A stretch of DNA of 43,723 nt from contig JAJPWX010000112.1 in the NCBI GenBank assembly GCA_021205755.1, positions 1-43,723 on the forward strand. The letters are read 5' to 3'. Positions within the stretch are counted from its first letter, which is position 1, and each line of letters starts with the position of its first letter. The notes below the pieces were generated by a model. That model was not told where the DNA came from. It worked only from the letters and a program-made list of their open reading frames with translations, and did not search any database. Below, piece after piece: positions 1 through 43,723 of the stretch. The translations under genes and the position numbers were made by a program. The DNA is from Lachnospiraceae bacterium. GTDB lineage: Bacteria; Bacillota; Clostridia; Lachnospirales; Lachnospiraceae.

Positions 1-10
1 CTCAATGGCG

Positions 11-116
11 AAATGGCGAGCGCACTTGTGCGCAGAGCCATTTAGACATTAGAGAGCTTTTACGTGTAGTGGTCAGTGATAGCACTTGTAAAAGCGTTCT
101 CGATGGCGATAACGCT
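11..116. repeat. Hairpin-forming intergenic repeat-like sequence
   Basis: Two strong inverted repeats lie upstream of the tRNA gene. The first is nested: AAATGGC (11-17) pairs with GCCATTT (37-43), and inside it GCGCAC (20-25) pairs with GTGCGC (28-33) across a TT loop. The second is AGCGTT (93-98) with AACGCT (111-116). No T-tract follows, so neither looks like an intrinsic terminator. I see no coding sequence in 1-128. It may be the end of a REP-like element or a structured 3' region of the preceding unit, which lies outside the window. Confidence 0.4.
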
Positions 117-128
117 GGACATCAGAAC

Positions 129-201
129 GGGGATATAGCTCAGCTGGGAGAGCGCTTGAATGGCATTCAAGAGGCCGGCGGTTCGAGCCCGCTTATCTCC
201 A
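129..201 (+). tRNA. tRNA-Ala (anticodon GGC)
   Basis: The sequence folds as a complete 73-nt cloverleaf. The acceptor stem is GGGGATA (129-135) with TATCTCC (194-200), and the discriminator base is A201. The D arm (GCTCAGCTGGGAGAGC) and the T arm with its GTTCGAG loop are present. The anticodon stem CTTGA/TCAAG encloses the loop ATGGCAT, which gives anticodon GGC and reads GCC/GCU alanine codons. The third acceptor pair is the G3:U70 wobble that alanyl-tRNA synthetase uses as its identity element, which confirms alanine. The 3' CCA is not encoded (ATTT follows), so it must be added by a nucleotidyltransferase. Confidence 0.96.
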
Positions 202-346
202 TTTGTATGTGAGGCCTGCTCCGTGGGGAGCGGGTCTTTTTTTGCGCAGAACAGCTGCTTAATGAATGGTTCCGGCTATCGCTGGACGCAGCTCGCGCGG
301 CGAGCAGGAAGTTATTTACAGTATCTGGCTAATGAGGAGAATGATT

Positions 347-880
347 ATGGAGATTTATCACGGAAGACCTGCGGATGAAAGCGGGCGCGCACATAGAGAA
401 ATTGCAACCTATGACCTTTTGGACGCGCTTGGAATTTCCTATGACCGCGCGGATCATGAGGCAGCTATGACGATTGACGACTGCAAGGGTGTAGATGAAC
501 TGTTTGGGATTGAGATCTGTAAAAATCTGTTTTTATGCAATCGGCAGAAGACAGATTTTTATCTGCTTTTGATGCCCGGAAAAAAGAAGTTTGTGACGAA
601 GAAGCTTTGCCATCAGATCGGCTCACCGCGTCTGTCCTTTGCGGATGAATCTTTTATGGTCGAATACCTGGATATTCATCCGGGTGCGGTGAGCATTATG
701 GGGCTGATGAATGACAAGGAAAATCATGTCCGGCTTCTGATCGACCGAGATGTGACAAAACCGGCGTATTTTGGCTGCCATCCCTGTGTCAATACTTCCA
801 GTCTGCGGCTGCGGACCGCGGATGTACTGGAGAAATTTCTGCCGGGAGTGCACCATACCTATCGGATTGTGGATTTGTAA
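347..880 (+). CDS. YbaK/ProX-type aminoacyl-tRNA editing deacylase (prolyl-tRNA editing family)
   Basis: A 178-residue single-domain protein of the YbaK/ProX superfamily. These enzymes act in the cytoplasm in trans to hydrolyse mischarged tRNAs, typically Ala-tRNAPro or Cys-tRNAPro. Visible family features are the CKNLFL segment containing the conserved Lys-Asn pair, the central hydrophobic strands, and the FGCHPCVNTSSL motif with the conserved His-Pro and Asn near the C terminus. The layout resembles the stand-alone ProXp-ala/PrdX branch rather than the INS domain of ProRS. I place the start at ATG 347 because GAGGAG (334-339) lies 7 bases upstream; the in-frame ATG at 341 is too close to it. 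The gene follows tRNA-Ala by 145 bp. Substrate specificity cannot be fixed from sequence alone. Confidence 0.85.
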   Translation: MEIYHGRPADESGRAHREIATYDLLDALGISYDRADHEAAMTIDDCKGVDELFGIEICKNLFLCNRQKTDFYLLLMPGKKKFVTKKLCHQIGSPRLSFADESFMVEYLDIHPGAVSIMGLMNDKENHVRLLIDRDVTKPAYFGCHPCVNTSSLRLRTADVLEKFLPGVHHTYRIVDL

Positions 881-979
881 TATGGACTTGGCAAGCTGAA
901 AGCGGGCTGTGAATTGGTGGGATACAATAAAACACAGACGACAAATTATGTTGTTTGCGATATTTATGAGGAGATGGGT

Positions 980-2173
980 ATGAAGGTAGTAATCGCGGTG
1001 GATTCGTTTAAGGGAAGCATGAGTTCGATGGAAGCAGGTGAGGCCGCGCGGGAAGGCGTGCTGCTTGCCCGTGACGCCAGAGTAGTCGTGCGTCCACTCG
1101 CGGACGGAGGAGAAGGAACGACGGAAGCCCTTGTAGAAGGTCTTGGCGGCTCTTATGCAGAAGTCGAAGTGTCCGGACCGATGACGGAGTGTGTGACGGC
1201 GCGTTATGGGATTCTGGGAGATGGGCGCACCGCTGTGATGGAAATGGCAAAGGCTGCTGGGATCACGTTGGTAAAACACGAAGATCTGAATCCATGGCAG
1301 GCGTCGACGGTTGGAGTCGGGGAAATGATCCGCGACGCCATTGGCCGGGGATGCCGTGAATTTATCATTGGAATCGGCGGGAGTGCGACGACAGAAGGCG
1401 GCATTGGAATGCTGCAGGCGCTGGGATATGAGTTTTATGACAAGACTGGCCAGCTTCTTCCGCCGCGGATTGCCAGCCTCGGAGAGATTGCGCGGATTGA
1501 TGACAGCCATGTAATGCCCGAATTGGAAGATTGTTCCTTTCGTGTGGCCTGCGATGTCACAAACCCGCTCTGTGGGGAAAACGGCGCGGTTTATGTATAT
1601 GGTCCGCAGAAGGGAGTAAAAAAGGAAGAACGTGCGCTGCTGGACGCAAAACTCCGCCATTACGCCGAAGAAACGGAAAAGTTCTTAAGAAAAAAGCATG
1701 GTATGGCGTTAGGCGATAACCAGTCAGGAACCCCTGAATTTAGTATGGCAGGCAGAGAAAATGGTGCTGCTTATCCCGGAGCTGGCGCTGCCGGAGGGCT
1801 TGGCTTCGCATTTTTAAGTTATTTGCCTCATGCCAAGTTGAAACCCGGGATTTCTATCGTGCTTGATGCGGTACGGCTCGAAGAGGAGCTTGCGGACGCA
1901 GATATTGTTCTGACCGGAGAAGGGCGGCTGGATGGACAGACGGCTATGGGGAAAGCTCCTGTCGGAGTCGCCTGTCTGGCTAAAAAACATGGCTGCCGTG
2001 TGATTGCGTTTGCCGGAAGTGTTGCGGAGGACGCAGCCGTCTGCAATACGGAAGGGATTGATGCATTTTTTCCTATTGTGCGGGGCGTGACCACACTTTC
2101 AGAGGCAATGGAGCCAGAAAATGCGAAGAACAATATGCGGCGGGCAGTGGAGCAGGTGTTTCGATTATTGTAG
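980..2173 (+). CDS. Glycerate kinase (GlxK/GarK family)
   Basis: A 397-residue glycerate kinase of the bacterial GarK/GlxK type, which phosphorylates D-glycerate with ATP (2-phosphoglycerate in characterised GarK enzymes). The N terminus MKVVIAVDSFKGSMSS is the family signature. It is followed by the ADGGEGTTEAL segment, the glycine-rich IGIGGSATTEGG loop, CDVTNPLCG, GAGAAGGLGF and the C-terminal TGEGRLDGQT motif, so all usual conserved blocks are present at normal length. The start is ATG 980, preceded by GAGGAG at 968-973; ATG 974 directly abuts that site. It stands alone between the deacylase and the trp leader, with no clear terminator downstream. Glycerate, glyoxylate or sugar-acid catabolism is the likely context, but no pathway partner is nearby. 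Confidence 0.92.
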   Translation: MKVVIAVDSFKGSMSSMEAGEAAREGVLLARDARVVVRPLADGGEGTTEALVEGLGGSYAEVEVSGPMTECVTARYGILGDGRTAVMEMAKAAGITLVKHEDLNPWQASTVGVGEMIRDAIGRGCREFIIGIGGSATTEGGIGMLQALGYEFYDKTGQLLPPRIASLGEIARIDDSHVMPELEDCSFRVACDVTNPLCGENGAVYVYGPQKGVKKEERALLDAKLRHYAEETEKFLRKKHGMALGDNQSGTPEFSMAGRENGAAYPGAGAAGGLGFAFLSYLPHAKLKPGISIVLDAVRLEEELADADIVLTGEGRLDGQTAMGKAPVGVACLAKKHGCRVIAFAGSVAEDAAVCNTEGIDAFFPIVRGVTTLSEAMEPENAKNNMRRAVEQVFRLL

Positions 2174-2211
2174 TATCAGTTATTCTTTGAAACCGAAAAA
2201 ATAAAAAATTA

Positions 2212-2240
2212 TTGACAAACCACATTCCCTGTAGTAGACT
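2212..2240 (+). promoter_or_regulatory. SigA-type promoter of the trp operon
   Basis: A perfect -35 box TTGACA (2212-2217), a 17-bp spacer and the -10 box TAGACT (2235-2240) lie directly upstream of the T-box leader. Transcription should start near 2247, leaving about 400 nt of leader before trpE. Confidence 0.75.
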
Positions 2241-2246
2241 GAAAGC

Positions 2247-2610
2247 AGTAAAAATGAACAAACCGTTGAAGCGGAGATAAAGACAGTAGATGTGCCCACA
2301 GAGAGTCCGGGCGCGGCGAACGATTCGAACGGCAGACGAAGAGGAACAGAAACGGAAGAGTTTTCGTCTGACGAGGAAGACAGGGCTGCGCACAGCTGAG
2401 AACCGGATGGAGATGCAGATTGTCAAATGGATCGTGGAGGGCGCAGTCAAAGGCAGGTTTTGCTGAGTATTCTGCGACGTGAAGGCATACGTCAGTTGCC
2501 GGAGATATGTTGGTATCTCGTAAGTGCACGGGGATTCCCGTGAATCAGGGTGGCACCGCGGAAGTATATTCGTCCCTGACAGATTGGAGAAATCTGTCAG
2601 GGATTTTTCA
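2247..2610 (+). promoter_or_regulatory. T-box riboswitch leader of the trp operon
   Basis: The leader carries the T-box core AGGGTGGCACCGCGG (2547-2561), whose bulge pairs with the uncharged tRNA acceptor end in the antiterminator. It is followed by an intrinsic terminator: TCCCTGACAGATT (2573-2585) pairs with AATCTGTCAGGGA (2591-2603), then TTTTT. A Stem-I-like ACAGAGAG element sits near 2298, as in the valS leader. The downstream operon makes the ligand tRNA-Trp almost certainly. TGG triplets at 2408 and 2428 could be the specifier, but I could not fold Stem I confidently. About 300 nt between promoter and T-box core is at the long end for this class. Low charged tRNA-Trp should favour antitermination and trp expression. 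Confidence 0.9.
2573..2608 (+). terminator. T-box conditional terminator before trpE
   Basis: A 13-bp near-perfect stem (2573-2585 with 2591-2603), a 5-nt loop and a TTTTT tract (2604-2608). It is mutually exclusive with the T-box antiterminator and is followed 36 bp later by the trpE start. Confidence 0.88.
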
Positions 2611-2643
2611 TTTCTGAGTTTTCCAGACAGAAGGAGGAAAAAT

Positions 2644-4134
2644 ATGTATCCATCTTTAGAGGAAGCAAAAAAGATTGCGTCATCGGGCGAGTACCGGAGA
2701 ATTCCGGTATGCACAGAGATGCTTTCTGATCGTTTTACGCCGATTGAGGTCATGCGGACGCTGCGGGCGGCGAGCCGACACTGCTATATGCTTGAGAGTG
2801 CGGAAGCGCATAATCAGTGGGGAAGGTACACGTTCCTGGGCTATTCGCCGACGCTGGAGCTTACCTGTGCGAAGGGTCAGGTGAGACTGCGCTGTGGGGA
2901 AGATGTTGGCGGAGGCCAGGTGAAAGAAGTGGTTCGCAGTGAGAGCCCACAGACAGTGATCCGCGAGATCCTCGCGGCAAACAAAAGCCCGAAGCTGCCG
3001 GGAATGCCGTCGTTTACGGGCGGGCTGGTCGGATATTTTGCCTACGATTATATCTGCTACAGCGAACCGACATTGAAGTTTACAGGGGAAGATGAGGAGA
3101 ATTTTCAGGATGCGGATCTGATGCTGTTTGATCGGGTGATTGCGTTTGATAATTACCGGCAGAAGATGATTCTGATCTGCGGCGTGGATACGGCAAGGCT
3201 AGAGGATTCCTATCGGGAGGCCGGGGAAAAACTGAAAGGAATCGAACAGCTGCTAAAGAGCGGCGTGAAAGCGTATTTTGCGCCGCTGCACCTGAAAGAA
3301 GAGATTACGCCCTGCTTTTCGAGGGAAAAATATAAGGGAATGGTAGAGAAAGCCAAGCACTATATTCGAGAAGGAGATATTTTCCAGGTTGTGCTTTCGA
3401 ACCCGATGCAGGCGGAAGCGGAAGGAAGCCTGTTTGACGCTTACCGGCTGCTGCGCACCTCGAACCCGTCACCGTATATGTTTTATTTTTCCAGCGATGA
3501 CATTGAACTGGTTGGTGCGTCGCCGGAGACGCTGGTGAAGCTGGAGGATGGTACGCTTCATACCTTTCCGCTGGCAGGGACGAGACCGCGCGGCGCGACC
3601 GAGGAGGAGGATCAGCGTCTGGAGCAGGAGCTGCTGACAGATGAAAAGGAGCTCTCTGAGCATAATATGCTGGTCGACCTGGGGCGTAATGATATCGGTA
3701 AGATCAGCGAAATCGGTACGGTGCAGGTGGAAAAATATCTTTCCATTGAGCGATATTCACATGTCATGCACATCGGGTCGACGGTAGCCGGGCAGATCCG
3801 AAAGGACTGCGACGCAGTGGATGCGGTAGATTCGATTCTGCCGGCCGGGACGCTTTCCGGAGCGCCAAAGCTGCGGGCCTGCCAGATCATTGATGAGCTG
3901 GAAGGGCGCAAGCGCGGCGTTTACGGCGGCGCAATCGGGTATCTGGATTTCACCGGAAACCTTGACACTTGTATTGCCATCCGCCTGGCATTTAAGAAAA
4001 ACGGCCGCATCACGATTCGCTCCGGCGCCGGGATCGTCGCGGACAGCGTACCGGACAAGGAATTTGAGGAATGCTGCAACAAGGCACAGGCAGTGATCAA
4101 TGCGGTGGAACAGGCAGAGGGAGGTGTGGAATAA
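2644..4134 (+). CDS. trpE: Anthranilate synthase component I (TrpE)
   Basis: A 496-residue chorismate-utilising enzyme that, with TrpG, converts chorismate and glutamine-derived ammonia to anthranilate, the first committed step of tryptophan synthesis. The N-terminal regulatory domain keeps the MLESAEAHNQWGRYTFLG block. This corresponds to the LLES region that binds tryptophan, so feedback inhibition is probably intact. The catalytic domain shows DIFQVVLSNP, LAGTRPRG (about residue 310), HNMLVDLGRNDIG, GTLSGAPK (about residue 400) and GAGIVADS near the C terminus. The start is ATG 2644 with AGGAGG 7 bases upstream; upstream in-frame codons lie inside the T-box. Its stop overlaps the trpG start by one base (TAATG), so the two subunits are translationally coupled. 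Confidence 0.97.
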   Translation: MYPSLEEAKKIASSGEYRRIPVCTEMLSDRFTPIEVMRTLRAASRHCYMLESAEAHNQWGRYTFLGYSPTLELTCAKGQVRLRCGEDVGGGQVKEVVRSESPQTVIREILAANKSPKLPGMPSFTGGLVGYFAYDYICYSEPTLKFTGEDEENFQDADLMLFDRVIAFDNYRQKMILICGVDTARLEDSYREAGEKLKGIEQLLKSGVKAYFAPLHLKEEITPCFSREKYKGMVEKAKHYIREGDIFQVVLSNPMQAEAEGSLFDAYRLLRTSNPSPYMFYFSSDDIELVGASPETLVKLEDGTLHTFPLAGTRPRGATEEEDQRLEQELLTDEKELSEHNMLVDLGRNDIGKISEIGTVQVEKYLSIERYSHVMHIGSTVAGQIRKDCDAVDAVDSILPAGTLSGAPKLRACQIIDELEGRKRGVYGGAIGYLDFTGNLDTCIAIRLAFKKNGRITIRSGAGIVADSVPDKEFEECCNKAQAVINAVEQAEGGVE

Positions 4135-4718
4135 TGTACCTTTTGGTGGATAATTACGACAGCTTTTCCTATAATTTATATCAGCTGATCGGCGCGGTAA
4201 GGCCGGACATCAAAGTCATCCGTAATGACGTCTGCACGGTTGATGAAATCCGGGCGATGGCTCCGGAGGCGATTTTCATCTCACCTGGTCCCGGACGTCC
4301 GGAGGATGCCGGTATCTGTGTGGAGATGATTCAGAAGCTGGGCAGCTCCATTCCCATGTTTGGCGTATGCCTTGGACACCAGGCGATCTGCCAGGCCTTT
4401 GGCGCGACCGTGACCTACGCAAAGGAACTGATGCATGGCAAAAAGTCACAGCTGCTCATCGAACCGGACAGTGTTCTGTTCCAGGGACTGTCTTCCGGTA
4501 TGACTGCGGCGCGTTATCATTCCCTTTCCGTGAAAGAGGACACCCTGCCGGAGACCCTTCGCGTGACCGCACGGACGCCGGACGGGGAAGTCATGGCGGT
4601 CGAACATCGGGAGTACCCCGTGTACGGCGTGCAGTTCCACCCGGAATCCGTCATGACCCCGGATGGAATACAAATTATAAGAAACTTTGTAAACCAGTTC
4701 CAAACAGCAGCAAAATGA
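4134..4718 (+). CDS. trpG: Anthranilate synthase component II, glutamine amidotransferase (TrpG)
   Basis: A 194-residue class I glutamine amidotransferase that supplies ammonia to TrpE. The oxyanion block ISPGPGRPEDAG, the nucleophile elbow FGVCLGHQAICQAFG with Cys79, and the catalytic FHPES dyad (His169, Glu171) are all intact. Length is normal for a free-standing subunit, and the sequence resembles TrpG/PabA proteins. Because no separate pabA is visible, it might also serve folate synthesis, but the operon position makes trp the main role. Translation starts at ATG 4134, overlapping the trpE stop. A gap of 100 bp separates it from trpD, with no convincing terminator in between. Confidence 0.97.
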   Translation: MYLLVDNYDSFSYNLYQLIGAVRPDIKVIRNDVCTVDEIRAMAPEAIFISPGPGRPEDAGICVEMIQKLGSSIPMFGVCLGHQAICQAFGATVTYAKELMHGKKSQLLIEPDSVLFQGLSSGMTAARYHSLSVKEDTLPETLRVTARTPDGEVMAVEHREYPVYGVQFHPESVMTPDGIQIIRNFVNQFQTAAK

Positions 4719-4818
4719 AAATCAAGCCCGTGCAGATTTATTCATTTATCTGCTAAGGCTCTGCTGTATCATATAGAGAGAAAACAAAGCTATAAAACAG
4801 AGAAAGGCGGTATCAACT

Positions 4819-5829
4819 ATGATCAAGGAAGCAATTATCAAACTGACAAACAAACAGGATCTGACATATGACGAGGCGGAAGCTGTCATGCTGGAAATCA
4901 TGAGCGGTGAGGCGAGTGACGTGCAGATTTCTTCTTATCTGACTGCTCTCGCGATGAAAGGCGAGACAATCGATGAGATCACAGCGTCTGCGGTCGGCAT
5001 GCGCGCGAAGGGCGTTCATTTGCTGCATGAGATGGATGTGCTGGAGATCGTCGGGACAGGCGGAGACAAGGCCAATTCCTTTAATATCTCGACGACGGCT
5101 TCCGTCGTGATTGCAGCGGGAGGTGTTCCCGTGGCGAAGCATGGCAACCGTGCGGCTTCCTCTAAATGCGGCGCGGCGGATGTGCTGGAAGCGCTCGGCG
5201 TCAAGATTTCTCTTTCTCCAGAAAAATGCCTGGAGCTGATTAAAGAGATCAACATCTGTTTCCTGTTTGCGCAGACTTATCACACCGCCATGCGTTTTGT
5301 GGGACCGGTTCGCAAGGAGCTTGGCATCCGTACGATCTTCAACATCCTTGGGCCGCTTTCCAACCCGGCGGGCGCGAACATGGAGCTGATGGGCGTGTAT
5401 GATGAGTCGATCGTGGAGCCGCTGGCACGCGTGCTGAACAACCTCGGTGTGACGAGCGGTATGGTGGTTTACGGCCAGGATAAGCTGGATGAGATTTCCA
5501 TGAGCTCACCGACTACGGTATGTGAAATTCGAAACGGCCAGTATAAATCCTATGTCCTTACACCGGAGCAGTTCGGCTATGAACGCTGCGCAAAGGAAGA
5601 ACTGGTGGGCGGTACACCGGAAGAAAATGCTGCGATCACACGTGCAATTCTCAACGGCACAGACCGCGGCCCGAAGCGTCAGGCAGTCTGCCTAAATGCG
5701 GGCGGCGCGCTTTACATCGCGGGCAAGGCGGCGACCATCGAGGAAGGCGTGCGCATGGCAGAGCAGCTGATTGACGACGGTTCCGCGAATAAGGTGCTGG
5801 AGCAGTTTATTGAGCTGAGCAATCAATGA
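4819..5829 (+). CDS. trpD: Anthranilate phosphoribosyltransferase (TrpD)
   Basis: A 336-residue enzyme that transfers the phosphoribosyl group of PRPP to anthranilate. The N-terminal helical domain ([20 protein letters not shown]) is followed by the PRPP-binding [14 protein letters not shown] loop at about residue 79, the [18 protein letters not shown] segment, and the [20 protein letters not shown] block typical of the family. [11 protein letters not shown] near residue 230 is the conserved metal/PRPP site. Full length, with no anomalies. The start follows AGAAAGGCGG. It is a separate protein, not fused to TrpG as in enteric bacteria. Confidence 0.97.
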
Positions 5830-5875
5830 GGCGCGACGGGTCAATCAACCTTGAAAAACAGGGAGACAATAAAAG

Positions 5876-6787
5876 ATGAATATTCTGGATGAAATTGCCG
5901 GGCGCACGAAAGTCCGTATCGCTGAAGAAAAAGAGAAAATGCCGCTCGGAGAACTCCGCGCACAGGCAGAGGAAGCACACCGGAGGGGAACCGCATTTGC
6001 GGACGGCGGCCCTGCGCAGGCGGCGTATGCATTTGAAAAAGCCCTGCGCCCCGCAGCCGCAGAGGAAACCCTTTTACAGAAGAGGGCGCATGTCGAAGAC
6101 ATCGGGCAGACTGGTGTGAAAATAGAAGATAACCGGATGGATTCGCGCGGAATCGCTTTCATCTGTGAGGTGAAAAAGGCTTCTCCTTCCAAGGGTCTGA
6201 TCGCACCGGATTTTCCCTATCTGCAAATCGCAGAGGAATATGAGGCGGCGGGCGCGGCGGCGATTTCCTGCCTGACAGAGCCGTATTATTTTCAGGGGCA
6301 GGACAGCTATCTGCGTGAAATCGCGGGGAGTGTGCATATTCCGGTTCTCCGAAAGGATTTTACTGTGGATGAGTATATGATTTATCAGGCGCGGGCGTTC
6401 GGCGCGGGCGCGGTACTGCTGATCTGCTCGATCCTGGATGATGCGCAGCTGCTGGCCTATGGGCAGCTGGCGGCGGAGCTGGGCCTGTCGGCGCTGGTGG
6501 AAGCGCACACGGAGGAGGAAGTTCTGCGGGCAATGAAAGCGGGTGCGAAAATCCTCGGTGTAAACAACCGCGATCTGAAGACTTTCCAGGTAGACCTGGG
6601 CACGAGCGCACGCTACCGCAAGCTGGTGCCGCCGGAAACGATTTTTGTCTCAGAGAGCGGAATCCGCAATGCGGACGACATCAGAAAGCTGGTGGAGAAC
6701 GGCACGAATGCGGTACTCATCGGTGAGACATTGATGCGCGCGGCGGATAAAAAAGCGATGTTGCGGGAACTGCGTGGGGAACGATAA
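5876..6787 (+). CDS. trpC: Indole-3-glycerol phosphate synthase (TrpC) with extended N-terminal insert
   Basis: A 303-residue TIM-barrel enzyme that converts CdRP to indole-3-glycerol phosphate. Conserved blocks are CEVKKASPSKG, AAISCLTEPYYFQG, LRKDFTVDEYMIYQARAFGA, EAHTEEE, GVNNRDLKTF and SESGI, covering the catalytic Lys and Glu residues. The family is usually about 255-265 residues. The excess lies before CEVKKASPSKG: between FEKALRP and GIAFICEVKK, about 35 residues rich in Glu and Arg (roughly residues 61-95) have no counterpart I recognise. The catalytic core is untouched, so activity is expected. The gene lies 46 bp after trpD. Confidence 0.95.
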   Translation: MNILDEIAGRTKVRIAEEKEKMPLGELRAQAEEAHRRGTAFADGGPAQAAYAFEKALRPAAAEETLLQKRAHVEDIGQTGVKIEDNRMDSRGIAFICEVKKASPSKGLIAPDFPYLQIAEEYEAAGAAAISCLTEPYYFQGQDSYLREIAGSVHIPVLRKDFTVDEYMIYQARAFGAGAVLLICSILDDAQLLAYGQLAAELGLSALVEAHTEEEVLRAMKAGAKILGVNNRDLKTFQVDLGTSARYRKLVPPETIFVSESGIRNADDIRKLVENGTNAVLIGETLMRAADKKAMLRELRGER

Positions 6788-6874
6788 AAGGTTTGTGCAG
6801 GCAGGATGTAATTCTGACGTAAGAGAAATGGCATCCTGCGTCTGCGGGAAAATCAGGCGAACCGGAGGAAAGAA

Positions 6875-7603
6875 ATGGCGGTTATGAGTGGAAATCCCGT
6901 AAAAATAAAACTCTGCGGCCTGTCGCGGCCGGTGGATATCGATTCTGTCAACAAGGCAAAGCCGGACTATTGCGGATTTATTATAAACGTACCGAAGAGC
7001 ATCCGCAACACGACGCCGGATCAGGTGCGTGCGCTGCGTAAAAACCTTTCCCCGGAGATTATTCCGGTCGGCGTGTTCCGCAACGAGCCGGTAGAGAACG
7101 TGGCGGAGCTTCTGCTGGATGGTACGATACAGGTTGCTCAGCTGCACGGGAGCGAGGATGAGGAATATATCCGGAAGCTGCGGACGTATGGGACGTTTTC
7201 TATTATTAAGGCATTTCGCGTGCCATCCACGGAAGAATTGTCCCACCAGAAGCAGGAGGTAAGTCCGGAAAAAGCGGATTTCGAACCGGCAAACCGTTCG
7301 GCTGGGAACGTATTTTCGAGCTGGGCGGATATGGTAAATAAAAGCTCTGCCGACCTCGTTCTTCTGGACAATGGGGGCGGCGGCACTGGCAAGACATTTG
7401 AGTGGACACTGGCAAACCGGATTCAGCGGCCGTATCTGCTGGCCGGAGGCATTGGACCGGATAATATCACGGAAGCGTTGGATCAGCTGCATCCGTGGGG
7501 GGTGGACATGAGCAGCAGTGTGGAGACGGATGGAAAGAAAGATCGTGAAAAAATGCTCGCCGCGGTGTCGCGGGTGCGAGCGTGGAACAAGAACAGGAGA
7601 TGA
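6875..7603 (+). CDS. trpF: Phosphoribosylanthranilate isomerase (TrpF) with internal insert
   Basis: A 242-residue PRA isomerase that converts phosphoribosylanthranilate to CdRP. The catalytic cysteine lies in IKLCGL (Cys14) and the catalytic aspartate in LLDNGGGGTGKTFEW; AQLHGSED, LLAGGIGPDNI and GVDMSSSVE are the remaining family blocks. Usual length is about 200. The extra residues are a hydrophilic stretch of roughly 35-40 residues (about 120-158) between KAFRVPS and ADLVLLDNG. The start is ATG 6875 with GGAGGAAAG just upstream. In the 87-bp spacer after trpC an 8-bp inverted repeat, GCAGGATG (6801-6808) with CATCCTGC (6832-6839), could form a weak intercistronic hairpin. trpF precedes trpB by 6 bp. 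Confidence 0.95.
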   Translation: MAVMSGNPVKIKLCGLSRPVDIDSVNKAKPDYCGFIINVPKSIRNTTPDQVRALRKNLSPEIIPVGVFRNEPVENVAELLLDGTIQVAQLHGSEDEEYIRKLRTYGTFSIIKAFRVPSTEELSHQKQEVSPEKADFEPANRSAGNVFSSWADMVNKSSADLVLLDNGGGGTGKTFEWTLANRIQRPYLLAGGIGPDNITEALDQLHPWGVDMSSSVETDGKKDREKMLAAVSRVRAWNKNRR

Positions 7604-7609
7604 TAAAAC

Positions 7610-8791
7610 ATGAGTGGCAGATTTGGAATACACGGCGGTCAGTATATCCCGGAGACGCTGATGAATGCCGTGATTGAGCTGGAAGAGGCTTACAATCATT
7701 ACAAGGACGATCCGGAATTTAACCGGGAATTAACGGAGCTGTTTAACAATTATGCGGGCAGGCCGTCGCGCCTGTATTTCGCGGAGCGTATGACAAAAGA
7801 TCTGGGCGGCGCGAAAATTTATCTCAAGCGTGAAGACCTGAATCACACCGGTGCGCACAAGATCAATAACGTGCTTGGCCAGGCGCTTTTGGCGAAGAAG
7901 ATGGGAAAGACTCGTCTGATCGCGGAGACCGGAGCGGGGCAGCACGGCGTGGCGACGGCGACGGCGGCGGCACTGATGGATATGGAGTGTGAGGTCTATA
8001 TGGGTGAAGAGGACACGAAGCGCCAGGCGCTGAATGTTTACCGCATGAAGCTGCTCGGCGCGCAGGTACACCCGGTGACGACGGGGACAAGCACATTGAA
8101 AGACGCTGTCTCCGAGGCGATGCGCGAGTGGACCAGACGGATTGACGATACGCATTATTGCCTTGGCTCTGTGATGGGCCCGCATCCGTTCCCGACGATT
8201 GTGCGCGATTTCCAGAGCGTGATTTCCAAAGAAATCAAAGAGCAGCTGCAGGAAAAAGAGGGGAAGCTTCCGGACGCGGTGCTGGCCTGCGTCGGCGGCG
8301 GCTCCAACGCGATCGGTACCTTTTATCATTTCATCCCGGACGAGAGCGTGCGTCTGATCGGCTGCGAGGCGGCGGGGCGCGACGTCAATACGGCCGAGAC
8401 CGCGGCAACCATCGCGACCGGAAAGCTTGGCATTTTCCACGGGATGAAGTCCTACTTTTGCCAGGATGAATACGGCCAGATTGCGCCGGTTTATTCGATT
8501 TCCGCCGGGCTGGATTACCCGGGCATTGGGCCGGAGCACGCCTATCTGTATGACAAGGGACGTGCGGAATATGTGGCAATCACCGATGACGAGGCGGTAG
8601 AGGCATTTGAATATCTGTCCCGGCTGGAAGGTATCATTCCGGCAATTGAGAGCGCCCATGCGGTTGCTTATGCGAGAAAGCTTGCTCCGACCATGGATCC
8701 GGATCAGATCATTGTCATCACGATTTCCGGGCGCGGCGACAAGGACTGCGCGGCCATCGCGCGTTACAGAGGGGAGGATATTTATGAATAA
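7610..8791 (+). CDS. trpB: Tryptophan synthase beta chain (TrpB)
   Basis: A 393-residue PLP enzyme that condenses indole with serine to give tryptophan. It is the TrpB1 type that pairs with TrpA. The N terminus [15 protein letters not shown] is standard, the PLP lysine is Lys84 in [10 protein letters not shown], the phosphate-binding glycine loop is [10 protein letters not shown], and [14 protein letters not shown] carries the catalytic Glu. HGMKSYF and [14 protein letters not shown] form the COMM/C-terminal blocks. Full length without anomaly. Its last 8 bases overlap the trpA start, so alpha and beta subunits are translationally coupled, as expected for a 1:1 complex with a shared indole tunnel. 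Confidence 0.98.
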
Positions 8792-9563
8792 GATACAGAG
8801 CGCGTTTGCGCATGGAAAAGCATTCATCCCGTTTATCACCTGCGGCGACCCATCGCTGGCGGTGACAGAGCAGCTGGTCTACGCGATGGAAAAAGCGGGA
8901 GCAGACCTGATTGAGCTTGGCATTCCATTTTCAGACCCAACCGCGGAAGGTCCGGTCATCCAGGAGGCGAACAACCGCGCCCTCTCTGGCGGTGTGACCA
9001 CGGACAAGATCTTTGATATGGTAAAAAAGATTCGCGAAAATACGCAGATTCCAATGGTATTCATGACCTACGCGAACGTTGTATTTTCTTATGGCATTGA
9101 GCGATTCGTAAAGACGTCAGCGGAGGTCGGCATGGACGGCATCATCCTCCCCGACGTGCCTTTTGAAGAAAAAGAAGAGTTCGCCGCTACCTGCCGTGAA
9201 AATGGACTGGCGCTGGTCTCTCTGATCGCGCCGACTTCCCATGAGCGTGTCGCGCAGATTGCCTCCGCGGCAGAGGGCTTCATCTATTGCGTTTCCTCCC
9301 TGGGTGTGACGGGTGTCCGCTCCGAGATAACGACCGATATCGGTGAGATGGTGCGGCTGGTGCGTGCAGCCTCCGACATCCCGTGTGCCATCGGTTTTGG
9401 TATCTCCACGCCGGAGCAGGCCGCAAAGATGGCTAAGGAAGCTGATGGCGTCATCGTCGGCTCCGCGATTGTGAAGCTCTGCAAGGAGTACGGCGCGGAC
9501 TGTGTGCCGAAGGTCGCGGAGTATGTGAAGAGCATGAAGGATGCGATCCGGGTGCGGCATTAG
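8784..9563 (+). CDS. trpA: Tryptophan synthase alpha chain (TrpA)
   Basis: A 259-residue TIM-barrel subunit that cleaves indole-3-glycerol phosphate to indole and glyceraldehyde 3-phosphate. Glu44 in [11 protein letters not shown] matches the general acid/base Glu49 of the Salmonella enzyme. The residue equivalent to catalytic Asp60 is Glu55 (PTAEGP instead of LADGP), a conservative change. [10 protein letters not shown] and [11 protein letters not shown] form the phosphate site. The start is ATG 8784 with GGGGAGG upstream, overlapping the end of trpB by 8 bases. It is the last gene of the operon; a strong terminator follows 30 bp later. Confidence 0.97.
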
Positions 9564-9593
9564 CCGCAAGACTCTTTGCCCAGCCCTGTGCAT

Positions 9594-9632
9594 AAAAAAG
9601 CCGCAGAACATGGATTTGTTTGCGGCTTTTTT
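9594..9632 (+). terminator. Intrinsic terminator of the trp operon
   Basis: AAAAAAGCCGCA (9594-9605) pairs with TGCGGCTTTTTT (9621-9632) across a 15-nt loop. The U-tract is part of the 3' arm. It ends the trp transcription unit. Confidence 0.9.
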
Positions 9633-9645
9633 AAATTGGGAGAAA

Positions 9646-9674
9646 TTGACGGAAATTTTATCTCGTGATATGAT
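9646..9674 (+). promoter_or_regulatory. Promoter of the AAA-family ATPase gene
   Basis: TTGACG (9646-9651), a 17-bp spacer and TATGAT (9669-9674) form a near-consensus SigA promoter just after the trp terminator. It leaves about a 110-nt leader before the ATG at 9790. Confidence 0.65.
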
Positions 9675-9789
9675 GTACCTGACTGAAAGCAGATTTTAAT
9701 GATTGCATAATGCCCGCATTGTGCGGCGGATTGATCGGAGAGCGGATATTCTATAATGCTTTAGACAGTACCGGAGATTGGAGGAGCCT

Positions 9790-11007
9790 ATGCAGAAAAC
9801 TTTTAATGTCACGGGGGTCTGTGTGCCTGAAAGAAACTATATGGTGGATGTCAGTGACCGTGTGGAACGCATCGTTGAGGACTACGTATCGCCGGGAAAA
9901 TATTTTACAATGAACCGTGCGAGACAGTATGGCAAGACGACGATGTTATATCTGCTTGAGGAAAGACTGAAAGAGTCGTTTATCGTACTTCGATTGAGCT
10001 TTGAAGCCGCAGACGAATATTTTGTTTCCCATGCACTTCTCGCGGAAGGCCTGACGATGGATATAGCGGACTGTCTGCGCAGACAGAGTATAGAGGAAAG
10101 GATCATTCGTGCATGGGAGGCGCCTGTTTCTGAGCGGTTTCCGATGCGCAGTCTGGGAGTAAAGATAACAAACCTTTGCAAAGCGTGTAAAAAGAAAGTG
10201 GTTTTGATGATTGATGAGGTAGACAGAAGTTCTGATAATCAGATTTTTCTTTCTTTCCGTGGTCTTCTTCGCGCAAAGTATCTGGATCAGGCGTCCGGAT
10301 GGGACACCACTTTTTGGTCAGTCATCCTGGCAGGGGTATACGATATAAAAAATTTAAAACAGAAAATGCATCCGAATGTGGAATCGAAATACAATAGTCC
10401 ATGGAACATTGCGGTCGATTTTACAGTTGACATGAGTTTTTCTGCCAGCGATATCGCGTCAATGTTGGTGCAGTATGAAAAGGACTGGGAAACCGGAATG
10501 GATACGGAAAAGATCAGTCAATTATTATACGATTATACTTCTGGCTATCCATTTCTTGTGTCCAGACTTTGTCAGATTATGACAGCCTCATTGAGTGAAA
10601 ATAGTTCAAAAGAAGAGCGAGAAGCTGCCTGGTCTGCGGGAGCGTTTCAGGACGCAGTTCGAGAGATGCTGAAAAAGCCTAATACGCTCTTTGACGATAT
10701 GATAAAAAAACTGGCTGATTTTCCAAAATTAAGAGAAATGATCTACAGCATCCTGTTTCAGGGGAAAAGATATTCTTATGAAGCGGATAATGAACGTATC
10801 CGTATTGGGGAAATGTTTGGTTTCCTGAAAGAAAAGGATGGCGCAGTTGTGGTTGCAAACCGGATATTTGAAATGAAACTGTATAATCTGTTTCTTTCAG
10901 AAGAAGAAACGGAAGAAAAAATAATCTCTGTTGTAGATACAGAGAAAAACCAATTTGTTTTGGGCGGACATCTGCAAATGGAATTGATTTTGAAAAAATT
11001 CGAATAA
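9790..11007 (+). CDS. AAA-ATPase-like protein, apparently lacking the usual C-terminal nuclease domain
   Basis: A 405-residue P-loop ATPase of the group often annotated as AAA-like ATPase with a PD-(D/E)XK nuclease domain, common in gut Clostridia and Bacteroidetes. The nucleotide site is the family variant NRARQYGKTTM (about residue 45) in place of a canonical Walker A. Walker B is VVLMIDEVDRSS, followed by the FLSFRGLLR and TTFWSVILAGVYDIKNL sensor-like region. Related proteins, as I remember them, run to 520-560 residues and end in a PD-(D/E)XK domain after a segment like the GGHLQMELILKKFE seen here. This ORF stops exactly at that segment, and the bases after the stop do not encode the missing domain in any frame I read. 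The start is ATG 9790 with GGAGG 5 bases upstream. The cellular role is unknown; related genes are often present in many copies. Confidence 0.7.
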   Translation: MQKTFNVTGVCVPERNYMVDVSDRVERIVEDYVSPGKYFTMNRARQYGKTTMLYLLEERLKESFIVLRLSFEAADEYFVSHALLAEGLTMDIADCLRRQSIEERIIRAWEAPVSERFPMRSLGVKITNLCKACKKKVVLMIDEVDRSSDNQIFLSFRGLLRAKYLDQASGWDTTFWSVILAGVYDIKNLKQKMHPNVESKYNSPWNIAVDFTVDMSFSASDIASMLVQYEKDWETGMDTEKISQLLYDYTSGYPFLVSRLCQIMTASLSENSSKEEREAAWSAGAFQDAVREMLKKPNTLFDDMIKKLADFPKLREMIYSILFQGKRYSYEADNERIRIGEMFGFLKEKDGAVVVANRIFEMKLYNLFLSEEETEEKIISVVDTEKNQFVLGGHLQMELILKKFE

Positions 11008-11122
11008 AATGCTTTTGCTGGGGATTTATCAGGTAGCAGCAGATTTAGTTGTTTTTTATCCCCTGAATATTTTTCCCAAATCAGGTCATACTCCAAAGGA
11101 AACAGTGGAAAGGAGTGTGACT

Positions 11123-11311
11123 ATGTCTGAAAAGAAGCTTATTTGGGAGGAACTCAGCCCGGATGACAAATTAAAGTATGAGATTGCGGAAGAGCTGGGT
11201 CTGCTGGAAAAGGTGAAGACATTGGGATGGAAATCCCTGACTGCAAAGGAGACCGGCCGCATCGGCGGTCTGATGACAAAAAAGAAAAGAGAGAAAGACC
11301 ATACGATATGA
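11123..11311 (+). CDS. Small acid-soluble spore protein, alpha/beta-type family
   Basis: A 62-residue basic protein resembling clostridial SASP-type proteins: LKYEIAEELGLLEKV followed by GWKSLTAKETGRIGG and a Lys/Arg-rich tail. Alpha/beta SASPs coat and protect DNA in the forespore and are made under SigG/SigF control. The start is ATG 11123 with AAAGGAG 8 bases upstream; the longer in-frame extension has no ribosome binding site. Its TGA overlaps the holA start in an ATGA motif, which is odd for a spore-stage gene next to an essential replication gene. It implies that the organism, or a recent ancestor, sporulates. Confidence 0.8.
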   Translation: MSEKKLIWEELSPDDKLKYEIAEELGLLEKVKTLGWKSLTAKETGRIGGLMTKKKREKDHTI

Positions 11312-12294
11312 AAACGATAAACGAAGACATCAAAAGCGGTCAGTTTCGTCCGGCCTACCTTCTGTACGGAGAGGAAGCCTATCTGAAGGTTCAATATAAG
11401 AATAAGCTTCTGGCCGCGATTCTGCCAGAGGACGATACGATGAATCTCAGCGTTTATACGGGCAAGGGGATTGATGTGAAACAGGTGATCGACCAGGCGG
11501 AGACGATGCCTTTTTTTGCGGATCATCGGCTGATTCTGATTGAGGACAGCGGGTTTTTCAAAAACGCAACGCCGGAGCTGGCGGAGTACCTGCCGCAGAT
11601 GCCGCAGGAGACGATCCTGATTTTTGTAGAGAGTGAAGTGGACAAGCGAGGCAAACTCTATAAAAAAGTGAAGGACTGCGGGCGCGTCGTGGAGATGAAG
11701 CGGCAGGACGAGCGAACGCTGACGGCCTGGGTGCTGGGCATGGTAAAGAGGGACGGGAAAAGGATCACGCAGGATGCGATGTCCCTCTTTCTGCAGAAGA
11801 CCGGCGATGATATGGAAAATATCGCGCACGAGCTGGAAAAACTGCTTTCTTATACCCTGGACGCAGACGCGATTACGCCGGCGGATGTCGAGGCGGTCTG
11901 TACAGAAACGACGGAAAACCAGATTTTTGAGATGATTCGCGCGGTGGCGGAGAAACAGCAGCGGCAGGCACTGGATCTGTATTACGACTTGCTGTCGCTG
12001 AAGGAACCACCGATGCGCATTCTGTTCCTGATCGCGCGGCAGTTTAATCAGATGCTTCAGTTAAAGGACTTAAGAGAACAGGGCATGGATAACAATACAG
12101 TGGCCTCAAAAGCCGGGCTGGCGCCTTTTATCGCGAAGAAGACGCTCTCGCAGGCGGCGCATTTTTCAAAGGAGGCGCTGCGGCAGGCAGTCGAGGATTG
12201 TGTGGAAGCGGAGGAGGCGGTTAAAACCGGCCGGCTGAATGACCGGCTCGCGGTGGAACTGCTGATCGTTAAATTCAGTGAGAATGCAGCGTAA
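11308..12294 (+). CDS. holA: DNA polymerase III subunit delta (HolA)
   Basis: A 328-residue clamp-loader delta subunit that opens the sliding clamp during replication. The N-terminal PAYLLYGEEAYLKVQYKNKL block carries the degenerate nucleotide-site region typical of delta. ILIFVESEVDKRGKLYKKVK and DMENIAHELEKLLSY follow, then the C-terminal collar domain (PPMRILFLIARQFNQMLQLKDL...AVELLIVKF). Length is normal. The start is ATG 11308, four bases inside the upstream spore-protein gene; no good independent ribosome site precedes it, so it probably depends on translational coupling. The next gene is valS, from its own promoter. Confidence 0.93.
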   Translation: MKTINEDIKSGQFRPAYLLYGEEAYLKVQYKNKLLAAILPEDDTMNLSVYTGKGIDVKQVIDQAETMPFFADHRLILIEDSGFFKNATPELAEYLPQMPQETILIFVESEVDKRGKLYKKVKDCGRVVEMKRQDERTLTAWVLGMVKRDGKRITQDAMSLFLQKTGDDMENIAHELEKLLSYTLDADAITPADVEAVCTETTENQIFEMIRAVAEKQQRQALDLYYDLLSLKEPPMRILFLIARQFNQMLQLKDLREQGMDNNTVASKAGLAPFIAKKTLSQAAHFSKEALRQAVEDCVEAEEAVKTGRLNDRLAVELLIVKFSENAA

Positions 12295-12313
12295 ATAAGA
12301 TGGAAAAAGTATC

Positions 12314-12342
12314 TTGACAAACCGGAATCTGTTCGATAAGAT
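12314..12342 (+). promoter_or_regulatory. Promoter of valS
   Basis: TTGACA (12314-12319), a 17-bp spacer and TAAGAT (12337-12342) lie just after holA and directly upstream of the T-box leader. Confidence 0.75.
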
Positions 12343-12667
12343 AGCAGAGAAGTAAATAGCTGTGAAGAATCATTATTTATAATCACAGCCGGAATAGTGA
12401 GGAGAAAGAGGAGTACGCATCACGGCGCCGACAGAGAGAAGGGTTCACTGGCTGGAAGATCCTTTGGGATGGACGGATGCGGAACGTGGCTTTTGAACTG
12501 AATGGCTGAAGCGGATGTGTCAAATCCGTGTGTAGGACATTCCGGGACTTCCCGTTACAGGAGATAGAGATACGGATGAGAGTGTGTGCTTTTATCCGCA
12601 AGAAAAGGTGGTACCGCGAGACATTCGCCCTTTGTATACATTGTGTATGCGAAGGGCGTTTCTTTTT
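12343..12667 (+). promoter_or_regulatory. T-box riboswitch leader of valS
   Basis: The T-box core AAGGTGGTACCGCG (12605-12618) is followed by a terminator hairpin at 12625-12667. Stem I shows the conserved pieces GAGGAGTACG (near 12408) and ACAGAGAG (12431-12438). A GTG valine triplet follows GGAAC near 12485 and precedes a CTTTTG that could pair with the 5' AAAG of Stem I; it is a plausible but unproven specifier. Uncharged tRNA-Val should stabilise the antiterminator and raise synthetase expression. Confidence 0.9.
12625..12667 (+). terminator. T-box conditional terminator before valS
   Basis: CGCCCTT...TATACA pairs with TGTATG...AAGGGCG, closing on a short TTG loop with one internal mismatch, and is followed by TTTCTTTTT. 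It is the alternative structure to the T-box antiterminator. Confidence 0.85.
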
Positions 12668-12708
12668 ATGCGATTTTACTACCCAACCGCAGAAATAAGG
12701 AGGAGACT

Positions 12709-15465
12709 ATGAGCAAAGAACTGGCAAAGACCTATGACCCGAAGGGTCTGGAGGACCGGATCTATCAGAACTGGCTGGATAAGGGATATTTCCACGCCGA
12801 GGTGAATCCGGAGAAGAAACCGTTTACGATTGTGATTCCGCCGCCCAATGTGACGGGACAGCTGCATATGGGGCATGCGCTGGATGAGACGATGCAGGAT
12901 ATCCTGATCCGTTTTAAGCGGATGCAGGGCTATGAGGCGCTCTGGCAGCCGGGCACGGACCACGCCGCGATTGCGACGGAGGTCAAGGTAACGGAGATGC
13001 TGAAAAAGAAGGGCATCGATAAGGATGAGATTGGCCGCGAGGAATTCCTGAAATACGCGTGGGCGTGGAAGGAGGAGTACGGCGGAAAGATCACGAATCA
13101 GCTGAAGAAGCTCGGCGCCTCCGCAGACTGGGAGCGGGAGCGCTTTACGATGGATGAGGGCTGCTCGAAGGCGGTGGAGGAAGTGTTTATCCGCCTGTAC
13201 AACAAGGGCTATATTTACAAGGGTTCCCGTATCATCAACTGGTGCCCGGTCTGCCAGACCTCAATTTCTGACGCAGAAGTGATTCATGAGGATCAGGATG
13301 GATTTTTCTGGCACATCAATTACCCGGTAGTAGGCGAGCCGGGACAGTTCGTGGAGATCGCGACGACCCGTCCGGAGACACTGCTCGGGGATACCGCGGT
13401 GGCGGTGAACCCGGAGGATGAGCGCTACACACATCTGGTAGGTAAGATGTTGGAGCTTCCGCTGACCGGCCGGCAGATTCCGGTGATTGCGGATGAATAT
13501 GTAGACAAGGAATTCGGAACCGGCTGCGTGAAGATTACGCCGGCACATGACCCGAATGACTTTGAGGTGGGCAAACGCCACAATCTGCCGGAGATCAACA
13601 TCCTCAATGACGATGCGACGATCAACGAGTTGGGAGGCAAGTACGCGGGCATGGATCGCTACGAGGCGCGTAAGGCGATGGTGGCGGATTTGGATGCACT
13701 CGGCCTGCTGGTAAAGGTAGTGCCGCATTCACACAGCGTAGGCACTCATGACCGCTGCAAGACAACGGTGGAGCCGATGATCAAGCCGCAGTGGTTTGTG
13801 CGCATGAAAGAGATGGCGGAACCGGCAATTGAGGCGCTCAAGTGTGGAGCCTTAACTTTTGTCCCGGATCGCTTTGATAAGACTTACCTGCACTGGCTGG
13901 AGAACATCAAGGATTGGTGTATTTCACGCCAGCTCTGGTGGGGGCACCGGATTCCGGCTTACTATTGCGATGACTGCGGGGAAATGGTGGTAGCGCGCGA
14001 GATGCCGAAAATCTGCCCGAAGTGCGGCGGTACACATCTGACGCAGGACCCGGATACTCTGGACACCTGGTTTTCCTCCGCGCTCTGGCCGTTTTCAACG
14101 CTTGGCTGGCCGGAGAAAACACCGGAGATGGATTATTTCTACCCGACAGATGTGCTGGTGACCGGCTATGATATCATTTTCTTCTGGGTTATCCGCATGG
14201 TATTCTCCGGTATTGAGCAGACCGGGAAGGTACCGTTCCATCATGTACTGATCCATGGACTGGTGCGCGATTCCCAGGGACGTAAGATGAGCAAATCCCT
14301 CGGAAACGGCATCGATCCGCTGGAAATCATTGACCAGTACGGTGCGGACGCACTGCGACTGACGCTGATCACGGGCAACGCGCCGGGCAACGATATGCGC
14401 TTCTATATGGAGCGGGTGGAGGCGTCCCGCAAATTCGCGAACAAGGTGTGGAACGCGTCGCGCTTTATTATGATGAATCTGGATAAGGCATCCGAAGCTG
14501 ACGGAGCGGCGGGGATCCCGGCGCAGATGGAGCTTTCCGAGCTGACCAGCGCAGATAAGTGGATTCTTTCCAAAGTCAATGACCTTGCGAAAGATGTGAC
14601 CGACAATATGGACCGCTACGAGCTTGGCATTGCGGTGCAGAAGGTTTATGACTTTATCTGGGAAGAGTTCTGTGACTGGTATATTGAGATGGTAAAGCCG
14701 CGCCTTTACAGCGAGACGGATACTTCCAAGACGGCGGCGCTCTGGACGCTGAAAACAGTGCTGACAAATGCGCTGAAGCTGCTGCATCCGTTCATGCCGT
14801 TCATTACTGAAGAGATTTTCTGTACACTGCAGAACACGGCGGAGGGAAATGCGTGCGGCGTGAACGCATCCGCTGGTGCGGGGCCATCCCAGACGACTCC
14901 TTCCGGCTATCAGATGCCGGAGATCGCGGAATCTATTATGATTTCCTCCTGGCCGGAATGGAAGGAAGCGTGGAACTTCGAAGAAGATGAGAAAGCGGTC
15001 GAGACGATCAAGGAAGCTGTTCGAGCGATCCGCAACGCCCGCACCGGTATGAATGTGCCGCCAAGCAGAAAAGCACAGGTATATGTAGTGGCGGAGAGTG
15101 AGGCGGTACGCGCAATCTTTGAAAATGGTAAAGTCTTCTTTGCAACACTCGGTTATGCGAGTGAGGTGCATGTGCAGGCGGACAAGACGGGCATCAGCGA
15201 CGACGCGGTATCAGCCGTGATTCCGGAAGCAGTCGTTTATATGCCATTTGCGGATCTGGTTGATCTCGACAAGGAGCTGGCGCGTCTGCAAAAGGAAGAA
15301 GAACGTCTGACGAAGGAACTGGCCCGTGTCAATGGAATGCTTGGAAATGAGAAGTTTACGAGCCGGGCGCCGCAGGCAAAGATTGACGAGGAAAAGGCGA
15401 AGCTTGTGAAATATACACAGATGATGGATCAGGTGAAAGAGCAGTTAAAGCGGCTGCAGAATTAA
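12709..15465 (+). CDS. valS: Valyl-tRNA synthetase (ValS)
   Basis: A 918-residue class Ia synthetase that charges tRNA-Val with valine. The HIGH motif is HMGH (53-56) inside [13 protein letters not shown], and the KMSKS loop is at 526-530. The CP1 editing domain lies between them ([31 protein letters not shown]). Zinc-type cysteines occur around residue 420-445 ([15 protein letters not shown]). The anticodon-binding domain and a C-terminal coiled-coil arm ([15 protein letters not shown] onward) complete the protein. A Gly/Ala/Ser/Thr-rich stretch of about 30 residues near 705-740, before ISSWPEW, looks like a lineage-specific loop. The start is ATG 12709 after AAGGAGGAG; earlier in-frame codons fall inside the T-box terminator. 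Confidence 0.98.
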
Positions 15466-15473
15466 AGAAAATA

Positions 15474-15509
15474 TGCGCCATGTGGATCATCCATGTGGCG
15501 CAAGTTTTT
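15474..15509. terminator. Bidirectional intrinsic terminator between valS and the minus-strand secreted-protein gene
   Basis: TGCGCCATGTGGA (15474-15486) pairs with TCCATGTGGCGCA (15490-15502) around a TCA loop with one internal mismatch. On the plus strand it is followed by AGTTTTTC. On the minus strand it is followed by TATTTTCTTT, so it can end both convergent transcripts. Confidence 0.85.
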
Positions 15510-15589
15510 CATTGCCGCGAAACGCGGTCTGCGTTTTGTTTCGGTGCTTGCTGCCGTGTGGCATCGGCATGCGTCAGCAACCATACGGT

Positions 15590-16246
15590 TTATGCTTCCG
15601 TTTCGGCTTCGGTGGCTGTTTCACCCGCATCAGAGGTATTTTCACTATCGATATCATCCGCCTGTGTACTGATCAGTGTGAGCGTATCGATTTCATATGC
15701 ACTGTTTATAGTGAAACAGATAATGTCGCCGACCTGGATATCGGATACATCAAAGGCTTCGGTCTCAATGGTTTCTTCTGTTTCTGATTCTGATTCTGTC
15801 TCAGAATCCCCGGCGTCTTCTTCCGTTTCTTCGTCGGCTGTGGTTTCCGCATCTTCTTCTGCGTCTTTATCCGCGGCCTCTTCTGCGTCTGCTTCGACAG
15901 CTGTAATGGTCAGCAGATCTGTGAGCTGTCCGGAGGAAACCCCATCCGTGACAGTGAACTGGATGTACACATCTGAAAGTTCCAGTGTTGCACTGGCAGT
16001 ATCCTCCTCATCTTCGATCAGGTCGCCGGTATTTATGACAAGCGTACCATCGTCATTAATGATTACGATTTTTCCATATACTTCAAGCTCGGTGCCTGCA
16101 GCTGCGTCGAGGAGTGCGATGCCGGCGGAAATGGCAGCATTTTCCGTTTCCGTTTCGGTTTCTGTCTCTGCCTCTTCAGCGAAAACGCCCACAGATGTAA
16201 AAGAGAGCGTCAGTCCTAACATGATTGCTACGAGTTGTTTCTTCAT
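15590..16246 (-). CDS. Secreted acidic protein of unknown function
   Basis: A 218-residue protein with a clear Sec signal peptide: MKKQ, a hydrophobic core AIMLGLTLSFTSVGV and a likely cleavage after VFA at residue 23. The mature protein is extremely acidic, with Glu/Asp/Thr/Ser repeats (AETETETETEN near residue 26-36, and runs of ETESESETEE around residue 160). Two more ordered beta-like segments are visible, at about 55-120 (LEVYGKIVIINDDGTLVI, VYIQFTVTDG) and 172-200 (VGDIICFTINSAYEIDTLTL). There is no lipobox, LPXTG or SLH domain, so it may be released or held by charge. It stands alone on the minus strand between two plus-strand units. I do not recognise the family and assign no function. 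Confidence 0.7.
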   Translation of the reverse strand: MKKQLVAIMLGLTLSFTSVGVFAEEAETETETETENAAISAGIALLDAAAGTELEVYGKIVIINDDGTLVINTGDLIEDEEDTASATLELSDVYIQFTVTDGVSSGQLTDLLTITAVEADAEEAADKDAEEDAETTADEETEEDAGDSETESESETEETIETEAFDVSDIQVGDIICFTINSAYEIDTLTLISTQADDIDSENTSDAGETATEAETEA

Positions 16247-16368
16247 ATGAATGATCCTTCCTTTCCTGAATCGTAAGACGACTTACGTCGTTTGCTGTAA
16301 ATACAGGCTGTTGGCCTTGCACTACTTTACCGGAAAAGTATGTCTAAAGTGTGTCAATAAGAAAAAAA

Positions 16369-16544
16369 GTAACTATTCAGAACAGCAGGCCACAGACCGC
16401 CTTCTTTGAAGGCTATATGCCGCTAACGCGTCATATGTCTGAGGCTTGATGGGCGTTCCGCCCATCCCGAAATGAAAATACAGCCTTTAGCAGGTAAACC
16501 TGCACAGTCTGTCTTTTCATTTCGATGCTGTTCTGAACTGTTAC
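16369..16544. repeat. 176-bp inverted-repeat element (copy A of a dispersed family)
   Basis: The ends GTAACTATTCAGAACAGC (16369-16386) and GCTGTTCTGAACTGTTAC (16527-16544) are inverted copies, matching at 16 of 18 positions. Inside are three further inverted repeats: GATGGGC/GCCCATC (16448-16466), CGAAATGAAAA (16468-16478) with TTTTCATTTCG (16514-16524), and GCAGGTAAACCTGC (16490-16503). There is no ORF of note. Related ends occur at 29788, 31841, 39337 and 39757. It could be a MITE/REP-like element or a structured RNA. With the flanking 16247-16368 and 16545-16571 it fills the gap between the secreted-protein gene and addB. Confidence 0.7.
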
Positions 16545-16571
16545 GAAAAAAAGATGAAGGGAATTGACTGG

Positions 16572-16600
16572 TTGTATTCTGGCACAGATTGTGCTATCCT
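16572..16600 (+). promoter_or_regulatory. Probable promoter of addBA
   Basis: TTGTAT (16572-16577), a 17-bp spacer and TATCCT (16595-16600) preceded by TG one base upstream (extended -10). It lies just after repeat copy A, about 54 bp before the addB ATG. The better-looking TTGACT at 16564 is 25 bp from this -10 and cannot pair with it. Confidence 0.5.
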
Positions 16601-16653
16601 GAATGGAATTTCAGTGTTACTGGTTTATCGGAAAGAACCAGAGGGGGAATCGA

Positions 16654-19600
16654 ATGTCTTTGCAGTTTATTTTTGGAAATTCCGGCAGCGGAAAATCGTA
16701 TTATCTTTATCAAAAGATCATTGAGGAATCCAGAATCCATCCAGAGCGCGATTTTCTTGTGATTGTTCCGGAACAGTTCACGATGCAGACCCAGCGGGAT
16801 CTGGTGATGCTGCATCCGGATGGCGGCATTATGAATATTGATGTTCTGAGCTTTCGGCGTCTGGCACACCGTGTTTTTGAGGAAGTAGGAGCAGACCGGA
16901 GAACGATTTTGACAGAGACGGGAAAGAATCTGATGCTGCGAAGAGTGGCGGAGCAGCAAAAGGATCGCCTGAAGGTGCTTGGCTCGCGGATGAACCGGAC
17001 AGGGTATGTGTCGGAAGTGAAATCCATTCTTTCAGAGCTGATGCAGTACGAGGTATCAGATTACGACCTGCAATGCATGCTCGACGCGGTGGAAAACCGC
17101 CCCCTTCTTCACGCAAAGCTGGAGGACGTCCGGGTACTTTACGGGGCTTTTCTGGAGTATCAGCGAGACCGTTTTATGAAACCAGAGGAGCTGCTGGAGG
17201 CTCTTGCCAAAGTGGCAGGGAAGTCCGCGCTTCTGCGGCGCAGTGTGCTCGCATTTGACGGTTATGCCGGATTTACGCCTTCACAGCTTACGGTTCTGGA
17301 GAAGCTGCTTGCGGTCTGCCCGATGGTTTACCTGACTGTGACCATCGACGCACGGGAGTCTTTTTTTGGCACAATCCGGGAGCATGAGTTGTTTGCGCCG
17401 AGCCGCCGACTGATCAAAAGCGTGGTGGAATGCTGTGGGGAAGCGGCGTGCACGGGAAGCGGAGAAGAGTCTCATCGCTCTGGAGAGAGTATGGGTACGG
17501 GATACGGTGAAAAGCGCGGATATGAAAAGCCGATTGTACTGGGAACGCTTCCACGGTTTTCCAGGGACGGGGCGCTTCGCCATCTGGAACAGAATTTATT
17601 TCGAAAAAGGACGCTTCCGTATGAGGGAGAGTCGGAAGAGATTTCACTTCATGAACTTTCTTCCCCTGCGCAGGAGGTGCATTTTGCAGCGCGGACGATC
17701 TCGCACCTGGTGCGGGAAGGAAAGTATCGTTACCGCGAAATCGCCGTAATTGCGGGAGATTTGAATGCATACGGAGATTATGTGAAAAATATTTTCCCAT
17801 CCTACGGAATTCCGGCTTTTGTGGATGAGACGAGGGGAATCCTTCTGAATCCCTGTCTGGAGTTTGTACGCGGAGCGCTGGCGATGGTGCGGGATGATTT
17901 TTCCCGTGAGAGCGTGTTTCGCTTTCTGCGAACCGGGCTGGCAGGGCTTTCTTCAGATGAAGTAGATCGGCTGGAAAATTATGTGATTGCGGTGGGAATC
18001 CGCGGTTATCGATACTGGGAAGAGGAGTGGACCTGGTGTCCGGCCAGCCTGCGTACGGTAATGTGTCCAGGTACAGAAACCGGAGGAGAAGAAGAAGGCG
18101 AAATGCCCGAAGACGGGATGTCTGGATTTAATGCTCTGCGCACGCGCTTTATGGATTGTGTTGGTCCATTTGCGGAAAAGATGCGGGAGAAGAATCTTCT
18201 GCTGAAAGAATATGCGCAGGCTTTGTATGGCCTGCTGGTTGACTGTAATGTACAGCAGCAGATGAAGAATCTGGAAAAGCAGGCGGGGGAGCTTTCTTCA
18301 GAATATCGGCAGGTATATCCGGTTTTAATTGGACTGCTGGATGAGATGGTGGATCTGCTCGGGGAAGAACAGATGGACTGCGGAGAATTTGCGGATATCC
18401 TGGATGCCGGTCTTTCAGAGGCAAAAATCGGAATCATTCCGCCGGGCATTGACCAGGTACAGGTGGGCGATATTCGCCGTTCCCGGCTTTCAAATGTCAA
18501 AATACTGTTTTTCCTCGGCCTGAATGACGGCTGGGTGCCGTCCCGTCCGAATGGGGGCGGGATTGTCTCGGATACGGAGCGGGAAATCCTTTTGAATGCC
18601 GGGGCCAGCCTGGCGCCTTCCGCGCGGGAGAACAGTTATATTCAACGGTTTTATCTCTACCAGAATCTGACCAAGCCGCAGGATCGGCTCTACCTGTCCT
18701 GGTGCTTAAGCAGCGGGGATGGGACGGCGATGCGGCCATCCTATCTGGTTTCTGTACTCAGGCGATTGTTCCCGAAAATGCAAACGCAGCGGGAGCAGGA
18801 CGCAGGGACGATGCTTTCCCAGGTGACTTCAAAAGAGAATGGGATGCTGTATCTGCTGCACGGACTGCAGAAAGTGCGGAATTCGGCGGCATCTCCCCTG
18901 GGGCAGACGGAGCAGAGCGCCTGGCTGGAGCTGTATCGGCTGTATTTGAAAGATGATGCGTACCGGGAACGGGTTCGGACCCTTGTCGGTGCGGCTTTCC
19001 TGCGTGCGAAAGTTCCGGATACGGAGCATCTGGAGGCGCAGATGGCGCGGGAGCTCTATGGGATGCTCCGGCAGGGCGGCGCACAGCTGCAAAACGGCGA
19101 TTTTGGAGGAATATCGGCGAGTGTTACGCGGCTGGAATTGTATGCAGGCTGTGCGTTTTCTCATTTTGCTTCTTATGGATTGCAGCTGCGAAGCCGTGAG
19201 GAGTATGGCCTGCAGGCGACCGATCTGGGGACGCTGTTTCATGAATCAATTGCGTTTTTCTCGCGGCAAATGCTTGCGGAAGGCTTTGACCCAGGCGAGT
19301 GTCCTTATGAAGAACAGGCCAGGCGCATGGATCGGTGTGTGGATATGGCGGCAGAGCGGTATGGAGATGGTATTCTGCATGCGAACGCACGCGATGAATA
19401 TACGATCCGTCGGCTGAAACGGATTCTGCGGCGCACGGTTTGGGTGATGCGTGAGCAGACAAGGGCAGGAAAATTCCGACCGGTTGGTTTTGAGATTTCG
19501 TTTGCGGATACGGACAATCTGGACGCGACGAAGGTGCGTCTTGGGGAAAACGGACAGATTCGCCTGCAGGGGCGGATTGACCGCATTGACACGGCGGAGA

Positions 19601-20289
19601 CGGAGGATACCGTCTATGTGAAAGTGGTCGATTATAAATCCGGCATGACGCAGTTCGACCCGGTGTCGCTCTACTATGGGTTGCAGGTGCAGCTGATCGT
19701 TTATCTGAACGCGGCGCTTGAGATGGAGCGAAAGCTGCATCCGGATAAGAAAGTCGTCCCGGCGGGCGTCTTTTATCACCGGATGCAGGATCCAGTGTTG
19801 GAAAAGGATGAGAACCCGGAACGTGCGCGGGAGACCCTGCTGAAAAAAATGCGGCCGAATGGTCTGGTAAACAGCGATGGTCCGGTGATTCGCCTTTTTG
19901 ACGGGGCAATGAGCGGAGATTCCCTGGTGATTCCCGTAGGCTTCAAGAAGGATGGGACGCTCAAAGCAGCTTCAAGTGTTGTGACGACGGAACAATTTGA
20001 GGCACTATCCGGATATGTGAAAGAACTTCTTTGCAGGATGGGCAGGGAAATCCTGGATGGGGTAATCGAGGCACGTCCGTATGCGGATAAAAACAGGAGT
20101 GCCTGTGATTACTGTCTTTATGCGGATGTCTGCGGCTTCGACCGCAAAATTCCCGGACGCTGTGAAAAACGGCAGCCGCAGTTGACAGCCGACCAGGTAA
20201 TTGAGCGCCTATCTAACGGGGATAGTCTGGGAAAGGAGGTGACGACACATGGCAGTGAAGTGGACGAAGGAACAGCAGCAGGTGATTGA
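16654..20289 (+). CDS. addB: ATP-dependent helicase/deoxyribonuclease subunit B (AddB)
   Basis: A 1211-residue subunit of the AddAB helicase-nuclease, which resects double-strand breaks to Chi for RecA-dependent repair. A Walker A motif GNSGSGKS sits at residues 8-15. The C-terminal nuclease domain has GRIDRID and VKVVDYKSGMTQFD. Four cysteines that should hold the 4Fe-4S cluster are visible: one in YAGCAFSHF (about residue 830) and three in the cluster CDYCLYADVC near the C terminus. Together these mark AddB rather than RexB. Length is near the usual 1150-1200. The start is ATG 16654 after GAGGGGGA. The 3' end overlaps addA by 41 bases, and its last codons contain the addA ribosome site. Confidence 0.96.
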   Translation: MSLQFIFGNSGSGKSYYLYQKIIEESRIHPERDFLVIVPEQFTMQTQRDLVMLHPDGGIMNIDVLSFRRLAHRVFEEVGADRRTILTETGKNLMLRRVAEQQKDRLKVLGSRMNRTGYVSEVKSILSELMQYEVSDYDLQCMLDAVENRPLLHAKLEDVRVLYGAFLEYQRDRFMKPEELLEALAKVAGKSALLRRSVLAFDGYAGFTPSQLTVLEKLLAVCPMVYLTVTIDARESFFGTIREHELFAPSRRLIKSVVECCGEAACTGSGEESHRSGESMGTGYGEKRGYEKPIVLGTLPRFSRDGALRHLEQNLFRKRTLPYEGESEEISLHELSSPAQEVHFAARTISHLVREGKYRYREIAVIAGDLNAYGDYVKNIFPSYGIPAFVDETRGILLNPCLEFVRGALAMVRDDFSRESVFRFLRTGLAGLSSDEVDRLENYVIAVGIRGYRYWEEEWTWCPASLRTVMCPGTETGGEEEGEMPEDGMSGFNALRTRFMDCVGPFAEKMREKNLLLKEYAQALYGLLVDCNVQQQMKNLEKQAGELSSEYRQVYPVLIGLLDEMVDLLGEEQMDCGEFADILDAGLSEAKIGIIPPGIDQVQVGDIRRSRLSNVKILFFLGLNDGWVPSRPNGGGIVSDTEREILLNAGASLAPSARENSYIQRFYLYQNLTKPQDRLYLSWCLSSGDGTAMRPSYLVSVLRRLFPKMQTQREQDAGTMLSQVTSKENGMLYLLHGLQKVRNSAASPLGQTEQSAWLELYRLYLKDDAYRERVRTLVGAAFLRAKVPDTEHLEAQMARELYGMLRQGGAQLQNGDFGGISASVTRLELYAGCAFSHFASYGLQLRSREEYGLQATDLGTLFHESIAFFSRQMLAEGFDPGECPYEEQARRMDRCVDMAAERYGDGILHANARDEYTIRRLKRILRRTVWVMREQTRAGKFRPVGFEISFADTDNLDATKVRLGENGQIRLQGRIDRIDTAETEDTVYVKVVDYKSGMTQFDPVSLYYGLQVQLIVYLNAALEMERKLHPDKKVVPAGVFYHRMQDPVLEKDENPERARETLLKKMRPNGLVNSDGPVIRLFDGAMSGDSLVIPVGFKKDGTLKAASSVVTTEQFEALSGYVKELLCRMGREILDGVIEARPYADKNRSACDYCLYADVCGFDRKIPGRCEKRQPQLTADQVIERLSNGDSLGKEVTTHGSEVDEGTAAGD

Positions 20290-23200
20290 CGCGCGGGGGC
20301 AGAATATTCTGGTTTCGGCGGCGGCGGGCTCTGGTAAGACCGCGGTTCTGGTAGAACGTATTTTAAAGATGATTACGGATGAGGCTCATCCGGTCGACAT
20401 TGACCGCCTTCTGGTCGTTACCTTTACTAATGCGGCGGCGGCGGAAATGCGGGGGCGCATACGCGACGCCCTGGAAGAGCGGGCCGAGCAGGATCCGGAC
20501 AATGTTCATTTACAAAGGCAGCTCGTGCTGGTGCATAATGCAAAGATCACGACGATTCACAGCTTTTGCCTGCATGTATTGCGCAATCATTTTCAGACAA
20601 TCGGGATAGATCCGGCTTTTCGCATTGCGGATGAAGGTGAAGTGACGCTGTTGGAGCAGGAAGTGGTGAAAACAGTGGTCGATGAGGCCTATGATTGTAC
20701 ATCTGACCGCCCGCAGGATCAGGCAGCCGCCAGTCAGCGTTATGACAGTCGGGAATTTACGGAGTTTCTGGAGCAATTTGCAACCGGAAAGAGCGATGTC
20801 CAGATTGAGGAGATGGTTTTGCAGATTTATCATTTCGCGCTAGGGCAGCCGTTCCCGGATGACTGGCTGCGGGAATGCCGCGAAGCATACGAAAAAGACT
20901 GGTCGGACAATGAGCAGCAACAGCCGGCCTGGTTCGCTTTTATCGAAACGGACACGGCTGTGCGGCTCGCAGATATCCGCAGGCAGCTGGAAACAGCAAT
21001 CCGCATCACGCAGGAACCGGACGGGCCGTATCCTTATGAAAAAGCCCTGTTTTCGGATCTGGAACTGGTGGATAGCCTGGAGCGGGGCGGTTCGTTTGCA
21101 GGGTATCTGGAGGAATTTCGGAAACCCTGGAGCTATGCCCGTCTTGGAACCAAAAAAGATGAAAAAATTTCAGAAGAAAAAAAGCAGCAGGTGCAGGCTA
21201 TGCGCGCCGACTGCAAAGACCAGATAAATGCGCTTCGCGATCAGTATTATTATGATAATTTGCAGGCACTGCGGGAGGCTTACGAAAAAAGTGGTATTTC
21301 CGTGCGTGTCCTGACGCAGCTGACGGAGACCTTCATGAAGCGTCTCTCTGAAAAAAAAGCGGAACGAAACATTCTGGACTTTGGAGATATGGAGCATTTG
21401 GCGCTGAACGCGCTCGTGAGCAGAGAAAGCAGGGGGGTACTTACTTCTACGGCGGTGGCTCAGGAATATGCGGAGACCTTTGAGGAGGTATTGATTGACG
21501 AGTATCAGGACAGCAATCTGGTACAGGAACTGATCCTCGGGAGTGTATCGGGAAAAGGCATTGGCGCACAGAATCGCTTCATGGTTGGGGACGTCAAACA
21601 GAGTATTTACCGTTTCCGGCTGGCCCGCCCGGAACTGTTCCTGGAAAAATATCACAGCTACCGCCCGTATACGTCGAACCGGGAAACATCCGCTGATACG
21701 GATGAGTCATTCCCTGTATCGGGTGGGAAGCGAACGGAGGCAGAGAAGCCATCTGGCGGAACTGCTGCGATACAGACAGGGGCGGAGCCATCGTCCGGCT
21801 GCCGCATTGACCTCCACCGGAATTTTCGCAGCCGCCCGCAGGTGCTCTCTTCGGTCAATGCCATTTTCCGAAAGATTATGACAGAGCCGCTCGGCGGGGT
21901 TGTTTATGATGACGAGGCGGCGCTATATCCGGGTGCGGAATTCCCGGAAAGTCCTCCTCTGGCAGATGGAACCAGGGCGGAGACGTCAGAACTTCTGTTG
22001 CTGGATCCGGGCGCAGGAGAAAACGATACTTCGGCCGAGAATTTGCGCAGGGAAGAGGCGAAAATGGTTGGCCGCCGGATTCAGAAAATGGTGGGTGAGA
22101 TGTCGGTGCTGGACAAGGAGAGCAGGAAATTTCGCCCGGTGCGCTATGGGGATATTGTGATTTTGCTCCGGTCAGTCAGCGGCTGGGCGGAGACCTTTGG
22201 CGAAGTGCTTCTCGATATGGGAATCCCCTGTTTTACCGGCTCACAGAAAGGCTATTTTTCGACGGCAGAGGTGCGCGTGGTTCTTTCCTATCTGCAGATT
22301 CTGGATAATCCACAGCAGGATATCCCGCTTGCGGCCGTACTTCGAAGCGCGATCGGACGGCTGAATGATGAGGAATTGGCCGAGATTCGCCTTGCCGGAG
22401 AGCCAGACTTCAGACTTTCCTTTTATGACTGCTGCCAGCGGTACCTGGAACGTTTTCCAGATACCAGAACTGCGCAGAAACTGACCGGATTTTTTGCAAC
22501 GTATGGAGCACTCCGTGCAAAGTGTGCCCATACGCCGGTGCATCAGCTTTTGTGGGAGCTGCTGGATGTGACCGGATATGGGGAGTACGCGGCCGCGCTT
22601 CCGGCCGGAGAACAGCGGCGGGCAAACCTGGACATGCTGGTGGAAAAGGCGATTGCCTATGAAGCGACCAGCTTTCGTGGTCTGTACCATTTTGTACGGT
22701 ACATTGAAAATCTGCAAAAGTATGAGGTAGATTACGGCGAAGCAAATGTCGCTTCTGAGGCGGATGATACCGTGCGGATCATGAGTATTCATAAGAGCAA
22801 GGGGCTGGAATTTCCGATTGTGTTTGTCTGCGGGATGGGCAAGCAATTCAATGAAAGCGATGTGCGCGGCAACGTTGTCATGCATCCGGAGTGGGGAATT
22901 GCCTGCGATTGTGTGACGCACACGCCGACGGATTCCTCTGGAGATTCGGAGGGCGCGGACGGTTCTTCTTTAGGGGAGCTGCCCCGGATGCGCCAGTCTA
23001 CGCTTTTGAAAAAAGTGATACAGCAGAAGCTGTCCGTGGAAAACCTGGGTGAAGAATTGCGTGTCCTGTATGTAGCGATGACCAGGGCAAAGGAAAAGCT
23101 GATTCTGACCGGAAGTGTGAAAAATCTGGAAAAGCGGCTGCCGGCCTGGAAAAACGCGGCGGCGCTGGCGAAGAACGGATCCCTGGGATATTCCTGGCTT

Positions 23201-24316
23201 TCCGGTGCATCCACGTATCTGGACTGGGTGGTTCCGGCGCTGTTTGATTCCACGGGTGTGATGGCATTCGCAGATACAGGAGAGTATGCAGACGAAAGTG
23301 ACTGCGCGGCAGAAAAGGAAGGTTCCATGAAACGCCCGGAAGAAGACTATGCGGGAAAGTTTCATGTAATGGTTGTCCCAGTGTCCGAAAATGTTGTTGA
23401 GGAGACAAGGGAGGACACGGAAGGACTTCTTTCTCTGAGTGATCTTTTGCATGTGGATCCGGACGTTTGTCAGGATGAGCAGGCAAGAGAGTACCTGGAG
23501 GGGATGTTCGAGGCCGAATATCCCTATGAGGCGAATCAGGCCATTCCCGGCAAGGTCACGGTTTCTGAATTGAAAAAGATGTCGCAGCGGATGGAAGAAA
23601 ATGACGCACAGGAACTGTATGCAGAAGAGGAGGTCGTGCCCTTGATTCCCCGGTTTGCGATGGAGAATAGTCAGGATTCGCAGCCCGAGCAGTGTCTGCC
23701 TGGCGCGGCCGATCGGGGAGAAAGCTCGCCCTTTATCCGGATAAATACGGGCGGATATGGAAATATACAGGCAAGCGGCGCCGATCGCGGCACGGCTTAC
23801 CATACATTTATGGAAAATTTAAACTTTTCTAAGAAAGAAGAGCTGCGTTTTCAGTTGGAAGAATTGATAAGTTGTGGTAAAATGTCCGAGGAAGATGCCG
23901 CGATGATTCGAGTGGGCGACATTTCTGCTTTTTTACGTTCCCGGCTCGGAGAGCGGATGGAGAGGGCAGCACAGGAGGGACAGCTTTTTCGGGAGCGGCC
24001 ATTTGTGCTGGGTGTGCCAGCGGACGAGATTTATGAGCAGCTTTCTTCGTCCGCCGGAACAGAGATGGAGAAGAAAACGCCTCTGTCAGAGGAAATGATA
24101 TTGGTGCAGGGGATCATTGACGCCTGGTTTGTCGAGGACGGACAGATTACGGTTGTCGATTATAAGACGGACCGGGTTTCGGATGGTTCGGTTTTGGTAA
24201 AGCGTTATCGGACACAGATTGATTATTATCAGAAGGCGCTGGAGCGGCTGACCGGAAAAAAAGTCTGTGACCGGGTGATTTATTCGTTTGGCCTGCGGGA
24301 AGAAATCCACCTGTAG
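20249..24316 (+). CDS. addA: ATP-dependent helicase/nuclease subunit A (AddA)
   Basis: A 1355-residue SF1A (UvrD-like) helicase with a C-terminal RecB-type nuclease. Helicase motifs appear in order: SAAAGSGKTAVLVERI (Walker A, about residue 22), VVTFTNAAAAEM, TTIHSFCLHVLR, LIDEYQDSN (Walker B), VGDVKQSIYRFRLARPELF, IDLHRNFRSR, IMSIHKSKGLEFPIVFV and LYVAMTRAKEKLIL. The nuclease core VQGIIDAWF...ITVVDYKTDRV lies near the end. The start is ATG 20249, set by AAAGGAGGTGA at 20232-20242, a nearly complete anti-16S match. The protein is about 100 residues longer than usual, partly from a hydrophilic Gly/Ser/Thr/Glu-rich stretch (about 470-515) just before IDLHRNFRSR. It forms the AddAB complex with the overlapping addB product. 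Confidence 0.97.
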   Translation: MAVKWTKEQQQVIDARGQNILVSAAAGSGKTAVLVERILKMITDEAHPVDIDRLLVVTFTNAAAAEMRGRIRDALEERAEQDPDNVHLQRQLVLVHNAKITTIHSFCLHVLRNHFQTIGIDPAFRIADEGEVTLLEQEVVKTVVDEAYDCTSDRPQDQAAASQRYDSREFTEFLEQFATGKSDVQIEEMVLQIYHFALGQPFPDDWLRECREAYEKDWSDNEQQQPAWFAFIETDTAVRLADIRRQLETAIRITQEPDGPYPYEKALFSDLELVDSLERGGSFAGYLEEFRKPWSYARLGTKKDEKISEEKKQQVQAMRADCKDQINALRDQYYYDNLQALREAYEKSGISVRVLTQLTETFMKRLSEKKAERNILDFGDMEHLALNALVSRESRGVLTSTAVAQEYAETFEEVLIDEYQDSNLVQELILGSVSGKGIGAQNRFMVGDVKQSIYRFRLARPELFLEKYHSYRPYTSNRETSADTDESFPVSGGKRTEAEKPSGGTAAIQTGAEPSSGCRIDLHRNFRSRPQVLSSVNAIFRKIMTEPLGGVVYDDEAALYPGAEFPESPPLADGTRAETSELLLLDPGAGENDTSAENLRREEAKMVGRRIQKMVGEMSVLDKESRKFRPVRYGDIVILLRSVSGWAETFGEVLLDMGIPCFTGSQKGYFSTAEVRVVLSYLQILDNPQQDIPLAAVLRSAIGRLNDEELAEIRLAGEPDFRLSFYDCCQRYLERFPDTRTAQKLTGFFATYGALRAKCAHTPVHQLLWELLDVTGYGEYAAALPAGEQRRANLDMLVEKAIAYEATSFRGLYHFVRYIENLQKYEVDYGEANVASEADDTVRIMSIHKSKGLEFPIVFVCGMGKQFNESDVRGNVVMHPEWGIACDCVTHTPTDSSGDSEGADGSSLGELPRMRQSTLLKKVIQQKLSVENLGEELRVLYVAMTRAKEKLILTGSVKNLEKRLPAWKNAAALAKNGSLGYSWLSGASTYLDWVVPALFDSTGVMAFADTGEYADESDCAAEKEGSMKRPEEDYAGKFHVMVVPVSENVVEETREDTEGLLSLSDLLHVDPDVCQDEQAREYLEGMFEAEYPYEANQAIPGKVTVSELKKMSQRMEENDAQELYAEEEVVPLIPRFAMENSQDSQPEQCLPGAADRGESSPFIRINTGGYGNIQASGADRGTAYHTFMENLNFSKKEELRFQLEELISCGKMSEEDAAMIRVGDISAFLRSRLGERMERAAQEGQLFRERPFVLGVPADEIYEQLSSSAGTEMEKKTPLSEEMILVQGIIDAWFVEDGQITVVDYKTDRVSDGSVLVKRYRTQIDYYQKALERLTGKKVCDRVIYSFGLREEIHL

Positions 24317-24335
24317 GGACTGAGAAAACATAGCT

Positions 24336-24356
24336 GTAACGGTACGGAACAGTTAC
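24336..24356. repeat. Degenerate short copy of the GTAAC-type inverted repeat
   Basis: GTAACGGTACGGAACAGTTAC begins and ends with GTAAC/GTTAC and carries a CGGAACAG core resembling the TTCAGAACAG of the larger copies. It sits in the 65-bp gap between addA and the next gene. Because it is short, membership in the family is uncertain. Confidence 0.3.
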
Positions 24357-24381
24357 GTTGTTTGCAAGGATGCGAGGTATT

Positions 24382-27300
24382 ATGAAGAAATTAATTCAAA
24401 ATCAGGCAGTGAGGTATATCTTTTTTGGCGGCTGTACGACGGCGGTCAATCTGGTTTCCTACTATCTGTTGTGTCTGGCAGGAATGAATATCACAGTGGC
24501 CAATACGATTGCGGTTCTGCTCGCGATTGTGTTCGCCTATGTGGTGAATAAGCTGTTTGTCTTTGAACATAAGACACATTCTCTGGCAGAGTTCTGCAGG
24601 GAGGCGGGCAGCTTCATTGGCATGCGGCTGGGGACGATGCTGATTGAAGTGCTCGGCGTGCTGTGCCTGGTCTGCATCTGGGGGCTGCCGAATATGGTTT
24701 CCAAGCTGCTGATACAGGTGGTGATTCTGGTACTGAACTTCCTGATCAGCAAGTTTGTTGTTTTTAAGGAAGAAGCGTCTTCAGCGGCGAGCGTCTCTTC
24801 TGCGCAGGAAAGATCGGAAGATGCGCTTGATACAAAGAATGACTCTGAGACCAGAAGCAGTCTCTCAGAGAAAACATCAGCTGGCAAGAGGAGAAAGCAG
24901 CGTTTTCCTGAGGGAATAAAAGCCGGAAGAAAAAAACAGCGATCTGCCGCGGGCATCTCGCGCAATTATTTTCTGGCCGGTTTTTTCCTGACTGGAGCTG
25001 TGGCACTGGTCGGGTTTGCCCTGATGGGCGTCTGGCCGTTTGGCGATAAAACACTGCTGATCATTGATTCACTGCATCAGTACCTGCCGTTTTACACGGA
25101 TTTTCATGAGAAGCTGGTAAACAGCGAGTCATTCCTGTACTCATTTTCCGGCGGATTTGGCTATAACTTCTGGTCTACCTACGCATACTACCTGGCAAGC
25201 CCGTTGAATTTCCTGATGGCCTTTATTCCGACGCAGAATGTATGCGACTTCATGGATCTGATGATTCTTCTCAAGATCGCGCTCTGCGGCGGCTGCTTTT
25301 CCTGGTATCTGCACAAAAGAGACGAGGAGAGAAAGTATTTACCGGCGGTCTTTGGCGTGATGTTTGGTCTGAGCAATTTTGTGATCGGCTATTATTTCAA
25401 TCTGATGTGGCTGGACAGTATCGCCATGCTGCCGTTGATTATGTATGGCATTGAGCAGATTGTGAAGGGCGGAAAAGGAAAGTTTTACTGTCTGGCACTG
25501 TTTTACGGGCTCTGGTGCAATTATTATATTGGATTTATGCTCTGTCTGTTTGCCTGCCTGTATTTTCTGGTGCGCCAGATTGCACAGACAGGAGAGTACG
25601 GCCGACAGGAGACGGCGGTGCCCCGCAGTTTTGCACGCGACCTGGGAAAAAGCTGTCTGACCTTTGCCTGGTATTCGCTGCTTGCGGGCGGTATGGCAGC
25701 GCTGGTTCTGATCCCTGCGTTTCTGGGGCTGACTGCCTCAGAATCTATGGAAGGGAATTCATTTCCTACGGTTGTGAAGTTTTACGAGAGCCTCGCTGAG
25801 CTTCTGGAAAATCACATGGCATTTATGGAGCCGGTGACGATCTCCAGCACGCAGGTCGGCCTGAATGTATACTGCGGCGTGGCGACTGTCCTGCTGGCGA
25901 TTCTGTATCTGTTTGATCACGAGATTCGACTGCGGGAGCGGCTGGCGCATTACGGGCTTTGCGCCTTTCTGCTGTTTTCCTTTGCCTGCAATATTCCGAA
26001 CTATATCTGGCATGGGTTCCACCAGCAGAACGGTTTGCCGAACCGCTTTGCCTTTCTCTATATCGCAATTTTGCTGGTAATGGCATATGACGCGCTGGGG
26101 CATCTGAAAAAATTCTGGCTCCCGGAGCTTCTGTTTTCAGTGGCGGCACCCGTGGCATTTTTGATTGTGCGCTATCTGGATCCGGAGCAGGAGCTGGAGG
26201 GCTATCTGTTTCTGATTTCAATCGGGCTGCTGATTTTCTATTTTGGCTTCTTATTAATAGGAAGATACGCGAATCGGCTGAAGCCTTCGATGTTCAGTGC
26301 GGCGCTGGCCTGTGTTCTGTTTGTGGAGTGCGCGGCCAACGCGGTTTACGGTATTTCCGAAAATGGCAGCGTTACCAGGAGCATTTACCTGGCGGATCAG
26401 ACCTCCTATCAGACATTGATTTCCAATCTGGATGAGGATGAAGACAGCTTTTATCGCAGCGAGGTCGACCGTCAGAGAATGCGGAACGTGACAATGTTTG
26501 TGGGCGGCAACTCTATGGTAATGTTCAATTCGACCATGCAGAGCTCCGTCGTTGATTTCTGTGATGCGCTTGGAATTGAAGCGCGGACAAATAAAAATGG
26601 GTACCTCGGTGTAACCAAGCTGATGAATGACGTTTTTGGCATCAAATATGTTGCGACGCCGTCAGGAATTTCGGATACCTTCTACCAGTTCGAAAAGGTG
26701 GATTCGGATGGAGAACTGACCCTGTATGAAAACACCAACGCGCTATCCCTTGGCTTCATGGTGGATGATGCGATTCTGGAGTGGGACACCACTTCCGGCG
26801 AGCCACTGGATATCCAGAACAGCTTTGTGGAGCTGGCGACCGGCCATGACGCGATCTATGTGCTCGACCGTTATATTGATATGGAAGACGGTGAGAATTA
26901 CGCGATCAAGATTCCGGAGAATAAACAGGTCTACATGTGCATTGATACACGCGTGGAGAAAATTGAGCTGAACACGCCGGAATATTCGAAGACCTACTCT
27001 ACTTATACCGACCATCTTTATGTGATCAACAGCTCAGAAGAGAGCGATCTGGCGGACTTTACCGTGACGCTCAAGGACACCCAGACGACGGTGCGCGCGG
27101 AGATCTATACCTGTTCCAACGAGGCCTATCAGGAGGTCGTCGATGCACTTGCGGAAAGCCAGCTGGAAAATCTGTCCGTGGAAGGAAACCATGTATCTGG
27201 AGACATTGACGTGAAGGAAGAGGGTACACTGCTTCTGACGATTCCTTACGATGAGGGATGGACGATTCTGGTGGATGGAAAGGAAACAGAATTCTCCTGC

Positions 27301-27495
27301 GTGGGAGGGGCGCTGACTGGCGTACATCTGACAGAAGGGGAGCATTCGATTGAAATGAAGTATACGCCGTCCGGGCTGTGGCTCGGTACCGGTATTACGC
27401 TGGTTTCTGCGGTGCTGTTTCTGGGCACCTGCGCATGGAATGCAGCGGACAAAAAGCGTAGAAAAGGAAAGCCGGAGCATCGGAAAGCGGCTTGA
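24382..27495 (+). CDS. GtrA-family membrane domain fused to YfhO-family (GT-C) membrane glycosyltransferase
   Basis: A 1037-residue multi-spanning protein with two recognisable parts. Residues 1-132 form a GtrA/GtcA-like domain with four membrane segments: RYIFFGGCTTAVNLVSYYLL near the N terminus, ANTIAVLLAIVFAYVVNKLF, the RLGTMLIEVLGVLCLVCIWG helix and VVILVLNFLISKFVVF. A basic and acidic linker of about 60 residues follows (133-192). From 193 on it is a YfhO-type protein, with the early extracellular acidic motif LLIIDSLHQYLPFYTDFHEK, about ten further membrane helices, and a large C-terminal extracytoplasmic region (about 670-1000) before a last helix and a basic tail. In Bacillus and Listeria, GtcA-like proteins are thought to flip undecaprenyl-phosphate sugars and YfhO to transfer them to teichoic acid; here both are one chain. 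The start is ATG 24382 with GAGG upstream. The GT2 partner (CsbB-like) is not in the window. Confidence 0.85.
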   Translation: MKKLIQNQAVRYIFFGGCTTAVNLVSYYLLCLAGMNITVANTIAVLLAIVFAYVVNKLFVFEHKTHSLAEFCREAGSFIGMRLGTMLIEVLGVLCLVCIWGLPNMVSKLLIQVVILVLNFLISKFVVFKEEASSAASVSSAQERSEDALDTKNDSETRSSLSEKTSAGKRRKQRFPEGIKAGRKKQRSAAGISRNYFLAGFFLTGAVALVGFALMGVWPFGDKTLLIIDSLHQYLPFYTDFHEKLVNSESFLYSFSGGFGYNFWSTYAYYLASPLNFLMAFIPTQNVCDFMDLMILLKIALCGGCFSWYLHKRDEERKYLPAVFGVMFGLSNFVIGYYFNLMWLDSIAMLPLIMYGIEQIVKGGKGKFYCLALFYGLWCNYYIGFMLCLFACLYFLVRQIAQTGEYGRQETAVPRSFARDLGKSCLTFAWYSLLAGGMAALVLIPAFLGLTASESMEGNSFPTVVKFYESLAELLENHMAFMEPVTISSTQVGLNVYCGVATVLLAILYLFDHEIRLRERLAHYGLCAFLLFSFACNIPNYIWHGFHQQNGLPNRFAFLYIAILLVMAYDALGHLKKFWLPELLFSVAAPVAFLIVRYLDPEQELEGYLFLISIGLLIFYFGFLLIGRYANRLKPSMFSAALACVLFVECAANAVYGISENGSVTRSIYLADQTSYQTLISNLDEDEDSFYRSEVDRQRMRNVTMFVGGNSMVMFNSTMQSSVVDFCDALGIEARTNKNGYLGVTKLMNDVFGIKYVATPSGISDTFYQFEKVDSDGELTLYENTNALSLGFMVDDAILEWDTTSGEPLDIQNSFVELATGHDAIYVLDRYIDMEDGENYAIKIPENKQVYMCIDTRVEKIELNTPEYSKTYSTYTDHLYVINSSEESDLADFTVTLKDTQTTVRAEIYTCSNEAYQEVVDALAESQLENLSVEGNHVSGDIDVKEEGTLLLTIPYDEGWTILVDGKETEFSCVGGALTGVHLTEGEHSIEMKYTPSGLWLGTGITLVSAVLFLGTCAWNAADKKRRKGKPEHRKAA

Positions 27496-27537
27496 TAATA
27501 AATAGACGACCATGGTTTTAACAGGAGGAAAAAAGAA

Positions 27538-28706
27538 ATGGATTTTGCATTTTCAGACAAAGCGGAACATATGGAAGAAGGTATTTTTGCGGCTCTGAAT
27601 GAAAAAAAAATGAACTGCTGCGGCAGGGACGAAAGGTTTGGAATCTTTCTGTGGGGACGCCGGATTTCGCGCCGCCGCAGCACATCATCGACGCGGTCTG
27701 CGAAGCTGCGAAAAAGCCGGAAAATTATAAATATTCTCTGGTCGAGCTGCCGGAGCTGATTGAGGCGCTGCAGGGATTCTATGAGCGGCGATTTGGGGTT
27801 ACGCTTGAAAAAAATGAGATCATGGAGCTTTACGGTTCACAGGAAGGGATGACACACCTGGCCTGGACGCTTTGTAATCCTGGTGACCTGGTGCTGGTGC
27901 CAAATCCTGGCTATCCGATTTTTGGTATTGGGCCGCAGCTGTGTGACGCCGAGCTGTGGGAATACCCGCTGTATGAGGAAAATGGATTCCTTCCAAGATT
28001 TTCTGACATTCCGGAGGAGGTGGCGCAGCGCGCCAAGCTGATGGTTGTGAGTTATCCGGCAAAACCGATCTGCCGTGTGGCGCCGGATTCTTTCTACCGG
28101 GAACTGATCGCTTTCGCGAAAAAATATCATATTATAATACTGCACGACAGCGCGTATTCGGATATTGTTTACGGGGGCAGAACGTGCGGCTCGTTCCTTT
28201 CCTATGAGGGGGCGAAAGAAGTCGGGATTGAATTTTATTCACTCTCGAAAACTTTTAATTATACCGGTGCGCGCGTCTCATTTGCGGTTGGCAATGCAGA
28301 CGTGATCCGGAGATTCCGGGCGATTCGCACCCAGTACGATTACGGAACCTTCCTGCCGGTGCAGTACGGCGCAATTGCCGCATTGAACGGACCCTTTGAC
28401 AGTGTCCTGCGCCAGAGAGAACTGTATGAGGAACGCAACCAGGCACTGTGCGGCGGTCTTCGTTCGATTGGCTGGAACGTGCCGGACAGTGAGGGAACTA
28501 TGTTTGTCTGGGCGCCGCTGCCAAAGGGATACACGAATTCCGTCGAGTTCTGTCTGACTCTGATGGAAAAATCGGGAGTGATCTGTACACCGGGAAGCAG
28601 CTTTGGTTCCCTGGGAGAAGGGTATGTGCGGTTTGCACTTGTGCTTCCGCCCAGGCAGCTGCGCGAGGCCGTGGAATGCATTCGGGTGAGCGGAGTGCTT
28701 GACTGA
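27538..28706 (+). CDS. Class I/II aminotransferase (LL-diaminopimelate aminotransferase-like), reading frame broken at an A9 tract
   Basis: A PLP-dependent fold-type I aminotransferase related to DapL and alanine/aspartate aminotransferases. The N-terminal 24 codons from ATG 27538 (GGAGGAAAAAAG upstream) read MDFAFSDKAEHMEEG..., and the rest is in the -1 frame from about 27611. One more A in the run 27602-27610 would join them into a normal product continuing NELLRQGRKVWNLSVGTPDF. Later motifs are VPNPGYPIFG, HDSAYSDI and the PLP-lysine motif FYSLSKTFNYTG. The segment SYPAKPICR has Lys where the family normally has the PLP-contacting Asn (PxNP). A GTG at 27651 could start a shortened protein. 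It is either a decaying pseudogene, a sequencing indel, or a slippage-controlled gene. Confidence 0.75.
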
Positions 28707-28732
28707 TGGTTTAGCAAGGTTTGGAGGATTTC

Positions 28733-29662
28733 ATGTCAGATAGGAAAGCATTGCTGCGGGAAGCAGCCGGGGAAGACTGCATTCTTGAGCAGGAGAGTAT
28801 GAAAAAGCATACCACTTTTCACATCGGTGGACCGGCGGATTATTTTGCCGCGCCGACGACAGAGGAAGGGGTGCAAAGGCTTGTAAAGCTCTGCCGGGAA
28901 ATGGAGTATCCATTTTATGTGATTGGAAATGGGAGCAATCTGTTGGTATCAGACGAGGGATATCGTGGACTGGTGCTGCAGTTGTATAAAAACCTTAGTG
29001 AAATAAAAGTTGTTTCTCAGAATACGGATCAGGGCGGCCTCATCTGGGCACAATCTGGCGCAATGCTCTCTGTGATTGCAAAAAGAGCCCTGGAAGCGGG
29101 ACTGACCGGATTAGAGTTTGCCGCCGGAATTCCCGGAACGCTGGGCGGAGCGGTTGTGATGAACGCCGGCGCGTACGGCGGTGAGATGAAGGATGTGCTG
29201 GTTTCTGCGACCGTCCTGAACCGGACAGGGGAGATCCTTGAGGTACCGGTTTCGGAGCTGGAGTTGGGGTATCGTCGCAGCGCGGTGCTTGCAAATGAGT
29301 GGATTGTGTTGGGGGCAAAGCTTGCTCTTGCTGATGGAGATAAAGAGACAATACGCGGCCGGATGGAGGAACTAAAACGGCAGCGCATAGAAAAGCAGCC
29401 GCTGGATCTTCCAAGTGCAGGCAGCACATTCAAGCGGCCGGAGGGCTTTTTTGCGGGAAAACTGATTATGGGCGCCGGATTGAGAGGGTATACAGTCGGA
29501 GGAGCACAGGTGTCAGAAAAGCACTGCGGATTTGTGGTCAATCGAGGCGGCGCAACTGCTGCGGATGTGCGGAAGCTGATCGCGGATGTGAGCGCCCGTG
29601 TATACGAAAATTCTGGCGTGACGCTGGAACCGGAGATCCGGATGCTCGGAGTATTTTTATAG
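28733..29662 (+). CDS. murB: UDP-N-acetylenolpyruvoylglucosamine reductase (MurB)
   Basis: A 309-residue FAD enzyme that reduces UDP-GlcNAc-enolpyruvate to UDP-MurNAc with NADPH, the second committed step of peptidoglycan synthesis. FAD-binding blocks are FHIGGPADYF, VIGNGSNLLV and AGIPGTLGGAVVMNAGAYGGEM. The catalytic serine lies in PSAGSTFKRPEGFFAGKLI and the C-terminal Glu in TLEPEIRMLG. The Tyr loop LELGYRRSAV marks the type II/Gram-positive form. The start is ATG 28733 with TTGGAGGA upstream. In related Clostridia murB heads a cluster with rapZ, yvcK and whiA; here whiA follows after a 198-bp hairpin-rich gap. Confidence 0.97.
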   Translation: MSDRKALLREAAGEDCILEQESMKKHTTFHIGGPADYFAAPTTEEGVQRLVKLCREMEYPFYVIGNGSNLLVSDEGYRGLVLQLYKNLSEIKVVSQNTDQGGLIWAQSGAMLSVIAKRALEAGLTGLEFAAGIPGTLGGAVVMNAGAYGGEMKDVLVSATVLNRTGEILEVPVSELELGYRRSAVLANEWIVLGAKLALADGDKETIRGRMEELKRQRIEKQPLDLPSAGSTFKRPEGFFAGKLIMGAGLRGYTVGGAQVSEKHCGFVVNRGGATAADVRKLIADVSARVYENSGVTLEPEIRMLGVFL

Positions 29663-29784
29663 TGAACGACAAATTCTTTTGTCATTCACTATAAATGATG
29701 CACACAGACGCGCGAGGAATGGCTGCTTACGCAGCCTCGCGTCTGGCGCAAAGTAAAACGACTTACGTCGTTTACTATAAATTT
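29662..29784. repeat. Three tandem hairpins between murB and whiA
   Basis: The first hairpin, at the murB stop, is TATAGTGAACGACAAA pairing with TTTGTCATTCACTATA (about 29659-29693). The second pairs GGCTGC with GCAGCC around TTAC, inside an outer GACGCG/CGCGTC (about 29707-29743). The third is AGTAAAACGAC with GTCGTTTACT around TTAC (29752-29775). A sequence matching the core of the third, ACGACTTACGTCGTTT followed by CTGTAAAT-like bases, recurs at 16278-16301 upstream of the minus-strand secreted-protein gene. None has a good T-tract except possibly the first, so they are more likely repeat elements or processing structures than terminators. Confidence 0.55.
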
Positions 29785-29787
29785 TGT

Positions 29788-29848
29788 GTAACAGTTCAGA
29801 ACAGCATCGAAAAGCGTAGACCTGTGTTCTGCCGTTCTGAATAGTGAG
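29788..29848. repeat. Short inverted-repeat element (copy B)
   Basis: GTAACAGTTCAGAACAGC (29788-29805) and GCCGTTCTGAATAGTGAG (29831-29848) are inverted copies of the same ends as copy A, around a 25-nt centre. The right arm runs into the GAGAGGTGAG ribosome site of whiA, so a hairpin formed in the mRNA could hide that site. Confidence 0.6.
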
Positions 29849-29860
29849 AGGTGAGATGCG

Positions 29861-30823
29861 ATGTCATTTTCTCAGGATGTGCGGCAGGAGCTTTCTTCTC
29901 AGATAGCACCTGCGCGCCATTGCAATCTGGCAGAACTGGCTGCGATTGTTGGCATGGCGGGGGAAATTTTTGCCGGAAAAGGCGGCTGCGTAATAAAAAT
30001 TCGTACCGAAAACCTTTTAGTAGCAAGAAAAAGCTTTACATTATTACAAAAAACATTTAATATAAGTGTTGATGTCTCAGCGCATATACATAGAAACGAA
30101 AAAAAGAGCGAACGAATCTATACGGTTCTGGTGAAAAATACAGAGGCGGCATTTAAAGTGCTTTGTGCTCTGAAAATGGTGAATGCAGAAGGAAACCTGA
30201 CAGAGACTGTATGCGCGGATCCGATTCTGGTGCAGCAGCCCTGCTGCCGCAGAGCTTATATTCGGGGAGCTTTTCTCTGCTCCGGTTCGATCAGCAATCC
30301 AGAGAAATCATATCATTTCGAGATTGTCTGTTCGCACCGCGAACATGCAGGTCAGCTTCAGATGCTGATTCGTTCCTTTGGGCCGGATGCCAAAATTGTA
30401 CAGCGTAAAAGCCATTACATTGTATATATTAAGGAAGGAGCCCAGATCGTAGACATGCTGAATATTATGGGAGCCCATGTCTCACTGATGAATCTGGAAA
30501 ATATCCGGATTGTCCGGGAGATGAGAAATTCGGTGAACCGCAAGGTAAACTGTGAGGCTGCCAATATTAACAAAACCGTAAATGCGTCTGTACGACAGAT
30601 GGAAGATATTCGCTGCCTGCGTGATACCGTGGGTTTTGAACAGCTTCCACCGCACCTCGCGCAGATCGCCAGATTGCGGCTGGCGAATCCAGACGCTTCT
30701 TTAGCGGAGCTGGGGGAGATGCTGGCACCTCCCATCGGTAAGTCTGGCGTGAACCACAGACTGAGGAAACTCAGCCAACTGGCAGAGCAGGTAAGAAATA
30801 AAACAGGAGAGCCACGCGTATGA
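29861..30823 (+). CDS. whiA: DNA-binding protein WhiA (sporulation/cell-division regulator family)
   Basis: A 320-residue WhiA homologue. The N-terminal half is the degenerate LAGLIDADG-like domain (CCRRAYIRGAFLCSGSISNP, YHFEIVCSHREHAGQL), which lacks endonuclease residues. The C-terminal half is the helix-turn-helix domain (LPPHLAQIARLRLANPDASLAELGEML, SGVNHRLRKLSQLAEQV). In Streptomyces WhiA drives sporulation septation genes; in Bacillus it affects division and chromosome segregation. The start is ATG 29861 after GAGAGGTGAG. It is followed by the HPr-like gene, the usual neighbour, but the normally preceding rapZ and yvcK are absent. Confidence 0.96.
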   Translation: MSFSQDVRQELSSQIAPARHCNLAELAAIVGMAGEIFAGKGGCVIKIRTENLLVARKSFTLLQKTFNISVDVSAHIHRNEKKSERIYTVLVKNTEAAFKVLCALKMVNAEGNLTETVCADPILVQQPCCRRAYIRGAFLCSGSISNPEKSYHFEIVCSHREHAGQLQMLIRSFGPDAKIVQRKSHYIVYIKEGAQIVDMLNIMGAHVSLMNLENIRIVREMRNSVNRKVNCEAANINKTVNASVRQMEDIRCLRDTVGFEQLPPHLAQIARLRLANPDASLAELGEMLAPPIGKSGVNHRLRKLSQLAEQVRNKTGEPRV

Positions 30824-30883
30824 ATTGTTACGCTTTGGCTTGGCAGGTTTTCGATATCTTCCGGGAATCGGAACATTGCCATC

Positions 30884-30910
30884 GTCCTCGATTTTCTGCG
30901 AAAAGAGGAC
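30884..30910 (+). other. Hairpin just upstream of the HPr-like gene
   Basis: GTCCTC (30884-30889) with GAGGAC (30905-30910), continued inside by TTTTC/GAAAA around a TGC loop, lies about 8 bases before the AAGGAGG ribosome site. There is no T-tract. It could stabilise or process the whiA transcript, or shape translation of the HPr-like gene. Confidence 0.4.
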
Positions 30911-30930
30911 AAGATTAAGGAGGAAATATT

Positions 30931-31188
30931 ATGACAAAAAAGGAAATCACAATTCAGCTTCCGAGCGGGCTGGAAGCCAGACCGATCGCCATGCTGGTGC
31001 AGATGGCGAGCCAGTATGAGAGTGAAATTCATCTCGAAAGCAATGGAAGAAATGTCAACGCGAAGAGCATCATGGGTATGATGACGCTGGGGCTTGACAC
31101 TGGGGATAAGGTTCTGGTGACCGCAGATGGCACGGATGAGCAGGCGGCTGTGAATAATATAGAAGAATATCTGAGCAAAACAAACTAA
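30931..31188 (+). CDS. HPr-family protein lacking the phosphorylatable His15 (Crh-like)
   Basis: An 85-residue HPr fold protein. In HPr, His15 in the GLHARPA motif carries phosphate from PEP to sugar PTS enzymes. Here the motif reads GLEARPI with Glu15 exactly at that position, so it cannot act in PTS phosphotransfer. The regulatory serine is kept: Ser46 in NAKSIMGMM, the site of HPr kinase. This is the pattern of Crh of Bacillus (which has Gln15), a CcpA co-repressor with a purely regulatory role. The start is ATG 30931 with AAGGAGG 9 bases upstream. It sits between whiA and a GNAT gene; such HPr paralogues next to whiA are common in Clostridia. The partner here is not known. Confidence 0.88.
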   Translation: MTKKEITIQLPSGLEARPIAMLVQMASQYESEIHLESNGRNVNAKSIMGMMTLGLDTGDKVLVTADGTDEQAAVNNIEEYLSKTN

Positions 31189-31200
31189 CGGGTAGCGGGT

Positions 31201-31755
31201 ATGGATATTTGTACGGCGAGCAGTCTGGATAAGAAATTTATCCTGGAGTTGTATCAGAAGACTTTTCCGCTCAGGGAGCGGCAGGAGTTTTCCCTGATTG
31301 AGCGCAGAGCTGCCATGGGGGAGATGGAAATCCTTCTCATCAGAGAAGAGCGAAAGCCAATTGGCTTTGCAATATTAGCATACGGAGAAAAGCTGATTTT
31401 GCTTGATTATTTTGCGATTAGCGAGAAATACCGCGGACAGGGGCTTGGAAGCGCGGCACTGGAATTGATTCGGGCGTTATATGATGACCGGCCGTTTTTC
31501 CTGGAACTTCGGAAACCGTGTGACGGTGCAGAAGCAGGTGTGGAGACAGATCCGGAAGAGACACGTCTTTTGAAACAGTGCGAGTCATTCTTTCTCTGTA
31601 ATGGTATGTATGTTACGGGGATTGACATCGAGCAGGGCGGGGTTTGTATGGAACTGCTCTCCACGCAGCCAGAGCTGTGCTTTGAGGAGTGCGAGCAGGT
31701 GTATCGTTCTCTTTTTGGAGCAAATTATCGTGATATCGTAAAACGAGTGAAATAA
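31201..31755 (+). CDS. GNAT-family N-acetyltransferase
   Basis: A 184-residue protein with the GNAT acetyl-CoA fold. Strands 2-4 are MEILLIREERKPIGFAILA and KLILLDYFAIS, followed by the acetyl-CoA pyrophosphate loop KYRGQGLGSAALELI (motif A, Q/R-x-x-G-x-G/A). The C-terminal part is short and rich in Cys and Glu, and its substrate cannot be deduced. The start codon is 12 bp after the HPr-like stop and has only a weak GGGT ribosome site, so translation may be coupled to upstream genes. It is the last gene before a strong terminator and probably part of the murB/whiA/HPr transcription unit. Confidence 0.85.
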   Translation: MDICTASSLDKKFILELYQKTFPLRERQEFSLIERRAAMGEMEILLIREERKPIGFAILAYGEKLILLDYFAISEKYRGQGLGSAALELIRALYDDRPFFLELRKPCDGAEAGVETDPEETRLLKQCESFFLCNGMYVTGIDIEQGGVCMELLSTQPELCFEECEQVYRSLFGANYRDIVKRVK

Positions 31756-31768
31756 ATAGCAGAGTGTA

Positions 31769-31810
31769 AAGGAAAAGGATGCCAGGGAACGGCATCCTTT
31801 TCCTTCCCTT
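31769..31810 (+). terminator. Intrinsic terminator after the GNAT gene
   Basis: AAGGAAAAGGATGCC (31769-31783) and GGCATCCTTTTCCTT (31791-31805) form a 15-bp perfect stem around a 7-nt loop, with T-rich sequence in and after the 3' arm. Confidence 0.9.
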
Positions 31811-31840
31811 TTGCAGGAAATCGAACTCTGTTTCGGATAG

Positions 31841-31892
31841 GTAACGATTCAGAACGTCAGGCAGTCTGCGGACTGTTTTTCTGAACTGTTAC
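31841..31892. repeat. Short inverted-repeat element (copy C)
   Basis: GTAACGATTCAGAACG at the left (31841-31856) and TTTTTCTGAACTGTTAC at the right (31876-31892) are inverted copies of the GTAAC...TTCAGAAC ends. It has an internal CAGTC/GACTG repeat (31863-31875). It lies in the 388-bp gap between the GNAT terminator and the lacI promoter. Confidence 0.6.
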
Positions 31893-31902
31893 TTATATAG
31901 AA

Positions 31903-31915
31903 AGAAAACGTTTTA
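31903..31915. promoter_or_regulatory. Operator-like palindrome upstream of the first LacI-family gene
   Basis: GAAAACGTTTTAG contains the perfect palindrome AAAACGTTTT (31905-31914), centred on CG as in LacI/GalR and CcpA sites. It lies about 145 bp before the promoter at 32061. The remaining 31916-32060 is AT-rich and holds nothing I can assign. Confidence 0.4.
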
Positions 31916-32060
31916 GAAAAAGTCCCGCTTCTGGTTACTGGTTTCCTTAATTCTCTTTTCGAGTTTCGAAAAAATGAAAATAATAAAAGGAAAAATTCAC
32001 AAAAACCGGATGACAAAAAAGTGCAAAATAACCAAAACGTGAAAAACTTCAAATTAGTTA

Positions 32061-32089
32061 TTGACAAAATGAACGAAATGCTGTTTAAT
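32061..32089 (+). promoter_or_regulatory. Promoter of the first LacI-family regulator
   Basis: TTGACA (32061-32066), a 17-bp spacer and TTTAAT (32084-32089). A half-palindromic AATCGTTTAAG follows near 32100 and could be an autoregulatory operator. Confidence 0.65.
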
Positions 32090-32143
32090 GTACTCAAGGA
32101 ATCGTTTAAGTAAAGACAGATTCGACAAGCAAAGGAGAAAAGC

Positions 32144-33145
32144 ATGGTTTCCATGAAGGAGATTGCGGCAGCCTGCGGAGTATCTGTAGCGACTGTCAGT
32201 AAGGCATTGAGTGATCATCGTGACATCGGTGAGAAGACAAAACGGCAGGTCAGAGAGACCGCAGACCGGATGGGATATCTCCCAAATATGTCTGCCCGCT
32301 ATCTCAAGACGAATCGCAGCTACAACATTGGCGTGTTTTTTGAAGACGCGGCACACAGCGGCCTTACTCATGATTTCTTCTCCGGTGTATTGGAGAGCTT
32401 GAAAATCACTGCGGAGTCCAGGGGGTTTGATATCACATTCCTGAATACGACCTCATCGGGCATGTCCTATGTAGAGCGTGCGCAGTACCGGGGATTCGAT
32501 GGAGTGGCGATTGCCTGTTTTGATTATTCAAATCCGAAGATCCTGGAGCTGCTGCAGAGCAGCGTGAAGGTAGTTACCGTTGACTACATTGCTGACAACC
32601 GCACGGCGGTCGTTTCAGACAATACGAGCGGCATGACGCAGCTGATGAAATATATTCTAGAACAGGGTCACAGAAAGATTGCCTACATCCACGGCGATGA
32701 GGGGCGAGTGACAAGGCAGAGGCTGGCTTCCTACTATCGATGCATGGAAGAGTATGGTGTGACGGTTTCGGACGCATACATTCAGCCAGGTCTGTATCGG
32801 GATCGACAGCTTGCCTATGAAAAGACAGAGGAACTGCTTTCTCTGAAAGAGCCGCCGACCTGTATTCTTTATCCGGATGATGTGGCTGCATTTGGCGGGA
32901 TTAACGCAATCCGTGCCAGAGGCCTGCGGATGCCGGAGGATATTTCGGTTGCCGGTTATGACGGAATCCGCGCATTGCAGTACAGCGAGCCGAGACTGAC
33001 GACCGTCCGACAGGATATGGAAGCACTTGGACGCCTTGCGGCGGAAAGCCTGATTGCGGAGATTGAACGCCCGATGCTGACAGCTCCTACTATCCACACG
33101 GTTGAGGGAAGCTTGTTAGAGGGACAGACCGTTCGGAAAATTTAG
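32144..33145 (+). CDS. LacI/GalR-family transcriptional regulator
   Basis: A 333-residue regulator. The N-terminal helix-turn-helix and hinge (SMKEIAAACGVSVATVSKALSD, then MGYLPNMSARYLKTN) are typical LacI family. The periplasmic-binding-protein-like effector domain covers residues about 60-333 (NIGVFFEDA, GVAIACFDY, HRKIAYIHGDEG, ILYPDDVAAFGGINAIRARG, ISVAGYDG). The start is ATG 32144 with AAAGGAG upstream. It is followed by a substrate-binding protein, two permeases and a beta-mannosidase, so the likely effector is a mannoside imported by that transporter. The effector itself cannot be read from sequence. Confidence 0.92.
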   Translation: MVSMKEIAAACGVSVATVSKALSDHRDIGEKTKRQVRETADRMGYLPNMSARYLKTNRSYNIGVFFEDAAHSGLTHDFFSGVLESLKITAESRGFDITFLNTTSSGMSYVERAQYRGFDGVAIACFDYSNPKILELLQSSVKVVTVDYIADNRTAVVSDNTSGMTQLMKYILEQGHRKIAYIHGDEGRVTRQRLASYYRCMEEYGVTVSDAYIQPGLYRDRQLAYEKTEELLSLKEPPTCILYPDDVAAFGGINAIRARGLRMPEDISVAGYDGIRALQYSEPRLTTVRQDMEALGRLAAESLIAEIERPMLTAPTIHTVEGSLLEGQTVRKI

Positions 33146-33180
33146 ATTGTTATCGCGGAATGACCCGCGTAGCATAATAT

Positions 33181-33246
33181 GTCGTGTGCGCTTTTTGCAC
33201 ACGACGAAGGCCAGCCCATCGCGCAGCGATTGCAAGTGGCTGGCTC
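33181..33246. repeat. Strong hairpins between lacI and the substrate-binding protein gene
   Basis: GTCGTGTGC (33181-33189) pairs with GCACACGAC (33197-33205) across CGCTTTTT-type loop bases. A second structure pairs GCCAGCC (33210-33216) with GGCTGGC (33239-33245) and encloses ATCGC/GCGAT (33218-33230). There is no T-tract after either. They could punctuate the operon, protecting or separating the abundant binding-protein mRNA, or be REP-like repeats. Confidence 0.5.
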
Positions 33247-33281
33247 AACAAAAATACCACTTTTAAAGGAGGACTATCACA

Positions 33282-34646
33282 ATGAGAACAATATCCAGAA
33301 GAGATTTTCTGCGTGGATCTGCAGCGGTTGCAGCTAGCTCAATCGCAGCAAGCATGTTCGTAGTTCCGGCACTGGCTGAAGAAGAGACCGAGCCGGAAAA
33401 CACCATCACTGGTGACGCTTCCGCAGACGGCGCGTTCGTCGTATGGGGCTGGAACGATGATATCAAGACCATTCTTGACACTGTATTCGCAGAGGCATAT
33501 CCGGATGAGTATTCAAGAATCGTATTCGTAAACACAGGTGGCTCTGACTACTATCAGACGAAGCTTGACGCAGTTCTTGAGGATCCGAGCAACGAGCTGT
33601 ATCCGGATCTGATGGGTCTTGAGGTTGACTATGTACAGAAGTATACCAACAGCGACTGGCTGCTGAATGTTACTGATATCGGCATCACAGATGAAGATAT
33701 GGCAAATATGTATCAGTACAACGTAGACCTTGGCTCTGACTATGACGGAAATGTAAAGGCTCTGTTCTGGCAGGCAACACCGGGCTGCTACGCAGTACGT
33801 GCAGATCTGGCAGCTACCTATCTTGGAACAACGGATCCGGACGAGATCGCAGCGAAGTTCGCAGATCTTGACACCATCCTTGAGACAGCCCGTGAAGTAA
33901 ACGAGGCTTCCGGCGGCACCTGCAAGCTGTTCTCCGGCTATGATGAGATCAAGAGATCCCTCATGAACTCCCGTGAGGTTGGCTTCTATGATGAGAACGA
34001 TGTGATCACACTGGATGAGAACATTACTACATACCTTGAGACTGCAAAGACTCTGTATGATGAAGAGCTGACCTACAACACCTCTCAGTGGAGCGCTGAC
34101 TGGTATGCAAACATGGACGGCGACGGCACAGAGAGCAACGCAGCACTTGCATACTTCGGATGCCCGTGGTTCGTATACTGGAGCCTTTCCTCTACATGGC
34201 AGGGTCAGACCATCCTTGTTCCGGCACAGGAGCAGTGCTTCTGGGGCGGCACAGGCCTGGCAGCTACCGCTGGCTGCTCTGATACAGATCTGGCAGCTCT
34301 GATTATGCAGTATCTTGCTTGCAATACAGAGGGTATGGTTGCGATCAACGCGCAGAACTCTGACTATGTAAACAACACCGAAGCAATTGCGCAGATCATC
34401 GAGAGCGGCGCTTCTGCAGACGGCAACGGCTATATGTACAGCGCAGATCAGAACTTCATCGAGTTCTTCTATGACAAGGCAGATGCGATTGATGCTTCTA
34501 CCGTAACGGCTGAGGATCAGACTATCCTGTCCCTGCTCGACACCGAGTGCCAGGCTTATGCTACTGGTGAGAAGGATCTGGATACTGCACTTGCAGATCT
34601 GAAGGCTTCTATCCATGATACCTATTCCTACCTGAGTGTAGAGTAA
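33282..34646 (+). CDS. Extracellular sugar-binding protein of an ABC transporter, with twin-arginine signal
   Basis: A 454-residue family 1 solute-binding protein. The N terminus is MRTISRRDFLRGSAAVAAS: Arg6-Arg7 lie in the Tat consensus SRRDFLRG, followed by a mild hydrophobic stretch and an ALA-E cleavage site after residue 32. There is no lipobox cysteine, unusual for a Gram-positive binding protein, which is normally lipid-anchored. The mature part has binding-protein segments such as VVWGWNDDIKTILD, DLMGLEVDYVQKY, and many Trp/Tyr suitable for stacking sugars. Codon use is strongly biased, suggesting high expression. The start follows AAAGGAGG. It precedes two permeases and a beta-mannosidase, so a mannose-containing oligosaccharide is the likely ligand. 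Confidence 0.88.
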   Translation: MRTISRRDFLRGSAAVAASSIAASMFVVPALAEEETEPENTITGDASADGAFVVWGWNDDIKTILDTVFAEAYPDEYSRIVFVNTGGSDYYQTKLDAVLEDPSNELYPDLMGLEVDYVQKYTNSDWLLNVTDIGITDEDMANMYQYNVDLGSDYDGNVKALFWQATPGCYAVRADLAATYLGTTDPDEIAAKFADLDTILETAREVNEASGGTCKLFSGYDEIKRSLMNSREVGFYDENDVITLDENITTYLETAKTLYDEELTYNTSQWSADWYANMDGDGTESNAALAYFGCPWFVYWSLSSTWQGQTILVPAQEQCFWGGTGLAATAGCSDTDLAALIMQYLACNTEGMVAINAQNSDYVNNTEAIAQIIESGASADGNGYMYSADQNFIEFFYDKADAIDASTVTAEDQTILSLLDTECQAYATGEKDLDTALADLKASIHDTYSYLSVE

Positions 34647-34710
34647 TCCGTATCGGATTCGGAAACGGTTCTTCGTAGTTTTCGGAAAAATGTAATTGAT
34701 AGAGTATGGA

Positions 34711-34743
34711 GTGCTGCTTCTTCTTAAAAAGAAGGAGCAGTAC
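34711..34743 (+). other. Intercistronic hairpin between binding-protein and permease genes
   Basis: GTGCTGCTTCTTC (34711-34723) pairs with GAAGGAGCAGTAC (34731-34743), 13 pairs with two G-U wobbles, around a TTAAAAA loop; ATTCTTTACT follows. It is a weak terminator or mRNA-stabilising stem, a common way to give more binding protein than permease. Confidence 0.6.
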
Positions 34744-34781
34744 ATTCTTTACTATAGGTCATACCTTAGGACGGAGGTATT

Positions 34782-35759
34782 ATGAAAAAGAACAAAAAGA
34801 AGAAAGTTACATATGGAAAATATGGCTATCTGTTTATCGCGCCATTTTTCATTACCTATATTATTTTTCAGCTGTATCCGTTAATCAGCACATTTTATTA
34901 CAGCACCCTGTCGTATTATAAGCGTAATGGGCGTGAGGTAATCAGCTTTGCCGGCATTCAGAATTTCCTGAATATTTTTGGATTGGCAGCCGGAGAGCGT
35001 GCGTATGTGCTTCAATATTTGAAAAATACCCTTGTGATGTGGGGCTGCAACTTTGTTCCGCAGATCCTGGTTTCCCTTCTGATGGCAGTCTGGCTGACCG
35101 ATACGAAAGTAAAGATCAAGGGAACCGGCGCCATCAAGGTTATCATATATCTGCCGAGCGTTATTACGGCAGCGTCGGTATCTGTTCTGTTTAAGAACCT
35201 GTTTTCCCAGTATGGACCGATCACCCTTGCTCTGAAGAGTATTGGGCTGCTGTCTGAGAATTTCGATTTTATGTCAAGCGTAGCGGGCAGCCGCGGATTG
35301 ATCTCTCTGATCCTGTGGTGGATGTGGTATGGCAATACTTCCATCCTGCTGATTTCCGGTGTGCTGGGCATTGACCCTGGTCTCTATGAGGCGGCCGATA
35401 TCGACGGTGCGGGAGGCTGGAAAAAGTTTACCGACATTACGCTGCCACTGTTAAGGCCGATTATGCTATATACACTGGTAACCTCCGCAATCGGCGGTCT
35501 GCAGATGTATGATATCCCGGCTCTGTTCAACGTAACTGAGACTGGTCTGAAGGGCCTTCCGAATGATATGACGACGACCATGGCCATGTATATCATGCGA
35601 CTGTATAACAGCGACGTAGGAAAGGCTGCGGCGGTATCCGTATTCCTGTTTGTGATTACGCTTGCTATCAGCCTGATTCTGTTCTTCCTCATGGGTGATA
35701 AGGAAGAGAAGAAGCTGAAAAAGCTTGAGAAACAGAGAAGAAAGGCAGGTGCGAAATAA
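34782..35759 (+). CDS. Sugar ABC transporter permease (MalF/UgpA type)
   Basis: A 325-residue membrane protein with six predicted helices (YLFIAPFFITYIIFQLYPLI first). The cytoplasmic EAA loop reads YEAADIDGAGGWKKFTDITLP (about residue 205-225), the site that docks the ATPase. A basic cytoplasmic tail (KEEKKLKKLEKQRRK) ends the protein. The start is ATG 34782 after CGGAGG. It pairs with the next permease, which overlaps by one base (TAATG). No ATPase gene is nearby, so a shared MsmK-type ATPase must serve the transporter. Confidence 0.94.
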   Translation: MKKNKKKKVTYGKYGYLFIAPFFITYIIFQLYPLISTFYYSTLSYYKRNGREVISFAGIQNFLNIFGLAAGERAYVLQYLKNTLVMWGCNFVPQILVSLLMAVWLTDTKVKIKGTGAIKVIIYLPSVITAASVSVLFKNLFSQYGPITLALKSIGLLSENFDFMSSVAGSRGLISLILWWMWYGNTSILLISGVLGIDPGLYEAADIDGAGGWKKFTDITLPLLRPIMLYTLVTSAIGGLQMYDIPALFNVTETGLKGLPNDMTTTMAMYIMRLYNSDVGKAAAVSVFLFVITLAISLILFFLMGDKEEKKLKKLEKQRRKAGAK

Positions 35760-36622
35760 TGCAGAGTAAAGACAGTTATTTGCGCCATTTGAGGAACCAG
35801 AGAATTTTCCGGACGATCGTTTGCATTATTTTCTGCTGCATCTCCCTGCTGCCGTTCCTGATCCTGTGTATGAACGCGACCAGAACGTCCGAGGCGATTC
35901 AGTCCGGTCTGTCCCTGATTCCGTCCACACACTTCCTGGAGAACTGGAGGAACCTGCTGGAGAAGCAGAACGGTATGCAGATTACACTGCAGAGAGCCTG
36001 TCTGAACTCTCTGACGATCACGGTGCCGGGTACAGTTCTTTCCGTGTACTTTTCATCCATGACCGCTTACGGCGTGCATGTGTATGACTTTAAGCTGAAA
36101 AAGTATGCGTGGGCGTTTATCATGGCAGTCATGATGGTGCCGAGCCAGATTTCCATTATCGGTTTTTATCGGTTCATGTTACAGCTGGGCCTGATTGATA
36201 CGTATATCCCGCTGATTATTCCGACGATCGCGGCGCCGACAGTGGTCTTCTTCATGAAGCAGTATATGGAGAGTATCCTCTCCATCGAGATGATCGAAGC
36301 AGCCCGTATTGACGGCTCTGGTGAATTGCGTACCTTCAACAGCGTTGTCCTGCCGATCTTAAGGCCGGCGGTAGCGACACAGGCGATCTTCCAGTTCATC
36401 GCGCAGTGGAACAACCTGTTTACCCCGACGGTCATCCTGACCACAGACTCCAAAAAGACATTGCCTATGTTCGTGCAGCTGCTGAGTTCCAACCAGTTCC
36501 GTACTGACTATGGTGTGGTATACGTAGGTCTGTTCGTGGCTATTATCCCGTTGGTAATTGTTTACCTGATCCTCTCCAAGTACATCGTAGCCGGTGTGGC
36601 ACTTGGCGGCGTGAAGGGCTGA
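35759..36622 (+). CDS. Carbohydrate ABC transporter permease (MalG type)
   Basis: A 287-residue partner permease with six predicted helices, beginning TIVCIIFCCISLLPFLILCM. The EAA motif is IEAARIDGSGELRTFNSVVLP (about residue 180-200). ILSKYIVAGVALGGVKG is the conserved MalG-type C terminus. Translation is coupled to the upstream permease (stop and start share one base). A terminator follows 50 bp later, so this ends the binding-protein/permease transcript, and the mannosidase is probably expressed separately or by read-through. Confidence 0.94.
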   Translation: MQSKDSYLRHLRNQRIFRTIVCIIFCCISLLPFLILCMNATRTSEAIQSGLSLIPSTHFLENWRNLLEKQNGMQITLQRACLNSLTITVPGTVLSVYFSSMTAYGVHVYDFKLKKYAWAFIMAVMMVPSQISIIGFYRFMLQLGLIDTYIPLIIPTIAAPTVVFFMKQYMESILSIEMIEAARIDGSGELRTFNSVVLPILRPAVATQAIFQFIAQWNNLFTPTVILTTDSKKTLPMFVQLLSSNQFRTDYGVVYVGLFVAIIPLVIVYLILSKYIVAGVALGGVKG

Positions 36623-36671
36623 GAAACACTGATTTCGAGTTTTTTCTTTCATAATAATTTCCTCATAAAGG

Positions 36672-36698
36672 CAGGAGGGGTTCATCCCCTCCTGTTTT
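36672..36698 (+). terminator. Intrinsic terminator after the permease pair
   Basis: CAGGAGGGG (36672-36680) with CCCCTCCTG (36686-36694), a TTCAT loop and a trailing TTTT. Confidence 0.88.
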
Positions 36699-36816
36699 GT
36701 AAACTTTACGGAATGAGTAAAAAAACACAAGACATTTTGCGTAATATGTGTTAAATATAAAGGAAGAGATGAATCAATAAATCTGGCGATGTAAGCTAAA
36801 AATTTGGGAGGACACA

Positions 36817-39318
36817 ATGATACGGCAGGAGATCAAAGACAACTGGAAACTGAGGGAAACGGGTACTGCGGACTTTATTCCCGCGGTGGTACCGGGAACT
36901 GTGTACACGGATCTGCTTCGGGAGGGGCGGATGGAGGACCCGTTCTGGAAGGACAATGAGGATCAGGCACTTCGTCTGATGGACAAGGACTACGAATATG
37001 TGACGGAATTTGACTGCCCGCAGGAATTGTTTGCATGTGAGCGTGTGCTTCTGCACTTTGATGGGGTAGATACAATTGCGGATGTTTATCTGAATGGACA
37101 GCTGCTGGGGTCGCCCTGCAATATGCACCGCATCTGGGAGTACGAAGTAAAGGGAGGATTGCGGGAGTATCTGAAGGAGGATGGGAATGAACTGCGCGTC
37201 GTTCTTCATTCGCCGACAAAATACATTGCTGAGGCATACAAAGAGCGCCCAACCCGCGGCACGGAGGACGCGATGGACGGCTTTGTGCATATCCGCAAGG
37301 CGCATTGTATGTTCGGCTGGGACTGGGGCGCGCATCTGCCGGATGCCGGTTTGTATCGCCCGGTGTCTCTGCTGGGAATCAGTGCGGCCAGGATTGATAG
37401 CGTATATATGACACAGGAGCACCGGGATGGAAAGGTGACGCTTCATGCGGACGCGGAAGCGGATTACAGCCAGTCGGTGATGGCAGATGCCGCGAAGCAG
37501 GAAGGCGCGGCTTTTGCTTATCGCATGACGGTAACGGACCCAGATGGGAAGTCATACATAACCGAATGCGGTGCTTCGGGAAAGCTGGAGCTTGTGATCA
37601 GTCAGCCGCAGCTCTGGTGGCCGAATGGGTATGGCGAGCAGAACCTGTACACCGTCTCGGTGGAAATGCTGGAGCGGACAGACTCGGATGCGGAAATTGT
37701 CCTGGATAGCTGGACACGCCGCATCGGCCTGCGCACGATGACGATGCACCGTGAGAAGGATGAGTGGGGCGAGTCGTTTGCCTGTCAGGTGAACGGCGTG
37801 GATATTTTCGCGATGGGCGCAGATTATATTCCGGAGGATCATCTGCTTGGACGGGTGACGCCGCAGACGACACGGACGCTTCTGGAAAAAGCGAAATGGG
37901 CGAATTTTAATTCCATCCGCGTATGGGGCGGCGGCTATTATCCGGAGGACTGGTTCTATGATACCTGCGATGAACTGGGCCTGGTGGTGTGGCAGGATTT
38001 CATGTTTGCCTGCGCCGTGTATGACCTGACGCCGGAGTTTGAAGAAAATATCCGCGCGGAATTTGCGGACAACATCAAGCGTCTCCGCCATCACGCGAGC
38101 CTCGGTCTCTGGTGCGGCAACAATGAGATGGAATCTTTTGTCGCGGAGCGTAATTCCTGGGTGACAAAGCCGCAGGAGGTGCGCGATTACCTGTTTATGT
38201 ACGAGCGTGTGATTCCGGAGGAGCTGGCCAAATATGACCCGCAGACCTTTTACTGGCCGTCCAGCCCGTCGTCCGGCGGCTGCTTTGACGACCCGCAGGA
38301 TCCGAACCGCGGCGACGTCCATTACTGGCAGGTATGGCATGGAGACAAGCCATTTACCGAGTATCGGAAATATTACTTCCGCTATCTTTCGGAGTTTGGA
38401 TTCCAGTCTTTCCCAGCGATGAAGACCATTGAACGGATCAGCGACGACCCAGCGGATTATAACATTTTCTCCTATATTATGGAGCGCCATCAGCGCAACG
38501 GCAGTGCAAACGGCAAGATTATGAACTATATGCAGCAGACCTACCGCTATCCGTCTGATTTCCAGACGGTACTGTATGCGTCGCAGCTTCTGCAGGCGGA
38601 CGGCATCCGCTACGGCGTCGAGCACTTCCGCCGCAACCGCGGGCGTTGCATGGGAGCCGTGTACTGGCAGCTCAACGACTGCTGGCCGGTGGCATCCTGG
38701 TCGTCGATTGATTACTGCGGCCGCCTGAAAGCTTTGCATTACTATGCGAAGCGATTCTTTGCCCCGCTGATGCTATCCTGTGAGGAACAGGGGCTGGTGA
38801 CATCCGGCAAAGATCTGGTGCGCGAGCATTTTGAATTTGAAAAATCCATTCGCCTGAATGTTGCGAATGAAAGTATGCAGGATGCAGACGTGATCGTCCG
38901 CTGGGCGCTGCGCGACCCGTCCGCGAAGATATTGCAGAGCGGGGAAAATCAGATTACCGTACCGGCATTGACGAGTGTCTGGCTGGATAAGGTAGAATTT
39001 CCGGACGCGGACATTTACCGCGAGTACATCAGCTATGAGCTGGAAAAGGATGGAGCAGTTATTTCCTCCGGAACGGTGAATTTCTCTTATCCGAAATACT
39101 TCCGCTACGAAGATCCGCAGCTGACCTGCCGGGTGATTGGCGATGAGATTGAAGTGACAGCCTCCGCTTACGCAAAGAGCGTCGAGATTCGGAATGAGAA
39201 CGAAGATCTGATTCTTTCCGATAACTACTTTGATATGAATGCAGGCACAAAACGCGTGAAGATCGAGAGCGGCGATGTTTCGAAGCTGCGGCTGCGGAGC
39301 GTGTATGATATCCGCTGA
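36817..39318 (+). CDS. Beta-mannosidase, glycoside hydrolase family 2
   Basis: An 833-residue GH2 enzyme that releases mannose from the non-reducing end of beta-mannosides. The jelly-roll N terminus (AVVPGTVYTDLLREG, LLHFDGVDTIADVYLNG) and the GWDWGAHLPDAGLYRPV segment are typical of the beta-mannosidase branch, not beta-galactosidase. The acid/base is Glu437 in WCGNNEMES and the nucleophile Glu526 in YLSEFGFQSFP. Substrate-site residues include VWGGGYYPEDWFYD and VYWQLNDCWPVASWSSID. There is no signal peptide, so it acts in the cytoplasm on imported oligosaccharides. The start is ATG 36817 with GGGAGGA upstream. Neighbouring ABC genes and the LacI regulator fit a mannoside utilisation locus. 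Confidence 0.93.
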   Translation: MIRQEIKDNWKLRETGTADFIPAVVPGTVYTDLLREGRMEDPFWKDNEDQALRLMDKDYEYVTEFDCPQELFACERVLLHFDGVDTIADVYLNGQLLGSPCNMHRIWEYEVKGGLREYLKEDGNELRVVLHSPTKYIAEAYKERPTRGTEDAMDGFVHIRKAHCMFGWDWGAHLPDAGLYRPVSLLGISAARIDSVYMTQEHRDGKVTLHADAEADYSQSVMADAAKQEGAAFAYRMTVTDPDGKSYITECGASGKLELVISQPQLWWPNGYGEQNLYTVSVEMLERTDSDAEIVLDSWTRRIGLRTMTMHREKDEWGESFACQVNGVDIFAMGADYIPEDHLLGRVTPQTTRTLLEKAKWANFNSIRVWGGGYYPEDWFYDTCDELGLVVWQDFMFACAVYDLTPEFEENIRAEFADNIKRLRHHASLGLWCGNNEMESFVAERNSWVTKPQEVRDYLFMYERVIPEELAKYDPQTFYWPSSPSSGGCFDDPQDPNRGDVHYWQVWHGDKPFTEYRKYYFRYLSEFGFQSFPAMKTIERISDDPADYNIFSYIMERHQRNGSANGKIMNYMQQTYRYPSDFQTVLYASQLLQADGIRYGVEHFRRNRGRCMGAVYWQLNDCWPVASWSSIDYCGRLKALHYYAKRFFAPLMLSCEEQGLVTSGKDLVREHFEFEKSIRLNVANESMQDADVIVRWALRDPSAKILQSGENQITVPALTSVWLDKVEFPDADIYREYISYELEKDGAVISSGTVNFSYPKYFRYEDPQLTCRVIGDEIEVTASAYAKSVEIRNENEDLILSDNYFDMNAGTKRVKIESGDVSKLRLRSVYDIR

Positions 39319-39336
39319 CGGGGAGACAGACCTGCA

Positions 39337-39397
39337 GTAGCGATTCAGAGTAGCAGGCCACAGGTTTTTTCTTCTCGAGGCTGTTCTGAACGGTTAC
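39337..39397. repeat. Short inverted-repeat element (copy D)
   Basis: GTAGCGATTCAGAGTAGC (39337-39354) and GCTGTTCTGAACGGTTAC (39380-39397) are inverted copies. The left side continues AGCAGGCCACAG, identical to the same part of copy A (16384-16395), which shows that the copies share more than their ends. Confidence 0.65.
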
Positions 39398-39415
39398 GAA
39401 AAACAGAATAACAAT

Positions 39416-39458
39416 AAAAATCACGCAGGCATGATTTCCATGTGCCTGCGTGATTTTT
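39416..39458. terminator. Bidirectional terminator between the mannosidase and the small membrane protein gene
   Basis: AAAAATCACGCAGGCA (39416-39431) pairs with TGCCTGCGTGATTTTT (39443-39458): a 16-bp perfect stem with an A-tract on one side and a T-tract on the other, suited to both convergent transcripts. Confidence 0.92.
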
Positions 39459-39459
39459 A

Positions 39460-39732
39460 CTATTTTTGATTGAGTTTCTTTTTTTCATCCGAGGAGGATT
39501 CCTTTTTTCCTTTCTTTTCGGTCGGCGGCTCTTCTTCTGAATGCCCAAGAACGCGCGCGACCAGCATCATGGCATAGAGCAGTACCGGAATCACAACGGT
39601 GCATACGATAGAAGCCATCAGCATATTCTGTGTCGCCGGACTGGCAGTCAGGCCAAGAATCAGAGTGACGACATACATACCTATCAGAAAAATCACGCCG
39701 ATCAGCGCGGCGATGCGTTTGAATTTTTGCAT
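39460..39732 (-). CDS. Small two-helix membrane protein of unknown function
   Basis: A 90-residue protein with two hydrophobic segments (AALIGVIFLIGMYVVTLILG and MASIVCTVVIPVLLYAMMLV), a short loop between them, and a highly charged Lys/Glu-rich tail (about residues 65-90) that should be cytoplasmic. Similar short proteins with the same two-helix layout are widespread in Lachnospiraceae, but I know of no function. The start is ATG 39732 (minus strand) with GGAAAGGA upstream. A minus-strand -10-like TATACT lies near 39784-39789. Confidence 0.75.
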   Translation of the reverse strand: MQKFKRIAALIGVIFLIGMYVVTLILGLTASPATQNMLMASIVCTVVIPVLLYAMMLVARVLGHSEEEPPTEKKGKKESSSDEKKKLNQK

Positions 39733-39741
39733 TTTAAAAGA

Positions 39742-39814
39742 TCCTTTCCATTTTGATGCTGTTCTGAATTGTTTTTTTGTTTAGTATAGCAGATATAATG
39801 CAAAATGGAAAGGA
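39742..39814. repeat. 14-bp perfect inverted repeat around the promoter of the small membrane protein gene
   Basis: TCCTTTCCATTTTG (39742-39755) and CAAAATGGAAAGGA (39801-39814) are exact inverted copies 45 bp apart. The left copy contains the complement of the ribosome site of the minus-strand gene. Between them lie a half-copy of the family repeat, GATGCTGTTCTGAATTGTT (39755-39773), and the likely minus-strand promoter. The right copy overlaps the region just after the stop of the downstream-coordinate LacI gene. Confidence 0.55.
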
Positions 39815-39824
39815 CGAAAAGTCT

Positions 39825-40814
39825 TTATTCCCGCGTCGTCCCTCCATTGACATAATGCACCGGCAGGCATACGAGTGGGGGCGCCTTCGACAAGTCAGAG
39901 TTCAAAAGCAGATTGACGCTGGTCTGGGCGATCTGCTCGATGGGCTGCACGATGGTGGAGCAGTAATAGCTGCCGGTGGCGTAATCCTTTATCCCGTCGA
40001 ACCCGATGACCTGCACGTCCTGCGGGACGCGGATGCCAAGCTCATACAGCTTCACGATCATAAGGCGTGCCAGCGTGTCCGTGCCGCAGAAAATGCCGTC
40101 AAAATCAAATTTCCCGTCTGTGATGTGTTCAGCAAGATAATCATAAAAAACAGAATAGGGCGTGCCGTCGGTCAGGCAAAGCATCTGGTAGTCCAGTCCC
40201 ATGGAGACACAGGCGCTGACAAAGCCGTCCCGCCGCTTGGTCGCCTCGTTAGGCAGGGCGGAGCTGATACTCATATGCAGCAGGTGCTTGCAGCCAAGCT
40301 CAGCGAGCTTCCGCACGGCGAGCTGGCCGCCCGTGAGATTGTCGCTGGCTACACAGGGGGATACGACGCCGGAGTGCCGGTCGATGGTTACGAGACGGGT
40401 GCTCTCCCGAATCTGTAACCCTTCATTATAGGAAATGCAGATGATGCCGTCTACCCGGTTTTGCTCTGCCATGTCGAGGAGAGCCTGCTCCATCTCCGGG
40501 CTGGCCTGTGTCGCGCACAGCAGCATGCGATATCCGTTTTTCGCCAGCTCACGGTTCACGTAGAAGGTCAGTTCCCCGAAAAATGGATTGATCGTGTCCG
40601 GGACCAAAAAGGCGACGGTCTGTGTTTTATTCGACTTCAGCCCCTGCGCGTAGCTGTTGACCCGGTAGTCCAGCTTATGGATGGCGGCGTCTACCTTTTT
40701 CTGATAATCCTTTCCCACCGGAATTCCGTTTACGACCTTGGACACGGTGCCAAGCGACACGCCCGCCTCCTTCGCGACGTCCTTCATGGTGGGTGAAACA
40801 TTTTTCTCTGCCAT
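39825..40814 (-). CDS. LacI/GalR-family transcriptional regulator (second)
   Basis: A 329-residue regulator. The helix-turn-helix TMKDVAKEAGVSLGTVSKVVNG and the hinge segment YRVNSYAQGLKSNKT are standard. The effector domain covers VAFLVPDTINPFFGELTFYV, VDGIICISYN, DFDGIFCGTDTLARLMIVKLYELG and VQVIGFDG. The start at 40814 (minus strand) is preceded by AAAGGAGT. It is divergent from the permease-GH32 gene, and the 497-bp region between them holds four operator-like sites, so it most likely represses that unit and itself in response to a fructose-containing sugar (inferred from GH32). Confidence 0.93.
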   Translation of the reverse strand: MAEKNVSPTMKDVAKEAGVSLGTVSKVVNGIPVGKDYQKKVDAAIHKLDYRVNSYAQGLKSNKTQTVAFLVPDTINPFFGELTFYVNRELAKNGYRMLLCATQASPEMEQALLDMAEQNRVDGIICISYNEGLQIRESTRLVTIDRHSGVVSPCVASDNLTGGQLAVRKLAELGCKHLLHMSISSALPNEATKRRDGFVSACVSMGLDYQMLCLTDGTPYSVFYDYLAEHITDGKFDFDGIFCGTDTLARLMIVKLYELGIRVPQDVQVIGFDGIKDYATGSYYCSTIVQPIEQIAQTSVNLLLNSDLSKAPPLVCLPVHYVNGGTTRE

Positions 40815-40828
40815 GGTGTTACTCCTTT

Positions 40829-40850
40829 ATATCGTTTCATGAAATTTCAT
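40829..40850. promoter_or_regulatory. Operator-like site O1 in the leader of the second lacI gene
   Basis: ATATCGTTTCATGAAATTTC, sharing CGTTTCATGAAA with the other sites, lies inside the 5' untranslated region of the minus-strand regulator, just above its ribosome site. It fits autoregulation by road-block. Confidence 0.5.
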
Positions 40851-40927
40851 ATATCCGTTCACACTGACAACATTTGAAAAGTGGGGCTTCGAAGAACTCC
40901 GCAGCTGTCTGATGTATTGACAGTTAT

Positions 40928-40956
40928 ATTATATCTCACAAATCTGAATTTGTAAA
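40928..40956 (-). promoter_or_regulatory. Promoter of the second lacI gene
   Basis: On the minus strand TTTACA (40956-40951), a 17-bp spacer and a perfect TATAAT (40933-40928) point toward the regulator gene. Confidence 0.75.
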
Positions 40957-40958
40957 GC

Positions 40959-40987
40959 GGTTTCATGAAAATTATATGAAACGTTAT
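40959..40987. promoter_or_regulatory. Operator-like site pair O2 between the divergent promoters
   Basis: GGTTTCATGAAA (40959-40970) and TATGAAACGTTAT (40975-40987) lie directly upstream of the minus-strand -35 box. The second is the reverse complement of the ATAACGTTTCA core found at O3. Confidence 0.6.
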
Positions 40988-41085
40988 GAAATAAAAACGA
41001 CGAACCGAAATTGTGCAAAACAGACAAAACACACAAAACATTTTTGTGAAAAACAGAGATCGTGTACCAAAACAACAAATTACGG

Positions 41086-41115
41086 TTGACAATTGTCTTG
41101 AGAATGGTGTATGAT
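41086..41115 (+). promoter_or_regulatory. Promoter of the permease-GH32 gene
   Basis: TTGACA (41086-41091), an 18-bp spacer and TATGAT (41110-41115). Operator O3 starts about 16 bp downstream of the -10, covering the early transcribed region. Confidence 0.75.
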
Positions 41116-41130
41116 GCGGTCATCAGATAA

Positions 41131-41205
41131 ATATAACGTTTCACGAAAGAATTCCCTGGACGGAACACAGGGAATATTATTTGAAGGAGACGTGAAACGT
41201 TATAC
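41131..41205. promoter_or_regulatory. Operators O3 and O4: exact inverted pair enclosing a hairpin
   Basis: TATAACGTTTCACG (41132-41145, O3) and CGTGAAACGTTATA (41191-41204, O4) are exact reverse complements. Between them ATTCCCTG (41151-41158) pairs with CAGGGAAT (41169-41176). O3 lies at the transcription start and O4 about 60 bp into the leader. LacI-type dimers or tetramers could bind both; the RNA could also fold into one long nested stem. Confidence 0.7.
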
Positions 41206-41311
41206 GAAAACAGGATAAGCCTAAGGGCAGGGAAGGTTCGAAATTGATTCGATGAAATCAAAAGAACGGTTCCGCAGCCATCCGGGCGAATCAAAGTAAG
41301 GAGGGATTCTT

Positions 41312-43576
41312 GTGAGTGTTCAGGCAACCGCGGCGAAAAAAGCCGGCAACATGGAAGGGAAACCGGGACAGAAGAAAAAAGGGGCTTCACTGGCCCGACG
41401 GCTGAGGCAGAGCTGGCAGTTATATGTCATGCTGCTGATACCGATTATCATTACCATTATTTATAAGTATATTCCGATGTATGGTATTCAGATCGCGTTT
41501 CGGGATTATAAGGCGAGCAAAGGATACCTGGGAAGCGAGTGGGTGGGGCTGAAATGGTTCCAGAGATTTTTCTCTTCGCCAAACTGCATCCGCATGATTC
41601 GGAATACGGTGCTGCTCAGTCTGTACAGTCTGCTGTGGAGCTTTCCGATTCCGGTCATCTTATCGCTGGCGATCAACCAGCTGCGGTTCCACCGCTATAA
41701 GAGAGTGGTGCAGACCGTTCTGTATGCACCGCACTTTATCTCAACCATGATCATCTGTGGTATGCTTCGGATTTTCCTGAGCCCATCCGGCGGTCTCATC
41801 AACCTGCTGCTGGGAACACAGATTGATTTCCTGACGCAGAGCACCGCGTTCCGCACCATCTACATCGCGTCAGGCATCTGGCAGGACGCAGGCTGGGGAA
41901 TGATCATTTACCTGGCGACGCTGGCAAGCGTAGATACGACCTTGTATGAGGTAGCGAAAGTAGACGGCGCTTCCATGTTCCAGCGGATCAAGAATATCGA
42001 TTTTCCGGCGCTGGTTCCGATGATGGTTTTTGAACCTGATCATGAGCGCGGGCGGCCTGATGAATGTCGGTTTCGAGAAAGTGTGGCTTTTACAGACAGA
42101 CCTGAAAAATTGAAAAAGGCGCGTGAGTATGAGGAAAAATATGCCCGCTTCATTTCGGATGAGGAGCGTCCCGCTTATCATCTGACCCCGCGCATTGGCT
42201 GGATGAACGATCCGAATGGCTTCTCTTTTTATAATGGGGCGTATCACCTTTTTTACCAGTATCACCCTTACAGCCTGGAATGGGGTCCCATGCACTGGGG
42301 TCACGCCGTCAGCCGGGATTTGCTTCACTGGGAATATCTGCCGTGCGCGCTGGCTCCGGATCAGGATTATGATGGCTTTGGCTGCTTCTCCGGAAGTGCG
42401 TCAGAGCTTCCGGATGGCAGGCAGCTGCTGATGTATACCGGTGTGCGGGAAGAAATGTGTGAGGATGGGAGACAGAAAACGGTTCAGACGCAGTGCATGG
42501 CAGTCGGCGATGGCCTGAATTATGAAAAGTATGAAGTGAATCCGGTTCTCGATGAGACGAGCCTGCCTGCGGGGGGCAGCCGTCTGGATTTCCGCGATCC
42601 GAAGCTGTGGCGGGAAGAGGATGGCTCCTTCGCCTGCATTGTGGGCAACCGCACAGAGGATGGCAGTGGCTCTCTGCTGCTGTACCGCTCGGAAGATGGA
42701 TTTCACTGGAATTTTGAGACGATTGTAGACCGCTCCTATAACGAGTTCGGGAAAATGTGGGAATGCCCGGATATGTTTGAACTGGATGGGAAAACAGTGA
42801 TCCTGACCAGTCCGCAGGAGATGAGCCAGAGCGGCCTGGAGTTTCACAACGGAAATGGCACGATGTACCTGATCGGCCAGTATGACCGGGAGAAAAAGCA
42901 CTTCGAGCGGGAAAATCTGGGGGCGATTGATTACGGCATTGACTTTTATGCGCCGCAGACCGTGCAGGCGCCGGACGGACGCCGGATTATGATCGGCTGG
43001 ATGCAGAACTGGGATGCCTGCGTGGCTCCATCCGGACGCTCCCGCTGGATTGGGCAGATGACGATACCCAGAGAGCTGCGCATCGTCGATGGGAAGCTAT
43101 TGCAGATGCCGATCCGCGAAATTGAGACACTGCGTGGTCACCGGGTTTATCACCGGATGTCGCTGTGCAACGAAAATACGTTACAGGGGATTTTTGGCCG
43201 CAGGATTGATCTGACGGTCACCCTGACTCCGAGCGAAGAAGAGAGCTACGAACGCTTTCGGATTCGGCTGGCCAGAGGAAGCCGGCATTATACGATGATT
43301 TCTTATAACCCGAAAACCTCTGTGCTGAAGATTGATCGGAACAATTCCGGCTGCTGCCGCGATGTGGTTCATGAACGCCGCTGCTTTGTACGGCAGCAGA
43401 GAGGAAAACTGAAGCTGCGGATTTTGCTGGATCAGTATAGCGTGGAAGTGTTTGTGAATGACGGGGAGCAGGCACTCACGACAGCGATTTACACACCAAT
43501 GAGCGCGGACGGGATCAGCTTCGAGGTGGACGGACGCGTGGAACTGGAAGTGGAGAAGTATGAGCTGCGCTCGTGA
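41312..43576 (+). CDS. Chimeric ORF: truncated ABC sugar permease fused in frame to GH32 beta-fructosidase
   Basis: A 754-residue ORF that starts at GTG 41312 after TAAGGAGGG. Residues 1-240 are the N-terminal two thirds of an LplB-type ABC permease (LLIPIIITIIYKYIPMYGIQ, then an EAA loop YEVAKVDGASMFQRIKN). Residues 241-264 have no family match because they are permease codons read out of frame. From about residue 265 (EKLKKAREYEEKYA) it is a GH32 hydrolase of sucrose or fructans: nucleophile Asp300 in WMNDPNGF, RDPK with Asp429, acid/base Glu484 in WECPD, and a C-terminal beta-sandwich. The GH32 part is complete except for its first codons. Such permease-hydrolase fusions are not a known architecture. 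The join suggests deletion of the rest of the permease, a second permease and a binding protein, or an assembly error. Whether a membrane-anchored GH32 works is unknown. Confidence 0.8.
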   Translation: MSVQATAAKKAGNMEGKPGQKKKGASLARRLRQSWQLYVMLLIPIIITIIYKYIPMYGIQIAFRDYKASKGYLGSEWVGLKWFQRFFSSPNCIRMIRNTVLLSLYSLLWSFPIPVILSLAINQLRFHRYKRVVQTVLYAPHFISTMIICGMLRIFLSPSGGLINLLLGTQIDFLTQSTAFRTIYIASGIWQDAGWGMIIYLATLASVDTTLYEVAKVDGASMFQRIKNIDFPALVPMMVFEPDHERGRPDECRFRESVAFTDRPEKLKKAREYEEKYARFISDEERPAYHLTPRIGWMNDPNGFSFYNGAYHLFYQYHPYSLEWGPMHWGHAVSRDLLHWEYLPCALAPDQDYDGFGCFSGSASELPDGRQLLMYTGVREEMCEDGRQKTVQTQCMAVGDGLNYEKYEVNPVLDETSLPAGGSRLDFRDPKLWREEDGSFACIVGNRTEDGSGSLLLYRSEDGFHWNFETIVDRSYNEFGKMWECPDMFELDGKTVILTSPQEMSQSGLEFHNGNGTMYLIGQYDREKKHFERENLGAIDYGIDFYAPQTVQAPDGRRIMIGWMQNWDACVAPSGRSRWIGQMTIPRELRIVDGKLLQMPIREIETLRGHRVYHRMSLCNENTLQGIFGRRIDLTVTLTPSEEESYERFRIRLARGSRHYTMISYNPKTSVLKIDRNNSGCCRDVVHERRCFVRQQRGKLKLRILLDQYSVEVFVNDGEQALTTAIYTPMSADGISFEVDGRVELEVEKYELRS
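42027..42113 (+). pseudogene. Frameshifted tail of the ABC permease inside the chimeric ORF
   Basis: After the T5 run at 42027-42031, the frame offset by one base reads LNLIMSAGGLMNVGFEKVWL and then LQTDLKN before a TGA at 42111-42113. This is the expected continuation of an LplB-type permease (the GFEKV..L block) and shows that the permease frame was lost at the T-run. The match stops at LLQTDL, about 42104, where GH32 sequence takes over: this is the apparent deletion junction. A TTG at 42110 overlaps the TGA but has no ribosome site. Confidence 0.8.
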
Positions 43577-43589
43577 TAGCAAAGACTGT

Positions 43590-43723
43590 GCAGCTGGGGG
43601 AATATTAGAAAATCTTCGTGTCTCATGAATGGTATGAAATGAGATTGCGGAACGAGCGATTGGTCACAAATGAATGAAAAACCCAATCCCCCAGCTATGC
43701 TGGGGAGAATAGAGTAAGCCGTA
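43590..43723. mobile_element. Possible left end of an IS200/IS605-type element, cut by the window end
   Basis: After the GH32 stop the sequence holds CAGCTGGGGG near 43591 and, 95 bp later, a short hairpin TCCCCCAGC (43687-43695) TAT GCTGGGGA (43699-43706). Repeated AGCTGGGG-type palindromes with a three-base loop close to the element end are typical of Y1-transposase elements, which also place tnpA soon afterwards. The transposase gene would lie beyond the window, so this stays tentative. An alternative is a terminator or a small structured RNA. Confidence 0.35.

Follow-up and report, generated by a model that had tools for sequence, protein, structure and literature searches.

We show that, in the genome of a gut Lachnospiraceae bacterium, a deletion of about 3 kb and a one-base gain in a T run together place the first part of an ABC permease gene and a nearly whole GH32 gene in one open reading frame. 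We read this frame, with a probability of roughly 60%, as a young product of decay in a lineage that is losing the pathway, its openness being most likely a by-product of the kind called a deletion-born fusion. The window, by which we mean the whole stretch of 43,723 nucleotides that was analysed, is one entire contig (C128) of the 136-contig, 4.02-Mb genome G000, which is 99.86% complete and 0.35% contaminated. It was compared with four relatives of the same genus, G010, G053 (= L031), G048 (= L032) and G052, and also with G015 (= L042).

Architecture of the fusion reading frame

The fusion frame (41312-43576, forward strand) starts at GTG, encodes 754 amino acids and has no internal stops. 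Codons 1-239 are those of an ABC permease, codons 240-264 read permease DNA in a shifted frame, and GH32 follows from codon 265 onward in the frame of the ORF itself (Table 1). The retained permease part matches the G010 permease at 97% over aa 1-247 (blastp) and aligns with residues 6-219 of the 301 residues of AlgM1 (4tqu; phmmer). Pfam recovers a partial BPD_transp_1 domain (PF00528) spanning positions 6-111 of the 184-position profile, against 6-180 in the intact permease of a relative. With this domain partial, and with the partner permease and the binding protein deleted, the locus no longer encodes a complete binding-protein-dependent permease.

The GH32 part carries a full Glyco_hydro_32N domain (PF00251, 1-307 of 307, 335.8 bits) and Glyco_hydro_32C (PF08244, 1-150 of 158, 85.2 bits), and its best solved relative is 7vco, a sucrose-6-phosphate hydrolase. 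The catalytic motifs, which we take to be WMNDPNG, FRDP and EC, are all present and align with 7vco as W(I/M)NDPNG, FRDPK and ECPD. Together with both domains and these motifs, a score of 394 bits with TIGR01322 (scrB; cut-off 356.4, model positions 5-446 of 447) places the protein in the scrB subfamily. It shares with that family a nearly full-length match above the curated cut-off and departs from it in that 264 residues derived from the permease stand in place of the native first three codons (ATG-ACG-ACT in G010; ATG-ATG-ACT in L031 and L032); the loss from the GH32 gene is limited to those codons and the sequence before them. By eye, native GH32 has no signal peptide, and the native enzyme probably also works on the cytoplasmic side.

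Table 1. Coordinates of the features of the fusion locus in the window
Feature	Position	Strand	Basis or remark
LacI-family repressor, 329 aa, intact	39825..40814	-	ORF; Pfam LacI and Peripla_BP
Promoter-like site TTGACA-18-TATGAT for the fusion gene	41086..41115	+	consensus scan, 11/12 bases
Two perfect 14-nt inverted arms, TATAACGTTTCACG / CGTGAAACGTTATA	41132-41145, 41191-41204	.	repeat search
RBS AAGGAGGG	41298..41305	+	read from the sequence, 6 nt before GTG 41312; conserved in G010
Permease 1, codons 1-239, native frame	41312..42028	+	N-terminus, TM1-4 and cytoplasmic loop, by homology
T5 run	42027-42031	+	one T more than in G010, G053 and G052; frame shifted
Permease 1 DNA out of frame, 25 codons (FEPDHERGRPDECRFRESVAFTDRP)	42029..42103	+	hydrophobic TM5 segment lost
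Deletion junction, CTGAA 5-bp microhomology	42102..42106	+	comparison with relatives
GH32 (scrB/beta-fructofuranosidase family), native codon 4 to stop	42104..43576	+	Pfam; TIGR01322
Mobile-element end, cut by contig end	43676..43723	+	hairpin; insertion after TGAAT, no target duplication

The repressor gene is 91-95% identical in DNA to its counterparts in G010, G048, G052 and G053, and both hexamers of the promoter-like site recur in G010; the scan returned 2 sites where 1.1 were expected in shuffled sequence, which leaves this site suggestive only. The inverted arms are conserved in G010 except for one base of the second arm, and they are likely to be LacI operators.

The ancestral operon in related genomes

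All four relatives carry the order LacI (reverse), permease 1, permease 2, binding protein and GH32, the part from permease 1 to GH32 being in the order that the initial annotation had supposed from the usual make-up of such operons, with the GH32 gene of G048 cut by a contig end and its last part on another contig. An intact operon in close relatives, for which that annotation had proposed to look, is thus present in other genomes of the genus. The products measure 320 aa (permease 1), 297 aa (permease 2) and about 550 aa (binding protein), and the window is identical to the four relatives in 93-96% of its DNA over the permease and in 93-95% over GH32. The undeleted ancestral state is therefore preserved in G010, G048, G052 and G053; these four also have the gene make-up of a fructan ABC-GH32 locus (gpPUL), which the window has lost together with its transporter.

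We also surveyed loci with GH32 as the query, considering the best 80 of at least 591, among which the genome under study is possibly absent. GH32 is immediately preceded by all three transporter genes in 42 of these 80 loci, 11 are cut by an edge but have the binding protein, and 27 show something else. A permease fused to GH32 in the same ORF occurs in none of these best 80 of at least 591 loci, and a wider permease-GH32 fusion family was rejected on this ground. A search of literature titles and abstracts returned no permease-GH32 fusion either, which is no proof of absence.

Two lesions open the frame

The deletion measures 3,018 bp against G010 and against L031/G053 alike, in agreement with the earlier estimate of about 3 kb. 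Permease 2 and the binding protein are gone in full, together with the 3' end of permease 1 on one side and, on the other, the GH32 start and what precedes it. The left side of the junction reads GACCTGAACAAGG, the right side ATGACGACTGAAAAATTG in G010 or ATGATGACTGAAAAATTG in L031, and the window GACCTGAAAAATTG; comparison of the three identifies CTGAA as common to both sides. The initial annotation had let GH32 codons begin at about 42104, which is the right region, the junction being this 5-bp repeat rather than a point. Through the deletion, what is left of the permease 1 gene and the GH32 gene now share an open frame of 754 codons. Except for 10 short matches of 73-85% identity, most likely paralogues, the missing stretch has no counterpart in the G000 bin: no long match was found elsewhere (40 of 43 candidates scored), and a search of the bin for a duplicate, intact operon found none.

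The second lesion lies 70 nt upstream of the junction repeat. The run is TTTT in G010, G053 and G052, TATT in G048 and TTTTT in the window alone, which bears out the proposed one-base change in the T tract. The sequence likewise confirms that permease codons run in frame to the T5 run and continue beyond it in the neighbouring frame (NLIMSAGGLMNVGFEKVWLLQTDL), that this old frame would stop at TGA 42111 without the indel, and that GH32 occupies the frame of the ORF. Continuity of the fusion ORF needs the deletion and the extra T together. With four T, the permease frame ends at a TGA that overlaps an in-frame TTG codon of GH32 (TTGA), a possible weak restart at the junction even without the extra base. 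The extra T alone would also kill permease 1, because the shifted frame stops 41, 29 and 41 codons after the run in G010, G053 and G052, respectively.

For programmed frameshifting or for transcriptional slippage, a run of five T is short. Both were rejected as explanations of the run, since the ORF is already continuous and has no need of them, and phase variation was rejected for the same reason and because the run is four bases long in each of the four relatives, with a substitution in one.

Age of the lesions and chance of frame restoration

In an alignment with the four relatives, the window has, over the 238 permease 1 codons that precede the T run, 7 silent changes of its own and none that alters an amino acid. 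Pairwise, the codons differing silently and by amino acid over this part number 47 and 0 for G010, 30 and 1 for G053, 35 and 0 for G048, and 32 and 0 for G052. Over the 24 codons after the run, the window differs from G010, G053, G048 and G052 at 4, 2, 4 and 0 places, and every difference is silent in the old permease frame. Full constraint thus acted on the permease until very recently, and both lesions are young, too young to carry a signal of later selection. Changes found only in the window number 16 silent and 3 amino-acid ones in GH32, a count that skips 26 of 490 codons for gaps, the G048 copy being cut; GH32 too was constrained in the window lineage until recently.

How readily chance could restore the frame can be estimated from the four-T state: of the 794 nt of permease that remain, the upstream stretch over which the GH32 frame has no stop measures 156 nt. 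A random 1-nt indel would thus restore the frame with a probability of 156/794 x 1/2, or about 0.10, if all sites and both indel signs are weighed equally.

Decay around the locus

The gene that follows in the relatives codes for a protein of 800 aa that combines Laminin_G_3 with GH32 (LamG-GH32) and is probably secreted, with a TAT-like N-terminus scoring below the cut-off. Its frame is open over about 800 codons in G010, G048, G052 and G053. In G000 the gene lies on contig C19 (L124 133-1050) and is cut to 305 aa; relative to both L031 and G010 it has suffered a 967-bp frameshifting deletion around L124 1001-1008, and the copy keeps Laminin_G_3, with most of the GH32 N domain removed. Between this gene and GH32 sits a mobile element, inserted at window 43675/43676, about 100 bp past GH32, at a site that is empty in L031. 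Its other end lies at L124 1-55, and contigs C29, C68 and C121 each finish, exactly or to within 2 bases, with the same 53-55 bp of element end. From its hairpin (z -3.57) and its insertion after TGAAT without target duplication, we take the element to be IS200/IS605-like. Two Y1 transposases are encoded elsewhere in G000, and an exact search for three terminal motifs of the element found none in the stretches around both.

PF00251 is found in 43 of 47 genomes of the genus, with three matches in G010, two each in G048, G052 and G053, and one in G000, so that the fusion ORF holds the only GH32 catalytic (N) domain found in that genome. Models for sucrose phosphorylase and the sucrose PTS gave weak matches only, none above the cut-off, in G000, G010 and G015; of 14 control genomes, none scored over the cut-off with the phosphorylase model, which so had no positive control, and 2 did with the PTS model.

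The same site has been hit differently in G015, where another deletion removes LacI and the transporter beside GH32 (L022 10,878-12,462; G015:C275). In the first GH32 of that genome, seven G in a row break the frame; at this run the window and G052 have six G, and G053 has nine, in frame.

The window also differs from G010 away from the fusion. At 9550-9638, G010 carries about 8.2 kb that the window does not have, with another GH32 (535 aa, PF00251) and, by eye and from weak blastp matches, a LacI-like gene, two permeases and a binding protein. At 36667-36806, G010 has about 9.1 kb more, which by eye holds a GH1-like gene and ABC genes of oligopeptide type; G048 and G015 share the greater part of it, and to judge from this distribution the window probably lost it. 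An AAA-ATPase-like ORF at 9778-11007 measures 409 aa, against 532 aa in G010, with 377 bp missing at about 11002. Because of such further breaks relative to G010, for example the one near 11002, decay is not confined to the fusion operon. The whiA gene is whole in the window and split by a frameshift in G010 (L111 about 17,400; G010:C15 near 47,910), a difference that may be a genuine lesion or a fault of the assembly.

Discussion

In the reading that we favour, decay in a lineage losing the pathway, a LacI-controlled fructan/sucrose ABC operon has recently lost 3,018 bp at a direct repeat of 5 bp: permease 2 and the binding protein went entirely, permease 1 lost its end, and GH32 its start codon and upstream sequence. 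The gain of one T, 70 nt upstream of the junction repeat, brings the permease start into frame with GH32. Transport by the fusion operon is dead. The product, if made, would start at the permease GTG, under the promoter-like site, operators and RBS of the permease itself, and would have four transmembrane helices, both ends in the cytoplasm and the whole of GH32 at its C-terminus, the shifted stretch swapping the hydrophobic TM5 segment for a charged one. Hydropathy at the usual threshold makes only some of the helices visible, and it is mainly homology to AlgM1/MalF that points to four helices and a cytoplasmic C-terminus. A membrane-tethered cytoplasmic GH32 enzyme is thus a possible, predicted product of the locus, and its cleavage of sucrose or short fructans would need import through another carrier. 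Comparison with the relatives establishes the deletion with its repeat, the extra T, the ancestral operon, the youth of the lesions and the further damage nearby; the topology of the product, its translation and the absence of selection on it are inferred.

Several observations sit less easily with a by-product of decay. The GH32 part is undamaged and scores above its curated cut-off, its changes in the window lineage are mostly silent, and the further breaks relative to G010 make decay wider than this operon. Moreover, a restored frame around the only GH32 N-domain match in the genome is the pattern expected from selected retention. On that account the T insertion was selected because GH32 regained translation as a permease fusion, giving a working membrane-tethered cytoplasmic fructosidase, and it could draw further on the intact promoter-like site, operator arms and RBS, on the loss of TM5, which by the predicted topology would leave GH32 in the cytoplasm, and on the apparent lack of a signal peptide in the native enzyme. 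We nevertheless regard it as improbable. Roughly one random 1-nt indel in ten would bring the frame back, and selection for the fusion is therefore not demonstrated; the lesions have had too little time to gather a signal of selection, the surroundings of the fusion are plainly in decay, the TTGA at the junction might allow a weak restart even without the extra T, and the searches for sucrose phosphorylase and the sucrose PTS yielded weak matches from models that exceeded their cut-offs in few or none of the control genomes.

The initial annotation had offered a choice between selection to keep GH32 translated and a coincidence in a misassembly. It was right that the deletion and the frame-restoring T are both there, and too narrow in its choice. 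We see no sign of misassembly. An artefact, whether a false join or the merging of a T5 haplotype and a deletion haplotype from two strains, would be in keeping with the 53-55 bases shared by contig ends, which suggest short-read k-mer assembly, with a distance between T run and junction that exceeds this length and so leaves their linkage without guarantee, and with the single-base frameshift in whiA in the assembly of a relative. A 5-bp junction is presumably too short for a k-mer join, though, and the bin holds no long match to the missing DNA; the run of five is short, the permease and GH32 parts have no other coding indel against G010, and a second gene nearby has a deletion of its own. 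We accordingly doubt that the fusion is an artefact. Both lesions could also stem from one complex mutation, in which error-prone synthesis during break repair produced the deletion and the extra T at once, a course of events compatible with decay. The two are separated by 70 nt in which the window has no further change of its own, and break repair in E. coli can employ low-fidelity polymerases (PMC5542668). With a single such pair to go by, we hold this origin to be possible if unlikely.

Fusion by deletion is already a known route, and what the permease-GH32 locus adds is the second, frame-restoring lesion. A preprint by Kaul et al. (2026; PMC12803068) describes fusion by deletion as a general route, and our locus agrees with the cases given there in that a new ORF arises where a deletion brings the front of one reading frame up against the back of another, while relatives keep the ancestral arrangement. 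It differs from them in that the frame needs a second lesion and in that the downstream enzyme is nearly whole; two mycobacterial fusions treated in the preprint lost their catalytic motifs, unlike the GH32 of the window. The operon of the relatives resembles in gene make-up the Roseburia/Eubacterium rectale fructan gpPULs Eub-3 and Eub-4, which combine LacI, ABC transporter and GH32 (PMC5320581). The same paper also reports a truncating permease mutation in the fructan locus of R. faecis M72/1 as the likely cause of its lack of growth on inulin, a point mutation where the window has a 3-kb deletion, a frame shift and a gene fusion. The FOS loci of Blautia, with GH32, an ABC transporter and ScrR (PMC11774028), offer a further intact parallel.

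There is a slim chance that the frame-restoring T rescued the last GH32 after loss of the transporter, which would make the locus a newborn, translated, membrane-tethered GH32; if true, a fused enzyme would have arisen here in two steps, at a time that can be dated. Under the decay reading that we prefer, the locus is a clean and recent example of an operon deletion that fuses neighbouring genes, with relatives that show both ancestral states, and it illustrates that a long, intact ORF can be the scar of gene loss. For the organism itself, the loss of the transporter genes suggests that the species is no longer able to import fructans by this route.
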